Below, one piece after another: positions 1 to 64,000 of a stretch of 64,000 nt of DNA. The notes under the pieces were generated by a model, which was given only the letters and a program-made list of their open reading frames with translations, searched no databases and had not been told where the DNA came from. This DNA is from Trichococcus palustris (GTDB lineage: Bacteria > Bacillota > Bacilli > Lactobacillales > Aerococcaceae), in NCBI RefSeq assembly GCF_900114465.1, contig NZ_FOTD01000001.1, positions 248,001-312,000 of the forward strand, written 5' to 3'. The stretch's first letter is position 1. Every line of letters starts with the position of its first letter. The translations under genes were made by a program, and so were the position numbers.

Positions 1-105
1 GAAAATTCGATGCTTTTTGATTTTGCTTCCAGGTAAATCAATCGAAAGGGATAAAAACGAAACAGACCTGACTGCTCCCCACAGCTGTAGCAAGAGACTG
101 GATGC

Positions 106-522
106 TCATTCCAACAGATATTCGATTGCCTTGCGGTATTTTTCAGCCCGATCCCGATCCTTTTGGGTTATCTGCTCCAAACGGCTCAAATCCGAATTGT
201 GCTTGAGATCCGCCAATTTTACGGCAGTGGCCAGTCGGTTCATTTTTACGCCTGCTAAATACTCCGCATAGGTTTGGTTGTGCTTTTTGGTCAATGCTTC
301 AACGGCTTCGACAACCGCAACCGGCAGCCCCTTGGCCAATAGCCCGCTGGCTGTCATGTCCGTGTCCTCGATGATATCATGCAGCATGGCGACAGCCTTT
401 TCTTCATCTGTCGTCACCATTGAAGCCACTTGCAGCGGATGCAGGATGTAATCCGCCCCGGCCTTATCCTTTTGTCCGGCATGCGCCTCTTTCGCAATTT
501 CAAACGCCAATTTCTTTAACAT
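106..522 (-). CDS. HD-domain phosphohydrolase (SpoT/Mesh1-like)
   Basis: Small protein of 138 residues carrying the HD metal-binding pattern: an early conserved His in ILHPLQVA, then MLHDIIEDT, and a late basic KLADLKHNSDL segment. This order is that of stand-alone ppGpp/nucleotide pyrophosphohydrolases of the RelA/SpoT hydrolase fold. No synthetase or TGS domain is present. I start it at the ATG at 522 because AGGGGAGG lies 8 nt before it; an in-frame ATG 24 nt upstream has no ribosome site. It overlaps the end of a MarR remnant upstream, so the two were probably once co-transcribed. Substrate is unproven; ppGpp hydrolysis is the family-based guess. Confidence 0.85.
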   Translation of the reverse strand: MLKKLAFEIAKEAHAGQKDKAGADYILHPLQVASMVTTDEEKAVAMLHDIIEDTDMTASGLLAKGLPVAVVEAVEALTKKHNQTYAEYLAGVKMNRLATAVKLADLKHNSDLSRLEQITQKDRDRAEKYRKAIEYLLE

Positions 523-697
523 GGTTGCGCCTCCCCTTTTGTTCATTATAATCGATAATCGATATTAATTTCTCTACTTCCTGATCAGACAGAACAGAAA
601 ATATTTCTTCAATGTTTTTAGCGTGTAATAGAAATATTCTGTCCATCAACTCACGCCCGTTATCTGTAATTGCTGTAAAAATCACATGTCGTTCGAA
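500..697 (-). pseudogene. C-terminal remnant of a MarR-family regulator
   Basis: The minus frame reads FERHVIFTAITDNGRELMDRI followed by a helix ending SVLSDQEVEKLISIIDY. This is the wing and C-terminal dimerisation helix of MarR-type winged-helix regulators (usual wing text: DRRxxxxxLTxxG). A TGA at 698-700 closes the frame upstream, and I find no recognition helix or start beyond it, so roughly the first two thirds of a normal ~145-residue protein are missing. The 3' end overlaps the start of the HD-hydrolase gene. A GTG at 685 could in principle give a 61-residue product, but it would lack the DNA-binding helices. Confidence 0.6.
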
Positions 698-740
698 TCA
701 TTGAAGATTAAGACGAGGGTGATTTATCGGACGGACAATC

Positions 741-758
741 CGATGCTGCGCAGCATCG
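741..758. repeat. 18-bp perfect palindrome in MarR/PTS gap
   Basis: CGATGCTGCG followed by CAGCATCG is fully self-complementary. It lies in the non-coding stretch between the truncated MarR remnant and the beta-glucoside promoter. It has no T-run, so it is not a terminator. It may be an orphan operator or a scar of the deletion that removed the MarR 5' end. Confidence 0.5.
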
Positions 759-891
759 AAGAATGCCTACAATTAATCACAGATAAAACAAAATGTAGCC
801 GCCTTGCTCTTGGGGGGTGCCCGCAAATAAGGCCCCATGAAGTTAGTGTTATAACCTTTTTCGTTTTCCAATTCCAGAAATCGGAAAACAA

Positions 892-920
892 TTGAACTAA
901 TCTGTAAGCGGTTTTATAAT
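892..920 (+). promoter_or_regulatory. Promoter of beta-glucoside operon with cre site
   Basis: TTGAAC (892-897), 17 nt, TATAAT (915-920) is a near-consensus sigma-A promoter 40 nt before the PTS start codon. TGTAAGCGGTTTTA at 903-916 fits the catabolite-responsive element TGWAANCGNTNNCA with one mismatch and sits between the -35 and -10, where CcpA binding would block transcription. Just upstream, 864-888 holds an imperfect dyad (TTTTCC...GGAAAA, containing TTCCAGAAA) that resembles the palindrome at 4180-4200 and may bind the RpiR regulator. Confidence 0.75.
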
Positions 921-959
921 TTTGTGTATACCCGGGGAATACATAAAAGGAGAATCATT

Positions 960-2463
960 ATGAATCATACAGAAACCGCAAAAGAAATCATTCAAATAAT
1001 CGGTGCAGATAACGTCACTTATTTAACGCATTGCGCAACCCGCCTCCGTTTCAATGTTAAGGACATTTCCATCGTTAACATGGAGAAATTGGATAGAGTC
1101 GAAGGGGTCATCAAATCCCAATATAAAAATGGACAACTACAAGTGATCATCGGCGCAAAAGTTGGTGGAGTCTTTGAAGAAATGCAGAAGATGATAAACT
1201 TGAGCGAAGATGTCATCGTGCAGAAGACCGAAACGAAGAAAAATGTGCTTTCACAAATTATCGAAACGATATCAGGAGTTTTTGGACCAGTGATTCCAGT
1301 CTTGATCGGCTGCGGGATGATAAAATCCGTTACCGCTGTTTTGACCACTTTTTCCCTTATATCAACTGAAAGCAGCACGTTTGCCATTTTTAATATGATC
1401 GGTGATCTATTGTTTTATTTCTTTCCTTTCTTTCTGGCTGTCAGTTCGGCAAAAAAGTTCAAGACCAATGAGTTTTTGGCAATAGCTCTTGCCGGCGCAT
1501 TGATGTATCCCACGATTCAGAATGGTGCTTTGCAGGCTGCAGAGACTGGCGTGAAAGCTTTGTCTTTTATGGGACTGCCGATTTTATTAGTGAATTATAA
1601 ATCTACAATCATTCCCATCATCATCAGTGTCTGGATTATGTCTTATGTGTATCGGTTCATCAACAAACTAATCCCTGACACTTTTAAAGTGCTTTTTGTC
1701 CCGATGCTTGTGCTTTTCATCATGGTTCCGCTTGAATTGATAGCGATTGGACCGTTCGGCTCATACATCGGCCAAAGCGTGGCGCAGTTCGTCACGTGGC
1801 TATACAACGTCAATGGTGTTCTCGGCGCCTTCTTGTTCGGAACTTTCCGTCCATTACTGATAATCCTGGGGATGCACTATGCAATCACTCCAATCAATAC
1901 GCAATTGATTGCAGAATACGGCTTTTCCGTCATCTCTCCGGCCAATCTGACCGGCAATTTGGCTCAAGCGGGTGCAACGTTGGCCGTATTCTTCCTGCTA
2001 AAAAATAAAACCGAAAAAAGTTCAGCCTTTACGAGTGGCATCACTGCCTTGTTTGGTGTAACCGAACCAGCAATGTTCGGATTTAACCTGAAATACAAAA
2101 ATCCTATGCTTTGTGCCATGTTGGGTGGAGGTATCGGCGCAGCATACATGAACTTCTTCGGTGGTGGAGCTACTGCAATCATTTTGCCGGGCATCTTAGC
2201 TTTGCCAACATATGTTGCTGATAGCTATATTCATGTATTGATTGCGGTAGCGATCAGCATCTCCTTCGCGTTTGTAGGCACGCTCGCTTTAGGGATCAGA
2301 CAAGCTGACGAAATTGAACCGAAAAACGACACAGAACAACTGCTCACGAAAAAAATCGCGATGGTCCAACCGATACCAGGAACGATCATTCCACTGTCCG
2401 AAGTGAAAGATACTGTCTTTTCAACCGACCGAAGGCACAGTATGCGCTCCATTCGAGGGCAAC

Positions 2464-2480
<17 letters not shown>
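960..2480 (+). CDS. bglP: Beta-glucoside PTS permease, IIBC part (frameshifted before IIA)
   Basis: Membrane sugar permease that phosphorylates aryl-beta-glucosides during uptake. Residues 1-80 form the IIB domain with the phospho-cysteine at Cys25 in THCATRLRF. Residues ~95-450 form the EIIC domain with about ten membrane segments and the GVTEPAMFGF and GITP-like ITPINTQL loops. The protein should run on into an EIIA-Glc domain, and does so up to IPGTIIPLSEVKDTVFST. There the frame shifts and ends 15 codons later on unrelated residues. The start ATG follows AAAAGGAG by 8 nt. It lies first in an operon with the IIA fragment and 6-phospho-beta-glucosidase. Confidence 0.9.
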
Positions 2481-4179
<1,699 letters not shown>

Positions 4180-4181
<2 letters not shown>

Positions 4182-4200
4182 TTTCCAGATTCTGGAAATT
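4180..4200. promoter_or_regulatory. Palindromic operator candidate before the DJ-1/RpiR operon
   Basis: Half-site AATTTCCAGA, one central T, then the exact reverse complement: a 21-bp perfect dyad. It begins 1 nt inside the stop codon of the glucosidase gene and lies just upstream of a TATAAT box at 4226-4231 that precedes the DJ-1 pair. No T-run follows. Related TTCC...GGAA text precedes the PTS promoter at 864-888, so both could be sites for the RpiR protein encoded downstream (inference). Confidence 0.55.
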
Positions 4201-4263
4201 CTTAGTCAGAGGACTGGTAATCTATTATAATGATTTCGACAACAACGATAGGAGGAAATAACT

Positions 4264-4836
4264 ATGACAAAAGTAGCAGTATTGGTTGCTCCCGGTTTTG
4301 AAGAAGGAGAAACATTAACCATTGTGGATATCTTGCGTAGAGCTTCCATAGAGTGCGATATGGTCGGTTTATCGGAAGAAGTTACAGGAGGACATGATAT
4401 TACCGTTCGGTGCGATAAGGTGCTCTACCCCACACTTAATGAAGATTATGAAATGGTCGTTCTTCCCGGAGGATACGACGGCGCAGTCAATCTAAGGGGT
4501 GATGAACGAGTAATTGTTACCCTTAAAGAAATGCAGCGCGCCGACAAATATATCGCCGCAATGTGTGCAGCGCCCATCGTGCTGGAAAGAGCCAATCTAC
4601 TGGAGAACAAAGACTACACAGCATATGTAGACTATGATAAAAAAATTGCAAGCGGACATTACAAAGAAGACATCGTAGTGGTGGACGGGAAATTGATTAC
4701 GAGCCGGGGTCCAGCAACAGCATACGCCTTTGGTTATGCCTTGGTGGATATTCTCGGTGGCGATTCAGCATCAGTAAAAGATCGCATGGTCTACTTCAAT
4801 TCATTTGATCGTAAGGGGGACAAAGTTTATGCATAA
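4264..4836 (+). CDS. DJ-1/PfpI family protein, copy 1
   Basis: 190-residue class I amidotransferase-like protein of the DJ-1/PfpI superfamily. The conserved acidic residue is in APGFEEGET, and the nucleophile is Cys101 in the elbow IAAMCAAPIVL. Family members act as deglycases/glyoxalases, chaperones or proteases, so the reaction cannot be assigned from sequence. AGGAGG lies 10 nt before the ATG. It is the first gene of a three-gene unit with a close paralogue and an RpiR regulator, directly after the beta-glucoside genes. A role in handling reactive sugar derivatives is plausible but inferred. Confidence 0.85.
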   Translation: MTKVAVLVAPGFEEGETLTIVDILRRASIECDMVGLSEEVTGGHDITVRCDKVLYPTLNEDYEMVVLPGGYDGAVNLRGDERVIVTLKEMQRADKYIAAMCAAPIVLERANLLENKDYTAYVDYDKKIASGHYKEDIVVVDGKLITSRGPATAYAFGYALVDILGGDSASVKDRMVYFNSFDRKGDKVYA

Positions 4837-5380
4837 AGTAGCGGTATTAATGGCGGAAGGATTTGAAGAAAGCGAAACGCTGACTATTGTGGATATTTTG
4901 AGACGTGCAGGCATTCTTTGTGATACATTCAGTTTTGGGGAAGAATTCGTCAAAGGAATGCACCTCATTTATGTAAAAGCCGATCTCCTGTTCAGCGATG
5001 CCATCAAAGACTATGATGTTTTGGTCCTTCCTGGTGGTCGGCCTGGCGGATCGAATTTGAGGAGAAATTCCGATGTGATCGAGATGGTTCGCTACTTCGA
5101 TTCCCATAAAAAATACGTTGCGGCCATGTGCTCAGGCACCATCGTTTTGTCCGATGCAGGAGTAATAGACGGAAAAGCAGTTACCGGATATACAGGCTAT
5201 GCTGAAAAGCTGAAAGGTGGTATCTTTAAAGAGGATGTTGTCGTCCTCGATCAAAATATCATCACTAGCCAAGGCCCAGCTACCCCCTACCCCTTTGCAT
5301 ACAAAATTGCTGAGGTGTTAGGAAAAGATGTTAGCCAAATGAAAGAAAAAATGTTGTACAACTTTGCCGGAGGAAAATAA
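4829..5380 (+). CDS. DJ-1/PfpI family protein, copy 2
   Basis: 183-residue paralogue of the preceding gene: both begin with a KVAVL strand, share GFEExETLTIVDILRRA, and place the nucleophile cysteine at residue 101 (here VAAMCSGTIVL). The pair is a tandem duplication that has diverged considerably. The start chosen is the ATG at 4829, preceded by AAGGGGG and overlapping the end of copy 1 by 8 nt. A start 24 nt upstream lacks a ribosome site. Two copies side by side suggest a heteromeric complex or two related substrates. Neither is shown by sequence. Confidence 0.85.
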   Translation: MHKVAVLMAEGFEESETLTIVDILRRAGILCDTFSFGEEFVKGMHLIYVKADLLFSDAIKDYDVLVLPGGRPGGSNLRRNSDVIEMVRYFDSHKKYVAAMCSGTIVLSDAGVIDGKAVTGYTGYAEKLKGGIFKEDVVVLDQNIITSQGPATPYPFAYKIAEVLGKDVSQMKEKMLYNFAGGK

Positions 5381-5395
5381 AGGGAAGGTGAAAAC

Positions 5396-6166
5396 ATGCT
5401 TTACGGTAAGCTCCCCATCGTATTTCTAAGTGCCATTGCCGCAGAGAAAAGAGGATCGATCAACAGTACGATCGCGACTTATATTTTAGGACATCTGGAC
5501 AGCATGAAAAATATAGGTATCAAAGAAATGGCCGAGAACTGCAATGTTGCTCCCAGTTCGATTTCCCGGTTCTGTAAAGAGATCGGTCTGAATGGTTTCG
5601 TCGAGCTGAAGGATTTACTTCAATCCACAGAATTTGACTATACCGGTTTTTCGGAAGATATTTCAATTGATAACCGCATCCACACTTTGGGTGAACATAT
5701 CAAAACGAGCATCGATATGGTGGAAGGTTCAATTACCACTTCCAAACTGATGCAACTGACAAAAGATATCGAGCAATACGATGAAGTGGCCGTCTTCGGG
5801 TTATTGAAAGCTCAAACAGCCGCAATCATCCTTCAAAGCGATCTGCTGATGCTCCGGAAACAGATTTATACAAATATTTCCTACGCAGAGCAGATTAATT
5901 ACATTGTTAATGCGGATTCAAGTCATTTGATTATCCTTTTCACCTATACAGGGTCCTACTTTGACTATGACAACCAACGAAATATTCTTAAAGGTAAGGA
6001 TATCCCGAAAATATGGATGGTTACCGGACAGCAGAAGGAATATCCGAAATTCATATCGGACACTTTAACATTCTCTTCTCGTCAAGATTACGCCAGTCAT
6101 CCTTATCAGTTGGATTACGTGGCCAGCTTAATCGGCCAGGAGTACGCGCAACTGAAAAAGGAATAG
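5396..6166 (+). CDS. RpiR/MurR-family transcriptional regulator
   Basis: 256 residues: an N-terminal helix-turn-helix (about residues 30-65, IKEMAENCNVAPSSISRFCKEIGLNGFVELK) typical of RpiR, followed by a C-terminal sugar-isomerase (SIS) type domain that would sense a phosphosugar. It ends the DJ-1 operon, with AGGGAAGG before its ATG and 15 nt after the previous stop, and is followed by a strong terminator. The likely ligand is a phosphorylated beta-glucoside or breakdown product, and the likely operators are the dyads at 4180-4200 and 864-888. Both are inferred from position. Confidence 0.88.
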   Translation: MLYGKLPIVFLSAIAAEKRGSINSTIATYILGHLDSMKNIGIKEMAENCNVAPSSISRFCKEIGLNGFVELKDLLQSTEFDYTGFSEDISIDNRIHTLGEHIKTSIDMVEGSITTSKLMQLTKDIEQYDEVAVFGLLKAQTAAIILQSDLLMLRKQIYTNISYAEQINYIVNADSSHLIILFTYTGSYFDYDNQRNILKGKDIPKIWMVTGQQKEYPKFISDTLTFSSRQDYASHPYQLDYVASLIGQEYAQLKKE

Positions 6167-6174
6167 ACTAGTAT

Positions 6175-6220
6175 GAAAAAGCAGCAACCCTTCCTGAATG
6201 AGAAGGTTTGCTGCTTTTTC
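6175..6220 (+). terminator. Rho-independent terminator after rpiR gene
   Basis: GAAAAAGCAGCAA pairs with TTGCTGCTTTTTC; the stem carries its own A and T tracts, so it could work in both directions. It starts 9 nt after the regulator's stop codon. Confidence 0.85.
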
Positions 6221-6295
6221 GGTTACTCATCTAATTGAACGATATTAGAAACATTACGTTGCCTTCCAACTCTTGCTGTCATTTAGGTCTGTCCT

Positions 6296-6450
6296 AAATA
6301 CTACCCCCAAAGCAGGATGCCCATACACAGGCCGATACCGTCCAACAGTATAAAGATTGAGTTCGCTACGCCGTGTCCCGATTCACCCGCTCACCCTAAT
6401 TCCCAGCGCCATCTTTCTGCCGTTGCCCAAAATATAGGCTTGGAACAGCA
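6296..6450 (-). pseudogene. Decayed fragment of a small membrane protein
   Basis: Between the rpiR terminator and the SemiSWEET gene the minus strand reads LFQAYILGNGRKMALGIRVSG and then, after a +1 shift, SGHGVANSIFILLDGIGLCMGILLWG followed by a stop. The second piece is a hydrophobic membrane segment. The two frames join naturally if one base is restored, which suggests a disrupted gene rather than chance. I do not recognise the family. Confidence 0.3.
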
Positions 6451-6452
6451 TA

Positions 6453-6692
6453 TTATTTATATTTCAATTTGGCAATCAAAATGACCAAGGCCAAACAGAA
6501 AGTGATGAGGTTCGCGATTAACAGTGCCATATCCCCCATTACGTATCCATGCGCCATCCATAAGAAGATACCTATAACTGACATGAGGTACATCCCTAGC
6601 GAAATGGCCTTCGTGTCCTTTGTCTGCAAAACTTTGATAACCTGTGGTACGAATGACAATGTCGTCAATACTCCTGCGATCGTTCCAATCAT
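6453..6692 (-). CDS. SemiSWEET / PQ-loop small sugar transporter
   Basis: 79 residues forming one triple-helix bundle with the PQ motif in LSFVPQVIKVLQTKDTKAIS at residues ~13-32 and three membrane helices. This is the bacterial half-size SWEET architecture, which dimerises to pass sugars across the membrane. Substrate is not predictable. AGGGGG lies 8 nt before the ATG. Another minus-strand small gene begins upstream with 15 nt between them, so they probably share a transcript. Confidence 0.85.
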   Translation of the reverse strand: MIGTIAGVLTTLSFVPQVIKVLQTKDTKAISLGMYLMSVIGIFLWMAHGYVMGDMALLIANLITFCLALVILIAKLKYK

Positions 6693-6707
6693 ATTCTTTT
6701 CCCCCTA

Positions 6708-6923
6708 TTATATTTTTATTCTATAGACTAAGCAGTCCAGACAATCGATTGCTTTCTGGTCCTCATGAATTTTAGCCAATAAGTTGTTCCTGTGTTTCTT
6801 CAGCAAATACATCTGTTTTGCCTGTTCGTTCGTTTGGCGGTAGTGCAGAAAGGCAGCGATTGTTTTGTCATCGCAGCCGGCATCCTTCAGATTTGTGATA
6901 TGCATTTCTTCCGTTATGTCCAC
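6708..6923 (-). CDS. Small helical protein of unknown function
   Basis: 71 residues beginning at GTG 6923, chosen because AGGAG precedes it by 8 nt; the frame is open further upstream but without a ribosome site. The protein is charged and helical (ITNLKDAGCDDKTIAAFL, LLKKHRNNLLAKIHEDQKAIDCLDCLVY). The last part resembles the C-terminal coiled coil of MerR-type regulators (HRxxLLxxIHxxQxxIDCLDYL), but no DNA-binding domain is present. Similar small proteins are common in Firmicutes beside LysR genes, and here a LysR gene is divergent. Function unknown. Confidence 0.65.
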   Translation of the reverse strand: MDITEEMHITNLKDAGCDDKTIAAFLHYRQTNEQAKQMYLLKKHRNNLLAKIHEDQKAIDCLDCLVYRIKI

Positions 6924-7001
6924 TCGTCTCACTCCTCTTGAGAATAGAATACATCGAATCAAAAGGAACATCAAATACCTATATCAGATATCTTGACATA
7001 C

Positions 7002-7030
7002 TTGAAAGGCATATCAAGAAGCGCTAAAAT
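7002..7030 (+). promoter_or_regulatory. Promoter of the LysR gene
   Basis: TTGAAA (7002-7007), 17 nt, TAAAAT (7025-7030). It lies in the 128-bp divergent gap. The flanking text CTTGACATA...ATATCAAG (6992-7018) is an imperfect dyad over the -35 and could be the autoregulatory LysR site. Confidence 0.6.
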
Positions 7031-7051
7031 AGTGCTGAAGGAGTTGATGAC

Positions 7052-7945
7052 ATGGAACTCAGAGTGCTGCAGTATTTTTTGACGATCGCAAGAGAACAGA
7101 GCATCTCCGGAGCAGCGGAATTTTTGCATATCACGCAGCCTACCCTTTCCAGGCAAATGAAGGAACTGGAAGAGGAGCTCGGCAAGCAGCTGTTCATCAG
7201 AGGCAACCGCAAGATCACTTTGACGGATGACGGCATGCTGCTGAGAAAAAGGGCGGAGGAAATCCTCCAGCTCGTGGAGAAGACCGAGTCGGAAATGAAC
7301 GCGGATGATACTGAATTCAGTGGGGACATTTATATAGGCGGTGGTGAATCCAGAGGAATGAGAATCATAGCGCGCGCAATCAGCAGAGCCCAATCGGAGC
7401 ACCCAATGCTCAAATTCCATCTGTTCAGCGGCAATGCCAAGGATGTCACGGACAGATTGGACAAAGGCCTGCTCGATTTCGGCGTACTTGTAGAGCCGAC
7501 GAACATGACCAAATATGATTTCATCAAGTTGCCGACAAAGGACATCTGGGGTGTTCTGATGAGGAAGGACAGTCCGCTGGCTTCCTTGGAAAAGATCACT
7601 CCAAAGGACCTGAAGGATAAAGCAGTGATCTGTTCGAATCAAATGATGGTCAAGAACGAGATCGCTGGCTGGTTGGGAGGCAATGAGCGCGGCCTGAACA
7701 TCGTCACAACTTATAATTTATTGTATAATGCTTCCCTTCTCGTTGAAGAAAGCCATAATTACGCGTTATGTTTGGATGGCATCATCCATACCGGGGAAGA
7801 CAGTACGCTATGCTTCCTGCCGTTGGAACCAAAACTGGAAGTGGGGCTTCATTTCGTCTGGAAAAAATATCAGGTGTTCTCGAAAGCATCGGATTATTTT
7901 CTGGGGCTGGTGCAAGAGGAGGCAAGAACCCAAACCAAGCAATGA
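7052..7945 (+). CDS. LysR-family transcriptional regulator
   Basis: 297 residues, normal length. The N-terminal winged helix is text-book (LQYFLTIAREQSISGAAEFLHITQPTLSRQMKELEEELG, residues 5-43), followed by the linker helix and a periplasmic-binding-like effector domain from about residue 90. AAGGAG precedes the ATG by 9 nt. It is divergent from the small helical protein and SemiSWEET genes, which are the likeliest targets by the usual LysR layout. Effector unknown. Confidence 0.92.
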   Translation: MELRVLQYFLTIAREQSISGAAEFLHITQPTLSRQMKELEEELGKQLFIRGNRKITLTDDGMLLRKRAEEILQLVEKTESEMNADDTEFSGDIYIGGGESRGMRIIARAISRAQSEHPMLKFHLFSGNAKDVTDRLDKGLLDFGVLVEPTNMTKYDFIKLPTKDIWGVLMRKDSPLASLEKITPKDLKDKAVICSNQMMVKNEIAGWLGGNERGLNIVTTYNLLYNASLLVEESHNYALCLDGIIHTGEDSTLCFLPLEPKLEVGLHFVWKKYQVFSKASDYFLGLVQEEARTQTKQ

Positions 7946-8307
7946 AAAATCATATATTCGTTACGAAATTCTCGATGAATAGAGCCTCATCGGGAAATTT
8001 CCGCTTTGCTCCAGCAAAAAAACGATCAGACGTCCTTCATCGTGAATTCAGATCCAGTTCCAATCTCAATTTCCCGGCGAAACGATCCTCGCCGGGCATC
8101 TAACCTCATTTGTTAGAAAAATATCGATATGCTTGATTCTCGTTGGAGCATCCTGCAGGGCAGCCTCCGCACAAAAAAATCAAACGCATCATCCTAACAA
8201 AATTAGACTTCCCCCGAGCGAAAAAGAAGCATAATACCCTCACTTGGGTGTTATGCTTCTTCTGTTTACCATCTTTCATTTTGCGCATGCAACTGCCCCG
8301 CTCGTTA
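7946..8307. other. Intergenic stretch after LysR gene
   Basis: No convincing gene on either strand. It contains a GC-rich hairpin, CCCGGCGA...TCGCCGGG at 8073-8096, without a following T-run, and a proper terminator at 8225-8260 described separately. The rest shows no motif I recognise. Confidence 0.6.
8225..8260. terminator. Bidirectional terminator between convergent genes
   Basis: AGAAGCATAA.ACCC pairs with GGGT.TTATGCTTCT around a 5-nt loop, with an A-run on the left and a T-rich right side. It separates the plus-strand LysR gene from the minus-strand membrane gene. Confidence 0.75.
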
Positions 8308-8736
8308 TTATGTCCCCTTCCTATGCGAACTGAAATTTGCGGCCATCTGTATTATGAACAACCCCAACAAAATACCGCCCTGCACGGCTGAATGTTTCCA
8401 CGTCATTACGATGAAGCCGTAATTCATGGACCAGTACAGCATCAGATAAGGCGTCAATAACTTCCAATTATTACGGAAAGGCACCTTTAAAACGAAGTCA
8501 TAGATGCCTTCCAGTATGAGGAAGGCTAGGAATATGCTCAGAAAGATTGTGTATTGGATCGGCTTCTGCTGCTGTTGTGCAATGAATATCCCATAGACGC
8601 CTGGAACCACCAACGCTAAATAGGCCTTCCCAAAAACCGCTACTTGCGCCATTTTGGAAAACTTGACCAGCAAAAAAATGGCGATCAAAAATAGGCTGTT
8701 CACGACCCCGAGCAAGAAATAATAATTCTCGAACAT
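8308..8736 (-). CDS. Four-helix membrane protein, unknown function
   Basis: About 142 residues with four predicted membrane helices (approximately residues 3-25, 34-52, 62-84, 92-133) and a basic C-terminal tail. No family motif that I recognise. The second of two nearby ATGs (8736) is preferred because AAGGTGG lies 7 nt upstream; the first, 6 nt earlier, is too close to it. It lies 46 nt downstream of the P-type ATPase on the same strand, so it probably shares its transcript and could be an accessory subunit. Confidence 0.65.
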   Translation of the reverse strand: MFENYYFLLGVVNSLFLIAIFLLVKFSKMAQVAVFGKAYLALVVPGVYGIFIAQQQQKPIQYTIFLSIFLAFLILEGIYDFVLKVPFRNNWKLLTPYLMLYWSMNYGFIVMTWKHSAVQGGILLGLFIIQMAANFSSHRKGT

Positions 8737-8782
8737 GCGCATCCCACCTTTCTACTTGCGCCGCCATAGGGAGCCAATCTAC

Positions 8783-11332
8783 TTATCTGGGTGCTTTCTT
8801 GGATTTCGGCTGCGCCTTTGCTTTATAGAAATAATATTTGGCGATTTCCGTGACGATAACATACAGAGCTAAGATGATGAATAGAGAAAGCAGCAGTAAA
8901 GGTTGAATGGGCTCAATACCCAGAAATTCATGGAGCGGCAGGTAAGGGATCAGCAAGGTGAAGATACCGACCGCGATGGATGAGTACAGCAATATCGGAG
9001 CGGGTTTGCTCCTATAGAAGCGTTTTTGTGTCCGCATGACCAACAACACCAGCAGTTCCGTCAAAACTGAAATAGTGAACCAGCTGCTCTGGAATATCCC
9101 GTGTTTGGCATCGAACCCGAAGAACAGGACAGCAAAGGTCAGGTAGTCGAATACCGAACTGACCAACCCAAAGACGATCATAAAATCACGGATGAAATGG
9201 ATATCCCATCTGAGCGGTCTTTCCACAATTTCCTTATCCACACTGTCATTGGCGATGGTTATCGCAGGGAAATCGCTTAGGAAGTTGATCAACAGAATTT
9301 GTTTGGGGAGCAGCGGCAGAAATGGCAAGAATAAAGATGCCCCCGCCATGCTGAACATATTGCCGAAATTGGCGCTGGTGGTGACCTGGATGTACTTGAG
9401 CGTGTTGGCAAAGGTTGTCCTTCCCAGCTCGATGCCGCGGCTCAATACCTCCAGACTTTTTTCGACCAGCACGAAATCCGCGGATTCCTTCGCCACATCG
9501 ACGGCATTATCGACCGATAAGCTGACATCGGCTGCATGCAGTGCGGGTACGTCATTGATGCCGTCACCCATATAGCCCACGACATGATTTTTCTTTTTCA
9601 GGGCCAGGATGATCCGTTCCTTCTGGTTGGGATCCACTTCAGCAAAAACAGTAGTGGCTTCAATTCTGCTCCACAATGCTTCGTCGCTCAGCTTCATGAG
9701 TTCGGATCCGGTCAGAGCGCCCGTGACTTTCAGTCCTACAGCCTCGGCAGTGTGCAAGGCGATCAACTTATTGTCGCCCGTGATGATCCGCAGACTGACT
9801 CCCTGATGCACGAGGTTCGAGATGATTTGCGAAATGTCTTCTTTCGGATGGTCAAAAAGGAGCAGGAAGCCCATCAGGACCATTCCGTTTTCGTCTTCAA
9901 CCGTATACTTTTCCTGCAGGGCCACCGTCTTTTTGGCTAACGCGATGATGCGGATCCCTTGGCCGCTCCACTCTTCGTAGTGTTGTTGGATGCCGGATAG
10001 GATCTGTTCATCCATTGCTTTTTCGGAACCGTCGATCGCAACCTGCGTGCAGATGGCGAGGATGCTGTTCAATGCCCCTTTCACGATCATTGTGTATTGA
10101 CCGCCCTCCTGAACAATGACGCTCAGGCGTTCACGGTTGAAATCAAAAGGGATTTCCCCTTGTTTTTTGACCGCGCCGATATCCAAATCTTTGGAGGCAC
10201 CTATCGCCTCATCCAGCGTATTCGCCATCCCGGTCTGCAACGTGGCATTCAAATAAGCCAGCCGGAACACTTCATCGGAGGGCTGGCCTGCAACATCGGC
10301 CGCGCCATCGAGACGGATGGTCCCCTCCGTCAAGGTGCCGGTTTTATCGGTGCAGAGGATGTCCATGCTGCCGAAGTTTTCGATTGCAGTCAACCGGCGG
10401 ACGATGACCCCTTCCTTCGCCATGATGCGGGACCCTTTCGAAAGGGTGATGCTGATGATTGCCGGCAGAAGCTGCGGCGTGATCCCAACGGCAAGGGCGA
10501 CCGAGAAAAGCAGTGCTTCGATGGCTGGCCTGTTCATGATGACGTTGATCGCGAAAACGATCAATGTGAGCACAAGCATGATTTCAGTCAATAAATAACC
10601 GAAGTGACGTACACCGCGTTCAAACTCCGTTTCCGGCGGACGCAAAGAAAGTTTATCGGCTATTTGCCCGAATTCGGTGCTCGCCCCCGTTTCCACCACC
10701 AACATCGTGGCGTTCCCGCTTTGTACACTCGTGCCCGTGTAGACGCAGTTGGTGCGTTCTTCCAGGCTGGCATCTTCCCTGACCTTGTCCGGCTTCTTTT
10801 CGGACGGCTGGGATTCTCCTGTGAGGATGGACTGGTTGACGAATAAATTCGTGCTTTCCAGAATCAAGCCGTCCGCGACAATGAGGCTGCCGGTAGAAAG
10901 TTTGATGACATCGCCTGGGACTACCTCTTTTGATGCAATCTCGATTGGCTTGCCATCGCGAAGGACGACGGATTTGGCTTGCACTTTCGCCCGGAGCTCC
11001 GCTATGACATTACCCGCGGTATATTCCTGATAAAAGCTGAGTGTCGCACTCGCCAAGATGATGGTCAAGATGATCATCGCATCGATCCATTCCCCTGTTG
11101 CAGCCGATATTCCCGTTGCGACAATCAGGATAAGGATGATGGGATTTTTGAACTGACTGAGGAATGCCATCAACTGTGTGTCTTTTTTTTGTTTCCTTAG
11201 CGTGTTTTCACCGTACTGTTTCAATCTTTCTGCCGCTTCTTCCCCCGTCAGACCGGTTGCCTTGGAATGAACAGCTTGTAGCGTCTCTTCCGGCGACAGG
11301 ATCCAATATTTATCGCTTTCCTTTTCTTGCAT
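8783..11332 (-). CDS. P-type cation ATPase, Mg-translocating (MgtA/MgtB) type
   Basis: 849 residues with the P-type order: N-terminal cation ATPase segment, A-domain TGES (ILTGESQPSEKK), phosphorylation motif DKTGTLTEG at about residue 322, hinge GDGINDVPALHAADV, then C-terminal membrane helices. The soft-metal CPC motif is absent and the sequence is closest in style to type IIIB Mg2+ transporters. Import of Mg2+ is the likeliest role but not proven; other divalent cations are possible. The start is the ATG at 11332, with AGAAGGG before it. Divergent from the TPM-like/PspA genes. Confidence 0.88.
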   Translation of the reverse strand: MQEKESDKYWILSPEETLQAVHSKATGLTGEEAAERLKQYGENTLRKQKKDTQLMAFLSQFKNPIILILIVATGISAATGEWIDAMIILTIILASATLSFYQEYTAGNVIAELRAKVQAKSVVLRDGKPIEIASKEVVPGDVIKLSTGSLIVADGLILESTNLFVNQSILTGESQPSEKKPDKVREDASLEERTNCVYTGTSVQSGNATMLVVETGASTEFGQIADKLSLRPPETEFERGVRHFGYLLTEIMLVLTLIVFAINVIMNRPAIEALLFSVALAVGITPQLLPAIISITLSKGSRIMAKEGVIVRRLTAIENFGSMDILCTDKTGTLTEGTIRLDGAADVAGQPSDEVFRLAYLNATLQTGMANTLDEAIGASKDLDIGAVKKQGEIPFDFNRERLSVIVQEGGQYTMIVKGALNSILAICTQVAIDGSEKAMDEQILSGIQQHYEEWSGQGIRIIALAKKTVALQEKYTVEDENGMVLMGFLLLFDHPKEDISQIISNLVHQGVSLRIITGDNKLIALHTAEAVGLKVTGALTGSELMKLSDEALWSRIEATTVFAEVDPNQKERIILALKKKNHVVGYMGDGINDVPALHAADVSLSVDNAVDVAKESADFVLVEKSLEVLSRGIELGRTTFANTLKYIQVTTSANFGNMFSMAGASLFLPFLPLLPKQILLINFLSDFPAITIANDSVDKEIVERPLRWDIHFIRDFMIVFGLVSSVFDYLTFAVLFFGFDAKHGIFQSSWFTISVLTELLVLLVMRTQKRFYRSKPAPILLYSSIAVGIFTLLIPYLPLHEFLGIEPIQPLLLLSLFIILALYVIVTEIAKYYFYKAKAQPKSKKAPR

Positions 11333-11577
11333 AAAAAGCCCTTCTTTCCCAAATAACCATACCGAAGTCATTACCTATAGCAACTCCAGATGTGCCATGC
11401 AACAAGCAACTTTCGTCAACCATATTATAACGCAACCGCCACCAAATATAGAAAGATTAGGCCACCCTACATGCACCAGCTTGAGGTTTTATTTTGCTAT
11501 TCTCTGCTGTGTTGCATCTCTTTTTACGAGCCACTGCAACTTACGCCACATTGCTGATTATATGAAAATCGCCCAAA

Positions 11578-11606
11578 TTGACCGCGCTTACATTATGTGT
11601 TACATT
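11578..11606 (+). promoter_or_regulatory. Promoter of the TPM-like/PspA operon
   Basis: TTGACC (11578-11583), 17 nt, TACATT (11601-11606), 44 nt before the start codon. Confidence 0.55.
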
Positions 11607-11649
11607 GAGTTTAATGAAGGAAAGAGACTGACTAAGGAGGGATGAAGCT

Positions 11650-12753
11650 ATGGGAAGAGGTGGCGGAGGCGGCTCAAGAGGAGGTGGCGGTTCTTTCGGC
11701 GGAAGCAGAGGTGGGGGCGGACGCAGTTTCGGTGGCGGTATGGGCAGAGGTGGCGGTTCATTTGGAGGCGGAGGCGGCTCTTTTGGGGGTGGCGGTGGTT
11801 TCCGTTTCCCAAGAAATATTGGTTCAGGCGGACCCATTATCCGTACCGGACCGATCATCACCGGCGGACCCATTTTTGGAGGCGGCGGGCGCGGCCGAAG
11901 AGGAGGCACTGGATGTGGTATCGGGTGCGGCATAATCGCGATCGTATTCATTGTGCTCGCCGTCATTGTGGCATTGCTTTTTTCATTCAACAGCGGGCCT
12001 TCCACCTCCGGTTCCAGCGGTAACAATGACATCACCAAATCCACGGTGGTGCGCGATCCGCTGCCGAAAGGATCGGTTAACGAGACCGGATATTATACCG
12101 ATACGATCGGCTGGATCGGCAATCCTACCAAACTGACGGATGGCATGAAATATTTTTACCAGAAAACAGGGGTACAACCCTACCTTTATTTGACGGACAA
12201 CATCAATGGCTCGACCACTCCTTCCACGGATGAGCTGAAAACTTTTACAAATGAGCTTTACGATAAACTTTTTACGGATGAGGCGCATCTCTTGTTGGTG
12301 TTCTTCGAGCATGATCCCGGCGCATATATGGACTATTATGTGACGGGTACACAGGCCAAAACGGTCATCGATACAGAAGCGGGAAATGTGCTGCTCGACT
12401 ACATCGATAAGTATTACTACGGCAAGCTGACGGATGAGGTGTTTTTCAGCAACGTCTTCCGGGATTCCGCTGATCGCATCATGACCGTCACCCGTTCCCC
12501 TTGGATAATCGTGCTGACAATTCTTGGCGTCTTGCTGCTGCTTTCCTTGTTGTACCTGTGGTGGAGTCATGCAAAGAAACAAAAAAACCTGGAAGCACAA
12601 CAGACCGAAGAAATGCTGAAAACCCCGCTGGATACATTCGGCAATACCGAAGCGGAAGAACTTGCGAAAAAATATGACGATGAAACCAAAACAACCGCAG
12701 ATGTGACCATAAAATCAGAAGATGAAAGCAACAAAACAGAAGAAAAACCTTGA
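11650..12753 (+). CDS. Gly-rich membrane protein with TPM-like domain
   Basis: 367 residues. Residues 1-85 are almost entirely Gly, Ser, Arg and Phe (GGGSFGG-type repeats). A membrane helix follows at ~88-112, then an external TPM-phosphatase-like domain at ~130-275 (GWIGNPTKLTDGMKYFYQKT...LLLVFFEHD), a second helix at ~277-298 and an acidic Lys/Glu tail. TPM domains occur in proteins linked to membrane or photosystem stress. AAGGAGG lies 9 nt before ATG 11650; an overlapping ATG at 11642 in another frame is too close. The immediately downstream PspA gene supports a membrane-integrity role. Confidence 0.8.
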   Translation: MGRGGGGGSRGGGGSFGGSRGGGGRSFGGGMGRGGGSFGGGGGSFGGGGGFRFPRNIGSGGPIIRTGPIITGGPIFGGGGRGRRGGTGCGIGCGIIAIVFIVLAVIVALLFSFNSGPSTSGSSGNNDITKSTVVRDPLPKGSVNETGYYTDTIGWIGNPTKLTDGMKYFYQKTGVQPYLYLTDNINGSTTPSTDELKTFTNELYDKLFTDEAHLLLVFFEHDPGAYMDYYVTGTQAKTVIDTEAGNVLLDYIDKYYYGKLTDEVFFSNVFRDSADRIMTVTRSPWIIVLTILGVLLLLSLLYLWWSHAKKQKNLEAQQTEEMLKTPLDTFGNTEAEELAKKYDDETKTTADVTIKSEDESNKTEEKP

Positions 12754-12766
12754 GGAGGAAATCAAA

Positions 12767-13444
12767 ATGGCTATTTTAGAAAGATTCAGCGACATCATCA
12801 GCGCAAACATCAATGCTTTAATCGACAAGATGGAAGACCCCGGCAAAATGATCGATCAATATTTACGCGATATGATGGATGATTTGGCGGAGGTGAAAGG
12901 CAGCACAGCCGGCGTTATGGCGGAGGAAACCCGCACCAAACGGCTGGTTGACGAAAACCAAGCGGAAGTGATCAAATACACTGACTACGCCAAGAAGGCG
13001 CTGGCAGCCGGCAACGAAAACGACGCCCGCATCTTCCTCACCAAGAAGCAAGAGCTCGAAAACGTAGGAGCCGGCCTGGCGACCTCTTATGCTTCCGCCC
13101 ATGAGAACGCAGTCAAGATGCGTCAAATGCACGATAAATTAGCATCAGACATCGAGACGCTTAAATCCCGCCGCGAAATGATCAAGGGCAAGATTTCTGT
13201 GGCCAAGACACAAGCTACCTTGAACAAGACCACCGATTCCATTACTAAAACAAAGGGGGCCATGGGCTCTTTCGAACGCATGGAAGAAAAAGCCAACAAG
13301 ATGCTGGACGAAGCCAACGCCATGTCCGAACTGAACATGGCCCCTATCGACGAAGCCAAAGCGCTCGAGGAAAAATATGCTTCGCAAGGATCTGCTTCGG
13401 TTGAGGAAGAACTGAGCAAGCTCAAGAAAGATATGGGACTGTAA
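12767..13444 (+). CDS. pspA: PspA/IM30 family membrane-stress protein
   Basis: 225 residues, predominantly long coiled coil, starting MAILERFSDIISANINALIDK, the amphipathic N-helix of the PspA/Vipp1 family, followed by ALIDKMEDPGKMIDQYLRDM. Such proteins form ESCRT-III-like assemblies that protect stressed membranes. The start ATG 12767 follows GAGGAGG; the frame is open 45 nt further up inside the previous gene but without a ribosome site. It lies 13 nt after the TPM-like gene, so the two form an operon ended by the terminators at 13.5-13.7 kb. Confidence 0.9.
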   Translation: MAILERFSDIISANINALIDKMEDPGKMIDQYLRDMMDDLAEVKGSTAGVMAEETRTKRLVDENQAEVIKYTDYAKKALAAGNENDARIFLTKKQELENVGAGLATSYASAHENAVKMRQMHDKLASDIETLKSRREMIKGKISVAKTQATLNKTTDSITKTKGAMGSFERMEEKANKMLDEANAMSELNMAPIDEAKALEEKYASQGSASVEEELSKLKKDMGL

Positions 13445-13517
13445 GTAATTTGCGTTCTAATCTCGACGCTATTTGTATAAGGTCCATTAAACACCATCCT
13501 ATCGCTCTCAATTTTGT

Positions 13518-13564
13518 AATGCCTCCCGAAAGTTAGATTTTCACTCTAATTTTCGGGAGGCATT
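13518..13564 (+). terminator. Terminator after pspA
   Basis: AATGCCTCCCGAAA pairs with TTTTCGGGAGGCATT, then TTTTA follows. Confidence 0.85.
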
Positions 13565-13608
13565 TTATGGATTTCCAGGGAAAATTGTAGCGAGCAATTT
13601 AAAGCAAA

Positions 13609-13657
13609 AATTGGCTGGCCTTAGTCCGGTTCGATACGGAATCCACGCCAGCCAATT
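13609..13657. repeat. Inverted repeat between two terminators
   Basis: AATTGGCTGGC and GCCAGCCAATT are exact 11-bp arms 27 nt apart, with no T-run. It stands between the pspA terminator and the hairpin at 13666-13721. Role unknown. Confidence 0.5.
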
Positions 13658-13665
13658 AGCTATTT

Positions 13666-13721
13666 AAAGACTCTATGCCAGCTTTTGGGAACCCCAAAAG
13701 CTGGCATAGAGTCTTTTTTTT
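13666..13721. terminator. Very strong hairpin terminator, convergent gap
   Basis: A 23-24 bp perfect stem, beginning AAAGACTCTATGCC and mirrored to GGCATAGAGTCTTT, with a 3-nt loop and an 8-T run on the plus strand. It separates pspA from the 3' end of the glucan synthase gene and may also stop the minus-strand transcript. Confidence 0.85.
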
Positions 13722-13844
13722 GATCATTCAACATCCTAAAAGTGACCTCTTACATATGTTCTGAAACTATGTGCGCGCCAGGGAGTAATCCACTTTTTCT
13801 CTGCGCGCGTTAAGATTTTTTAGATACAAAACAATCCGTTTTGC

Positions 13845-16800
13845 CTATTTCCCCATCAGCACTTCAATATCGTGCACCTTTCCATCATTGACCAATTCCA
13901 AAACGTTGCCTTCCCGTGTTTCCCTTCCTTCGCCTATCGTCTTCACTCCCTTGTTGACGCCTTCCGGATTTTTGACTTTTATGTTATAGATGGAATCAAA
14001 ATACTTGTACCTTATCGTGTATTCTGGCCATTTTTGAGGGATGCAAGGATCCAATAGGAGCGTAGCTCCGTGTTTTTGGAACCCCAAAATGTATTCTAAG
14101 CCAGCTTTGTACATCCAACCTGCCGAACCGGTATACCAAGTCCATCCGCCTTGCCCCGAATGAGGGGGAACAGCATAAACATCAGCAGCCATTACGTATG
14201 GCTCAACTTTATAGGTAAAACATTCCCTCTGATTCCTTGAATTATTTATGGGGTTAATGAGCTCATATAACTCATAAGCTTTGTCTCCATCGCCAAGTTT
14301 GGCAAAGGCAATAATTACCCATGCGGCTGCGTGAGTATATTGCCCGCCGTTTTCTCTGACACCCGGACCGTATCCCTTAATATAACCAGGCTCCATTTCA
14401 CTGGTGTCAAACGGCGGCGTAAGAAGTTTAATCACCCCATCTTCTCTGGTGATGAGGTAATCTTCGACCGAGTTCATCGCCTGTCTCGCTCTTTCCGGAT
14501 TCCCCGCTTCAGAAATAATCGACCAGGTTTGAGCAATGGAATCAATCTTACACTCGCTGTTTTCGATCGAGCCAAGAGGTATGCCGTTATCAAAATAGGC
14601 TCTTATGTACCATTTGCCATCCCAGGCGAACTTCTCAATAGATTCGGTGATTTGATTGATGATAGTAGCGTATTTTTTTGAAAGTTCTGATGCTCCCATT
14701 TCCGTGCATACCGGAATAATTTTTTTAAGCACAGCTATTAAAAACCACCCCAGCCAAACACTTTCCCCCGAACCTTTATTTCCGACGGTATTCATACTGT
14801 CATTCCAATCGCCGGAACCCATTAACGGAAGTCCATGATTTCCAAATTTTAATGTCTTCTCCACGGCTGCGATACAGTGTGCGAATAGAGTAGCAGAGCT
14901 ATTCGAAATGGAAGGAATCCCGTATTTCTCTTCTTCCCCGTCTTCCAGCAAGGGGCTTTCCAGATACGACAATTCGGATTTTAATATTCCTTTATCCCCC
15001 GTTATGCTTGCATATTCCATGGTCACATAAGGGAGCCAAAGAAGATCATCACTGAATCGGGTACGAACGCCTTTCCCGCTGGGATCATGCCACCAGTGTT
15101 GTACATCCCCTTCTACAAACTGATGCTCTGCATGAAGAAGGATCTGTTTCCTCGCAATTTCAGGGCTGATATGAACTGCCGCTAAAGCATCTTGAAGCTG
15201 ATCTCTGAACCCATACGCACCGCTGGACTGATAAAAAGCTGATCGGGCCCACAGTCGGCAGGAAATGATCTGATATTGAAGCCAGCCATTCAGCATGAGA
15301 TTCATTGAAATATCCGGGGTCGTAACCTGAATCCCTTCAAGTTTTTCTTTCCAGAACTCTTTAACAGCAGTCAGTGCCTGATACGATTCCTGAACATTCC
15401 TATATTTATTCGTAAGTTGATCCACTTCATCCGTTTTTTCAGCTGCACCAAAAGTGAGTACGATGTCTTTTTCCTCCATTGGCTTGAGTGAAATGTTGAC
15501 TTGCATCGCGGCGCACGGATCAAAACCAGTTCCAACCGCTCCCGTAAGTTTTTCTTTTCTGAGGCATTCCGGATTGGCTAGATTCCCTGAGCCAATAAAC
15601 TCTTTCCTGTTTCCTGTGACACTTCTACTTTCCAACGAAAGGTCCATGAAACAAACTCCTGCCTTATATTCTTCATTATAAGGATTTTCCACCAATAGGA
15701 CCCCGGCTGCGTTCAAGTTTGTTTTTATATGCATCGCGGTAACCTGGTCTGTGACACCCAGCACCGGTCTAACGTAGTAGGTCAGAGATAGGTTTCGCTG
15801 TTCGTTGGATAAATTAGAAAGTTTTAAAATGCTGATTTTAATGGTTTCATTTACAGGAACGAATTGGACTAATCTTTGCTCAATGCCATGGCTAACGTGC
15901 CTAAATTCCGTATAACCAAACCCATGTCTTATTTCATAGGCTTCATTTTCCCTTACAGGTGACGAAGTGACCGTCCATGATTCGCCGGTATCATCATCTC
16001 TGATATACAAGACTTCTCCCGGCTCATCAGTGACCGGATCATTGGACCATGTAGATAGTTTGTTTTCGCGGCTGTTTCCGTACCATGTATACCCCGCTCC
16101 TGATTCAGAGACAATAAAACCAAAATTGGGATTTGAAATCACATTGATCCATGGAGCGGGGGTAGTTTTGTCTTTCTCCATTTGAATGACATACTCCCTG
16201 CCATCTTCAGTGAATCCGCCTAATCCATTTGGATATAATAGAGTTGGTTCTTCTGAAGCAGGGCTGCCGTATTCGCGGATTGCTTTGGAATATACGCTGT
16301 CTCTTTGCTGTTCCGGTTCTCTTTCACTTGTTTCTTCCATCTGCTCGCTCAGGGTTCCTCCATCGCCTCTTACTATTATTCTCGCCACGGCATAGAGCAG
16401 GTAGATTTCCTCCAGACTCGTTTTGCTTTTGTCGACAATAAAGGCTCCCCCTGATTTCCCTATCATTTGGTGAATATGACTTGAATTTAAGGCCTCGATG
16501 ATAGAAGCATGTAGCGGGAGGTCATAACTGTTAACTTCCTCACATAAAATCACCAAATCTACCGTTAACTTTTTGAACATCCAATAATCGTGGGCTTTTA
16601 AAATTTGATCGAGCATCCTAATCTCATCGATATTCTTTAAAACGAGCAATACAATAGGGTCGTCTCCGGAAATGCCGAAACGCCATAGCGATGACTGCCC
16701 CAATGCGTTTCTTTCGATTAATTTCTGGAATTTCCTTCGGGAAGGACTGCTGTACAAGATGCTTGAGGTCATATTTTGGTAGAGTTCCATTTGAGAAGGC

Positions 16801-19800
16801 TCTATATCCAGGTAAGCAGCTTCGAGATAGCCGCTTGTGTGAGCGAGAGTGAACGCCCGATCAATGAAATCATTCTGGGAATATTTCTCTATTACGAGCG
16901 ATAAATCTTCCATGCTTTCGCTGACCGCAGTGATATACGATATCTGCAATGACTTTCCGGGGAGCATTCTTCCTTTCAGTCTCATGCTCATGACCGGATC
17001 GAGCACAGTTCCCTCTGTCCCTGAAAGAGGCTGGTCATCATCCATAGCTGCCGGGGTCCCTAAATCACGGTTTCGGCCGATAAACTGCATCCTGTCCGTT
17101 TCGAATTGACTGTCCCCGATGGTTTCCCCTTCAACCACGGCAAAATTAGCGGTCCATAATTTGTTATCGGAGGCAGACTTTGGCCGGTTGCTGGCAATAA
17201 TGCCATTTTTGTCTTTAAGAATCTCTGTTTTCATGAAAAGTTTATGAAAGGCAGGGTGGGCTATATCTTCATTTTGGGTGGTCATCACGGATTCAAAATA
17301 GCTTGTCACTTCGATATCACAGGTGCTGTCTCCGGCATTTCCCAGAGTCATTTTCCTGATCTCAACATTTTCCTTCGGAACAACGATAACTTCCGTTTGC
17401 GTATTGATATCCCCATCTGTTCTTTTGAAAACGGCTTTATCGTTTGTATAAATCACTTCATATTTTTCAGGGATTTGCGATAACGGTGCGTAAGCTGAAG
17501 ACCATATTTTATTTGTAGATACATTTTTGATATAGAAGAACATTCCGTACCTGTCCGCTACATTCTCTTCTCGCCATCTCGTGATTGCTTTATCGTTGCA
17601 TCTGCTATAACCGGTCCCTCTATCCGTAATCATAACAGAATAATTACCGTTTGAGAGAAGATGAACTTTCGGCAAAACAGGATCAGCAAGGTTGAAGGTC
17701 CTTATATGTCTGCTGTCTTTATACCCTTTATTTTTGTCAATTTTAATTTTTACTGTTTTCGCTTTCAAATTAAAGTTATAGACAGCAGATGGAATTTGCT
17801 CCTGAAGCAAAAACCGAGAAGCATACATTGCGGGGTCTTCGAAAAAACGTTTTTGCATGATAAAATCATGCAAAAAATTGTTCATGGCCATAAAACTCAT
17901 CCCTTGATGATGGGACATAAATTCTTTGATAATACTTCTCTTATCGTCAATCAGAAGCCTTTCGGGTGTGTAGTCAGCCGCCTCATAAAAACCATAGGCT
18001 CCTTCCAGCCCTTCTTCCTTCAGGTATGCGATGTTTTGGACTGCGCTTTCGGCATCTATCTGGAGTGCTAAAAATGTTGAATAGGGAGATACCACCGTAT
18101 CTTCCATCAGTCCTCTTTTTAAACCCAGCCAAGGCACACCAAAAGCCTTATACTGATAGCTTAAATTCACATCTGTATCGTTAAAGCCGGATTCGGATAT
18201 TCCCCAAGGTATATCATTTTGTTTACCGTATTTTTTCTGGCTCCTGATGACAAAATGGTAGGTTTCGTCCAGCATCGTATTCTTGTAGCTCTTCATGATC
18301 AAAACGGGCATTAGATATTCAAACATTGTGCCAGACCAAGATGCAAGCCCCTTGTAACCGTCGTCTACTGTCAAAGACCTGCTCAATTTGAGCCAATGCT
18401 CAGGAGGTATTTCGTCCCTGGCTATGCTTATATAGCTTGCTTGGCGTGCCTCCGAAGCAAGCAGGTCATAATAGGAGTCTGTCAGTTCGCCTACCTCCAG
18501 ATCGAAGCCAATCGAGAATAATTGTTTTTTCTCGTCATACAATGGTAAAAATTTTGTGGTTTCCGAGAGAGAATCCACTCGGTGAATCAACTCTTCATAA
18601 TCCATTAAAAATCTGCCTACAGCTTCAAAGGATGCAGCAAAACTCTGATGTAATTCCGAAAGGAAAATCAGGTCATCCAGGCTTTCTGTTTCCGGCTGCG
18701 TAATGCCAAGCATAATTTTTCCGATGATTCCTTCCGCACGTGCATAAGCGCCTGGCAAATCTTCTAAAATCGGGTTGTTTTTTAACAGAGCAGCGATCTC
18801 TTCAAAGTCATCTTTGTAGTGTGAAAAGCAGCCAGCAGACAGGCTTTCCGGAAGTTTTTCAATCAAATCAATAGCCGGCATGAACTGCAGCCGCTCATTA
18901 TTGAACGTCACTAACATTTCTTCGATTTTACTTCTCCAGGATAAATTGGTAATGCCAGCAAATTTACCGCTCGTTGAAAGTTCCCTCACAATCCTGTTCC
19001 ATGAAAACATATCCATGGCTTGCATTTGTTCAAATCCAAGCGCTTGATAAATCTTCATTCCTTCTTCTCCGGCGTTGTACAAAGTATCCCTGATTCCATT
19101 TATAAATTGCAGGTCGGTTATCGGCTTTTTAAGGTATCCCTTTAATCCTTCAGATAAGGTTATCAGGTATCCTACTAAATTCCCGCTGTCAGCAGTGGAA
19201 ATATACCTAGGCAGTAAGGGTTGCAGTGTTTTCGTATCGTACCAGTTATACAAATGTCCATTCCATTTTTCCATCTTTTCAATCGCTGTTATCGTATTTG
19301 AGACTTTCCCTTTCATTTCTTTTGTTCCGATGTATCCAAAATCTCTGGCGGTAAGGACAGCCATCAACCCCAGGCTGATGTTGGTCGGTGAGGTTCTGCG
19401 AGCGATGCCGTTAGGGGAATCTTCTTGAAAGTTGTCTGGTGCAAGATAATTGTTCTCGGCGTTGGCAAATTCCTCAAAATATCGCCACGTTTTCCTTGCG
19501 ATCCTGCTGATTTCGCAAAGCTCTTCTTTGGTGAGTGTGGATGGTTTTTCTGCCTCTTTTTGGCTGATCCTATAGGCAATATAAGGGGCGCTCAATGACA
19601 GAGCAAAAAATATGAAGCTTAAAACAATCGCTTCCGATTTAAAATATAAAGCTAAAAGAAAAACAGCCAGTCCTATCCATATTGACGATTGCATTTCCAG
19701 TACATAGCTTTTAAGTGAATTGTTCTTTTTCCTTTCCTCAGCTGCCGAAGTAACCCATTCCAGCAAATTTTTTTTGGTTATAAAAACGCGCGAAAGAGTA

Positions 19801-22601
19801 ACCAGCACTGCACGTATTATCAAATAGGATTGGTACGGCAAAAAAATGAGTTTCAGTATCGCCTGATAAAAGGTTGCTTTAACCCCCCCAATTGTCGGCA
19901 GGTACTTTTTGGTCCTTATGCGTTGGCTGTGTCGTTTCGACTTCACATACCTTGTTGTGCTTCCCAGAGCATTGGAAATAAGATACACCGCTAAGGTCAG
20001 CATATAAAAACCTATCCAGAACATTTTACTTCCTGGAAGTATGGTGAGAGCCAGGATAAGTAATGCAATCAGGCTTGGGGCTACCAGACTTCTTCTCAAA
20101 TTATCCAGCATTTTCCATCTCGACAATGCCGATAGGTGGTTTTTACCGAAGATAAAAGGAAGCAACTGCCAGTCGCCTCTGACCCAACGGTACCCCCTCT
20201 TGACAAATGCATTGTACGTTGCGGGAAATGAATCCACTAACCTCACATCTGAAACCAGCGCCGCCCTCAAATAAGATCCTTCCAGAAGATCGTGGCTCAA
20301 TATGGTATTTTCAGGGAAAGTGTCTTTCAAAAGGGTTTGAAAGACCTTCAAATCATATATTCCTTTTCCTGTAAATATACCTTCGCCGAAGATATCCTGG
20401 TAGATATCGAATTCAGCTTCAGCATAGGGATCTGCATATTTTTGCCCTGTAAATATTCGCGAGAAGAAAGTGGCATTTGTACTTTCCATTTCAATATCAA
20501 CTTTAGGCTGTAAAATGCCGTATCCCTCTGTCACAATCCCTTTCTCTTTGTCAATTGAAGGTCTGTTCAAAGGGTGTGCCATGATGCCTATCATTTTTTT
20601 TGCAGCATCCATAGGCAGTATGGTATCGCTGTCCAGCGTTATCACATATTTAATGTTTTTAAAGGTTGGGAAAGGGGGCGAGGCATAAACAATCGACGTT
20701 CCATTTGAACCAAGGATCATATCGTTGAACTCCAGCAATGCTCCTCTTTTTCTTTCCCAGCCGATCCATTGATTATTTTCTTTACTGAATTGTCTCTTTC
20801 TATGGAAAAAATAAAACCTTTCGGTAATAGGATCGCTGTATTTTGTGTTCAGCTCTTTTATTCCATTGATTGCCTTTTCAATTATTTTCGAATCATCTTC
20901 TTCAACGGGAGAATCCCCATCTTTAAAACACCCCAATAACGCAAAATATAAATTATTCTCCTTGTTCAACAGATAATGTCTTTCCAGATTTCCCAACAGT
21001 TCTTCAACCCTTTTTCCGTCAGGAAGAATTGCCGGCATAACGATAATGGTCCCCATATCTTCAGGTATGCCCTCCTTCAGTTCCAATTTAGGGAAAAATG
21101 AAGGTCCCAGCCTGCTGCCGAAGATATGATTTGCTGCACAAAACGCTATTTCCGAAGAGGGAATCAAAACTGCAAAACCGGCAATGACTGCAATCAGAGC
21201 TGCATTTTGCGATGCATTTGAAATTGCATATCGAACAGCTACCGCAATAAAGGTTACCAACAGTAAACTGATTGAACCGAAGTATAACACCCCTAGGTTT
21301 TTCTTGATCATTTTCTTTATTTTAGGAATTATGCTTCTGCTTCCACCCAGCTTTTCACCTAAAATTTCTGTCCCTTTGCCGATCAGATAGTAGCCTACAT
21401 GATGGGTTCGCTGAAATCCGCTGCATTCAGCATCTGATTCTTTCGATTCCGAATAAGCATTTTTAGTTAGTTCAATCGCTTCTTTCGCTACGTGAATTTC
21501 TGAGACGCCATAAATGTCTGCAAGTTCCTCCACTTTTCCTTTGTAATAATTTCTTGTGGCTATATCCATCAATGAATAAATTTCTGCGGGATCCTCTTTC
21601 AATATTTTGCCAACAAAGCTTATTTCCTCAAAAATAGTTGACCATTCCAGGGTTGAAAAATATTTAAGACTGGTTATATAATTTCCTATTGAGACTGTAT
21701 TCGATGATTGGAGCTCGTGTTCCTTGCGAATGGATTTTTCAATGGTTGTGCCCTGATCTTCAAGGGTCTCTTCAATGACATTTAAAAATTCGGTATAATT
21801 TTTCCCCGATTTTCTGAGATGGTACAATAAATGTTCTATGAACAAAAAACTGGTTTCATCAAATTCTTTTATATTTGTTCTGACTAAATTGCGTATTTCA
21901 CTCATGTCATCGCCAGTTAGCCATTTGTCAAATATCTCTTCGGCTCTGTGCCGCTGGTTCTGCGTTTCTTGGATATCCTCACAGATATGCCTTATATTCT
22001 CAATCAGTGCAATCTTCATAACTACAGGTATGGCCCATATTTCTCTGTCATAAAGAACATTTTCCCCCTGATAAACCTTCATATAGTTCAATAAATTTTC
22101 TTCATTTATTTTACCGTCAGTATGGGTCACCAGCTCCATAATTAACGCAAATATTCTTGGATAATTTTTAAAGTCTCCGCCTCTCAAATCCGGCAGTTTC
22201 GAAAATGTTTTCTTTGATAAATTTCGTTGTAGTTCTTTCACCAGTTCTTCAATAAAATAAAAATTGTCAAGAAGCCATTCTGAGACTGGAGCAAACTGTT
22301 CATTCAGCTGTATATCTGAACTCAAATCTCTATAAACCGAATGAATAAAATTATAGTTATCATCTAATCTTGGAATAGGCCAATTTGGAATATTGTTCGT
22401 CATGAAATTCGAATGCTCATCAGCCAAATTCTTTACATGCATCTCAAGTTCTTGATCATTGAGAGGCACCTTCTTCATCCGAAAGCTGTAAATATTCCTT
22501 AATTTTTTTAGTTCAAGCCGAAATTTAATCATTGCAATTATCGCAATGATAAGGACAGCAAAAATCACAACTGCAGCATAAGCATTTAGACGTATTTCCA
22601 T
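13845..22601 (-). CDS. ndvB: Cyclic beta-1,2-glucan synthase (NdvB/ChvB type)
   Basis: 2918 residues, matching the size of rhizobial NdvB and Brucella Cgs. Order: N-terminal membrane helix (~8-26), helices near 440-500, GT84 glucosyltransferase with TLDSDTILP near residue 660, HDLLEGSYLRAAL near 770 and RGYRWVRGDWQLL near 807, further helices ~840-1000, a glycoamylase-like region near 1250-1500, two GH94-type beta-sandwich domains (~1750 and ~2270), and a C-terminal GH94 (alpha/alpha)6 phosphorylase domain with GSGDWNDSMN near 2592. The transferase makes and cyclises the glucan, and the GH94 part trims its length. GGGGAGGTG precedes the ATG by 9 nt. No exporter (NdvA/ChvA) gene is adjacent. 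Unusual for a Lactobacillales genome. Confidence 0.9.
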   Translation of the reverse strand: MEIRLNAYAAVVIFAVLIIAIIAMIKFRLELKKLRNIYSFRMKKVPLNDQELEMHVKNLADEHSNFMTNNIPNWPIPRLDDNYNFIHSVYRDLSSDIQLNEQFAPVSEWLLDNFYFIEELVKELQRNLSKKTFSKLPDLRGGDFKNYPRIFALIMELVTHTDGKINEENLLNYMKVYQGENVLYDREIWAIPVVMKIALIENIRHICEDIQETQNQRHRAEEIFDKWLTGDDMSEIRNLVRTNIKEFDETSFLFIEHLLYHLRKSGKNYTEFLNVIEETLEDQGTTIEKSIRKEHELQSSNTVSIGNYITSLKYFSTLEWSTIFEEISFVGKILKEDPAEIYSLMDIATRNYYKGKVEELADIYGVSEIHVAKEAIELTKNAYSESKESDAECSGFQRTHHVGYYLIGKGTEILGEKLGGSRSIIPKIKKMIKKNLGVLYFGSISLLLVTFIAVAVRYAISNASQNAALIAVIAGFAVLIPSSEIAFCAANHIFGSRLGPSFFPKLELKEGIPEDMGTIIVMPAILPDGKRVEELLGNLERHYLLNKENNLYFALLGCFKDGDSPVEEDDSKIIEKAINGIKELNTKYSDPITERFYFFHRKRQFSKENNQWIGWERKRGALLEFNDMILGSNGTSIVYASPPFPTFKNIKYVITLDSDTILPMDAAKKMIGIMAHPLNRPSIDKEKGIVTEGYGILQPKVDIEMESTNATFFSRIFTGQKYADPYAEAEFDIYQDIFGEGIFTGKGIYDLKVFQTLLKDTFPENTILSHDLLEGSYLRAALVSDVRLVDSFPATYNAFVKRGYRWVRGDWQLLPFIFGKNHLSALSRWKMLDNLRRSLVAPSLIALLILALTILPGSKMFWIGFYMLTLAVYLISNALGSTTRYVKSKRHSQRIRTKKYLPTIGGVKATFYQAILKLIFLPYQSYLIIRAVLVTLSRVFITKKNLLEWVTSAAEERKKNNSLKSYVLEMQSSIWIGLAVFLLALYFKSEAIVLSFIFFALSLSAPYIAYRISQKEAEKPSTLTKEELCEISRIARKTWRYFEEFANAENNYLAPDNFQEDSPNGIARRTSPTNISLGLMAVLTARDFGYIGTKEMKGKVSNTITAIEKMEKWNGHLYNWYDTKTLQPLLPRYISTADSGNLVGYLITLSEGLKGYLKKPITDLQFINGIRDTLYNAGEEGMKIYQALGFEQMQAMDMFSWNRIVRELSTSGKFAGITNLSWRSKIEEMLVTFNNERLQFMPAIDLIEKLPESLSAGCFSHYKDDFEEIAALLKNNPILEDLPGAYARAEGIIGKIMLGITQPETESLDDLIFLSELHQSFAASFEAVGRFLMDYEELIHRVDSLSETTKFLPLYDEKKQLFSIGFDLEVGELTDSYYDLLASEARQASYISIARDEIPPEHWLKLSRSLTVDDGYKGLASWSGTMFEYLMPVLIMKSYKNTMLDETYHFVIRSQKKYGKQNDIPWGISESGFNDTDVNLSYQYKAFGVPWLGLKRGLMEDTVVSPYSTFLALQIDAESAVQNIAYLKEEGLEGAYGFYEAADYTPERLLIDDKRSIIKEFMSHHQGMSFMAMNNFLHDFIMQKRFFEDPAMYASRFLLQEQIPSAVYNFNLKAKTVKIKIDKNKGYKDSRHIRTFNLADPVLPKVHLLSNGNYSVMITDRGTGYSRCNDKAITRWREENVADRYGMFFYIKNVSTNKIWSSAYAPLSQIPEKYEVIYTNDKAVFKRTDGDINTQTEVIVVPKENVEIRKMTLGNAGDSTCDIEVTSYFESVMTTQNEDIAHPAFHKLFMKTEILKDKNGIIASNRPKSASDNKLWTANFAVVEGETIGDSQFETDRMQFIGRNRDLGTPAAMDDDQPLSGTEGTVLDPVMSMRLKGRMLPGKSLQISYITAVSESMEDLSLVIEKYSQNDFIDRAFTLAHTSGYLEAAYLDIEPSQMELYQNMTSSILYSSPSRRKFQKLIERNALGQSSLWRFGISGDDPIVLLVLKNIDEIRMLDQILKAHDYWMFKKLTVDLVILCEEVNSYDLPLHASIIEALNSSHIHQMIGKSGGAFIVDKSKTSLEEIYLLYAVARIIVRGDGGTLSEQMEETSEREPEQQRDSVYSKAIREYGSPASEEPTLLYPNGLGGFTEDGREYVIQMEKDKTTPAPWINVISNPNFGFIVSESGAGYTWYGNSRENKLSTWSNDPVTDEPGEVLYIRDDDTGESWTVTSSPVRENEAYEIRHGFGYTEFRHVSHGIEQRLVQFVPVNETIKISILKLSNLSNEQRNLSLTYYVRPVLGVTDQVTAMHIKTNLNAAGVLLVENPYNEEYKAGVCFMDLSLESRSVTGNRKEFIGSGNLANPECLRKEKLTGAVGTGFDPCAAMQVNISLKPMEEKDIVLTFGAAEKTDEVDQLTNKYRNVQESYQALTAVKEFWKEKLEGIQVTTPDISMNLMLNGWLQYQIISCRLWARSAFYQSSGAYGFRDQLQDALAAVHISPEIARKQILLHAEHQFVEGDVQHWWHDPSGKGVRTRFSDDLLWLPYVTMEYASITGDKGILKSELSYLESPLLEDGEEEKYGIPSISNSSATLFAHCIAAVEKTLKFGNHGLPLMGSGDWNDSMNTVGNKGSGESVWLGWFLIAVLKKIIPVCTEMGASELSKKYATIINQITESIEKFAWDGKWYIRAYFDNGIPLGSIENSECKIDSIAQTWSIISEAGNPERARQAMNSVEDYLITREDGVIKLLTPPFDTSEMEPGYIKGYGPGVRENGGQYTHAAAWVIIAFAKLGDGDKAYELYELINPINNSRNQRECFTYKVEPYVMAADVYAVPPHSGQGGWTWYTGSAGWMYKAGLEYILGFQKHGATLLLDPCIPQKWPEYTIRYKYFDSIYNIKVKNPEGVNKGVKTIGEGRETREGNVLELVNDGKVHDIEVLMGK

Positions 22602-22926
22602 TTATTGGCACCTCCCCAAAATATAAAAAAACCCAAAGCGCAATACCCAGAAAATAAAATTTATTTTCTTATCTGGTCATCACATTTTGGATACAATCTA
22701 TAGCTTTAATATATCTTCAAATGCTCTGGAATGCAGCAAAGTGTTCTGCTACCAGCTTTTCCTGAATTTTATATTAGCCGATATGCTAGTTGTCAGCTTG
22801 TTGATAATGCGCTCTGCGTTTCAAGATAAAATCGATTTGTCGAGTTGGAGTTTACCTTATCCATAAACACAAGGCAGATCCCAAAAAAGCAGAGCGCACA
22901 TCCCTTTCCGAATAAACTGTGGAATC
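22602..22926. other. Leader region of the glucan synthase gene
   Basis: No gene seen. It holds an exact 10-bp inverted repeat, TGCGCTCTGC (22808-22817) and GCAGAGCGCA (22889-22898), 71 nt apart. The second arm is preceded by six A, so read on the minus strand it ends in a T-run and could act as the terminator of the small peptide gene upstream. Confidence 0.5.
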
Positions 22927-23073
22927 TTATAATTTTTTGCCACTAACCAACTGTACGATAACCAGAATAACCGCAATGACCAAAAGAATGTGGATTAGCG
23001 AACCAGCAGCCGGTAGCATGATGAAACCTAGCAACCATAAAACAAGGATTATACCCACAATTGTCCATAACAT
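22927..23073 (-). CDS. lmo0937-family small membrane peptide
   Basis: A 48-residue peptide, MLWTIVGIILVLWLLGFIML continuing through PAAGSLIHILLVIAVILVIV to a basic end. Two membrane helices joined by a short loop match the lmo0937/DUF5670 family found throughout Firmicutes, often stress-induced. GGGGAG lies 8 nt before the ATG. It stands alone between the lipoprotein gene and the glucan synthase gene. Molecular role unknown. Confidence 0.85.
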   Translation of the reverse strand: MLWTIVGIILVLWLLGFIMLPAAGSLIHILLVIAVILVIVQLVSGKKL

Positions 23074-23213
23074 GAGTCTCACTCCCCTCTATTAATCTGT
23101 TTGATTAAGCTAATTCTCTGCTGCGCCCTTCCTATACTTAAAGCTATGGCGAGCTGAGAAGTCGTTTCTTATCCTTAGGCATCCGTCTCCGTTTTCGATA
23201 ATCTTCTTTCCAT

Positions 23214-23621
23214 TTATGGTTTTGTTGCGTTATCAACATAGCTAAACTTATCTTCACCGGATTTGACACCTAAAACAAAGCTTGTCTCATCCATTGTTTT
23301 TTTATCGGTAGAGAATTGCATTTCTTTATCCTGTTCCCCGCCTTTGGAATCAGTTACACGTATATTGATCGTATTATCTGTCTCATTTGACTTCACAATC
23401 ACATAGGTCATGTCTGTCTTTGTTCCATCGCCTTCAACTTTGACAAAATCCGATGCAGAAAAATAATAATCCAGGTTCCCATCGGTGTTAACCCAATGAC
23501 CGATCAGGGCTTCGCCAACTTTCAATGAGTCCCTTTCAACCTTAACGCTAGCCTTACAACCACCGATTAAAAAAATACTTGCAACAAAAAGCAGAGACAA
23601 TAAGATTTTATTCCTTCCCAT
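23214..23621 (-). CDS. Predicted lipoprotein, unknown function
   Basis: 135 residues with a lipoprotein signal: basic MGRNK, hydrophobic core LLSLLFVASIFL, lipobox IGGC with the acylated cysteine at about residue 22. The mature part is small, charged and predicted beta-rich (IGHWVNTDGNLDYYFSASDF), resembling lipocalin-like or DUF4878-type secreted domains, but I cannot name a family. Start ATG 23621 is chosen for AGGGAGTG upstream. It is 140 nt upstream of the small peptide gene; separate promoters are likely. Confidence 0.75.
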   Translation of the reverse strand: MGRNKILLSLLFVASIFLIGGCKASVKVERDSLKVGEALIGHWVNTDGNLDYYFSASDFVKVEGDGTKTDMTYVIVKSNETDNTINIRVTDSKGGEQDKEMQFSTDKKTMDETSFVLGVKSGEDKFSYVDNATKP

Positions 23622-23932
23622 ATTCAACACTCCCTTTTTACTGTTTCTCCCCGCATGCAATGGTTGCGCTTTCATTTGTTTCCAAAATCATTTTAGCACT
23701 AATTAATTCTTTTGCATAATTTTAGTATTTCGTTCGATCAGTGTCCGTTCACTGTTCAAAGAAGTACTCTTTTTTTGTCAAGTAAGTGACAGGATTGTTC
23801 CCTTTTTTCCATTGAGGAGCCGCGAGGCAAAAACATGGAGAAACCCCTATATGCTAAAAAAGCTACTACAGATTTTTTTATCCGCAGCAGCTTTTCTTTT
23901 GCACCTAATGTTCTATCCTTCATTTGCATCGG

Positions 23933-24190
23933 TCATATTGTTTTGAATTTAGTCCATTTGCCACTGCTGTAACGCCAGACATAGATAACCGATTTTACTG
24001 CCCAATCAATGAACATGGCTACCCAGGTTCCGAACATGCCCATATGGAAACCGATCGCAAATAAGTATGAAAGTGCGATCTGGCAGAAGATCATAGACAG
24101 GATACTGACTATCATCGGGAATTTCGCATCACCGGCACTGCGGAATACCACGGGAAGCATATATCCCAGAGGCCAGATAAGAATCGTCAA
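23933..24190 (-). pseudogene. 3' remnant of a MATE efflux transporter gene
   Basis: The 85 codons encode the last membrane segments of a MATE-family multidrug/Na+ antiporter (IIWPLGY-like start, FRSAGDAKFPMIVSILSMIFC, FGTWVAMFIDWAVKSVIYVWRY). A full protein has about 450 residues, so some 80% is missing from the 5' side. Homology begins immediately beside the hairpin at 24187-24234, so the truncation point coincides with an element end. No ribosome site precedes the first ATG. Non-functional. Confidence 0.8.
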
Positions 24191-24234
24191 CTACCCTCAC
24201 TGAACTGAGCCTAATGTCTTAACCTTTTCAGTGG
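24187..24234. repeat. Hairpin resembling an IS200/IS605-type end
   Basis: GTCAACTAC..CACTGAA on the left mirrors TTCAGTG..GTAGTTGAC on the right around a short loop. The right arm, CAGTGGGAGTAGTTGAC, resembles the right end of the decayed IS605-type element at 39.4 kb (GGTGGGGGTAGTTCAA). It sits exactly where the MATE gene is cut off. Likely scar of a mobile element. Confidence 0.5.
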
Positions 24235-24317
24235 GAGTAGTTGACTTGCTTCAACATCATGACATCATCACCTCTTTTTTAGCAATGCTTATCCTCTACA
24301 GCCTATTGCCCTCAGCA

Positions 24318-24358
24318 AAGAATCGAGAAGCCCGTCACTGATAGGCTTCTCGATTCTT
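24318..24358 (-). terminator. Terminator after the M20 amidohydrolase gene
   Basis: AAGAATCGAGAAGCC pairs perfectly with GGCTTCTCGATTCTT around an 11-nt loop, 60 nt beyond the stop codon of the minus-strand gene. Confidence 0.75.
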
Positions 24359-24419
24359 AACTATGCACAAAACCGGATGCGCTTCGCTTATGCTCACGCT
24401 ATTGTGCTTTATCCCATCC

Positions 24420-25586
24420 TTACTTATCCAACAGGGCCAAAGCGCTTGTCGCAAAATATTCTGCTGCCAGTATCAAGGCAGATTCATCTACGGTAAATGA
24501 CGGATGATGCCAATCCTCTGTGCCATTTGTCCCGAAGAAGGCAAAGACACCGGGAACTTTCATCAAGTATTGCGCAAAATCTTCACCGGCAATGGACGGT
24601 TCGGTTTCAATGACGGTCAATCTTTTCCCCGCTTCAACCTTCAGCTTCTCGGTCAGCGCCTTGTCGTTGATGACGGGAGGTGGACCGGGATGCCACTCAA
24701 TCGTTGCTTTTTGGCCAAAAGCCGCCGTAATATGGTTGACGATTTCATAAAATTCATCTTTCAATAGGCTGCGAACTTCTTTTGAAAAAGCGCGCGTCGT
24801 CCCTTCCATCACGACTTCCTCGGGTATGACGTTCCAAGTATTGCCGCCATCAATCCGGGTCACGCTGATCACTGCCGTATCCAACGGCGAGACTTTTCGG
24901 CTGACGACAGACTGCAGTGCCGTCACGATGTGCGAAGCAGTGACAATCGGGTCGCTCCCTTTATGCGGAAGAGCACCATGGCTGCCTTTCCCTTTGATCG
25001 TGACATAGAAACGGTCTACCGCTGCCATCAGGCAACCTGACTGCAACGCAACGGTTCCGACGGGCAGATCGGGTTTGTTGTGGATTCCTATAATGGCATC
25101 CACTCCATCCAATTGTCCATCAGCGATCACATGCAATGCGCCATCGCGCCCTTCTTCCGCCGGTTGGAAAATAAAACGGATGCGTCCAGGCAAGTCATCT
25201 TCTACTTCTTTCAGCAATTTGACCGCCCCCAGTAAGGATGCCGTATGAAAATCATGCCCGCACGCATGCATGACGCCGGCATTTTGCGATGCAAAGCTGA
25301 CCGCCACTTTTTCCTGGATAGGCAGCGCATCGATATCCGCGCGTATGGCGATGGTCTTCCCTTTTGACTCTGAGCCGATGTCGGCAAAGACACCCGTTTC
25401 CATATGTGTCTCACGGATAGTAATACCCAACGTCGCCAAACAGTCTTTGATATATGCCGTTGTTTCGAACTCCACGGTCGATAGCTCCGGATTTTGATGC
25501 AAATGCCTGCGGATGCCGACGAGTTCCTCCTGCAAAGCTTCCCTTTCAGCTTGCATGTGTATGGCTAGTCTATCCTTAATTTCCAT
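24420..25586 (-). CDS. M20 family N-acyl-amino-acid amidohydrolase
   Basis: 388 residues of the M20D (hippurate hydrolase/AbgB/IAA-amide) type: metal-binding HACGHDFHTASLLGA at about residue 105, PAEEG near 143, and a dimerisation domain in the middle. It hydrolyses N-acylated amino acids or related amides in the cytoplasm; the substrate cannot be read from sequence. AAAGGAGG lies 11 nt before the ATG. Monocistronic, apart from a possible tiny gene just upstream. Confidence 0.9.
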   Translation of the reverse strand: MEIKDRLAIHMQAEREALQEELVGIRRHLHQNPELSTVEFETTAYIKDCLATLGITIRETHMETGVFADIGSESKGKTIAIRADIDALPIQEKVAVSFASQNAGVMHACGHDFHTASLLGAVKLLKEVEDDLPGRIRFIFQPAEEGRDGALHVIADGQLDGVDAIIGIHNKPDLPVGTVALQSGCLMAAVDRFYVTIKGKGSHGALPHKGSDPIVTASHIVTALQSVVSRKVSPLDTAVISVTRIDGGNTWNVIPEEVVMEGTTRAFSKEVRSLLKDEFYEIVNHITAAFGQKATIEWHPGPPPVINDKALTEKLKVEAGKRLTVIETEPSIAGEDFAQYLMKVPGVFAFFGTNGTEDWHHPSFTVDESALILAAEYFATSALALLDK

Positions 25587-25616
25587 TTTTCAATGTACCT
25601 CCTTTAAAAAGCCTAC

Positions 25617-25748
25617 CTATGCAAGGCGCTTATCACGATGATTCCGAGTGATTGTCCGATCCATTAACCTGGACAGCTCTTCGAATCTGTCTTCGCGTGT
25701 GACGGCTCCTTCAGCTGGATGGAAAATCAACTCTACTTTACCAATCAT
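25617..25748 (-). CDS. Possible 43-residue peptide, unknown
   Basis: The minus strand encodes MIGKVELIFHPAEGAVTRED followed by a charged helix to RDKRLA and a stop, 30 nt before the M20 gene. GGAGG lies about 14 nt before the ATG, longer than ideal. No family recognised; it may be a remnant of a larger gene or a real small protein. Confidence 0.3.
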   Translation of the reverse strand: MIGKVELIFHPAEGAVTREDRFEELSRLMDRTITRNHRDKRLA

Positions 25749-25886
25749 ACCAGACTATGATTCCTCCAGGAAGTACGCTGCACCATTTTTCACGCAAATT
25801 TCTGCCTGGTTTTCGGGGAATTGCGGTTCTTTAACACATACAATGGACCCATACGAAAGAAAATGAAAATCGAAACAGGTGATCCT

Positions 25887-26807
25887 ATGCAAATCTCTTT
25901 TAAAGCTTTTGGAACGTATAACCAGATCATCACGGAAGATGAACACTGCCAGGCGCTGCTTGATGAATGCCGGAGGATTTGTGAAGCCATCGAAGAAAAA
26001 TTTTCAACATTCCGGCCTGCCAGCATCATTTCTGACATTTCAGCGCATGCCGGCGTTCGGCCCATCGCAATCGATGAAGAGACCTTTTTTATGTTGAAAA
26101 GAGCACAAGACTTTTCCAACCTTTCCAAAGGCGCTTTCGACATCACGATCCGTCCGGCCACTGCCCTTTGGGGTATCGGCAAGAAGGGTGATTTCATTCC
26201 TGACGGTCAGGAAATCGGCAGGCTCCATGAACTCGTCGATTACAGAGACCTCATACTGGATAAAAAAAATGGCACTGCACTGCTGCAGAAAGCCGGTCAG
26301 CAAATCGATTTGGGTGGCATCGCGAAAGGATATGCCGCCGATAAGACCAGAGAATATTTGATGCAAAACGGCTGTCGCACTGCCCTGATCAATTTCGGGG
26401 GAAACATCGCTACGATTGGGGGAAAACGGAATGGAGAGTTTTGGCAGATCGGCGTCCAGAATCCATTGGCGAAACGCGGTGAGTTCATAGGGACTGTCGG
26501 TCTGTCCGATCAAACGATGGTCACGTCGGGAGTAAACGAACGCTTTTTCATTCATGGCGGAAAAAGATACCATCATATTTTAGATCCCCGGACTTGTTAC
26601 CCGGCCGATTCTTCCTTATTGAGCGTAACGGTCATCGGTACCCGTTCCATCGATATGGATGCTCTATCGACAGCCCTCTTTGTGCTGGGACCTGATGAGG
26701 GTGCCAAATTGGCGAACCAAATGGGCTGTCATGCGCTGTTCATCTTGACTACCCAACAAATCTTTGCCACGGAAGGCTTCACGAAAATACTGAAAAGGAA
26801 GGTATGA
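25887..26807 (+). CDS. apbE: FAD:protein FMN transferase (ApbE)
   Basis: 306 residues with the ApbE landmarks: LGGIAKGYAADK near residue 155, LINFGGNIATIG near 178 and DALSTALFVLG near 260. It attaches FMN covalently to a Thr/Ser in flavinylation motifs of exported domains. No lipoprotein signal is seen, so here it is probably cytoplasmic or membrane-face. The start is ATG 25887 after AGGTGAT. The next gene, 4 nt downstream, carries two such motifs, so enzyme and substrate are co-encoded. Confidence 0.9.
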   Translation: MQISFKAFGTYNQIITEDEHCQALLDECRRICEAIEEKFSTFRPASIISDISAHAGVRPIAIDEETFFMLKRAQDFSNLSKGAFDITIRPATALWGIGKKGDFIPDGQEIGRLHELVDYRDLILDKKNGTALLQKAGQQIDLGGIAKGYAADKTREYLMQNGCRTALINFGGNIATIGGKRNGEFWQIGVQNPLAKRGEFIGTVGLSDQTMVTSGVNERFFIHGGKRYHHILDPRTCYPADSSLLSVTVIGTRSIDMDALSTALFVLGPDEGAKLANQMGCHALFILTTQQIFATEGFTKILKRKV

Positions 26808-26811
26808 CATC

Positions 26812-28452
26812 ATGGACCAGCGATCAAAAAATAAACTGAAAAGAAAAATGCGGAAAATTAAAAAAATAAACTTCATCAGGAGGATTGTCCAGCTCGTTTG
26901 CTTCTTCTTGCTGCCCGGGCTCTTCATCCAGATCTATACCAGCACGAAGGCCCTTGTGATGGCGCTCGTAAACAGCAGCTTTTCGCTGCAGGCAAACCTC
27001 CTCGATTTGGCGGTCGTCCTGTCCGTCTATCCCCTCACCTTGCTGTTGGGCCGCTTCTTCTGCGGGTGGGTCTGTGCAATGGGCAGCATCGGCGATCTGC
27101 TGACAGCCATCCGGAACGGTTTGAAAATAAAGGAACTGAAAATGGAAGGATCTGCAGGCCAAAAGTTAAAAGCGGTAAAATATATCCTCCTGCTGTTCGC
27201 CATTATTTTCATCTGGGTTCTGCAGATAATCGCCATTCCCCAAGGAATCAACCCATTGGATGCCTTCGGGGTTTTGGTTTCCTTGAACAACTGGGATCTG
27301 CTGCTCTCCACTTTTCTGGTCGCGACAATCCTATTGGCCGCCATTCTCGTGCTGTCTTTCTTTGTGCCGCGGTTCTTCTGCAGATACTTGTGCCCTACCG
27401 GAGCCATCCTAAGCCTGCTCTCACTGCCGCGTATGCTCACCATTAAGAAACCGAGGGAAAATTGCCGCAACTGCACCCTATGTACGCAAAATTGCCCGAT
27501 GGCGATCCCCCTTTACAAAACGGACAAATCACGCTCCGGCGAATGCATCGAATGCGGGCAATGCGTGATTGGCTGCCCCATGGATAACTGCCACATGCAG
27601 CTTGCGGGAAAGGACCTGAACACCAAGACAATCGGAACCATTGCAGCGACAACCATTGTAGGCCTGAATTATATCGGGACGATTTCAGCGAATGCGGTGG
27701 CATTTGAATCCACTCAAACGCTCACAATGGATGCCAGCCAATCCGCTACAGCTAGCAGCACCAAGTATCAAGACGGCAGCTACCCAGGCACCGCCCCTGG
27801 GTTCCAAGGGCAAATCACGGTAGACGTAACTGTGGCGAACGGTCTTATAACCGCCATCGACGAAGTATCCAACGAAGACACGCCCGAATTCTTCAATAGA
27901 TGTTGGAATACGGTTACGGGTGAAATCATCCAGTCACAAACAACTGATGTGGACGCCGTATCGGGTGCTACCTACAGCAGCCAAGGGATCATGGACGCGG
28001 TCGCCGCTGCCCTTTACGGACAAACGGGGACAACCGCTGCCATAGGCGAATCTGCTGATAGCATCCTAGCTGAAAGCAAGACCATCGACAGCTCCAGTAC
28101 AGCAAGCTCACAGAAGAGTTCAATGAGCAGCGATGCCGCAGCTTTGTTTACAGACGGTACTTATGAAGGCAGCGGATCCGGTTTGCGCGGCGAAACGCTT
28201 GTGGAAGTGACCGTTCAAGCCGGAAAAATCACGGCTATTTCCGAAATATCCAAACAGGATGATGACCAATTTTTCTACCGCGCTTGGGACACCGTCACCG
28301 AGGAAATCATTGCCGCACAATCAATCGAAGTCGACGCAGTATCCGGAGCGACCTACAGTAGCAACAGCATCATGGAAGCGGTCGCCGCTGCCCTTGATTT
28401 GACCTTCGAAAATCCGAACAGTTCGCTGCAAGGCGGCCACGGCAGACCGTAG
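26812..28452 (+). CDS. NapH/NosR-like membrane Fe-S protein with two FMN-binding domains
   Basis: 546 residues. The N-terminal half is a membrane domain with CGWVC and CRYLCP motifs at helix ends (NapH/NosR/RnfD style), then two [4Fe-4S] clusters in CRNCTLCTQNCP and CIECGQCVIGCP (~residues 220-260). The second half has two repeated FMN-binding domains (DGSYPGTAPGFQGQITVDV and DGTYEGSGSGLRGETLVEV), each ending in the flavinylation motif VSGATYSS where FMN joins the Thr. It would pass electrons from membrane carriers through Fe-S to external flavins, as in flavin-based extracellular electron transfer. Final acceptor unknown. Paired with ApbE. Confidence 0.88.
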   Translation: MDQRSKNKLKRKMRKIKKINFIRRIVQLVCFFLLPGLFIQIYTSTKALVMALVNSSFSLQANLLDLAVVLSVYPLTLLLGRFFCGWVCAMGSIGDLLTAIRNGLKIKELKMEGSAGQKLKAVKYILLLFAIIFIWVLQIIAIPQGINPLDAFGVLVSLNNWDLLLSTFLVATILLAAILVLSFFVPRFFCRYLCPTGAILSLLSLPRMLTIKKPRENCRNCTLCTQNCPMAIPLYKTDKSRSGECIECGQCVIGCPMDNCHMQLAGKDLNTKTIGTIAATTIVGLNYIGTISANAVAFESTQTLTMDASQSATASSTKYQDGSYPGTAPGFQGQITVDVTVANGLITAIDEVSNEDTPEFFNRCWNTVTGEIIQSQTTDVDAVSGATYSSQGIMDAVAAALYGQTGTTAAIGESADSILAESKTIDSSSTASSQKSSMSSDAAALFTDGTYEGSGSGLRGETLVEVTVQAGKITAISEISKQDDDQFFYRAWDTVTEEIIAAQSIEVDAVSGATYSSNSIMEAVAAALDLTFENPNSSLQGGHGRP

Positions 28453-28671
28453 GGAAACGGTCAAAAAGAAAGCCGTTCAGTCCGAAAAAGAGGGAACAGC
28501 ATTTTCTTTTTCCCGCTACTTTTGAAATCTACCCGGAGTTTCCTTTAGGCCACAGCTCATGAAACGTTCGCAATTGTTGCAGAATGGGCTGCACCGAAAC
28601 CATTTCCCCACCTTTTCAAGAAAGTTTCATGATAACTTAAACAAAAAATAATACTATTGATACCAGTTATT

Positions 28672-28680
28672 TGTTAAAAT
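28672..28680 (+). promoter_or_regulatory. Extended -10 promoter of the DUF1002 gene
   Basis: TGTTAAAAT (TG, one base, TAAAAT) 32 nt before the start codon; no good -35 at 17 nt. The region between the previous stop at 28452 and here holds only a weak hairpin (GAAAAAGA/TCTTTTTC, ~28485-28512). Confidence 0.45.
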
Positions 28681-28712
28681 GCAATCAGTACCGAAAAAGG
28701 AAGTGGTAAAAA

Positions 28713-29675
28713 ATGAAGCTCAAAAAAATGGTGACGGTTGGTCTTGCTTCAATGACCTTATTAGGCGTCACTGCCCCGATGGCCTTTGCCGACAAAGTAG
28801 CGATTGAGCCCGTCTTCACTTATGGGGAAAGCTTGAATGCAAGCCAACTGGAAAAAACCAAAACGACTTTGGGTGTTGCGTATGGGACCAAAAAACTCGT
28901 TGTGCAAGTCAATGAATTGAATGACCTTCTTCACGATGACTATCCATATAATCAAGTCTATTCGAGCACGTACATCACGCCGGCCGATAGCAACGGCGAT
29001 GTAAAGGTGGAAATCTTGACGCCCGAGACGATTACGGCCATTACCGAAACGCAATATGAAAATGCCGCCATCACAGCTGGTGCGGTCGATGTGAACATTA
29101 AAGTAGCGTCCGCTGTTACCGTAGATGGATCTGGGGCCCTGGCTGGCGTTTATAAGGCCTTTGCTGCTTCGGGCAAAGCTTTGGACGATAAAGCTGTCGA
29201 AGTTGCCCAAGAGGAGCTTGCAGTAACTTCTACTGTTACGCAAGAAAATTCCGGAAACAGCGGCTATTCAGATGAACTCATGAATGCAGCCGTCGCCGAA
29301 ATGAAACAAAACATCCAAGAAACAAAAGATGCCAATGGCGGTGCCATCACTTCCGATGCCATCCGTCAAATCGTTGAAGATGTTTTGAAGAACTACAACC
29401 TGGATAGCATCCTTTCTGCAAATAATATAACGAATATCCAAAATCTCATGGTCAATTTTGGCGATATCAATTTGACCGTTCAACAAAAAGAACAGCTCTC
29501 TGCTCTGGGGTCGGAATTGCAAGCCAAAGGCGGCGAACTTTTTGATCAAGCCAAGACAACGTGGAACAATGTCGATAAAACGCAACTGAAGAAAGATGGC
29601 CTCAGCATCTGGGAATCCATCGTCCGCTTTTTCACGAACCTGTTCGGGGGCAATGATAGCGCGACAAGCAACTAA
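28713..29675 (+). CDS. Secreted DUF1002 family protein
   Basis: 320 residues with a Sec signal peptide: MKLKKMVTVGLASMTLLG core and a cleavage region APMAFA|DK at about residue 26. The mature protein begins with the DUF1002 pattern (FTYGESLNASQLEKTKTTLGV). Its second half is helical (ELMNAAVAEMKQNIQETKDA) and ends WESIVRFFTNLFGG. Exported, function unknown. AAAAAGGAAGTGG precedes the ATG. Monocistronic with its own terminator. Confidence 0.85.
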   Translation: MKLKKMVTVGLASMTLLGVTAPMAFADKVAIEPVFTYGESLNASQLEKTKTTLGVAYGTKKLVVQVNELNDLLHDDYPYNQVYSSTYITPADSNGDVKVEILTPETITAITETQYENAAITAGAVDVNIKVASAVTVDGSGALAGVYKAFAASGKALDDKAVEVAQEELAVTSTVTQENSGNSGYSDELMNAAVAEMKQNIQETKDANGGAITSDAIRQIVEDVLKNYNLDSILSANNITNIQNLMVNFGDINLTVQQKEQLSALGSELQAKGGELFDQAKTTWNNVDKTQLKKDGLSIWESIVRFFTNLFGGNDSATSN

Positions 29676-29733
29676 AGTACCCTGAGGCTGCGAGCTAGCC
29701 CCATCACTGATCCATAACCGCATAAAATGGGAA

Positions 29734-29774
29734 AATCCCGTTAGAGTGGCCATTTCGGCCGACTTAACGGGAAT
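29734..29774. terminator. Terminator between DUF1002 and OsmC genes
   Basis: TCCCGTTA...GGCC pairs with GGCC...TAACGGGA, followed by a T-run on the plus strand; an A-rich left flank could serve the convergent OsmC transcript. Confidence 0.75.
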
Positions 29775-29814
29775 TTTTGCTTATCTCTTTATTCGGTTCG
29801 AGTGCCTTTTCAAC

Positions 29815-30255
29815 TCAAATGACATTAGTGGCAAAGCTGATGCTGGCCGGATTGAGCAACGTATCGCCTACCGGGCAATGCGTTTCGACATAATCCACAA
29901 ATTTATTGATTTCCTCTTCGGTATTATCCGCCTTGATGTGATAAATTGCATGAATATCGGTAAACCCGACCTTCACGCTGTCATCTCCCAAAAAGCCGTC
30001 GGTGTTCAGGTTGCCTGATACCTCTACTTCAATCTGATGAAGTTTGATATTTAATTTTTGGGCAAATATTCTTCCCGCAATACATTTGCAGCTTCCCAAA
30101 CCAGCAAGAAGGGCTTCCACAGGGCTCATGCCCACATCTGTTCCGCCGAAAGATTCCGGTTCATCAATGACGATTGCCTTTCCTCTTGCTTTGTTGATTA
30201 CTTGAAACCCTTCATTTAAGCTTGTCGTTGTAACTTTAAAAGTTGTATTAGGCAT
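29815..30255 (-). CDS. OsmC/Ohr family thiol peroxidase-like protein
   Basis: 146 residues with the two OsmC cysteines: one in GLGSCKCIAGRIFA (Cys56/Cys58) and one in VETHCPVGDTL (Cys127). Family members reduce organic hydroperoxides; YhfA-like members have unknown substrates. GGAGG lies 8 nt before the ATG. Upstream on the same strand, without an intervening gene, is a complete T-box leader, so part of its expression may depend on uncharged tRNA. Such a pairing is unusual; see findings. Confidence 0.85.
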   Translation of the reverse strand: MPNTTFKVTTTSLNEGFQVINKARGKAIVIDEPESFGGTDVGMSPVEALLAGLGSCKCIAGRIFAQKLNIKLHQIEVEVSGNLNTDGFLGDDSVKVGFTDIHAIYHIKADNTEEEINKFVDYVETHCPVGDTLLNPASISFATNVI

Positions 30256-30456
30256 ATTGATATTCCTCCAGTGTATTATTTTGATTAAAGTAAAAATGCG
30301 TCATCCGAATGTGGCTTATCCTATTAAAATTCATAACGAGCTATAATAGCATCAATTTATACAAACCAGTCATAGCTTACCGATCTAAACATTAACGTTG
30401 TGTATTTCTTTATTAAACTTTACTTGCCACGATAAATGGCACACCTCCTTTAAAAT

Positions 30457-30745
30457 ATAAAAAACCCCTCATCCTTACCAATAGTTTTACCTATCGGAAG
30501 GACGAGGGATTGAATTTCCTCACGCGTTACCACCTTCATTTATAGAGACATTGCTGCCTCCACCTCATGCAGTATGCTGTTATTAAACACAACCATTACT
30601 GCGGCACTATAACGGGTGCACCCGTAGCTGTCTAAGGTTCCTAACGAACGTTCAACAACCCCACTCAAAGGCCATCTTCCACTCTTCTTTCACTTCCCCT
30701 TCTCAGCTTACCGGGGCTCTCTGATGCGTTTCAGAAAAATGTACT
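30457..30745 (-). promoter_or_regulatory. T-box riboswitch, probably Met-specific, with no adjacent aminoacyl gene
   Basis: Read on the minus strand: the stem I AGAGAGC element (30722-30716), the specifier region ending GATGGCCTTTGAG (30676-30664), T-box AAGGTGGTAACGCG (30536-30523), and a terminator CCCTCGTCCTTCC/GGTAAGGATGAGGG with a T6 run (30508-30457). The triplet before a purine and CCUUUGAG is AUG (30675-30673), and the T-box UGGU would pair with a discriminator A, which tRNA-Met has. GGC is the alternative reading. After the terminator come AAAGGAGG and only a five-codon frame; the next gene is osmC 200 nt on. Confidence 0.85.
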
Positions 30746-31032
30746 TTCCTTATCGATGTGTTTCAATTTATTAAAACTTGATAAGGAGAGTCTATCATGC
30801 TTGACCGCATTTGAATAACATCCGTTTCCGAACAAGTATGATAGGTTCTGTCGAACATATAGTGATGGACATCCTTTTTGGTTTGCGCTGAATAATGAAC
30901 ATAGATTTTCCCTTTCTCTCAGTTTTCTTATGGCGAAATGCATTTTATTATTCCCTTATTGAGGTTTATCCTTTAATATAGAGATTCAGGGAACTGGTGT
31001 TCTTCACCATCCCGCAAAGAAAGGAAATGTTT

Positions 31033-31653
31033 ATGACAGGAAAAACACACGTAGCAGTGGGTGTTGCAACCACTCTGCTCATCACAAAACCCTCCACGCT
31101 GAAGGAACTATTATTATGCTTAGGTGTTTCCGTTATCGGTTCTGTTATCTGCGATATCGATGTAACTACTTCGGAATCCCATCAAACACTCAATAAAATA
31201 CTCGGTATTATCCTAGTGGTAGCCGTTTTATTAGCTTTTGCAGAATATCAATGGTCTGTCGGCATTCTCTCGGCCATGTTGAATAACAGCACCTACTTCA
31301 GACTATTTTTGGGAGCCGTTATTTTCCTTGGGATTTGTATATTCGGGAAAGAACAACCGCATCGCTCTTTTCTCCATTCCCTATTGGGAGTTGCGCTGCT
31401 GAGCATGGCCGTTTATATTCTCTCTCCGACGTTGGTTTTGTATTTTGCCGTCGCAATGGCTTCTCATATCATGATTGATACGTTGAATCAAAAGAAAGTG
31501 AAGCTCTTTTATCCGTTGCCAGGAGGCATCCGTTTCGGTCTATGCAGCGCAGATGGCATCGTCAATTCCGTACTGTTCAAAGTCGGAAGCCTGGCGGTTT
31601 TCGTTGAAATTATCCTTTCCCTCAGCAGGATGAGCATGACCCTTTTTTCCTAG
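31033..31653 (+). CDS. DUF457/YdjM-type membrane metal-dependent hydrolase
   Basis: 206 residues, membrane protein with the family hallmarks: MTGKTHVAVGVATTLL near the start, CDIDVTTSESHQ and HRSFLHSLLG in the interior, and MIDTLNQKKVKLFYP. The His/Asp residues at membrane edges are those that classify it with YdjM/LexA-binding-associated predicted hydrolases. Substrate unknown. Start ATG 31033 has GAAAGGAAA 7 nt upstream. Own terminator downstream. Confidence 0.85.
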   Translation: MTGKTHVAVGVATTLLITKPSTLKELLLCLGVSVIGSVICDIDVTTSESHQTLNKILGIILVVAVLLAFAEYQWSVGILSAMLNNSTYFRLFLGAVIFLGICIFGKEQPHRSFLHSLLGVALLSMAVYILSPTLVLYFAVAMASHIMIDTLNQKKVKLFYPLPGGIRFGLCSADGIVNSVLFKVGSLAVFVEIILSLSRMSMTLFS

Positions 31654-31704
31654 AGAAAAGGAAGACAACGATGCAGGGATAATGCAGAAAAATTTAATAA
31701 ACGA

Positions 31705-31751
31705 ACAGAGGGGAAAATCCAGTCTTATTGGATTTTCCCCTCTGTTTTTTT
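31705..31751. terminator. Bidirectional terminator
   Basis: ACAGAGGGGAAAATCCA pairs with TGGATTTTCCCCTCTGT around a 7-nt loop, followed by T6. It separates the YdjM-type gene from the convergent DUF1846 gene. Confidence 0.85.
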
Positions 31752-31777
31752 CTGTTCCCATGAAGCAAGCTTGGGTA

Positions 31778-33286
31778 TTATAGATAGTATAGGTTATCGG
31801 ATGGATAGTCTGGGTCAGTCGTGATATCGAGCCCCAATTTGCGGAGCGTCTGTTCATCATCCTTGTTCAACATGACCGTTGAGTGAGCCTGAACGCCCTT
31901 CAATTCCGAAAGCTTAGCATAAGCAAGTTGAGCCGTTGGATTGGTAACGGCGCTGATTGCAAGAGCAATCAATATTTCATTTGCGTTCAAAGCCGTAATT
32001 TTACTGTGAAGATCTTTGGCCTTAAGCATCTGGATCGTTTCCAAAATCATAGGAGACAATAGATGGATTTCATCCGAAATATTGGCAAGCGTCTTGATGG
32101 CGTTCAAGATGGCAGCGGAGCATGAGTCCATTATCGGGGTCGTTCTCCCGGTAATGATTGTGCCGTTCTGTAATTCAAAAGCGATGACAGCGGGCATATC
32201 GTTGTTTTCAGAATGCTTTCTGATGCGCTCTGCATATTTGCGGGCAGGCCTAACAGGAACGCGATCCTCTTTCATCAAATCAAGTTCTTCCATGATCATC
32301 TTCATGCGATTAAGGATTTCTTCATCGATGATTCCTTTTTTGAAGTCGCATTCCGTCGCAAAGCATCTGCGGATGATTTCTTGCTTGGATGCTTCTCTTA
32401 CAGCTTCGTCATCTATGATGCCGAAGCCGACACGGTTAACGCCCATGTCCGTCGGCGATTGGTAGACTGACTCCTTTCCGGTAATCCTTTCGATGATGCG
32501 CTTGATGACTGGGAATGTTTCGATGTCACGGTTGTAGTTGACAGCCACTAGGTTGTATTTTTCGAAATGGAAGTTATCCATCATGTTTACGTCCTTCAAA
32601 TCGACGGTTGCCGCTTCATAGGCGATATTCAGCGGGTGCTTCAACGGAACATTCCAGACCGGGAATGTTTCGAATTTTGAATAGCCGGCCACTCTGCCAT
32701 GGCGATGTTCATGATACAACTGGTTTAAGCAGGTTGCCAATTTCCCGCTGCCCGGGCCCGGCGCCGTCACAACGACGATTGGTTTTGTGGTCGGGATATA
32801 GGCATTAATGCCGAAGCCTTCCTCGCTTACGATTGCTTTTACATCGGATGGATAGCCTTCGATTGCGGTATGCGTATAGACCTTGATATCTCTTCTTTCC
32901 AGTTTATTGATGAAGAGTTTTGTGGACGGTTGGCCTTGATAACGTGTGATGACAACGCTGTTGACCGCCAGTCCGTATCCTCTCAATTCATCGATCGATC
33001 TTAGGACATCCATATCATAGGTGATTCCATAATCCCCGCGGATCTTGTTGCGCTCGATATCCCCAGCGTAGACACAAATGATGATTTCGGCTTGATCCTT
33101 TAGTTTTTGCAAAAGTTTGATTTTTGCATCTTCGTCAAATCCCGGCAATACTCTTTTGGCATGTTTATCGCCAATCAGTTTCCCGCCAAATTCAAGATAC
33201 AATTTGTCGTAATCATTTACCCTCTCAAGGATATATTTTGACTGTTCTTCAATATACTTCTGCGGATCAAATCCTATTTTTCCCAT
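31778..33286 (-). CDS. DUF1846 family protein
   Basis: 502 residues, the standard length of this Firmicutes/Bacteroidetes family; start [20 protein letters not shown], and the P-loop-like stretch [22 protein letters not shown] near residue 170 is conserved. Structures of homologues show a nucleotide-binding fold in the first half and a second alpha/beta domain, but the reaction is not established. GGAGG lies 11 nt before ATG. Monocistronic. Confidence 0.88.
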
Positions 33287-33546
33287 GCGTTCACTTACCT
33301 CCGGTTTTATTGTTTCCGTATTTTCTTCCTCGCATGCATTTCTGGAAAGGGCAGATAGAAAGGCAGAGATAAGCTTTCTACCTCAACTTCTTCCCTATTC
33401 CAGAGCAAGCAATCTGTTTTTTCATCCTTATCTATTATAGACGAATATGGCCTATTGGCAATGCCATTTTTTTGCAAGCGGTTTAAGCCGTTACAAATAT
33501 CAGAGGGAATACGAGCGTCTTGGGGTAGCACATCCTTCCTGGCAAC

Positions 33547-33576
33547 AAAAAAAGCCATTCAGGGATGGCTTTTTTG
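33547..33576 (-). terminator. Terminator of the queD-queE-folE operon
   Basis: AAAAAAGCCA pairs with TGGCTTTTTT around a 9-nt loop, 28 nt beyond the folE stop. The gap 33287-33546 holds no gene; it contains the upstream region of the DUF1846 gene. Confidence 0.75.
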
Positions 33577-33603
33577 TTATCATTCCGTTTGCTTTTATTT
33601 TCC

Positions 33604-34215
33604 TTATGCCCGTTGATTAGCGCTATCTTTCGTATAGAGCATCATCAACTTATTATTCAACAGGTGATCGGTGTTGAAACGGCCTCTCAGGGTAGTCGTT
33701 ATGGTTTTCGTGCCCGGTTTTTGGATGCCACGGGTGGTCATGCAGCCGTGTTCGCCTTGGATTAGGACGGCTACATCCTCCGATTCGGTTATCTTTTGCA
33801 GTATTTCCGCTATATCACTGCCGATCCTTTCCTGCAGTTGCAGCCTGCGTCCTACCATATCCGCTATCCTGGCTATTTTACTTAAGCCGATGACTTTTTG
33901 TTTGGGAACATACGCCACCGCTACCTTCATGTTGTACATCAAGGCCAAATGATGTTCGCAATGGCTGAATATCTCGATATCCTTCATGAAAACAAGATCA
34001 TTGCCGTTATTATTTAGAGCTAAATCGTCCTCAAAAGTGGTATTGAGCATTTCAGAAATTTCGTCATTTGTGTAGCACATCCCCATGTAGACCTCTTCAT
34101 ACATTTTGGCTACACGTTTCGGCGTATCCTTGAGGCCCTCTCTTTCGGGATCGTCACCCAGGGCAATCAAAATTCCCCTTATGTGCTCTTCAATTGCTTG
34201 TACATCAATCGCCAT
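33604..34215 (-). CDS. folE: GTP cyclohydrolase I
   Basis: 203 residues of the FolE1 family, converting GTP to dihydroneopterin triphosphate. Zinc ligands are in [12 protein letters not shown] and [30 protein letters not shown] is the conserved core. Here it closes the queD-queE operon, 3 nt after queE, with GGAG 8 nt before its ATG. Its product feeds both queuosine (via QueD) and folate. The folate p-aminobenzoate genes lie just upstream on the chromosome. Confidence 0.95.
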
Positions 34216-34218
34216 CTG

Positions 34219-34884
34219 CTACACTCCTCTCTCGTTCGGATCCCAGATAATCTTGTGAAGCTGCACCTGCATATTAACCCCATTCATATTGTTGTCCTTC
34301 ATAAAATCCACGATGCTTTCCAGCTGGATATCCCCAAACACGGGGCTGATGAAGATGTTGGTCTTTTCAGTCAGTTTGTACTTGTTGATCAATTCCTTGG
34401 CTTTCTCCAAATCCTCCAAGCTGCCCGATACAAATTTGACGGTGTCATTGTTCGTCAGATGATCGAAATTGTCCAAAGCCATCATCCTCTCCATACCGCT
34501 GGAAGGAAGCTTGTAATCCATGGTGAAGCTAGGGGGATTTTCCAAATCCGAAAATTTACTCAATAATACGCTGCCATTCGTTTCGATTTCGACATAGAGC
34601 TCCGGATCCTTTGACAGCAACGCCAAAAGTGTTCCGATGTCTTTCTGCAAGAGCGGCTCTCCCCCGGTCAAGGTTACGTTGGTGACCTTCGTGTCCTTGA
34701 TGTATCCATAAATTTCCTCGGCTGACATCGGAACAAAAGCGACTTTTCTGTCATTCGCCCAGGCTGTGTCGCAATAACCGCAGTTCAGATTGCACCCTGC
34801 GAACCGGATGAATGTTGCCAATTGCCCGCACCTGCTGCCTTCGCCATTGATGCTGACGAACTTTTCGACTACTTGTAAGACCAT
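34219..34884 (-). CDS. queE: 7-carboxy-7-deazaguanine synthase
   Basis: 221-residue radical SAM enzyme forming CDG from 6-carboxytetrahydropterin. The [4Fe-4S] motif is CNLNCGYC (C-x3-C-x2-C), and the N-terminal VEKFVSINGEGSRCGQLATFIRFAGC is typical QueE. GGEPLL for SAM binding follows. Start ATG 34884 lies 1 nt after the queD stop, so it is translationally coupled; the frame runs open 75 nt further into queD without support. Confidence 0.95.
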   Translation of the reverse strand: MVLQVVEKFVSINGEGSRCGQLATFIRFAGCNLNCGYCDTAWANDRKVAFVPMSAEEIYGYIKDTKVTNVTLTGGEPLLQKDIGTLLALLSKDPELYVEIETNGSVLLSKFSDLENPPSFTMDYKLPSSGMERMMALDNFDHLTNNDTVKFVSGSLEDLEKAKELINKYKLTEKTNIFISPVFGDIQLESIVDFMKDNNMNGVNMQVQLHKIIWDPNERGV

Positions 34885-34885
34885 T

Positions 34886-35317
34886 TTATTTAACCCCGCT
34901 TTCTTCGTAGGTTGCGCTGTTTGTCGGCGTTTCATAAATAATCGCCCTCTTAACGTCATAACCCAAGCCCGCCATCGTTCGATAGAAATGGGCAGCGAAA
35001 TTTTCGGCTGTCGGTCGGGTCGGGAACTCTATGACGGAAAATCCGTCTTCCTTGATGCATTGCAATGTTTTTTCCCTCATGGTTCCTTGCTCGATGATCA
35101 ACGAATGGTCAAAATAATCCACGGCAGCCTTGAGATCCTTTTTCAAATCGCCGAAATCCACTACCATTCCGCCTAATTGGCCGGAAGCAACGAGTTCTTC
35201 TGACTGCACCTCGATTTCAACCCGCCATCTGTGACCGTGGATGTTCCCGCATTTGCCGTCATAATCAGCAAGAAAATGGGCACTGTCAAAACTATGTTCT
35301 GTCTTTAAAATATACAT
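34886..35317 (-). CDS. queD: 6-carboxytetrahydropterin synthase
   Basis: 143 residues of the QueD/PTPS fold, turning dihydroneopterin triphosphate into 6-carboxytetrahydropterin. Zinc histidines are in FDSAHFL and GNIHGHRW; the catalytic Cys is in GKCGNIHGH. AGGAGGAG lies before the ATG. First gene of the operon controlled by the preQ1-I riboswitch at 35.5 kb. queC and queF are not in the window. Confidence 0.95.
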   Translation of the reverse strand: MYILKTEHSFDSAHFLADYDGKCGNIHGHRWRVEIEVQSEELVASGQLGGMVVDFGDLKKDLKAAVDYFDHSLIIEQGTMREKTLQCIKEDGFSVIEFPTRPTAENFAAHFYRTMAGLGYDVKRAIIYETPTNSATYEESGVK

Positions 35318-35458
35318 ATTTCTCCTCCTAAGGTTGTCCTGCAGCAGTTAATGCCTACTTGCATTCGCTGATGCCGTTGTGCCTATCCGTCATTCCCAGA
35401 ACTGACCTTGTCTTTAATGGCTTTGAAATATATACATAGCATTTTTATATTTTTTTGC

Positions 35459-35482
35459 ACAAAAAAAGGGCATAGAATGCCC
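35459..35482 (-). terminator. Terminator in the que leader
   Basis: On the minus strand GGGCAT-3 nt-ATGCCC followed by seven T. It lies 36 nt after the preQ1 aptamer and 142 nt before queD. A second hairpin (35493-35514, TGACC.CT...AG.GGTCA followed by TTTT) stands between. Together they form a plausible ligand-dependent expression platform. Confidence 0.7.
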
Positions 35483-35517
35483 ATCAACAAAATGACCACT
35501 GCTTTTAGCGGTCAGGT

Positions 35518-35556
35518 CCTAGTTTTGATTATAGACAGGATGGTTACGAACTGTCT
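35518..35556 (-). promoter_or_regulatory. preQ1-I riboswitch
   Basis: Minus strand: P1 stem AGACAG/CTGTCT enclosing loop TTCGTAACCATC, then an A-rich tail TATAATCAAAACTAGG. This is the minimal preQ1 class I fold: the loop GUAACC and the tail CAAAACUAGG closely follow the Thermoanaerobacter and Bacillus examples (GUAACCCC, CAAAACAAGG). It lies about 200 nt upstream of queD, and ligand binding should favour one of the downstream terminators. Confidence 0.85.
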
Positions 35557-35695
35557 TTATTCTGTTTTCGCTACTTATACAGACTACTACAGGGAAAATG
35601 GATAGTCAAGTTGTCCTGGAATAAAAAACGGTATGAAATAAGTTCCCGCTCCCGATTATTTAAAGCTTGTGTTCTCATTCATTCCGTTCCTCATT

Positions 35696-36490
35696 TCAGC
35701 ACTTTTCCGTCAGCCGCGGCACTACTTCATACTTTTTAATATCGAACTGTCTGTCACCCACCGATCGGGCAGGCATGATTTCCATGAGCGAATTGGTGAC
35801 GAATACCTCGTCCGCATCCAAAAGCCCCTCAAGGTTGTACGCGCCCGTTCGGATAGGGATGTCAAGAGCAGCGCAAAGGCTGATTGTGCGTTCCCTTGCG
35901 GTTCCAGGCAGGATGCCGCAACCGATGGAAGGCGTGTAGACGATGCCCGCCCTCGCCCAGAAGACATTGGATACGCAGCCTTCAGCAACCTTTCCGTCCG
36001 TATTCAGAAAGACTGCTTCGTCGAAGCCGAGACGGAGCGCCCTTTCCTTTTCCATGATGTTTTCGGCATAGTTCATGCTCTTGATGCCGACAAGCTTTGA
36101 ATGCTCGTTTCTTCTGGATTCCGCCAGGCATAGCTTGAGTCCCGTTTCATACTCCTTTTTGTAGACCTTCGTGCCCGTCAAAAAGATGACGTCCGTTCTG
36201 TCCTGATTGCCGCGGCTGGCCACGATTTTCACAAATCCGTCCGCAACAACATTCAGCCTCAGCAATTTCCCGATGATAGCTTCACATTCCTCGATGCTGT
36301 ACGGCAGCTTCAGGCTCAGCACCGAACAGGCATGCACCATGCGCTTGTGGTGTTGGCCCAAATATAACACTTGCTGGTTGCGCACCCTGATCGTTTCAAA
36401 AGCCCCAAATCCATACATGAAGCCATTGCTGAACGGGGTGATACGCGTTTCGCTTTCTTCGATGTAGGCATCGTTCATAAATATTTTCAT
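35696..36490 (-). CDS. pabC: 4-amino-4-deoxychorismate lyase
   Basis: 264-residue fold-type IV PLP enzyme; the PLP lysine is in KLVGIKSMNYAENI, and the phosphate-binding SVGDRQFD and GCGILPGTARERT segments are typical. Branched-chain and D-amino-acid transaminases share the fold; its place directly after pabB (4-nt ATGA overlap) settles the call as PabC, releasing p-aminobenzoate and pyruvate. GGAG lies 7 nt before ATG. Confidence 0.9.
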   Translation of the reverse strand: MKIFMNDAYIEESETRITPFSNGFMYGFGAFETIRVRNQQVLYLGQHHKRMVHACSVLSLKLPYSIEECEAIIGKLLRLNVVADGFVKIVASRGNQDRTDVIFLTGTKVYKKEYETGLKLCLAESRRNEHSKLVGIKSMNYAENIMEKERALRLGFDEAVFLNTDGKVAEGCVSNVFWARAGIVYTPSIGCGILPGTARERTISLCAALDIPIRTGAYNLEGLLDADEVFVTNSLMEIMPARSVGDRQFDIKKYEVVPRLTEKC

Positions 36491-37869
36491 TTTCCATCTC
36501 CTACCGGCAGTTCGGCATGCAATGCCTCCATCAGCGCCTTCGCCTTCACGATCGTTTCCTGATATTCCGATTCCGGATCCGAGTCCCAGACGATTCCGCC
36601 GCCAACCTGAAAATAGGCGTCGTCATCCTTCTGCAGGATTGTCCGGATCACGATGTTCAGATCGGCATCTCCATTGAAGCCGATATAGCCGATGGAGCCG
36701 GTGTAGGCGTTCCGCTGCGTCGGCTCGATTTCATCGATTACCTCCATGGCCCTGATTTTGGGAGCGCCGGTGATGGAGCCGCCCGGGAACGCCAACTTGA
36801 TGCAATCCACGGCGTGAACCCCTTCCTCCAACTCCCCTTCTACTGTGGAAACCAGTTGGAAGACCGTGCTGTAGGGTTCGATATGGAAGAGCTCCGTCAC
36901 TTGAACGCTCCCGGTTTTGCATACCCTGCCCAAATCATTCCGCATAAGATCCACAATCATGAGCAGTTCCGATCGGTCCTTTTCGCTTTCAAAAAGCTGC
37001 TGGCTGTTTGCGCGATCCTCCTGCTCCGTGGCCCCTCTTGGCAAGGTTCCTTTGATTGGCCGCGTCTGCACCTTGCCTTGCCTGATCTGCAGAAACCGCT
37101 CCGGCGAGCTGCTCAAAAGATGGCCGCTGCCGAAATCGAGATAGGCTGCAAAAGGTGCTGGATTGATGGTCCTTAGCTTGTTGTACAGCGCATAAGGGGA
37201 TTCGTTTGTCTTACACTGGAATCGCTGCGTCATGTTCGCCTGGTAAATATCGCCGGACCGAATGTAGTCTTTGATGGTATCGATGGCTCTCAAATATTGT
37301 TCCTTCGGCATGTTGCCAGTTAACTGCTTTCTCGGCCGTGCTTCCACCGCCGGGAAACCCACAGAGGTCATGACGTCGCCCGCGCCAGTCAGGATTTCCC
37401 GTTCCACCTTCGCTACCCATTCTGCCGGATCACCAAATAATCCCGGGGATGCAACATAGACCTTATCCAACAGGTGATCCACCGCAATGACACCGTCGTA
37501 GATGCCGAAGAAGCAGTCAGGAATCTGAACGTCAGCGACTGCCGTTCTCGGCAACCGTTCCACATGGTGGCACAGGTCATAGCCGAGGTAGCCTACAGCG
37601 CCACCGATGAACGGTAGTTCCACCTCATAATCCAAGTGATAATCCGCAAGCAACGCTTTCAACTTGTCAAATGGATTTCCCCCAACTTCGACCGTCAATT
37701 TCGTTTCCGGATCAAAACCGATGAAGGAGTAACGTCCCAGCTTTTCGGGATCCATACCGCTGTCGAGGAAAAAACAGTGTTCCCTATCCTTGAACAGCGA
37801 AAATAATTCCGCGCTGGATAAGGTCGTATCGATTTCCTTTACCACAACATCAGTTGCTGTTTTTCCCAT
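36487..37869 (-). CDS. pabB: Aminodeoxychorismate synthase component I
   Basis: 460 residues of the chorismate-utilising family, aminating chorismate with ammonia from PabA. Conserved C-terminal motifs KGTLPRG, DLMRNDLGRVC, FPGGSITGAPKIRAMEVIDEIE and GSIGYIGF are present. The PIKGT lysine motif distinguishes PabB from TrpE. I start it at ATG 37869, 9 nt after AGGAAGGGG; it overlaps the end of pabA by 20 nt. Middle gene of pabA-pabB-pabC. Confidence 0.95.
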   Translation of the reverse strand: MGKTATDVVVKEIDTTLSSAELFSLFKDREHCFFLDSGMDPEKLGRYSFIGFDPETKLTVEVGGNPFDKLKALLADYHLDYEVELPFIGGAVGYLGYDLCHHVERLPRTAVADVQIPDCFFGIYDGVIAVDHLLDKVYVASPGLFGDPAEWVAKVEREILTGAGDVMTSVGFPAVEARPRKQLTGNMPKEQYLRAIDTIKDYIRSGDIYQANMTQRFQCKTNESPYALYNKLRTINPAPFAAYLDFGSGHLLSSSPERFLQIRQGKVQTRPIKGTLPRGATEQEDRANSQQLFESEKDRSELLMIVDLMRNDLGRVCKTGSVQVTELFHIEPYSTVFQLVSTVEGELEEGVHAVDCIKLAFPGGSITGAPKIRAMEVIDEIEPTQRNAYTGSIGYIGFNGDADLNIVIRTILQKDDDAYFQVGGGIVWDSDPESEYQETIVKAKALMEALHAELPVGDGK

Positions 37870-38464
37870 AACGAATTGCCCCTTCCTCATGATACTGTTG
37901 TACTCTTCCATAAAAATTGCGGAGCATATCCAATCCGTGCTCCGTCAGAATGGCCTCAGGATGGAACTGTACCGCCTCGATCAGCTCATCGCGGTGCAAC
38001 AGCCCCATTATTTCGCCTTCCGTGGTCCAAGCCGTTATCTCAAGAGCTTCTGGAACGCTTTCTCTCTCGACCACCAGTGAATGGTATCGCGTGACAGGCA
38101 ATGGATTTCGCAGCCCCTCAAAGACACCCTTGTTGATATGAGTGATTGAATGGACCTTTCCATGGACCGGCTGGATTGCCCTTACGATTTGCGCACCAAA
38201 CACGCTTGCTATCGTCTGATGACCCAGACAGATGCCCAGAATCGGAATCCTACCCCTAAATTTCTTGACGACAGCCAGGCTGATGCCGGCTTCTTCTGGG
38301 GTGCAAGGCCCCGGTGAAATCAAGATCATCATCGGCTTCAGTTCCTCTATTTCATTCATTGTTATGCTGTCATTTCTCTTCACCACAACCGCATCGTCCA
38401 GCTGTTTCAAGTATTGGACCAGATTGTACGTGAAGGAATCGTAGTTATCTATTACAAGTATCAT
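37850..38464 (-). CDS. pabA: Aminodeoxychorismate synthase component II (glutamine amidotransferase)
   Basis: 204 residues, class I glutamine amidotransferase with the triad Cys in GICLGHQTI, His/Glu in VQFHPEAI, and the N-terminal LVIDNYDSFTYNLVQYL. It could also serve anthranilate synthase, as PabA does in some Gram-positives, but no trp genes are near. First gene of the pab operon. Confidence 0.93.
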   Translation of the reverse strand: MILVIDNYDSFTYNLVQYLKQLDDAVVVKRNDSITMNEIEELKPMMILISPGPCTPEEAGISLAVVKKFRGRIPILGICLGHQTIASVFGAQIVRAIQPVHGKVHSITHINKGVFEGLRNPLPVTRYHSLVVERESVPEALEITAWTTEGEIMGLLHRDELIEAVQFHPEAILTEHGLDMLRNFYGRVQQYHEEGAIRYGKNSN

Positions 38465-38571
38465 AGTTACCTCATTGATTGCGAAATTTTTCCTGCGTAT
38501 TGCTTTGTCTATTCTATCAGATTAACGGCACGAGGAGAAATGTTGGCTTTAAAAAATCACAAAAAAAAATA

Positions 38572-38612
38572 TAGATAGGCGCTTACTGGCATAACCAGCA
38601 AGCGCCTATCTA
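38572..38612 (-). terminator. Strong terminator upstream of pabA
   Basis: TAGATAGGCGCTT.CTGG pairs with CCAG.AAGCGCCTATCTA, followed on the minus strand by a nine-T run. It ends a transcript entering from the IS605-type region, 108 nt before pabA, insulating the pab operon. Confidence 0.8.
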
Positions 38613-38818
38613 AATCATCATTCATTTTTATCTTCAATCCGACAGAAGACTCCCGCCTCAAGGAATGATGCGGGCATAGCCCAATGAGTAGGCGGGAGAT
38701 GAATGTCGGTAGGCGTCAGCCTATTTGTTTGTCTAAAAATCTTTGCCCTTCCTACAACTTCACACTCGATAACGAACGCACGTTCGTGTATGATGTATGA
38801 TATAAGGAGGTAAGCGCC

Positions 38819-39372
38819 ATGATCATCCACAAAGCGCACAAGTTTCGACTCTATCCCTCGGAGGAGCAACGGATTTTGATTGGGAAGACCATTGGCTGCT
38901 CCTGTTTCGTGTTCAATCACTTTCTGTCCGAATCGAAAAACTATCAGAAGCAACGCGTCAAAGTCGCCGGAATCCATGAACAAATCAGCAATGCCAGAAC
39001 CGATTACCTGCAGAAAATATCGACCGAAATCGTCAAAAACCACGACATCATCGGCATCGAGGATCTGCAGGTTTCCAACCTGGTCAAGAACCACAAGCTA
39101 GCAAAAGCCATCAGCGACTCCAGTTGGTCCAAATTCCGGGCCATGCTGGAATATAAAGCGTGCTGGTACGGCAAGCAGATTATTGCGGCGGCCCGAAACT
39201 TTCCGTCCAACCAACTGTGTTCCGGCTGCGGATACCAAAGCAAAGACGTGAATGGGATTGCCCGGAATGCCACACCCACAATGACCGGGATCTGAACGCA
39301 AGCATCAATATCAAGAGTGAAGCCTTAAGGCTTCTAACCGCAGGAATCTGCGGGGATAGCCTACTCAATTAA
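38819..39372 (+). pseudogene. tnpB: tnpB with internal deletion and frameshift
   Basis: Starts MIIHKAHKFRLYPSEEQRIL with AAGGAGG upstream. After KNYQKQ it jumps to RVKVAGIHEQISNARTDYL, so about 180 residues of the middle (wedge and recognition region and the first RuvC motif) are gone. IIGIEDL (RuvC Glu) and [11 protein letters not shown] (first half of the zinc finger) remain. A second loss of about 19 nt after KDV changes frame. The other frame resumes [20 protein letters not shown], with the last zinc cysteines and RuvC Asp, and ends at 39372. An intact TnpB has about 370-400 residues. Not functional as a nuclease. Confidence 0.85.
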
Positions 39373-39439
39373 CTGAGGGATACTTCGGTGTTCGTAGGAA
39401 TCCTCCACCTCTAAGCGAATGCGTAGGTGGGGGTAGTTC
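39300..39439 (+). ncRNA. Possible omega-RNA scaffold at the tnpB 3' end
   Basis: TnpB elements make a guide RNA from the end of tnpB through the right end, whose guide is the flanking DNA. The hairpin GTGGAGG...CACC/GGTGGGGG and end TAGTTCAA fit. The guide would begin ACTTTTAGCTTG at 39440. With a broken TnpB it could act only with a protein encoded elsewhere. Inference from family. Confidence 0.35.
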
Positions 39440-39472
39440 AAACTTTTAGCTTGTTACTTTCTCTTTAGGGTA

Positions 39473-39799
39473 TTATACAAGCGTTTTGTAGGGTTCCCCA
39501 GAAATGTCCGAGACAACTTGAGCTACAATGTCGCCAAATTTAATGTGCTCTTTGGGAGCTTCCTTGTTGTAGATGATGTAATCGGAATCTTTGGCCAATT
39601 TCCCAGTCAAGGCTTCTTCCTTGAAGTAGTAAGGGGTGTTGGGGATCGTGGCCAACAGTTTGTTCATAAACGGAACCAGGTTAGCGACAGTCAAAGGTAC
39701 ATTGTATTGGAACATGAACCAATCATTCAAAACAAAAAACTCATCATTTTCCATCCTATTTGATAATTCTGTTTCCAACAAGCTAGCTAATTTATCCAT
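39473..39799 (-). CDS. Conserved-looking protein of unknown function
   Basis: 108 residues, acidic, starting MDKLASLLETELSNRMENDE with WFMFQYNVPLTVANLVPFMNK in the middle and no membrane segment or signal. ATG 39799 is preferred: GGATGGAG lies 8 nt upstream, while the ATG 6 nt earlier is too close. The codon use and ribosome site suggest a real gene. I do not recognise the family. It stands alone, downstream of a 480-bp gap. Confidence 0.6.
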   Translation of the reverse strand: MDKLASLLETELSNRMENDEFFVLNDWFMFQYNVPLTVANLVPFMNKLLATIPNTPYYFKEEALTGKLAKDSDYIIYNKEAPKEHIKFGDIVAQVVSDISGEPYKTLV

Positions 39800-40214
39800 G
39801 ATCATTCTCCATCCTATAATCTGGTAGCAGTAAACTTCAAAATTGTTCAATTGTCTTGTGGATTTCCTTGAAAATAGTCCTAGATATTTTTCGATTTCTG
39901 CTCATCGCTAACAGCCTGCGCTGTTTGAATTGGCTCCTTTCCATCAAGTTGGCAGGATTTATCGCTATCCCCAAAATGGCATTCAGTCGGAAATTTAGTG
40001 TTGGTACTTCCCACGTCTTTCCTAACCCTATCCTATATCTATTTTACACTATTTCCTATAAATATCATCACTTAAGAATCCTGATTGTGTGAGCGATGGC
40101 TTCATCCTCAAGGATTCTGCTGTTACCGAGGTTGTTTGTTCAAGCGTGCTTATGGTTGCGAAAACCTTTGAGCAGCGGCTGCCTCAAAGAAATACATGGC
40201 AGAAACAAAAAAAA
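39800..40214. other. Intergenic stretch, no clear gene
   Basis: Short open stretches exist (for example a minus-strand run ending KEPIQTAQAVSDEQKSKNI near 39880) but none has a start with a ribosome site. A terminator follows at 40215. Confidence 0.5.
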
Positions 40215-40263
40215 TTAGGGCAGGACCTAAATCAATGTGCGATTTCGTCCTGTCCTATTTTTT
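40215..40263. terminator. Terminator after the iron permease gene
   Basis: AGGGCAGGAC pairs with GTCCTGTCCT; A-run on the left and T7 on the right allow function for either strand. It lies 21 nt past the FTR1 stop. Confidence 0.75.
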
Positions 40264-40283
40264 TCCATCCATATGTGTTGAAA

Positions 40284-41111
40284 TTATTTACCGGTTCCTT
40301 TTTTTATTTCCCTATGCCAAAGATAAAAAAGCGAACCAGTGTATAGGTATTGCATAACAAATTGAAGTATCTCCGGTTTCGAATGCCATCCGAATAAGAC
40401 ATACATAGGCAGGCCTATTAGCCCTTCTTTATGGTAAAAAATGGTTTCGGATAGATCATAAGCCTTTATAAACAGCGGGCTATCATTGGCTAATAGGTTT
40501 ATTGAGCCCAGCGCAGACAACCCCTCATGGATTCCATAACCGAGCAAAAAGCCAGCTTGCAGAATCAGATACGCCAAGGTGATGTTGAACAGAATCCTTA
40601 AATTAACTTTCACCAGCGAGTGATTGATAAGGATCGTCAACAAAAACGCTGCCGCGATACCCGCAAACAGGGCTGCGATGGCGTACTGTCCGGCAAAAGT
40701 AAAGAGCGCAACCTCTACCCCCTCACGCGCCACCATTATGAAGGCAACACTGGCAATACCAAAGGCAGACAGATTTTGGCTGACACTGCTTTCCACTGTC
40801 GAGACCATGTTTCTGCCGTGCTGAATCATCCAGTAAATGAACGTAGTCACCAATCCCAACGCGACGAAACTTGAGCCACTCTCCCATAATTTTGACACTT
40901 GTTCCATTCTGTCGATCGTTTTGGATAGAATGTAAAGAATGCCCCCAATACCAAGAGAAGCAACAATGCCACTGATCGTCCCGAAGTAAACATTTTTCCG
41001 CAAATATTCATTTTTGCTTTTCCTTAAGTATTGAAGAATGATGCTAACGATGAGGAATCCTTCGAGGCCTTCCCTGAAGCCCATGACAAACGCGGGCAAA
41101 AATGTATCCAT
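40284..41111 (-). CDS. FTR1/EfeU family iron permease
   Basis: 275 residues, about seven membrane helices, with the paired REGxE motifs of FTR1 permeases: FREGLEG at residues 13-18 and AREGVEV near residue 128. It imports ferric iron. The usual partners EfeO (cupredoxin/M75) and EfeB (peroxidase) are not adjacent. AAAGGAGG lies before the ATG, and a Fur-like box sits in its promoter. Confidence 0.9.
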   Translation of the reverse strand: MDTFLPAFVMGFREGLEGFLIVSIILQYLRKSKNEYLRKNVYFGTISGIVASLGIGGILYILSKTIDRMEQVSKLWESGSSFVALGLVTTFIYWMIQHGRNMVSTVESSVSQNLSAFGIASVAFIMVAREGVEVALFTFAGQYAIAALFAGIAAAFLLTILINHSLVKVNLRILFNITLAYLILQAGFLLGYGIHEGLSALGSINLLANDSPLFIKAYDLSETIFYHKEGLIGLPMYVLFGWHSKPEILQFVMQYLYTGSLFYLWHREIKKGTGK

Positions 41112-41164
41112 AATGATCCTCCTTTGAATGTATCTATGCCTATTTCTTTTTATTCCATAATTGC

Positions 41165-41218
41165 AATGAGAAAGATTCTCATTTACATTATTATGACTTT
41201 ACCTGTCCACATTGTCAA
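41165..41218 (-). promoter_or_regulatory. Promoter and Fur-like box of the iron permease
   Basis: Minus strand: TTGACA (41218-41213), 17 nt, CATAAT (41195-41190). Directly after the -10 lies the perfect dyad AATGAGAA-AGA-TTCTCATT (41165-41183), matching the GAGAATNATTCTC style of Fur/DtxR boxes, positioned to block elongation or start-site access when iron is plentiful. Confidence 0.8.
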
Positions 41219-41638
41219 TGAAAATATTCGGGTGTATATTTAATAAAATATCGGAATATTTTTAGGGAAGTCAATTTTTTCCGTGGAGTCTGACTCTCCA
41301 ATAAATCAACATATAGCAATCATTATACTCAAGCATACTGCATCGGTATTCCCATTATTTTTTTCAAAAATTCAGGCCAACAAAAAAATCCTTAACAACA
41401 CGTCAGTATTGCCAAGGAAAGGATACAAATATATTTTCTTCATTATTTGTGGGACTGCCAGTAATCGTTTCGGTCGTTTCCTGATTTTTGAAAGTTAGCC
41501 TCACTATATTAGCGGTTGTCCTATCATTCATTTTGATACAAGAATCAATAACACCGTTGGCTAATATCCATCCAGCATCGAGATGGCACCATACCTAAAT
41601 CTTAAACTGAGTGAGCTGCCTGCCGTGTTTAGCCATAA

Positions 41639-41669
41639 AACCCGCATTCCCGCTAAGATTATAACGTGG
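41639..41669 (-). repeat. Palindromic-repeat family, copy D
   Basis: AACCCGCATTCCCG followed by an AT-rich stretch and TATAACGTGG aligns with the half-element at 45066-45103 (AACCTGCATTCCCG...TTGTAACTAGG). It lies in a 737-bp gap (41112-41848) that otherwise holds no gene that I can support. Confidence 0.45.
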
Positions 41670-41714
41670 AGCCTTAAAAGTTTAATAAATTAACGTTTGC
41701 AGAGTATACCGCCC

Positions 41715-41748
41715 GCTCTTGACAACCAATGCATTGGTTGTCAAGAGC
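41715..41748. repeat. 34-bp perfect palindrome
   Basis: GCTCTTGACAACCAATG followed immediately by its exact reverse complement, with no loop. No T-run follows. On the minus strand it is preceded by an extra G, giving GGCTCTTGACAACC, reminiscent of ISL3-type terminal repeats; two such ends abutted would give this structure. It may equally be a high-affinity operator or a phage/IS attachment scar. Confidence 0.7.
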
Positions 41749-41848
41749 CGTCAATGGCGTTTGTTTCATCAAGCGTTGAGAAGCAGGACAGGACCCTTTA
41801 TTTTACATCACTTCGTTATTCGGGGCAGTTTTTAAAGGATTTTTAGCA

Positions 41849-43354
41849 CTACTTTTTGTATCTTCTAACATCAATAATAAACTCAGTATCCATTTCATTA
41901 TACGTATGTATACCTAAATATTTTTTTTCTGGTGTGGTATCGAATACTATTTTTTCGTTGTAGTCTTCTTTAGTCAACGTTTGTATCTCCATATAATTGA
42001 TTGCATCGCCATATACTTTAGAACAATCCTGTGCAGGGCGAATTAATTTTCCTTCTTTAATAATAATGTTCCCTGCCATCCTTGCATATCTCGTATCCAT
42101 TACTATGGGGTTAAGTGGATGTTCCGCCCATTTTCCATTAATGGGATCATCTGAATAATATAAATATAATTGTTCATCATATCCCCAGCCATTTCTTTCA
42201 ATGCTTGTAAACATCCACCAAATATTATCATGAAATAATAATGTAGTATCGCAAGCTTTAACATTACTCAAAATGGTTTTGGTATTCTCCCATTTCATAG
42301 GGAAATCAATGCACTTATATAAATCAACAGTATTTGCCTGACTAGTTTCTGGTATCATATATATTTCATTGGCGTATCTAAAAATAAACGGGTAGGAAAG
42401 ATGATACGGCCTCTCCAAAGCAGTTCCGATTCTTATATATTCACCATCATGATTTTTCTTTAGAACAGCTATGACTCCTTTACTATTGCTAAAATGAAAT
42501 TCTTCAACAAAAAGATATGTTTGGTCTCCATGTTGAAAAAGGAATGGATCCGCAAAAAAAACGCTAGAATCTTGGTAAATGTACTGTAACCCAGCCTCAT
42601 TTACCGGGAATGATTTTCCTTTTTTGCCCAAAAGCAAAAACCATTCAGTCTCTGCCATATTCTTTTTATTTAAGGTTTTTAGTATTGCATTGATAAATAT
42701 TTTGCAGTAAAGTTTATTCGTTTTATGCAAACAAGTCGGATAGATTTCATTTTTTGTATAATTATCTAAACCAGATATCATAACCCTTTTTAATGCTTGT
42801 ATTGTAAGCTCAATTAATTTCTCTGCGATGATATTCTTTGTTATTATAAAAGATCTAGCATTTTTCACCCTGGCATCTACAATCAACATATTCCCGCTTT
42901 CGAAGCGGCTCATAACTTTAACAGAAATGGACGATTCATTAGCGACAGACCTTAAACCAAAATAAATATCACTAATATTGCAATCATCAATATAATATTC
43001 CCATAATCCAAAATTTGAATTATCATCTCTTATTATTTGCATTTTTTCTAAGGACAAAAATAAATCCGCTGTATTTTCTGATTTGTTATCTCCATCAAAT
43101 AAGGGGACTCTCCCTAAATTTAATTTATTCTTCTTAAGGAAATTTATTCTTTTTCCTTTTTTTACACTATTCTCAAACAAAAAATTATCCAAGTTATAGA
43201 AAAAATTTTTATCAATATGGTGCGTCTTTGATTTCGGAATAGTTCTTACTTCAATAATTCTCCCTATGTTCTCATCAATAATTCTATTCACCAGTAATTG
43301 AAACCACACTGGAACCATATAGTCAGAAGGTATGATTAATCCAATTTTTAACAT
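41849..43354 (-). CDS. Formyltransferase-like / beta-propeller glycan protein (GINT1-N type)
   Basis: 501 residues. The first ~210 resemble a degenerate formyltransferase-like fold seen in bacterial relatives (MLKIGLIIPSDYMVPVWFQLL, FGLWEYYIDDCNISDIYFGLRSV). Residues ~240-500 are a five-bladed propeller of the glucosamine inositolphosphorylceramide transferase 1 N-domain family (FFADPFLFQHGDQTYLFVEE, HLSYPFIF, MIPETSQANTVDLYK, WMFTS). Such proteins sit in surface polysaccharide loci. The gene is far more AT-rich than its neighbours, which points to transfer. ATG 43354 follows GAGGAAAT; the frame is open 132 nt further. Confidence 0.7.
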   Translation of the reverse strand: MLKIGLIIPSDYMVPVWFQLLVNRIIDENIGRIIEVRTIPKSKTHHIDKNFFYNLDNFLFENSVKKGKRINFLKKNKLNLGRVPLFDGDNKSENTADLFLSLEKMQIIRDDNSNFGLWEYYIDDCNISDIYFGLRSVANESSISVKVMSRFESGNMLIVDARVKNARSFIITKNIIAEKLIELTIQALKRVMISGLDNYTKNEIYPTCLHKTNKLYCKIFINAILKTLNKKNMAETEWFLLLGKKGKSFPVNEAGLQYIYQDSSVFFADPFLFQHGDQTYLFVEEFHFSNSKGVIAVLKKNHDGEYIRIGTALERPYHLSYPFIFRYANEIYMIPETSQANTVDLYKCIDFPMKWENTKTILSNVKACDTTLLFHDNIWWMFTSIERNGWGYDEQLYLYYSDDPINGKWAEHPLNPIVMDTRYARMAGNIIIKEGKLIRPAQDCSKVYGDAINYMEIQTLTKEDYNEKIVFDTTPEKKYLGIHTYNEMDTEFIIDVRRYKK

Positions 43355-43628
43355 TTCTATTTCCTCACTAAAAATTTTTTTATTTCCTCGATAAAAGATA
43401 TTGTATGTTCTTTCAAAAATAAGTAATTTAGTAATAATGCAAATATACTCGTTATCATTATAGTTATACTTCTGCAAACTATACATTCAAAATAATTGGA
43501 ACAAACTATTATTGCAGTGTTTTCAAGGAATGTAAATACTGCAATAATAAATACATTAATAATTTTTCACATAAAGGCTTAGAGAAGCTTGTATGATATC
43601 TTTGTCTGCAATTCCAATAAGTCTATAC

Positions 43629-43677
43629 AGCCTGGATCCCCCGCCTACATAGTTATATGTTGGCGGGGATCCAGGCT
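43629..43677. repeat. Palindromic-repeat family, copy C
   Basis: AGCCTGGATCCCC and GGGGATCCAGGCT are exact arms of a hairpin whose loop includes TAGTTATATG. The right half (GTTATATGTTGGCGGGGATC...) aligns with 45221-45257. It lies at the 5' edge of the transposase remnant. Confidence 0.65.
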
Positions 43678-44060
43678 GCCTGTCAAACTCGTCTATGTAC
43701 GGAATCGTAATAAATGTAAAGCTTATTTCGTGTTAGTTTCTACTAACGTGTCTTTAAGCGAAGAGGAAGTCCTTCAATTGTGCGGGAAACGATAGCCTAT
43801 TGAAGGCTTTTTTAAAGTGTGCAAAAGAATCTTCCGTTAGCCAGTTTCCTGTCGTGGGGGCTATCCTGTGATGCTGTATGTGCCCATTTGGGCATTATTT
43901 TAACACAATATGTGATTTTAGCAATGGAAAATCGCCTAAAAAGGAATATTTGATGACTAAAAGTCACTTTAACGTATTTTTTAATTCCTTTTTGGGGAAT
44001 TGCTTAATTTTTGCCCCCAAAAAAAGCAATAGCAGTTTAAATTACCCTTCTTTGTACTTA
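43665..44060 (+). pseudogene. IS4-type DDE transposase remnant
   Basis: Pieces in several frames align in order with the C-terminal third of IS4-family transposases: GSRLPVKLVYVRNRNK and STNVSLSEEEVLQLCGKR (43665-43792), FFKVCKRIF (~43808-43834), then CDAVCAHLGIILTQYVILAM ENR (~43868-43936) running on to 44040. The catalytic N-terminal part is absent, and stops and shifts separate the blocks. A relic of an insertion sequence in the AT-rich region. Confidence 0.7.
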
Positions 44061-44196
44061 TGAAGCTTGCTACTACAATGATTTTCGCCGTTTATGCAAC
44101 TGCGAAGTTTTAGTTATATGGTATAGCTCATTTAGAAAAACGTTTTTTTCAATCTTCATTGTCTCAATGTCATTTTTGTTATGGAGAGTTGCGTGT

Positions 44197-45024
44197 CTAA
44201 TAATTTGCTGATTTTTTGATTTTATCTTTTTCTGTCTTAGTCAAATAGATAACGATGCTTAGAATGAATAGCAGAAAGAGGGCGCTCGTTCCTACCGTAC
44301 CAAGGCCAAGCCCACCATCAGCATGGGGCTGTGACAGGAAGTCCCCTAAAGATGCGCCGAAGGGACGGGTCAAGATATAGCCGATCCAGAAAGCTAGCAC
44401 CGCATTTAGCTTATAGCGGTAATATGCCAAGAAATCTATCAAGATAAGTGCTGCGAACATAAGCGCAGCTTTCCAGTAGCCGATGGCAAGTCCCTCTGAT
44501 ATCAGATCCCCTGCCGCAGTCCCTAATGCAAAGGTGAATAAAATGGCACACCAGTAGAAAATTTCGCGTTTGACCGTATGGATGGAATGGATGGACAATG
44601 TCTTTTCACTCCTGTACCAAACTACAAAGGTCGTAATAAGTGCTATGCTAAAAACAATTGTTGTCGTCACCAAGGAAACGCCTAAATTATCGGTGAGATT
44701 ATCCGTGATCAAGGTCCCCACAATGCTGATCAGCACTACTGTAAGCCAGTAGATTTTAGGAACGTATTTTTTCGCCTTGAACTGATAGAACAGCGTGATT
44801 ATCAAGAATATGCTCATGATAATGGTAGTGATTGTCAAGCCTAGGTTAAGGGTTTCGCTCAGGAAATCAGCTGCTGTTTCGCCCACTGTTGTAGCCATGA
44901 TTTTGATGATCCAAAAGAAAATGGTTACCTCCGGAACCTTATTGAGCATCTTTTCGGCAAGTGAAGAACCCGCTGATGCATCTTCAAAAACTAGTTGGTT
45001 ATCCATATTGTTTTTTTGATTCAT
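44197..45024 (-). CDS. COG4705 membrane protein
   Basis: 275 residues with about eight membrane helices and three internal repeats of the type TTVGETAADFLSE, GTAAGDLISEGLAIGYW and FGASLGDFLSQ, which define this family (a membrane protein once proposed to influence amylopullulanase). Function not established. ATG 45024 is chosen, 11 nt after AGAGAGG. A tandem-box promoter of the local response-regulator type lies upstream at 45280-45325, separated from the gene by a 192-bp palindromic element. Confidence 0.8.
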   Translation of the reverse strand: MNQKNNMDNQLVFEDASAGSSLAEKMLNKVPEVTIFFWIIKIMATTVGETAADFLSETLNLGLTITTIIMSIFLIITLFYQFKAKKYVPKIYWLTVVLISIVGTLITDNLTDNLGVSLVTTTIVFSIALITTFVVWYRSEKTLSIHSIHTVKREIFYWCAILFTFALGTAAGDLISEGLAIGYWKAALMFAALILIDFLAYYRYKLNAVLAFWIGYILTRPFGASLGDFLSQPHADGGLGLGTVGTSALFLLFILSIVIYLTKTEKDKIKKSANY

Positions 45025-45065
45025 TTTTGCGCACACCTCTCTTATTTGTACTTGTTATTAACCTT

Positions 45066-45257
45066 GCTTGCCAACCTGCATTCCCGGAAAAGTTGTAACT
45101 AGGTCGGGTAAACCCTTGATATCACTGTGTTTTCGCCTAGTTATGTGTAAAATACATAACTAGGCGGATTAAGCCTTGAAATACTATCCAAACGTTAATT
45201 TGACGGGTTTTTCACTTGTTCCTAGTTACGTGTTGGTGGGAATCCAGGTTGCCAAGC
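45066..45257. repeat. MITE-like palindromic element, copies A and B as outer arms
   Basis: The outer arms GCTTGCCAACCTGCATTCCC (45066-45085) and its near-complement GGGAATCCAGGTTGCCAAGC (45239-45258) extend inward through TTGTAACTAGG and CCTAGTTACGTG. The core is a second hairpin, CGCCTAGTTATGT...ACATAACTAGGCG (45134-45166). No coding capacity. It separates the COG4705 gene from its probable promoter and would be transcribed in its leader. Confidence 0.7.
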
Positions 45258-45279
45258 AGTCTCTTCTTGTTCCTCCACT

Positions 45280-45325
45280 ACTATATCGTCGCATTCTAAA
45301 CGAAACATGCTGAAATTCTAAACAA
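45280..45325 (-). promoter_or_regulatory. Tandem-box promoter 1 (COG4705 gene)
   Basis: Minus strand: TTGTTTAGAA (45325-45316), 12 nt, TCGTTTAGAA (45303-45294), 8 nt, -10 TATAGT (45285-45280). The 22-bp period and overlap of the -35 position are typical for an OmpR/PhoB-type activator. The same layout occurs at 48911-48956. Confidence 0.65.
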
Positions 45326-45353
45326 TCTATAAACACCACAAAAAAAATGCCAA

Positions 45354-45385
45354 AAAAGAGTCGAGAATTTCTTCTCGGCTCTTTT
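45354..45385. terminator. Terminator after the DUF2127 gene
   Basis: AAAAGAG.CGAGAA pairs with TTCTCG.CTCTTTT, with A- and T-tracts on both sides; about 108 nt beyond the DUF2127 stop. Confidence 0.7.
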
Positions 45386-45492
45386 GAAAAGCCTAATCTT
45401 TTTAGGGATTAAAGCGTTCTTATGGACTTGCATAAGGTTACTGTGCGCTTTTCCTCTCGGCAGCCCTGATCCCTGTCATTGCATCAGTATTT

Positions 45493-45987
45493 TTAACCGA
45501 TATTTACCTTTTCCGATTTCAAGTGTCTGTATTCTAAAACAATCATCATGATGATTGCTACATCTATGATGATTGTCAGCAACAAAAGCACTGACTGGGT
45601 GTTCAGATAGCTGTATGTTTCATAGGCAACAAACAGTCCGAATACAAACATCGCAAGGGGGTAAGACCACATTATTTTTTTCCACAGCAGCCCGATCACC
45701 GCCAACTTGATTGCACCATGCAGCAACAGATAAATCGCAACCGCATGTTGTGAACTGATTGAAAGATTTTGAACAATCACAATGAAATAATTCATCACGA
45801 CATCATTGGGATCTTTTCTCAACTCAGGAAGTGCGATCAGATGGATGAGGCGATTAAGCTGTTCATGGCTTCGCGTAAGCATCAAAAAGCCACCAGTAAA
45901 TTCCATTAACGCATTGATGGCCTTAATGCCCAAGCCAATATAAAAACCGATGTTGATGACCTTATTTTTATTAAGCGGTTTTTCCAT
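45493..45987 (-). CDS. DUF2127 family membrane protein
   Basis: 164 residues with four membrane helices; GFYIGLGIKAINALMEFTGG at the start and HAVAIYLLLHGAIKLAVIGLL in the middle are the family signatures. Function unknown. ATG 45987 follows AAGGGAG by 6 nt; an ATG 21 nt earlier overlaps the ribosome site. Confidence 0.85.
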   Translation of the reverse strand: MEKPLNKNKVINIGFYIGLGIKAINALMEFTGGFLMLTRSHEQLNRLIHLIALPELRKDPNDVVMNYFIVIVQNLSISSQHAVAIYLLLHGAIKLAVIGLLWKKIMWSYPLAMFVFGLFVAYETYSYLNTQSVLLLLTIIIDVAIIMMIVLEYRHLKSEKVNIG

Positions 45988-46132
45988 AGCTCTCTCCCTT
46001 TCATCCATACCCTGCTACTATAAATTATAGTCCATTATATCCTCTAAGGCTACCGGCGTGGATTTTTTCTATCGTTCCTTACTCCCTTGCTCCAATTACC
46101 ATTGAGGATTCATGCGTGGTCGGATACCGATT

Positions 46133-46180
46133 AAAAAAAAGAAAAGGCCATTGACTCCGTTGCCTGCCACTGTCCTTTTC
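46133..46180 (-). terminator. Probable terminator after the GT4 gene
   Basis: GAAAAGG.CA pairs with TG.CCTTTTC around a long loop; on the minus strand eight T follow. About 10 nt past the stop. Confidence 0.45.
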
Positions 46181-46190
46181 GCTTGCAAAT

Positions 46191-47390
46191 CTATAGAGTC
46201 ATGTCTACTGCTTCTTTCTTTTCGAGTACCATTTCTTGATTGTAATCTTTCAGTGTTTCGTTGTAAGTTGCTAGGACTTGGTCGGCAAACACCTCGGCTG
46301 AAAAGGAAGCCGCTATCCTGCGAGATGATTTTGCCATCATGTTTTTCAAATCTGGATTCTCCATCAATCTGCTGAGGAATTCCGCAAACCCTATCTGGTC
46401 CTCATACTGTATCCCGTTCTGATTATCAAAGATGATTCCATCAAGACAAGCATCTTTTTTGCACACTGCAGGCAATCCATTAGCGATGGCTTCGATATAG
46501 GTCAAGCCCTGAGTCTCGCTGGTGGATGCACTCACGAAAACATCGGCCAGTTGATAGTATTCGTTTACTTTATCAGGCTCAACCATCCCCGTAAATATGA
46601 CTTTGTTCGCCAGATTGCATTCTTTTGCAAGGTTTTCAAGTCTTTCCCTATCCGGGCCGTCGCCTACAATCACCATTTTGATTCTTTCCGAGTCCATTTC
46701 GGCCACGTTATGAATAAGTTCATCAACATTTTTCTCTTTTGCCAATCTTCCGAGTGAAAGGACCACAAAATCGTTTTCCGTGATGGCCAATCGACTTTTC
46801 AACTCATCAATCCGTTTTTTGCCAACTTGTTCCGAATATATTTTCAAATCAATCCCTGTTGGAATCGTATAGATTGGCTTCTGCACATCATAGCTTTCCA
46901 GCAAGCTTTTCACTTTTTCACTAGGGGCTATCACTGCGTCTGTTTTGCTTAGGATTTTTTTGGAAAGCCTGCGTACAGTTACTTTTCCGAACGTGCGATT
47001 CGGCGAAAAGTAATGCGTATAATCTTCATAGACCGTATGGTAGGTATGAACAATCGGGATATGCAACTGCTTTGCTATCCGCTGCGCAAGTACAAAGGTA
47101 CTGAATTCGAAATTTGTATGGATGATATCCGGGTGCCAGTCCAGTATTTCTTTCACCTCTGCACCGCCCATCGTCCGCATGAAGCGTGCCTCCGGATAAA
47201 TCTTGCCGGCACTAACAGAGGGGACATGATAGACGGCATCGTCCGTATATGCCAATGAACTGCGCTGTTTCAATGTCAAAACCCTGACATCATGACCTTT
47301 TTGCAATAATTCTTTTTTTAAATTTAAAACAGAGGTAACGACTCCATTTACAGTAGGCGAATACCAATCTGTGGCTATCAGAATTTTCAT
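46191..47390 (-). CDS. GT4 glycosyltransferase (diacylglycerol glucosyltransferase type)
   Basis: 399 residues, GT-B fold: N-terminal MKILIATDWYSPTVNGVVTSV, VVLSLGRLAKEKNVDELI at the nucleotide domain start, and the retaining-enzyme EX7E region ASTSETQGLTYIEAIANGLP. This is the pattern of Gram-positive monoglucosyl-diacylglycerol synthases, which build glycolipid anchors from UDP-glucose on the inner membrane face. AAGGAG precedes the ATG. It lies among other envelope genes. Donor and acceptor are inferred from subfamily likeness. Confidence 0.85.
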   Translation of the reverse strand: MKILIATDWYSPTVNGVVTSVLNLKKELLQKGHDVRVLTLKQRSSLAYTDDAVYHVPSVSAGKIYPEARFMRTMGGAEVKEILDWHPDIIHTNFEFSTFVLAQRIAKQLHIPIVHTYHTVYEDYTHYFSPNRTFGKVTVRRLSKKILSKTDAVIAPSEKVKSLLESYDVQKPIYTIPTGIDLKIYSEQVGKKRIDELKSRLAITENDFVVLSLGRLAKEKNVDELIHNVAEMDSERIKMVIVGDGPDRERLENLAKECNLANKVIFTGMVEPDKVNEYYQLADVFVSASTSETQGLTYIEAIANGLPAVCKKDACLDGIIFDNQNGIQYEDQIGFAEFLSRLMENPDLKNMMAKSSRRIAASFSAEVFADQVLATYNETLKDYNQEMVLEKKEAVDMTL

Positions 47391-47586
47391 ATTATCTCCT
47401 TAACTCTTCCGCATGAGCTGATATACAAACCTATGGGATTTCATTTGGAAATACCGCAGTTTGTTGAATGGTATCATAGGAATCTTTCCTATCCTTGAAA
47501 GAAGAACATTCGTTTGTTCCATTTCGAGTGGTCCCTATTCGTTCTTGGCGGTATTCATTCCTGATCACTCATGCATATGAATTTTA

Positions 47587-48114
47587 TTATTTGGAGCTCA
47601 TTTTGTATCGTGTGGTAATATACTGTACTCCGTAGAAAGCAGCTACTGCAGCAGCTAACCCAAATAATGCCCCGGCTAATACGTCAGATGGGTAATGTAC
47701 GTATAGGTACATTCTTGAGAATCCTATCAAACTAGCTAAAACGATTGCGGCTACTCCCGATTTCTTGTTGTATAAAAATAAGGAACCCGCGGAAGCAAAG
47801 GACGTAAACGTATGCCCGGACGGGAAAGAGTAATCGCTCGGGTTGGGTATTAAGAGTTTGACGCTGGGGTCAACCCAACTAGGCCTAGGTCTTGCCACAA
47901 TATTCTTCAAAATGACATTACCAAAAATGAAAGAAATAAGCAAGGCCACCAGCATCGTCAGGCCATATATCCGATATTTTGGAATGACCAGCAAAACGAT
48001 GGACAAGGCAATCCAGACCATCCCCCCGTTCCCTAAAGTTGTGATGAACACCATAATCTGATCAAGCAACGGGGTATGGAGGTTCTGTAGAGTATTTAAA
48101 AATGAAAGTTCCAT
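47587..48114 (-). CDS. PAP2-family membrane phosphatase
   Basis: 175 residues with the three phosphatase motifs in order: KNIVARPRP, SFPSGHT and RMYLYVHYPSDVL, and five to six membrane helices. Hydrolyses lipid phosphates such as phosphatidate or undecaprenyl diphosphate at the outer face. AAAAGGAG precedes the ATG. The following VTT gene ends 40 nt upstream of it on the same strand, so they may share a transcript. Confidence 0.9.
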   Translation of the reverse strand: MELSFLNTLQNLHTPLLDQIMVFITTLGNGGMVWIALSIVLLVIPKYRIYGLTMLVALLISFIFGNVILKNIVARPRPSWVDPSVKLLIPNPSDYSFPSGHTFTSFASAGSLFLYNKKSGVAAIVLASLIGFSRMYLYVHYPSDVLAGALFGLAAAVAAFYGVQYITTRYKMSSK

Positions 48115-48154
48115 TTTAGAGGCTCCTTTTGCAATGCTGTTTTTTTAGACAAGA

Positions 48155-48811
48155 TTATTTGATCAACGCTTGTAGGACGGTGTTTAGGCCCATACTATAA
48201 AGAAAGATGGAAAAAGGCTTTGCAAAGACGATGATTGCTGAAAACTTCTTGGCGGAGATCGTGCTGATGCCTGACAAATAGCAAAGCAGATCGTCCGGTG
48301 CCACCGGCAGGAAAATCAAGGTAGCCAGCATTTTATCGAAGCCGTGATCGGAATCCAAATATTTGCTGTAACGGTCATAAAATTTTTCGCCTGTCACCTT
48401 TCGAATGAAATCTGGTCCATAAGCGCGGCCAAGCAAAAAAGCGATGATTGAGCCTAAACAAATACCGACATAGTTATAGATAAATCCGTTGATCGGGCCA
48501 AACATAGCGACCCCCAGTACACAGCCGAGTGCTCCAGGAATGATTGGGACCACCACTTGGATCACCTGTACCAAGATGAACAGCAAAGGGGCTGCGACAA
48601 CGCCGTAATTCCCTAACCAAGCTGCCATTTTTGCTGCAGAAGTAAAGATGCCAAGATTCCATCCATAGATGATGAAGCAAATTGACAGTATGCCACCAAT
48701 GATCGAAATGCTGTTTTTATTTTTGAACAGCCAATCTTGGACTGCTTTATTTTTGGAGCCAACAACCACAGACTCTTTCGGAGTGACCGCCAATTCTTTT
48801 GCGTTCATCAT
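48155..48811 (-). CDS. VTT-domain (TVP38/DedA-like) membrane protein
   Basis: About 218 residues; the VTT/SNARE-associated domain includes VVVPIIPGALGCVLGVAMFGPINGF and FLLGRAYG, with the PVAPDDLLCYLSG re-entrant loop. Family members move lipids, including undecaprenyl or anionic phospholipids, across the membrane. ATG 48811 is preferred by spacing from AAAGG. A tandem-box promoter lies 100 nt upstream at 48911-48956. Confidence 0.85.
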   Translation of the reverse strand: MMNAKELAVTPKESVVVGSKNKAVQDWLFKNKNSISIIGGILSICFIIYGWNLGIFTSAAKMAAWLGNYGVVAAPLLFILVQVIQVVVPIIPGALGCVLGVAMFGPINGFIYNYVGICLGSIIAFLLGRAYGPDFIRKVTGEKFYDRYSKYLDSDHGFDKMLATLIFLPVAPDDLLCYLSGISTISAKKFSAIIVFAKPFSIFLYSMGLNTVLQALIK

Positions 48812-48910
48812 ACTCATCCTTTCCAGAAAACTTTTTTATTTTTTAAACGGGATATCCAAATGGATTCATTATCTTAGCTTTCAAGTAAATTTTTTCCTTG
48901 GTTCTCTATT

Positions 48911-48956
48911 AATATAGCGTAGCGTTCTAAACAAACCATGCGAAAATTCTAAACAA
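48911..48956 (-). promoter_or_regulatory. Tandem-box promoter 2 (VTT gene)
   Basis: Minus strand: TTGTTTAGAA (48956-48947), 12 nt, TTGTTTAGAA (48934-48925), 8 nt, -10 TATATT (48916-48911). The two boxes are identical and exactly 22 bp apart; spacing to the -10 equals that of promoter 1. Confidence 0.7.
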
Positions 48957-49047
48957 TTCATAAATTCAGCAAACTGACAACCAAAAAAGAGCCGAAAAAT
49001 TTCATGTGCCATTTCCCGACCCTTTCGATAGCCTGAAACCATACTTT

Positions 49048-49761
49048 TTACGCATTAAATCGATACCCTGCTCCCCAGATGGTTTCGATATATTTAGGAT
49101 TGCTGCTGTCCTCTTCGATTTTTTCTCGTATGCGGTTAATATGTACCGTAACGGTCGCACCATCGCCAAGATAATCATACCCCCATATTTTTTCAACGAG
49201 ATGCTCTTTCGAAAAAACGCGGTTCGGATTGCTCGCTAGAAACGACAGTAACTCGAACTCTTTATTCGCTAATTTCACTTCTTGATTACCCTTATAGACT
49301 TTCCAGCTCTTTGTCATGATGCGCAGATTTCCTACACGAATAACGCCTTCTTCATTTTCCGTTCTTTCGTCACGGCCGGCATTTTTTAAACGCTCATACA
49401 TTTTCAAATGCGATTTCACACGGGCAACCAATTCGGCAGGATCGAACGGTTTTGCGATGTAATCATCGGCCCCCAAACCGAGGCCCCTCACTTTATCGAC
49501 CGATTCCGTTTTAGCCGTTACCATCAGGATGGGTATATCGACTTGGTCTCTGATTTCACGGCAAATGTCGTAGCCGCTCTTACCCGGCAGCATCAAATCC
49601 AAAATAAGCAGGTCATAATCTCCCTTCAGAACCCTTTCAACTGCATGAAACCCGTCCGAAAGGATGTCTACTTCGTAGCCACTGATTTCCAGATAATCCC
49701 GTTCTAACATTGCAATTTCTTCTTCATCTTCAACAAGTAATATTTTGGCCAATTCGCTCAC
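49048..49761 (-). CDS. OmpR/PhoB-family response regulator
   Basis: 237 residues: receiver domain with the acidic pair EDEEE, phospho-Asp in LLILDLMLPG (about residue 54) and Lys in AKPFDP; C-terminal winged helix with TVTVHINRIREKIEEDSSNPKYIETIWGAGYRF. Transcription from tandem direct repeats is the norm for this class. It overlaps the downstream kinase start by 4 nt (ATGA-type) in reverse order: the regulator is downstream of... the kinase frame at 49758, so the kinase reads second. Confidence 0.93.
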   Translation of the reverse strand: MSELAKILLVEDEEEIAMLERDYLEISGYEVDILSDGFHAVERVLKGDYDLLILDLMLPGKSGYDICREIRDQVDIPILMVTAKTESVDKVRGLGLGADDYIAKPFDPAELVARVKSHLKMYERLKNAGRDERTENEEGVIRVGNLRIMTKSWKVYKGNQEVKLANKEFELLSFLASNPNRVFSKEHLVEKIWGYDYLGDGATVTVHINRIREKIEEDSSNPKYIETIWGAGYRFNA

Positions 49762-51227
49762 CCTTTCCCTTCCCGTTTTACCCTAGGCAGTGTAATAGTA
49801 ATCCGAAGGCCATCGTGATTTTCGGCCTTCACGCTACCTCCATGTTGCTCGACAATATACTTCACGATATAGAGGCCCAGCCCATTGCCTTCTTTTTTTG
49901 TATTTCTGGCTTCATCGACACGATAGAATTGCTCAAACAACTGATTTAGTTTTTCAGCAGGCACACCATCACCATCGTCTTGGATAATGAGCACTTCTTC
50001 GTCTGCCTGCGAGGTTAAGCTGAACCTAATCTGTGACCGGTCTTTCCTGCGGTATTTGATGCTGTTTTCGACAATATTGGTAAGGACACGATGCATCTGT
50101 TCGGAATCCACTTGGACAAGATGGTTCCTCCCTGAACTTTCCCACTCGATTTCAGCGTGCGTTTCTTCTTTTTCGATATTGAACGCATCCACAAATCCCT
50201 TTAAGTATGCAGCCAGATCCGTCTCCACGAAATGGAGCGGCATATTGCCTGTTTCCATTTTCGAGAAAAAAAATAGTTTTTGCAAGAGTATATCCATCTC
50301 GCAAGCTTTGCGATAGGCTACTTCTAAATACTTCGCTCTTTTTTCCGGAGTGTTTGCCACTCCGTCCTGTAACCCTTTGATGTAGCCCTTAACAGAAGTC
50401 AAGGGGGTCCGTAGATCGTGGGATATTCCCGAAATCATATCTGTCCGGGCTTTTTCATATTTTTTATTTTGCTCAAGCGTAGCTTTTAATTGGACTTGCA
50501 TACTGTTGAAGGAATCGCAGACATCCTTGAGTTCCTCTTCTTCCACTCCGGTAATTTCTTCATCAAAATTGCCCGTTTGGATTCGTTTTGCGCCATCAGC
50601 TAACCTTTGAATCGGTGCCATGATCTGCCTTGTCATCAACTGTGATAAAAACATGCTGAAAAGTATTATGGCAAGGATGGCTGCCACGACGATCGCAATT
50701 GCAGAGGCGCCTATCGTGACCAAGGACCCAAAATTCAAATTCCCTAGGATCCCCATTTCCGTTGATCCGGTGGCAATAAAGACTATCTTTTGGCCATTTT
50801 GCTCAATCGTCCGAATCACGATGGTAGCTCCGATTCGCTGAATGAACGTATCCCGTTCTTTATTCTTTAACTTGTCTATATTGACGTACTTGTTCAAATA
50901 TCTGATTTCATCTTTTTCAAGATTGGAAAAAACAATGTTATCCTGATTCAATGCCATCACATGGTAGCCGTCCTTTTTGGCGCGCTGCTCCAAATCATTT
51001 TGTGCCTGCACATCCGTCAAAAGCATTTTCACATCCACAGCATCCAAAGTCGCTTCCACGCTCGTAACCAAATTTTCGACGGATGCAATCTTGGTGTCAC
51101 TTGGTATGATAACATTCTGTACAAGCTCCAAAAAGCCCCATGCAAAAGTCGCCATCAGCAGAACCGGAAAGGCTACCATCACTAAATTCGAGAGGAACAA
51201 TTTCTTTCTCATTGTTTTTTTTCTCAT
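49758..51227 (-). CDS. Sensor histidine kinase
   Basis: 489 residues: membrane helix at ~10-32, an extracellular sensor of about 135 residues, a second helix at ~170-197, HAMP, HisKA with the phospho-His in GISHDLRTPLTSVKGY, and HATPase with NIVENSIKY (N box), DDGDGVP and GNGLGLYIVKYI. GGAG lies 7 nt before the ATG. It is transcribed first on the minus strand and overlaps the response regulator by 4 nt. The signal is unknown; neighbouring genes suggest envelope stress. Confidence 0.93.
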   Translation of the reverse strand: MRKKTMRKKLFLSNLVMVAFPVLLMATFAWGFLELVQNVIIPSDTKIASVENLVTSVEATLDAVDVKMLLTDVQAQNDLEQRAKKDGYHVMALNQDNIVFSNLEKDEIRYLNKYVNIDKLKNKERDTFIQRIGATIVIRTIEQNGQKIVFIATGSTEMGILGNLNFGSLVTIGASAIAIVVAAILAIILFSMFLSQLMTRQIMAPIQRLADGAKRIQTGNFDEEITGVEEEELKDVCDSFNSMQVQLKATLEQNKKYEKARTDMISGISHDLRTPLTSVKGYIKGLQDGVANTPEKRAKYLEVAYRKACEMDILLQKLFFFSKMETGNMPLHFVETDLAAYLKGFVDAFNIEKEETHAEIEWESSGRNHLVQVDSEQMHRVLTNIVENSIKYRRKDRSQIRFSLTSQADEEVLIIQDDGDGVPAEKLNQLFEQFYRVDEARNTKKEGNGLGLYIVKYIVEQHGGSVKAENHDGLRITITLPRVKREGKG

Positions 51228-51299
51228 GTCATTTCTCCATTCAGGGTGTAAATATTGACGGGCATGGCTTTCTTTGCCTCCCTAAATCCTTACCTTAAC

Positions 51300-51323
51300 A
51301 GTATAGCAACTATTTATTAACAA
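51300..51323 (-). promoter_or_regulatory. Related promoter 3 (kinase-regulator operon)
   Basis: Minus strand: TTGTTAATAA (51323-51314), 8 nt, -10 TATACT (51305-51300). The box resembles TTGTTTAGAA and is preceded by GTTTATGAA, as in promoter 2 (TTTATGAA). The upstream partner 22 bp away is weak. It suggests autoregulation. Confidence 0.5.
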
Positions 51324-51502
51324 TTCATAAACTTACATTAAAAATCGATGGTTTTCATAATAAATTCATGATTTCAGTATATACTATTGTTTCTAGTCCA
51401 CTTGAGTTGCGAAAGACTAGATTGTTAGATGGGATTCCCTGAACAGATTCCGTCGACGACGATACGACAGAACAACCGATAAAAGGAGAATATATAATAG
51501 AA

Positions 51503-52219
51503 ATGAATACAGCAATATTAATGGGGCTATTCATCGGAATAGCTGGCTTTACATTTTTAGGTAAGGGTCTTTTTTTGTATACTCTAGGGATTTATATGGA
51601 CTTACCGAATGTCATCGTCCACGAATGCGGCCATGCATTAACCGCTCGCTTATGGGGCGGCAACATCAAATCGGTGAAATTTAACATTATCCCCTCAATC
51701 GTTATGAGCGAGGGCTTGTTAGGGCAAGCAATCATTGGGAACCGGCATAAGTTGGGCTCCATTTTCAGTACATTGGGAGGCTACGTATCCCAATCGTTGT
51801 TCTTTTTGTTGATTACCTGCTTGGTTTTGAATGGCCAAACCCTTTTGATCATCCCACTTTTCTTGGCTATTTATCTGATGACGAATCTGTTGGCCGCAGA
51901 CAAGAGCTTCTGGCAAAACCTGATCATTTTTGCGGTCATCGCTTCGGGCATTTATCTATACCAGAACAACCTGGATATTTTGTTGACCATTTACCATTCC
52001 TTTGACACCATCACGGCTGTTTTCATCATTTGGTATATGGCCGGGTTGGCACATCAAATCTTTATCGTTCTGAGATTGAAGACGAACACACATTGGGACG
52101 GTTCTTCTTTAGCGAAAGATACCTATATTCCCACGGTCATTTGGAAGATCCTATTTTTAGCTGTGATGGTGGGAGCCTATTTCTCATATTACTGGATTTC
52201 AAATATTGCCCTCCTTTGA
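51503..52219 (+). CDS. M50B-like membrane metalloprotease
   Basis: 238 residues, six or so membrane helices, with the zinc motif HECGH in NVIVHECGHALTARLWGG (near residue 40) inside a helix, as in site-2-protease relatives. The second zinc Asp is not obvious. Peptidase M50B-like proteins are mostly uncharacterised. AAAAGGAG lies 14 nt before the ATG, somewhat long. Divergent from the two-component operon, which could control it. Confidence 0.8.
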   Translation: MNTAILMGLFIGIAGFTFLGKGLFLYTLGIYMDLPNVIVHECGHALTARLWGGNIKSVKFNIIPSIVMSEGLLGQAIIGNRHKLGSIFSTLGGYVSQSLFFLLITCLVLNGQTLLIIPLFLAIYLMTNLLAADKSFWQNLIIFAVIASGIYLYQNNLDILLTIYHSFDTITAVFIIWYMAGLAHQIFIVLRLKTNTHWDGSSLAKDTYIPTVIWKILFLAVMVGAYFSYYWISNIALL

Positions 52220-52236
52220 GGAGACTTGGCATAAGC

Positions 52237-52282
52237 AAAAAAAGGCGACACCCTTGTTTTTACGGGGCTGACGCCTTTTTTT
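52237..52282. terminator. Bidirectional terminator
   Basis: AAAAAAAGGCG...CCC pairs with GGG...CGCCTTTTTTT. It lies between the convergent M50-like and nucleotidyltransferase-like genes. Confidence 0.85.
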
Positions 52283-52287
52283 ACGTA

Positions 52288-52689
52288 TCACTGCTCAGGT
52301 GTCCCTTTGCTCTCATTCCGTAAATATCCTTCGATTCTGGCAATGTCCAACTGATCCTTCTCGCGTCCAAGCTGTTTTTTCATCTGGATGACGGATTCCA
52401 AGCTGGCAACCGATACACCGTCTATCGATGTGATGGCGCCGCGATGCCAATCTTCAAAAATCTCGATGTCCTCGCTGTAGACCACCTTGCGCGCAAAATC
52501 GCCTTGCTTGACGGGATAGCCTTGATCCAGCAAAGATTGGAAAGCTTCCTTGCTGCAGCTCATGTCGATATCCTTTGTTTCTGCTTTGACGCCTTGCATC
52601 ACCAAAGCAGTGCCTGTGATGACACAGTAGTCTTGCGGCCGGAAAGATAATGCTAACACACTTTTAATAATCTCTTCTTTATGAAACAT
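52288..52689 (-). CDS. Nucleotidyltransferase-fold protein
   Basis: 133 residues; ITGTALVMQGVKAETKDIDMSC matches the G(G/T)xALxxxGxxxxTxDID motif of the MNT/AbiEii nucleotidyltransferase superfamily (usually with GG or GS; here GT). The C-terminal helices (VIQMKKQLGREKDQLDIARIEGYL) are typical too. There is no partner HEPN or AbiEi-like antitoxin gene adjacent. Role unknown, possibly a stand-alone enzyme. GGAG precedes ATG. Confidence 0.75.
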   Translation of the reverse strand: MFHKEEIIKSVLALSFRPQDYCVITGTALVMQGVKAETKDIDMSCSKEAFQSLLDQGYPVKQGDFARKVVYSEDIEIFEDWHRGAITSIDGVSVASLESVIQMKKQLGREKDQLDIARIEGYLRNESKGTPEQ

Positions 52690-52763
52690 TGTTTAAATCT
52701 CCTATACATTTTATTGCTGTGGCTCTCTGCTCAATCTTTCGCCACGCGTTCCCTAAGTCACTG

Positions 52764-53618
52764 CTAATTGATCTGCGGCGGACGTTCATGGCTGTTGTCC
52801 GGTTCTTTGAAATCAGGATGCTGCCAGTGGTTCAGATACCTCATATCTTCGTCGTCGATCGAAAAATCAAAGATTTGAATGTTTTCCGCCATGCGTTCTT
52901 TATGGACCGTTTTGGTCAGAGGCACAATCCCGTTCTGAACATCAAAACGCAGCAAAATTTGCGCAGCGGATTTCCCGTATTTTTGTGCCATTGCCTGTAC
53001 GCGTTCGTCATGCGCCAACACTTTAAGTGGCGCCAACGGCGAATAGGCTTCGACAACGATGCCATTGTTTCTGCAGAATGCGACGGTATCCTGCTGCAAA
53101 ACGCCCGGATGGATCAATAATTGATTGACCATCGGCGTTATCAGGCTGTGATCCATCAGATTTTGGAGATGAGGAATCGAAAAATTGCTGACGCCGATTG
53201 CCTTCAACAGTCCTTCGTCATATAATTCCTCGAAAGCCCGCCATGTCTCTGCGTTATCTAAATCCCAATCCTCGCCGTGTCCTTCGACGACTGGCCAATG
53301 GATCAAATACAAATCCAGATAATCCGTTCCCAATCGCTGCAGCGATGCTTCGACTTCCCGTCTGACGTTATTGTACCCATGGGCCGCATTCCTTAATTTG
53401 CTCGTGATGAAAAGTTCCCCGCGTGGAACACCACTCTCACGAATGCCTTGCCCGACCAATTCTTCATTCAGATACGCGCTTGCGCAATCGACATGCCGGA
53501 AGCCGATTGCGAGGGCATCTTTTACGCCTTGTACACATTCTTCGGGAACTTTATTGCGCCAGGTACCGTATCCCAGCAACGGCATTTTTACTCCGTTTGA
53601 TAACGAAACTATCTCCAT
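52764..53618 (-). CDS. Aldo/keto reductase
   Basis: 284 residues of the AKR5-like bacterial group with the catalytic tetrad visible: Asp in HVDCASAYLNE, Tyr in the same stretch, Lys in FITSKL and His in YLIHWP. GVSNFSIPHLQNL, and the NADPH-binding end (PLTKTVHKERMAEN), follow. Reduces carbonyls such as methylglyoxal or 2,5-diketogluconate. Monocistronic. Confidence 0.93.
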   Translation of the reverse strand: MEIVSLSNGVKMPLLGYGTWRNKVPEECVQGVKDALAIGFRHVDCASAYLNEELVGQGIRESGVPRGELFITSKLRNAAHGYNNVRREVEASLQRLGTDYLDLYLIHWPVVEGHGEDWDLDNAETWRAFEELYDEGLLKAIGVSNFSIPHLQNLMDHSLITPMVNQLLIHPGVLQQDTVAFCRNNGIVVEAYSPLAPLKVLAHDERVQAMAQKYGKSAAQILLRFDVQNGIVPLTKTVHKERMAENIQIFDFSIDDEDMRYLNHWQHPDFKEPDNSHERPPQIN

Positions 53619-53840
53619 CTGTACACCCCATCATCTGATTTCACTTATTTTTACAAATAGTATAGCATATACGTACATAGCGAATGTTCAACACTGGATT
53701 CCCTTAAAGACCGATATTATTCTAAGCATGATAAAATATAACTGACAATACAAGTATTTTATTTTGGCTGGACACCGCCCAGAAATGAAATCAGAAAAAA
53801 GGGCAAGCTATTGCAAGTCTGCCCAACAGGAGTGATAGCG

Positions 53841-54596
53841 ATGATGAACTGCATTACGATACGATTTTATGCGGAATTGAATGACTTCCTCCCTCAAAAC
53901 CGCAGGCAGCTTGCCTTCAGCCATTTTTTCTATGGCCAGCCTTCCGTAAAGGACCTGATTGAGACGCTGGGGGTCCCTCATACCGAGGTGGATCTGATTC
54001 TGATCGACGGGAAATCATCCGATTTTTCCCGTCAGCTGTGCGGCGGTGAACGGGTGGCCGTCTATCCGCATTTTAAAGAGCTGGACGTCTCGGCAGTGAG
54101 CCGCATGCAACCGGCTTCGCTGTCCGAATTCCGCTTCACCGTGGATGCTCCTCTCGGCAAGTTGGCTTCGCTCTTACGCATGGTCGGATTTGACGCCCAG
54201 TATGATAAGAATGTATCAGACAATCAACTCGCGGAAGAATCTTCCGCTGAGCGAAGGATTCTGCTTACGGTCGACCGGGAATTGCTGAAAAGGAAAAAAG
54301 TGGTATACGGCTATTGCATCCGGTCCTGGGACCCGACCCAACAATTGAATGAAGTGTTGAACCGATTCAACCTTTTCGACCGGCTCCGACCGTTCGAGCG
54401 CTGTTTGCGGTGCAATGGGGTTTTGCGTCCCATTCCCAAGGAGCAAGTCTTATCCCGCCTACCAGAGATGGTGCGGGAATCCCTGAATGAATTTTATCAA
54501 TGCCCAGGGTGCGGACGAATCTACTGGAAGGGGACGCACTATCATCACATGAACGATTTTATTCAGCACTTGAAAGCGAAAAATTTGCACAGCTAA
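53841..54596 (+). CDS. Ub-Mut7C / Mut7-C RNase-type protein
   Basis: 251 residues: an N-terminal ubiquitin-like domain (ITIRFYAELNDFLPQNRR..., residues ~5-80) followed by a Mut7-C PIN-fold RNase domain (LGKLASLLRMVGFDAQYD...LLTVDRELLKRK) and a terminal zinc ribbon CLRCNGVL/CPGCGRIYWKGTHY. Predicted cytoplasmic RNA-processing nuclease, biologically uncharacterised. Start ATG 53841, 8 nt after AGGAG. Confidence 0.88.
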   Translation: MMNCITIRFYAELNDFLPQNRRQLAFSHFFYGQPSVKDLIETLGVPHTEVDLILIDGKSSDFSRQLCGGERVAVYPHFKELDVSAVSRMQPASLSEFRFTVDAPLGKLASLLRMVGFDAQYDKNVSDNQLAEESSAERRILLTVDRELLKRKKVVYGYCIRSWDPTQQLNEVLNRFNLFDRLRPFERCLRCNGVLRPIPKEQVLSRLPEMVRESLNEFYQCPGCGRIYWKGTHYHHMNDFIQHLKAKNLHS

Positions 54597-54617
54597 GGGT
54601 GCAGATTTTTCGCTTTC
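54572..54617 (+). terminator. Terminator overlapping the Mut7-C stop
   Basis: GAAAGCGAAAAAT.TGCAC pairs with GTGCA.ATTTTTCGCTTTC; the left arm is in the last codons. Confidence 0.75.
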
Positions 54618-54650
54618 TTCCCGTCATTTTCAACTTGGAGAGGAATCATT

Positions 54651-55787
54651 TCACACTTCAATGTAACCCATCATCTGATCGATGAGTCCCTTAGCCTGTT
54701 TGTACCGCGCGTAATAGCCGAATTCATCTATTTCTGCGGTTCCTTTTGCATCCAGCAATACCATTTTCCCGAGGTTTCCGCTCTTCTCTATTTCCTCCAG
54801 CATCATTTCGTGAATAGTCCGCAATAAGACATCCTCACTGTATTCCATGTTGCGGTATCCGTCATCGACGTATTTCTTTGTCGGCGGAACCAACAAAATC
54901 AAGTCCCATTGTTGGCGCGAAATGAAAGCGTCGGCCGCCTGCTCGACCACTCGGTATTCCGTCTCTGTGATAGCGTAAGCATCGTCCGTAACACCCAGGC
55001 GCGCATAAACCTTCGTCACCATCACATCCGTGTCCAAAATCGCCAAGCCTTGGTTGGCACGGCTGGCTATCGTATCGCGGTTCAACTGGAACTGGCCCGT
55101 AACCAAGCGTTGGTAGTCCATGCCATCCAGTTCGAAATCATTCACGTTCGACTCTTCCTGGTATTTCCGCGAAAATTCAAAACTATAGGGGCACGAGTAC
55201 ACTTTAGCCAAATCCTCAACCAACCTCGTCTTTCCTCCGCTCGGCGCACCCAGCACCAAGACCTTTTTGCTGAAGGCTCTGCGAAAAGGTAGTGCGATGG
55301 CATTCCAATATTTCAGCGGATTTTCGCGAATTCCCGCTCCGGAAACCTGATACACCGATTCGTTCACCAAAACGACTTCATTTTCCGTCAGCTTGTCTAC
55401 CTCTTCGGCATATGTTCTTTCACCGACATACCAAATTTTTTTAGCTGCGGAATCGTAGAGGGACGCTTGGATTTTTCCTTCCACTATTTCTAACCAAAGT
55501 CGCCACGTTTCAGATTGTTTTGGCATGTCAGTCTCATCCGCCATCACGACATAGATCTGATTGTCATTCGCAAACAATTCGCGCATGTAACGGAAACGCC
55601 GATAGACATCCAGCCCAAACTGTTCCCCAAAATCCCCTTGGTAGCCGCTCACAATAACGACACAGCCATCATTTTCCTTTTTTGCCCTCATGATTACTTC
55701 TAATTGTCCAACATGGCACGGCACAAAAGTACCGAAAACAATCCCGATACGGGTCCCTTTCAACTTGTCCTTATATAGATTGCCCAC
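54651..55787 (-). CDS. NadR-like NMN adenylyltransferase/ribosylnicotinamide kinase
   Basis: 378 residues: an N-terminal nucleotidyltransferase domain (GIVFGTFVPCHVGQLEVI at ~15-32; SGAGIRENPLKYWNAI near 150) and a P-loop kinase domain (VLVLGAPSGGKTRLVEDLA at ~175). This is the NadR layout without the HTH. Notably the (H/T)xGH motif reads HVGQ, losing the second catalytic His, so adenylylation may be weak or altered. Start is GTG 55787 after GGGGG. Confidence 0.85.
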   Translation of the reverse strand: MGNLYKDKLKGTRIGIVFGTFVPCHVGQLEVIMRAKKENDGCVVIVSGYQGDFGEQFGLDVYRRFRYMRELFANDNQIYVVMADETDMPKQSETWRLWLEIVEGKIQASLYDSAAKKIWYVGERTYAEEVDKLTENEVVLVNESVYQVSGAGIRENPLKYWNAIALPFRRAFSKKVLVLGAPSGGKTRLVEDLAKVYSCPYSFEFSRKYQEESNVNDFELDGMDYQRLVTGQFQLNRDTIASRANQGLAILDTDVMVTKVYARLGVTDDAYAITETEYRVVEQAADAFISRQQWDLILLVPPTKKYVDDGYRNMEYSEDVLLRTIHEMMLEEIEKSGNLGKMVLLDAKGTAEIDEFGYYARYKQAKGLIDQMMGYIEV

Positions 55788-55978
55788 TAAAATACCCCCT
55801 TTTTTCCCGACCAGCCTTATCTGCCTATCCTAATCCTAACGAGCTCTCTTACACCAGGGAATTTCAGTATAGAGTGGTAGCTGCAGCCGTTCCGCACTAG
55901 CGTACTTTCTCAATAAGAGCTTGGTTAACAATCCTTTTCTTTATTGTAATACATCAGGACATCTTTGAGAAAAAATAA

Positions 55979-56017
55979 GGTGGGCCAGAAATCAGTTCCC
56001 CTGATTTCCGGCCCACC
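55979..56017 (-). terminator. Terminator of lysA
   Basis: GGTGGGCCGGAAATCAG pairs with GATTTCTGGCCCACC, followed on the minus strand by TTATTTTTT; 70 nt past the lysA stop. The gap 55788-56086 otherwise holds nothing recognised. Confidence 0.85.
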
Positions 56018-56086
56018 TCTATCCATGCGATTGTAATTTATACCTTTTTCCCCCGGTTGATTCCCGGCAAAAATGATGGTTCGCGC

Positions 56087-57352
56087 TTATTTAATGTCTT
56101 TGAACAGCCCAGTAAAGTCAAAAGTGGCAAAATAATCAGCTGGCGTTTCGGCACGGCGAATCAATTCCGTTTTGCCGTCTTCCTTCAATAAGACTTCAGC
56201 GGAACGCAATTTCCCGTTGTAGTTGTATCCCATTGAGAAGCCATGGGCGCCCGTGTCATGCAGAACGACCAAATCACCGATATCGATTTTCGGCAACATC
56301 CGGTCGATCGCGAATTTATCGTTGTTTTCGCACAATCCCCCAGTGATATCATACTTATGATCAGCCGGTTCATTTTCTTTGCCCATTACGGTAATGTGAT
56401 GGTACGCTCCGTACATCGTAGGACGCATCAAGTTTGCTGCGCAAGCATCCAAACCGATGTATTCTTTGTAGATATGTTTTTCGTGAATTGCAGTCGCAAC
56501 CAGGCAACCATATGGTCCAAGCATAAATCTTCCCAATTCCGTGTAGATGGCAACATCGCCCATACCAGCAGGGACAAGAATTTCTTCAAATGCCTTTCTG
56601 ACGCCTTCCCCAATCTTATAGATATCTGCTTGTTTTTGTTCAGGACGATAAGGGATGCCGATACCGCCGGAAAGGTTGATGAATGAGATATGCGCGCCCG
56701 TTTCCTCTTTCAATTCCACAGCTGTTTGGAAAAGGATCTTCGCAAGGATCGGATAGTATTCTTCCTCCACATTATTGCTGGCTAAAAAGGAATGGATACC
56801 GAAATGTTTAACGCCTTTATCCATCAAAATTTTGAAGCCTTCCGTCATCTGTGGACGCGTGAAACCGTATTTTGCATCTTCGGGTTTGTCCATGATTTCA
56901 TTGTTGATGGTGAACTCTCCGCCTGGATTGTAGCGGCAGCTGATCGTTTCCGGAATGCCGGCTGCTTCCTCCAAGAAGTCGATGTGGGTGATGTCATCCA
57001 GATTGATGGTTACGTTTAATTTGCGTGCCAGCACAAAATCTTCTTTTGGTGTCACATTGGATGAGAACATGATATCATCCTCTTTGAATCCAAGCGCGTC
57101 AGACATCAACAGTTCCGTGTAGGATGAACAATCTGCCCCGCAGCCTTCTTCTTTCAGGATCTGCAGGATGGCTGGTGTCGGTGTCGCCTTGACTGCAAAG
57201 TATTCTTTGAAGCCTTTGTTCCATGAGAATGCTTCTTTCAATCGACGGGCATTTTCGCGGATTCCTTTTTCGTCATACAAATGGAATGGTGTTGGATATT
57301 CTTTTACAATTTCCTCTAGTTGTTCTTTGTTCACAAACGTTGTCTTCGTCAT
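56087..57352 (-). CDS. lysA: Diaminopimelate decarboxylase
   Basis: 421 residues, fold-type III PLP enzyme making lysine from meso-diaminopimelate. PLP lysine in YFAVKATP, GGG-like SGGIGIP, and HDTGAHGFSMGYNYNG near the end with the CENN segment. Its ATG overlaps the stop of a TrmB-type regulator by 4 nt, so the two are coupled. No lysine riboswitch is visible upstream. Confidence 0.93.
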   Translation of the reverse strand: MTKTTFVNKEQLEEIVKEYPTPFHLYDEKGIRENARRLKEAFSWNKGFKEYFAVKATPTPAILQILKEEGCGADCSSYTELLMSDALGFKEDDIMFSSNVTPKEDFVLARKLNVTINLDDITHIDFLEEAAGIPETISCRYNPGGEFTINNEIMDKPEDAKYGFTRPQMTEGFKILMDKGVKHFGIHSFLASNNVEEEYYPILAKILFQTAVELKEETGAHISFINLSGGIGIPYRPEQKQADIYKIGEGVRKAFEEILVPAGMGDVAIYTELGRFMLGPYGCLVATAIHEKHIYKEYIGLDACAANLMRPTMYGAYHHITVMGKENEPADHKYDITGGLCENNDKFAIDRMLPKIDIGDLVVLHDTGAHGFSMGYNYNGKLRSAEVLLKEDGKTELIRRAETPADYFATFDFTGLFKDIK

Positions 57353-58053
57353 ATATTTGCGCTTCCTCTCGTCATTTCGATTAATGTAATTTCATTCCGT
57401 AAAGAGTCTTTCAATAAATCAACCAGATTTTTCTTCCCTGAATACAGGCAAGTGGAGTATTCGCCATCATCAATGTCCCCAGTGAGCACATTGGCTGAGT
57501 CTGCAATGATCCTTATCTGCTGCTTTGATTTTTCCATCATGTGTACGATCGTTCCTTCCATAGTAAAGGGAACATCGGTTATGATTACGATTTTGATTTC
57601 CCGGCTGATGGCATCTTCCATTTCGGGCAGAAGTTCCTGCAGGATTTCCCCTGACACCGAAAGATAGACCCTCGATTTTGCTTCTGCAATCATGTTCTTC
57701 ATTTTATTCAGGATGTGGCTCTCACCCGTGATGGTGATATACCCCTCCGCCTCTTCCCTTTTGTTGGGAATGCTTTTGATCAGCGTTTGCTTCGTTTCCT
57801 GAAGCTTCCTGATTTTATTGCCGCAAAACTCTTCGATGGGTACCGGCGTGTAGCGGGTAGTTGGACCTTCAATAACAAACGCCCCACCCTTTTCGACGAG
57901 GGACGCCAAAGATGCGTATGCATTCGAACGCGAAATGCCGGTGATTTTTGAAACTTCATAGCCATTCAGATCGCCATCCGATAGTAACCTTAAATAGATG
58001 GTGGCCTCATGTCTGGTCAGGTTAAATTGTGTCAACAATTCAATGTTATCCAA
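57349..58053 (-). CDS. TrmB-family transcriptional regulator
   Basis: About 234 residues: N-terminal winged helix (FNLTRHEATIYLRLLSDGDLNGYEVSKITGISRSNAYASLASLVEKG) and a C-terminal effector domain with a phospholipase-D-like SVSGEILQELL region, as in TrmB sugar sensors. TTG 58053 is preferred as the start: 9 nt after AGGGGTG; GTG 58065 is inside that site. Coupling to lysA suggests it controls that gene, an unusual target for TrmB. Confidence 0.85.
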   Translation of the reverse strand: MDNIELLTQFNLTRHEATIYLRLLSDGDLNGYEVSKITGISRSNAYASLASLVEKGGAFVIEGPTTRYTPVPIEEFCGNKIRKLQETKQTLIKSIPNKREEAEGYITITGESHILNKMKNMIAEAKSRVYLSVSGEILQELLPEMEDAISREIKIVIITDVPFTMEGTIVHMMEKSKQQIRIIADSANVLTGDIDDGEYSTCLYSGKKNLVDLLKDSLRNEITLIEMTRGSANI

Positions 58054-58098
58054 TAAAAATATCACCCCTCATACAAATGAATCCCTTACTTTTTAATT

Positions 58099-58122
58099 TA
58101 GTATTACTGTATAGGAACACTA
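58099..58122. promoter_or_regulatory. Possible operator before the TrmB-lysA operon
   Basis: TAGTATT and AACACTA are arms (one mismatch) 10 nt apart in the AT-rich promoter region 46 nt before the TTG start. Confidence 0.35.
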
Positions 58123-58167
58123 TATAACATTTCCATTTCCTTGTCTATTTTAATGCTTCTGAAAAAC

Positions 58168-58204
58168 GAAAAAACTGCATTTCTTATCAAAACCAGAAAT
58201 GCAG
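58168..58204 (-). terminator. Terminator of udk
   Basis: CTGCATTTCT pairs with AGAAATGCAG, followed on the minus strand by TTTTTT; about 100 nt past the udk stop. It insulates the TrmB promoter. The text between (58225-58243) carries a fragment of the palindromic repeat family. Confidence 0.8.
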
Positions 58205-58300
58205 CTATTTCTATCTACCCTTTGTTCCCGGAAAAGGTGTGACGATGGATGTGAAACCTCTCCAAAGAATAAGGTGCTTAATCTTCAGGTGAACTCATCA

Positions 58301-58963
58301 TTACTGGGTTTCAGCCAGATTGTTTTCATTATTCGTTGTTGTTCCACCCGAGTGGTGAACGGTGTAGTGTTCGACAAATTCCGCTAGCATATCGGTGGCG
58401 ATTTCATTTTCTCCGCCTCGTGGCACAATGATGTCCGCAAATATCTTAGAAGGTTCTATGAAGGCGTCATGCATTGGTTTGACCGTCGTCAGATAACGCT
58501 TCACCGTTTTTTCGTAAGTGCTATTGCGTTCCCTAATGTCCCTTTCGATACGCCTGATTAAACGGATATCCGGTTCTGCGTCCACAAAAATCTTAAAGTC
58601 TATCAACGAGCGCACTTCCGTTATTGCCAAAACCAGAATCCCTTCCAGAATGGCTACCGATTTGGGCTCTAAATGCATCGTCTTTGTGGTGCGGGATTGG
58701 GTACTGAAGTTATAGTGCGGAACCTCGATAGGGTGTCCTTGGCGTAGTTGTTTTAAATGGGCTATTAATAATTTGCTGTCAAAAGCATTCGGATGATCGA
58801 GGTTCAGTTTCTCCCGTTCTTCCAGACTCAGATGTGAACGATCCTTATAGTACCAATCCTGCGAAATGTAGACTACATTTTCTTCCCCTAGCCTCTCTGC
58901 CACGGTGCGCGCAACCGTTGTCTTCCCCGCGCCGGACCCTCCGGCAATTCCTATAATGATCAT
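58301..58963 (-). CDS. udk: Uridine kinase
   Basis: 220 residues with Walker A GGSGAGKTT, QDWYYKD, DHPNAFD and RRIERDIRERN, the pattern of Udk, phosphorylating uridine/cytidine with GTP or ATP in pyrimidine salvage. ATG 58963 follows AAAGGAG. The C-terminal tail GGTTTNNENNLAETQ is low-complexity. Alone on its transcript. Confidence 0.93.
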   Translation of the reverse strand: MIIIGIAGGSGAGKTTVARTVAERLGEENVVYISQDWYYKDRSHLSLEEREKLNLDHPNAFDSKLLIAHLKQLRQGHPIEVPHYNFSTQSRTTKTMHLEPKSVAILEGILVLAITEVRSLIDFKIFVDAEPDIRLIRRIERDIRERNSTYEKTVKRYLTTVKPMHDAFIEPSKIFADIIVPRGGENEIATDMLAEFVEHYTVHHSGGTTTNNENNLAETQ

Positions 58964-59099
58964 AGTATCCACTCCTTTCAAGCATCATCCATCGTGAACA
59001 AGAGCTTTCCCTTTATTATTAAAATCAAAATGGAGCACACGACGAAACAGCACCTATTTAATTGCCGAGCATCAAGATGTCGCCGCTTCATTTCACCTG

Positions 59100-59879
59100 T
59101 TATTCCAAGATGGGCAGTTGCCTTCTGATGCTGTCGACCATGTCCAGGTCGATCTCTACGATTTTGACCTCCTCATCAAAGCCGAGCTGAACGACGACTT
59201 CCCCCCAGGGATTGGTCACGATCGAATGCCCATAGGCGTGGTAGCTGAAGTCCAAATCCCGTGCCGGGCTTACCCCGACCATGAACAGCTCATTGTCGAG
59301 CGCACGCGCCCGAAAAGTCAGTTCCCAGTGTGCCGGCCCCGTCGTCATGTTGAAGGCTCCCGGAACGATGCAGAGCACGGCCCCCTCCTGCTGCATCTTC
59401 TGAAACTCCGCAGCAAAGCGGATGTCGAAGCAGATACCCAACCCGAAGATGCCGAATTCAGTCGGAAAGACACCAAATTTATCGCCGGGTGATAGAATGT
59501 CGGACTCCCGGAAATGCTGCCCGCCTTCAATCTGGATATCGAACAGATGGACTTTGCTGTGTTCGTATATTTTATCGCCTTTGCGGTCGAAGACGTAGCT
59601 GGTGTTGTAGATTTTGCCGTCTTCCCGTCTTGGTACGGAGCCGCCGACTAGGTAGACATGATTATCCTTGGCCATTTTCGAAAGCCGGACATAGGTTTCG
59701 CCGCCCCTCTCTTCTGCATACTCAGGAAAATAGGAATTGTCGTAGGGAGTGTTGAACATTTCGGGGAGCACAATCAGATCCGCTCCCTTGCTGGCTGCAT
59801 CCCGCAACAGGTTTTCCGCATGAATCAGGTTTTTTCCTTTGTCGTCGATGACCTTCATTTGTACCAATCCGATCTTCAT
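59100..59879 (-). CDS. Nitrilase-family omega-amidase (Nit2-like)
   Basis: 259 residues, carbon-nitrogen hydrolase with the Glu-Lys-Cys triad: LPEMFN (Glu), HSKVHLFD (Lys), GICFDIRF (Cys). The Nit2-like sequence suggests deamidation of alpha-ketoglutaramate or ketosuccinamate. ATG 59879 with GGGAGG upstream; overlaps the previous stop by one base (TGATG), so translation is coupled. The frame is open far upstream within the previous gene, but that text is not protein-like. Confidence 0.9.
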   Translation of the reverse strand: MKIGLVQMKVIDDKGKNLIHAENLLRDAASKGADLIVLPEMFNTPYDNSYFPEYAEERGGETYVRLSKMAKDNHVYLVGGSVPRREDGKIYNTSYVFDRKGDKIYEHSKVHLFDIQIEGGQHFRESDILSPGDKFGVFPTEFGIFGLGICFDIRFAAEFQKMQQEGAVLCIVPGAFNMTTGPAHWELTFRARALDNELFMVGVSPARDLDFSYHAYGHSIVTNPWGEVVVQLGFDEEVKIVEIDLDMVDSIRRQLPILE

Positions 59880-60640
59880 CAGTTGCCTCCCGTCTGGTTT
59901 TGAATATCCATTTCTTTCAGGATATCCCCGTAGATTGCTTCGGTCTGTTCGGTATCCGCCATATTGAAGATGACGGTCTTCCCCTCTTCTTCGAGATAAA
60001 TGAAGGGCGGTTTTTCCGCATCGATGAACAGTTTGACCCCGCCAAATTCGGCTGTCTGGAAATGTCCCTTCAGATGCGACCCTAACGCGGAGCCGTTGCT
60101 GCGCCATTTGATGGTGGGGAGCGTTTCCTTCAACGCGACGGACTCGATCTTGTCCCAGGCATAGGTTTCACCGTACATCCCATGTATTTGGACACCATCT
60201 TCCGAGAGGGAAACCTCTGTCGGTTGAACAGAAAAAAACAGCAAGACGCCAACAGCGAGGAGCGTCAACCCGGCTATGCCAAGCGGCACCACCAACTGCT
60301 TCCCAGCCCCTGCCCGCCATTTCCCATTTTCGTCGAAGAGATTGCCGTCATATTTTTGGGCTTTGACCAGCAGATAGACCGTCGTGATGCCAAAGAATAA
60401 AAAAAACGGCTCCACGGCTACCTTCACGCTTAGTGCTTGCAGGATGCCCATCACGGCAAAGACGGCCCCGTTGACGTAGCCATACAAGCCCATTAATTTG
60501 CCGAGGCCTTTTGTGTCTACATTGGCCTTCTTCGCCTTCGGCATCGTATTGTATCCCGAAATCAGAAAATACCATTTAAAAACGTGCACCGACAGCCCCA
60601 TAAAGATGAAGAGCGCCGCCATCATAAAAGAAAACCACAT
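59879..60640 (-). CDS. DUF3784 / PH-like membrane protein
   Basis: 253 residues with four membrane helices (DUF3784 pattern [24 protein letters not shown] early) and a C-terminal bacterial PH-like domain ([28 protein letters not shown]...[19 protein letters not shown]). Function unknown. AAGGAGG precedes ATG. Coupled to the amidase gene. Confidence 0.75.
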
Positions 60641-60833
60641 ATTTATCTACCCTCCTTAAATGCTTCACCGCCCAACCCCCAACCCATCCTATTTCGGATG
60701 GAAATGGGAATGGCTAGGCCGATTAAGCCTTTTCATTTTGAACGTTAAAGACAGCGAAAGAACTAAAAAATACTCTCTCTTCCATCTCCGCTCTTTTGTC
60801 TTTATCATAACACAAGAACCGTTGCATATAAAA

Positions 60834-60878
60834 AATAGGCTGCCGCTCAGGATAAAAATCCTTTTCGAGCAGCCTATT
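60834..60878 (-). terminator. Terminator of the AEC transporter gene
   Basis: AATAGGCTGC.GCTC pairs with GAGC.AGCCTATT, then T-run on the minus strand; 39 nt past the stop. Confidence 0.8.
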
Positions 60879-60916
60879 CTTTAATGTCGTGTAATTCTAT
60901 TTAACGAATGTACTTC

Positions 60917-61855
60917 TTAGATGTATCCTAGTGATTTTAATATCGTAATGAAAATCACTAAGGTGAACATGGATAAAATGGTCGTGAAAACAACGATTTG
61001 GCTGGCTAAATCCGGGTCACCGCCCATTTGCTGTGCCATTGTATAACTGGAAACGGCCGTTGGCCCAGCCAGCATCGTCATCATGGGCACCAGATTTTCG
61101 CCTCTTAATCCGGCGCTGACCGCAAGGAGCAATCCCCCGATTGGAATAAGGAGCAATTTTACAAACACGGTAATAGTCAATTGCTTTCTTGAATCCTTCA
61201 ATGCCTCAAATCGGAAGGTCCCGCCCATAACAATCAAAGCCAGCGGTGTCACCAAGCCTTTGATGCCATTCAACGTATTGTCGACTGGTACTGGGAATCG
61301 CATGCCTGAGATGCCAATCATGACGCCGATTATCGTTCCGATGAACATGGGATTTTTTAAAATATCCGTCAGGATTTGTTTTGGACGGACCTGATGATCT
61401 GAATAAATGGACAAGGCCACCACGGACAGAACATTGTTCAGCGGCACAATGACTGCAATCAGTACGGACGTCATCGCCAACTGCTTTTCCGACAAAAGTG
61501 AAGCTGCAATCGGCAAGCCGAACAAAACGAAATTTGACCGAAAGGCGCCCTGCAGCATCACGCCGCGTTTCGCATTACTTTTTTCGATTTTTGGAATCAT
61601 AAAAGCTAGAATCACGAAAATCCCCGCCGCTAAACTGACCGCAAAAAGTAACACGTCAACACGGAACGAACTTCTTATGTCCGCATTGTAAACATTCATC
61701 AATAAATTGATCGGTAAAAAGAACCTAAATATGGCATTATTTAATTTTTGATAGGTCGGCCCATCAAGCAGTTTCGCATGCAGCAAGCCTTGCCCAATCA
61801 ACATATAGAACAGCAACGGCAACACTGCATTCACTGCGATGGTAAAATTCCCCAT
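60917..61855 (-). CDS. AEC (auxin efflux carrier) family transporter
   Basis: 312 residues, about ten membrane helices in two five-helix halves; conserved FRFFLPINLLMNVY and PTAVSSYTMAQQMGGD of the AEC/malonate-lactate permease family. Probably exports or imports a small carboxylate. AAAGGGAGGGG precedes ATG. Monocistronic. Confidence 0.9.
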   Translation of the reverse strand: MGNFTIAVNAVLPLLFYMLIGQGLLHAKLLDGPTYQKLNNAIFRFFLPINLLMNVYNADIRSSFRVDVLLFAVSLAAGIFVILAFMIPKIEKSNAKRGVMLQGAFRSNFVLFGLPIAASLLSEKQLAMTSVLIAVIVPLNNVLSVVALSIYSDHQVRPKQILTDILKNPMFIGTIIGVMIGISGMRFPVPVDNTLNGIKGLVTPLALIVMGGTFRFEALKDSRKQLTITVFVKLLLIPIGGLLLAVSAGLRGENLVPMMTMLAGPTAVSSYTMAQQMGGDPDLASQIVVFTTILSMFTLVIFITILKSLGYI

Positions 61856-62237
61856 TAAATCCCCTCCCTTTTTAATCTTTTCAACGCCATGGAAGTAACC
61901 GACTTAGCAGATTAGCTCTGTCAAATGCCTCTATCAGCGTAAAGCATTTTTTTAATATTAAACTATGGAATAGTTATCATTAGCTACCCATCGCACTGCC
62001 GTTTGTCGGCATATTTTTCGATATTGTCAAAATATCCTTTGAATGACTTTCGGAACGAGTCTTGATAAAAAAACTTTACATGAAAACAGCATAATTTTCA
62101 ATGCCAATATTTCCCATATAACACAAGTACTGCCACCGATAATCCAGAAATTTAAACCCGAAAGAAAGGACCAAAATCCATATGAGAACCTTGGCCTTCA
62201 ATTATGTATTTTAGAACGTGGACCTCGCACAATACTT
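61856..62237. other. Intergenic stretch, no gene recognised
   Basis: AT-rich; contains the AEC promoter region (TTTAATATTAAA palindrome near 61950) and no convincing coding sequence on either strand. Confidence 0.5.
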
Positions 62238-62897
62238 TTATGTTTTTGTACTCCTCTTCAAATCCCTGCCCTTGTTGTCCAAAAAGGTGTAGACGAAAGA
62301 CAGCGCAAAGATAAGGAGTTGCAAGGAATAAATGGTCAATCGCTCCGTCAAACCCAATATGTTCAACTGCAAACCCATGGAAATGGGGGTCAGCGCTCCA
62401 AATAGGGTAATGAGTACAGCCAACGCTAAAGTGAATTTCCCCAGTCCTTTCATTTTTTCCTGTTTCAAGTACCCGAATGCAAGCAAGAATGCTGATGCAA
62501 TTGTTGTAATGACCACAACCGCCGTAACAATAACATGCATCCGATTTTGAAAATTCATCTCAGTCTTATCCCCAGTCAGCGGAAACAAGCCATAACCCAC
62601 TATTGAAGTCAGCTGCATGATCATGAAGACGACAGATCCAGTTTTTAAGAGGCTGTGGTATTGGCTGAACGATTTCTTTATCATGGCGAATGCAAACAGC
62701 AGCATACAGATGCCGTAAACAAACGTCAATCTTTTTACTGATTCGGCATTGGGTGCTCCGACAGCGGTAAGGGAACTGATATCCATCGTGATGGGATCAT
62801 ACTCTGGCCACAAAAGCCTGCCTGTAATTGTATGCGCTAAATAGAACAGTACGCCAACCATGCCTGATGGCATCAAAAATTTATTGGCTTTTCCCAC
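62238..62897 (-). CDS. DUF998 membrane protein
   Basis: 219 residues with six membrane helices, ISSLTAVGAPNAESVKRLTF and FPLTGD.....NRMHVIVT, the family pattern. Function unknown. Start GTG 62897 after GGAGGGG. Confidence 0.85.
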   Translation of the reverse strand: MGKANKFLMPSGMVGVLFYLAHTITGRLLWPEYDPITMDISSLTAVGAPNAESVKRLTFVYGICMLLFAFAMIKKSFSQYHSLLKTGSVVFMIMQLTSIVGYGLFPLTGDKTEMNFQNRMHVIVTAVVVITTIASAFLLAFGYLKQEKMKGLGKFTLALAVLITLFGALTPISMGLQLNILGLTERLTIYSLQLLIFALSFVYTFLDNKGRDLKRSTKT

Positions 62898-63014
62898 CCT
62901 GTCCCCTCCATTCTTATAGATTCAATGTTTTGCGATAGTCTTTCGCCAAGAAAACAGATAAAAGGATCACACGATTCCCGATACTAAAGCGCAATGGTGC
63001 CTTTTTTGACCCCA

Positions 63015-63635
63015 CTATTTAGGATGGTTCATTTTCGGAAGATACCTTCCTGTCTTTTTCATATATTTTTTATATTCTTCACCAAAATGCTCTATCATTA
63101 TTTTTTCTTCTTTGGGTACTCTTGAAGACATAAAAATTATTACGATTATCAAAAGTAAAACAAAAAATGTATGAGCAGTGAATAAAGCGAGACCCACTGA
63201 CCATAAGAGCATCGCCGCGTAAATAGGATGCCTTATTCTTCCGTAAGGACCGGTAGTCATCAATTTGTGTCCCTTCTGAATTTTCAGGTTTCCAGACCAG
63301 TTTCTGTCCAATACTGACTGTGCATATATCCAGAACAGAACGCCGACTGTGGCGATAACCGTCCCAAGCCACCTTAGCCAAATCGGCAAGTAGAATTGAA
63401 ACCTATCACTGAGAGACGGATAAAAGGAATAGATACTGACAAACAGACAAAGTATAATGCCGGATATTATTCTGAGCATCACAAGAGTGTTCCCTTCATT
63501 TTTTATGGCCTCTTTATCCAGCCAAAGCTTTGTCCCCGATTTTTTGGCTTTGATGGCCGGTATGATCCGATTGAAAATGAGAATCATCAGTAGTAACACC
63601 CAGAAAAAAATTCGGAAAATCAATTCATCACCCAT
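63015..63635 (-). CDS. Isoprenylcysteine-methyltransferase-like membrane protein
   Basis: 206 residues; GPYGRIRHPIYAAMLLWSVGLAL is the ICMT/PEMT SAM-binding signature, followed by RVPKEEKIMIEHFGEEYKKYMKKTGRYLP, the family's C-terminal motif. Four to five membrane helices. Bacterial members methylate small or lipid substrates, mostly unknown. ATG 63635; AAAGGGG lies 13 nt before, rather far. Confidence 0.85.
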   Translation of the reverse strand: MGDELIFRIFFWVLLLMILIFNRIIPAIKAKKSGTKLWLDKEAIKNEGNTLVMLRIISGIILCLFVSIYSFYPSLSDRFQFYLPIWLRWLGTVIATVGVLFWIYAQSVLDRNWSGNLKIQKGHKLMTTGPYGRIRHPIYAAMLLWSVGLALFTAHTFFVLLLIIVIIFMSSRVPKEEKIMIEHFGEEYKKYMKKTGRYLPKMNHPK

Positions 63636-63907
63636 AACACATCAAAGCCCCTTTCAGGTAATTTTTGAGCCTTCATATTTGTCTTTCCATTTTATTTCCA
63701 GCCGAGAAAGATGATTGAGCGATACTCTGCTTCCATTATAGTCCGATACAGCTATAATCGTTAATTTTACTGTGGTTCTCAATGAAAAAAATTCCATCTG
63801 CTTACGCAAATGACGCGCTTACTTTTCTAATCCTTTTATTAAAATTCGTTTCACAGTTTTTTTATTGAAAAATTGCTGAGATTCCTTTCAATAAATCATT
63901 TATTTGT

Positions 63908-63913
63908 TATAAT
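63908..63913 (+). promoter_or_regulatory. Extended -10 of the truncated last gene
   Basis: TGTTATAAT: TATAAT with TG two bases upstream; a TTTCAA 16 nt before could be the -35. Confidence 0.55.
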
Positions 63914-63979
63914 GGCCTGGATATCCTTTTCGTTAAAGGCATATCAGAACGATAACGCTAAGATAAAGGAGTGACACAT

Positions 63980-64000
63980 TTGAAACTTTTACATTCTTTA
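63980..64000 (+). CDS. Start of a gene truncated by the window end
   Basis: TTG at 63980 preceded by AAAGGAG (8 nt) and an extended -10 promoter at 63905-63913; reads MKLLHSL up to the edge. Nothing further can be said. Confidence 0.5.

Follow-up and report, generated by a model that had tools for sequence, protein, structure and literature searches.

Genes and promoter elements at the locus

The window analysed here, a 64,000-nucleotide stretch of the Trichococcus palustris genome (G000), encodes a two-component system on the minus strand, comprising a 489-aa sensor histidine kinase (49758..51227; Pfam HAMP, HisKA, and HATPase_c) and a 237-aa OmpR/PhoB-type response regulator (49048..49761; Response_reg and Trans_reg_C). 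The orthologs in another Trichococcus genome (G007) are 89% and 93% identical, respectively. All five Pfam domains score above their gathering cut-offs, consistent with these class assignments, and the closest solved relatives are RegX3 and MtrA. Orthology of the regulator to WalR/YycF was rejected, as its 238 bits fall below the NCBIfam YycF cut-off of 340. The same strand carries genes for a VTT-domain membrane protein (48155..48817; PF09335), a PAP2 phosphatase (47587..48114; PF01569), a glycolipid-synthase-like GT4 glycosyltransferase (46191..47390), and a DUF2127 membrane protein (45493..46008; PF09900), the last gene of this putative operon. The PAP2 protein bears a weak likeness to the undecaprenyl-diphosphatase SepP (NF047884, 92.5 bits vs. 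a cut-off of 250). The GT4 protein was assigned by family models and is no certified member of NF049988, because its 241.5 bits lie under the cut-off of 400. A DUF347 (COG4705) membrane protein (44197..45036, minus strand; PF03988, E = 3.1e-64) likely starts at the ATG at 45024, as judged by eye.

Upstream of the DUF347 gene (site A, 45280..45333) and of the VTT-PAP2-GT4-DUF2127 genes (site B, 48911..48964), the initial annotation had described boxes repeated with an exact 22-bp period, the second lying 8 nt from the −10. Both pairs are found on the minus strand with this spacing: TTGTTTAGAA (45325-45316) and TCGTTTAGAA (45303-45294) with the −10 TATAGT (45285-45280) at site A, and TTGTTTAGAA twice (48956-48947 and 48934-48925) with the −10 TATATT (48916-48911) at site B. 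The period is exact, but the underlying step is 11 bp, taken twice, and the boxes are parts of a longer element. In the aligned promoters, this element consists of four 11-bp steps (−48 to −5), and both GCATG and TTTATRAA are conserved within it; each of the six target promoters has TTTA starting at −48, −37, and −15, and NGCATG as its step at −26. As a self-match, lag 11 is the strongest lag (range 8–24) only in site D (see below) and the two kinase promoters, with lag 9 exceeding it at A, B, and their G007 copies (A7, B7) and lag 8 at site C.

Promoters activated by OmpR/PhoB-type regulators have direct repeats with steps of about 11 bp that overlap the −35 position, together with a poor −35. 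The layout found here, with its TTTA steps, corresponds to this, and none of 19 sigma-70-type matches has as its second hexamer any of the three −10s (those of sites A and B and of the kinase promoter), in agreement with the proposal that the boxes replace the −35. One such match (TTTAGA, 18 nt, TAGAAT, 45322-45293) overlaps a site A box and was rejected as the site A promoter, because it leaves the aligned −10 unused and matches of this kind occur at shuffle level.

Copies of the element in the genome

Random occurrence of the box pair across the genome had been named as evidence against a shared design. With up to three mismatches, the originally proposed pattern matched four times in 2.93 Mb, and its reversed control gave no match. 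The sharpened 22-base pattern TTTAGAATTTN2GCATGN5TTTAGAA has exactly four perfect copies, against ~1e-6 expected from base composition, which is not a fair P value because the pattern was written after sites A to D were known. Further copies with one to three mismatches were absent genome-wide, as they were from the reversed control. Since these were pattern searches, weaker sites may have been overlooked.

Of the two new copies, site C precedes a second PAP2 phosphatase gene and site D precedes dedA, followed by mprF. The site D protein contains a VTT domain and reaches 227 bits with the DedA family model, just under the cut-off of 236, and the gene behind it is identified as mprF by NF033480 (726.5 bits vs. 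a cut-off of 600). Two other genes encoding VTT-domain proteins, C9:55119 and C6:129455, lack the element. The functional link to membrane and lipid genes made in the initial annotation is in keeping with lipid or envelope genes behind three of the four copies, the remaining one preceding a membrane protein of unknown function. It does not extend to the protease: the M50B gene (51503-52219) was discarded as a regulon member, as it has no copy of the element and all genome-wide copies lie elsewhere.

The new sites also agree with A and B beyond the original pattern. At 15 positions that are common to A and B and lie outside it, C and D each match at 14 (~1e-7 for each, assuming independence); as these positions were held out, this comparison, unlike the count above, is a fair measure of chance. 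With a matrix trained on A and B and the corresponding G007 sites, C scores 43.2 and D 39.3, compared to −6.0 and −10.3 for the next best positions in these loci, and the maximum of a six-site matrix on five simulated windows was −4.0. At the variable positions, A and B as well as C and D are more alike than sites across these pairs. The claim that the flanking sequences are unrelated holds upstream for five of the six pairs among sites A to D (11–15/50 identical positions) but not for A and B, whose upstream flanks (−110..−61) are identical at 25/50 positions and both contain a CTCTTTTTTGG run, by eye a terminator tail. Downstream, all six pairs share 11–19/50 positions. A terminator-like stem directly upstream of site A (45362..45377, minus strand) probably terminates the site B operon, although terminator-type stem matches overall are at shuffle level (8 found, 7.8 expected).

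The kinase promoter and the distribution of the element

The promoter of the kinase and regulator genes (51300..51342, minus strand) reads TTTAATGTAAG-TTTATGAATTG-TTAATAAATAG-TTGC-TATACT and holds the distal half of the element at −26, shifted 22 bp toward the −10. Of the tandem-box design attributed to it, the related box TTGTTAATAA and the 8-nt spacing to TATACT (51305-51300) stand, but there is a half-element only and no 22-bp pair. With at most one mismatch, the half-element TTTATRAATTGTTWAKAA occurs at five places in the genome, namely sites A to D and this promoter; two mismatches add four places, the control giving three at up to two mismatches. TTTA or TTAA is found at −37, −26, and −15 in the kinase promoters of both genomes. 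The G007 half-element scores 11.3 bits, no better than chance matches in the window (12.6 and 11.6), and the full 54-bp matrix misses the kinase promoter, which is absent from its top six in the window (G007 counterpart, −25.3). A degenerate pattern of the kinase type matched this promoter and one site with two mismatches (control 0).

In a sample of 395 genomes from the order, only G000 and G007 contain the element with at most one mismatch, and only these two encode a kinase more than 41% identical to the local one; at E ≤1e-60, kinases are found in 21 of the genomes, 19 of them with 31–41% identity. Allowing two mismatches yielded four sites in G000, two in G007, and one in G372 (control 1), and the G372 match was rejected because TATANT is absent at the right distance. 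At this threshold, 11 of 13 Trichococcus genomes contain no element. A family search at three mismatches returned four stray matches, as did its control. Of the targets tested within the genus, close orthologs of the VTT and DedA proteins occur in G000 and G007 only, and of the second PAP2 protein in G000 only. Between G000 and G007, positions −48 to −5 are identical at 40/44 (A), 43/44 (B), and 33/44 (kinase promoter) positions, compared to 13/50, 9/50, and 6/50 in the respective upstream flanks. The downstream flanks of A (30/50) and the kinase promoter (27/50) are partly kept, which limits the sharp boundary of the footprint to its upstream side; that of B is identical at 16/50 positions.

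At 12 loci with more distant kinase homologs, the regulator is 47–60% identical in 11. A two-step pattern sought ahead of the kinase start matched once, weakly (L088); the start used was wrong for one locus or more, L092 included, and only seven sequences made up the regulator alignment. The GCATG element with at most two mismatches is absent from all 12 of these genomes. In G007, dedA follows the regulator gene at a distance of ~80 nt and lacks its own element; in G000 it lies under the element, ~163 kb from the regulator gene. One species thus has it behind the regulator gene, and the other has given it an element-bearing promoter to itself.

A candidate envelope regulon

We consider it very probable from these comparisons that the local OmpR/PhoB-type pair controls a small envelope regulon through the four target promoters, because the element is found nowhere else in this genome and, at up to one mismatch, in none of the 395 sampled genomes except the two with the kinase, is kept between species while the upstream flanks have diverged, and in three of four cases precedes lipid or envelope genes. 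Confinement, kinase co-occurrence, conservation, and target company thus all favour the shared regulon originally proposed. Element and regulator could also have been co-inherited for other reasons, since the target genes tested have close orthologs in no genomes of the genus other than these. Control by another OmpR-type regulator encoded elsewhere, with the local pair merely nearby, is unlikely, albeit the most serious alternative: with 13 histidine kinase matches in the genome at E ≤0.001 (query included), further regulators of this type are likely, and the kinase promoter bears only a half-element that is weak in G007. However, the element tracks the local kinase across the 395 genomes, the local promoter is among only five half-element places at up to one mismatch, and dedA directly follows the regulator gene in G007. 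A genus-wide regulator might also be predicted to have sites elsewhere, yet 11 of 13 genomes have none, although the tested targets are missing there too.

It is highly improbable that the elements are a dispersed promoter-bearing repeat, alike through recent duplication rather than through selection for a regulator. The closer resemblance within the A/B and C/D pairs and the shared upstream positions of A and B would fit such a history, but identity outside the element is low in the other five pairs upstream and in all six downstream, the species comparison keeps the element and not the upstream flanks, and there are no extra copies genome-wide. Chance likeness of AT-rich promoter DNA, where short box pairs alone would recur, is already refuted by the empty control at up to three mismatches, the held-out agreement of C and D, and the matrix scores, and its probability is negligible.

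CiaR is an OmpR-type regulator that acts in place of the −35. In the streptococcal CiaRH regulon, its sites read TTTAAG-N5-TTTAAG with an invariant G at position 6, and the search pattern places the last repeat 10 nt from the −10 (PMC3091779). The elements described here share a TTTA-containing direct repeat with an 11-bp step, and TTTAGA ends 9 nt from the −10, but they differ in reading TTTAGAA, in having four steps, one of which diverges to GCATG, and in their outer period of 22 bp. The recognition helices also differ (VVEVYVSKVRKKL in CiaR, PMC3091779; TVTVHINRIREKI in the local regulator, aligned by eye), and membership in a CiaR regulon was rejected, as the sites read TTTAGAA or TTTATRA. 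GraSR of Staphylococcus aureus likewise places mprF and envelope defence under two-component control; its likely site is a 10-bp palindrome, ACAAATTTGT, and GraXSR is described as not autoregulated (PMC3128592), in contrast to the direct repeats and candidate self-regulated promoter found here. As inspection by eye showed no ACAAATTTGT in the aligned elements, a GraR regulon was dismissed. BAS0540-BAS0541 of Bacillus anthracis is similar in that its OmpR-type regulator binds direct repeats of TTTAAG with an 11-bp step, one of them ahead of the regulator's own gene, but box sequence and targets differ (PMC4938410). DedA and DUF368 proteins have been identified as undecaprenyl phosphate translocases in work whose abstract concerns transport and not the control proposed here (PMC9876793); the site D protein, with its VTT domain and DedA score just under the cut-off, is a candidate for this activity.

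In the proposed regulon, the kinase would sense an envelope signal and phosphorylate the regulator, which may then bind the 11-bp repeats as head-to-tail dimers. Each target promoter would accommodate two dimers, one on the distal pair of steps (TTTATRAATTG-TTTAGAATTTN) and the other on the proximal pair (NGCATGNNNNN-TTTAGAA). Because the proximal dimer would stand in for the −35, leaving 8 nt to the −10, the regulator would recruit RNA polymerase in a class II-type activation. In the kinase promoter, a distal-type half lies directly at that position, and the pair is therefore predicted to autoregulate, probably. With operon extents as presumed here, the targets would comprise DUF347, VTT-PAP2-GT4-DUF2127, the second PAP2, and DedA, perhaps with MprF, and the likely output would be recycling of the lipid carrier undecaprenyl phosphate and remodelling of membrane lipids. 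More tentatively, and with odds somewhat below even, we suggest an accessory envelope module of pair, private promoter code, and scattered targets kept in two Trichococcus species, in which a half-site moved by exactly 22 bp (two helical turns) may separate self-regulation from target activation, with target promoters dependent on another dimer bound at the GCATG half.

Among the matches listed, we found no description of this two-component system in the open-access literature, and none of those for TTTAGAA and response regulators was recognised as this site. From sequence alone, the system can be given a promoter code and a set of five candidate transcription units, its own and those of the four targets, linking VTT/DedA proteins, PAP2 phosphatases, DUF347, DUF2127, and perhaps MprF under one candidate switch. 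The DUF347 and DUF2127 proteins thereby gain a testable role, which may lie in lipid-carrier recycling or membrane defence.

Four copies of one promoter element in the genome

As the initial annotation had described, pairs of 10-mers lie 22 bp apart and 8 nt from the -10 on the minus strand at two places, namely site A (45325-45280, box pair to -10), upstream of a DUF347 gene, and site B (48956-48911), upstream of genes for VTT, PAP2, GT4 and DUF2127 proteins. The box placed before the local histidine kinase and OmpR/PhoB-type regulator genes is likewise present, as TTGTTAATAA followed by 8 nt and TATACT (51305-51300). The proposal that all three share a single tandem-box design holds for the two boxes of A and B but not for the kinase promoter, which carries a half-element.

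Scanned, as had been proposed, across the 2.93-Mb Trichococcus palustris genome (G000) at up to three mismatches, the annotation's own pattern has four matches and its reversed control none. The new matches are site C (G000:C7:9079-9124), before a PAP2 gene, and site D (G000:C6:133524-133569), before dedA. Within the positions left open by this pattern, GCATG and TTT are common to all four places. A pattern search with TTTAGAATTTNNGCATGNNNNNTTTAGAA gave exactly four matches in the genome, all with 0 mismatches, and nothing in the genome at one to three mismatches (control, 0). Since TTTAGAATTTNNGCATGNNNNNTTTAGAA was composed after the sites had been seen, the fair test lies in held-out positions, i.e. 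the 15 positions between -48 and -9 at which A equals B outside the annotation's pattern. Of these, 14 are matched in C and 14 in D, with a probability of about 1e-7 for each site if positions are independent. With a matrix made from A, B and the corresponding T. patagoniensis (G007) sites, C scores 43.2 and D 39.3, the next best places reaching -6.0 (C locus) and -10.3 (D locus).

Anatomy of the element and of the kinase promoter

With their -10 sequences in register, the six target promoters (A-D, plus A and B of T. patagoniensis) read TTTATRAATTG, TTTAGAATTTN, NGCATGNNNNN, TTTAGAANNNN, N4 and TATANT, with steps of 11 bp beginning at -48, -37, -26 and -15. All six agree at 29 of the 40 positions between -48 and -9; single departures from the consensus are TTTATAGATTG in A, TTTATAAACTG in D and TTTAGACTTTC in A of T. 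patagoniensis. Among lags 8-24, lag 11 gives the strongest self-match in D and both kinase promoters alone, so it is the aligned TTTA positions, not overall periodicity, that support the 11-bp step.

The kinase promoters of both species read TTTAATGTRAG, TTTAKGAATTG, TTWATAWATAG, TTGC and TATACT, with steps at -37, -26 and -15. The distal-half matrix, moved along the T. palustris kinase promoter, has its best fit at -26 (16.0 of 32.1 bits), which places the half-element 22 bp nearer the -10 than in the targets. This fit ranks third in the 64-kb window, behind A and B (next, 12.6); in T. patagoniensis the fit falls at the same place and is weak (11.3). The half-element TTTATRAATTGTTWAKAA, in which W and K were picked so that the kinase promoter would be admitted, occurs with at most one mismatch at five places in the genome (sites A-D plus the kinase promoter) and with two mismatches at four more, the control having three at two or fewer.

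By eye, two TTCAT copies with an 11-bp spacing also precede TATACT on the plus strand in front of the divergent M50B gene (51350-51385), possibly another repeat-type site. Separately, a perfect 14-nt inverted repeat (CAGCCTGGATCCCC / GGGGATCCAGGCTG) lies at 43628-43678, and part of it resembles, by eye, sequence near 45237-45253.

Conservation and distribution

Between T. palustris and T. patagoniensis, 40 (A), 43 (B) and 33 (kinase promoter) of 44 positions are kept without gaps from -48 to -5. Upstream (-110 to -61) the respective counts are 13, 9 and 6 of 50, and downstream (+6 to +55) 30, 16 and 27 of 50; the conserved footprint therefore has a sharp upstream edge, and a sharp downstream edge at B only.

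Among the 13 genomes of the genus, the element (at most two mismatches) occurs four times in T. palustris and twice in T. patagoniensis. These two alone encode the kinase at 89% identity or more; in the remaining 11 no best match exceeds 30% identity. The family (76 genomes) adds only four stray matches at three mismatches (control, 4), and the order sample (395 genomes, excluding the incomplete genus members G005 and G011) adds at two or fewer a single stray match in G372 (control, 1), which lacks TATANT at the right place. Kinase matches at 1e-60 or below occur in 21 of the 395 genomes; apart from the two species they are 31-41% identical, some nearly full length. A scan of GTDB contigs gave one kinase ortholog, in T. 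patagoniensis (89%), and two remote matches (19-22%).

VTT and DedA have close orthologs in these two species only, and the second PAP2 is confined to T. palustris, so the same gene cannot be compared with and without the element where the regulator is absent. This confinement counts against a simple reading. In T. patagoniensis, dedA starts about 80 nt past the regulator gene, runs the same way and has no element between itself and that gene. The T. palustris dedA shares a contig with the regulator gene at a distance of about 163 kb, and is preceded by site D. A shared regulator would predict just this, a gene that follows the regulator in one species and the element in the other. The T. patagoniensis ortholog is split over two contig ends (L034, 93-365; L033, 10619-10993) into unjoined pieces of residues 1-91 and 89-213; a repeat or mobile element may be the cause.

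Regulator and candidate target genes

The regulator combines a receiver with a winged-helix output domain (Pfam), with RegX3 and MtrA as its closest relatives of solved structure; it falls below the YycF cut-off. OmpR/PhoB-type regulators commonly bind 11-bp direct repeats by the -10, in place of the -35. Sigma-70-type matches in the region are at shuffle level (19 vs 19.5 expected); one overlaps the box of site A, and none of the 19 uses the -10 hexamers of A, B or the kinase promoter. Given this and the habit of the family, we read the targets as activator-dependent promoters, each predicted to bind two regulator dimers. The kinase promoter would be self-regulated through its half-element, the weakest link in this scheme. 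The element and its promoters are real and ordinary in kind, and the scheme is well supported for a prediction from sequence.

The CiaR repeat is an instance of such an 11-bp direct repeat (PMC3091779). The box is not that of CiaR, TTTAAG with an invariant last G in the same text, nor the GraR palindrome (PMC3128592). As far as the literature was searched, no description of this kinase-regulator and element system was found.

The site A target is the DUF347 gene, labelled COG4705 in the initial annotation. Its likely start lies about 255 nt from the -10 (45024-45280) vs about 75 nt in T. patagoniensis, and the stretch between promoter and gene has thus grown or shrunk by roughly 180 nt. The VTT, PAP2, GT4 and DUF2127 genes (Pfam) behind site B likely form one putative operon, with gaps after PAP2 and GT4 of 196 and 182 nt (about 40 and 190 nt in T. 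patagoniensis). The protease that had been counted with them, the M50B gene (51503-52219), has no element and was left out.

Site C precedes a gene for a 224-aa PAP2 protein, with a GTG start (position 8911 of the site C locus, L031) after GGAGG by eye. Site D precedes a gene for a 217-aa DedA-like protein (227 bits vs a cut-off of 236); mprF, above the NCBIfam cut-off, lies at least 285 nt beyond dedA, and its transcription from site D is a guess. Membrane and envelope genes cluster beside site D (5434-9061 of the site D locus, L032), encoding a further VTT protein, an AI-2E-type transporter and an LCP (LytR-CpsA-Psr) protein.

In the genome-wide pattern search, two further VTT-domain genes of T. 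palustris had no element. Both PAP2 and VTT/DedA domains turn up repeatedly behind different copies of the element. Proteins of the DedA family are candidate undecaprenyl phosphate translocases (PMC9876793), and we infer that the VTT, DedA and PAP2 proteins here may serve carrier recycling.
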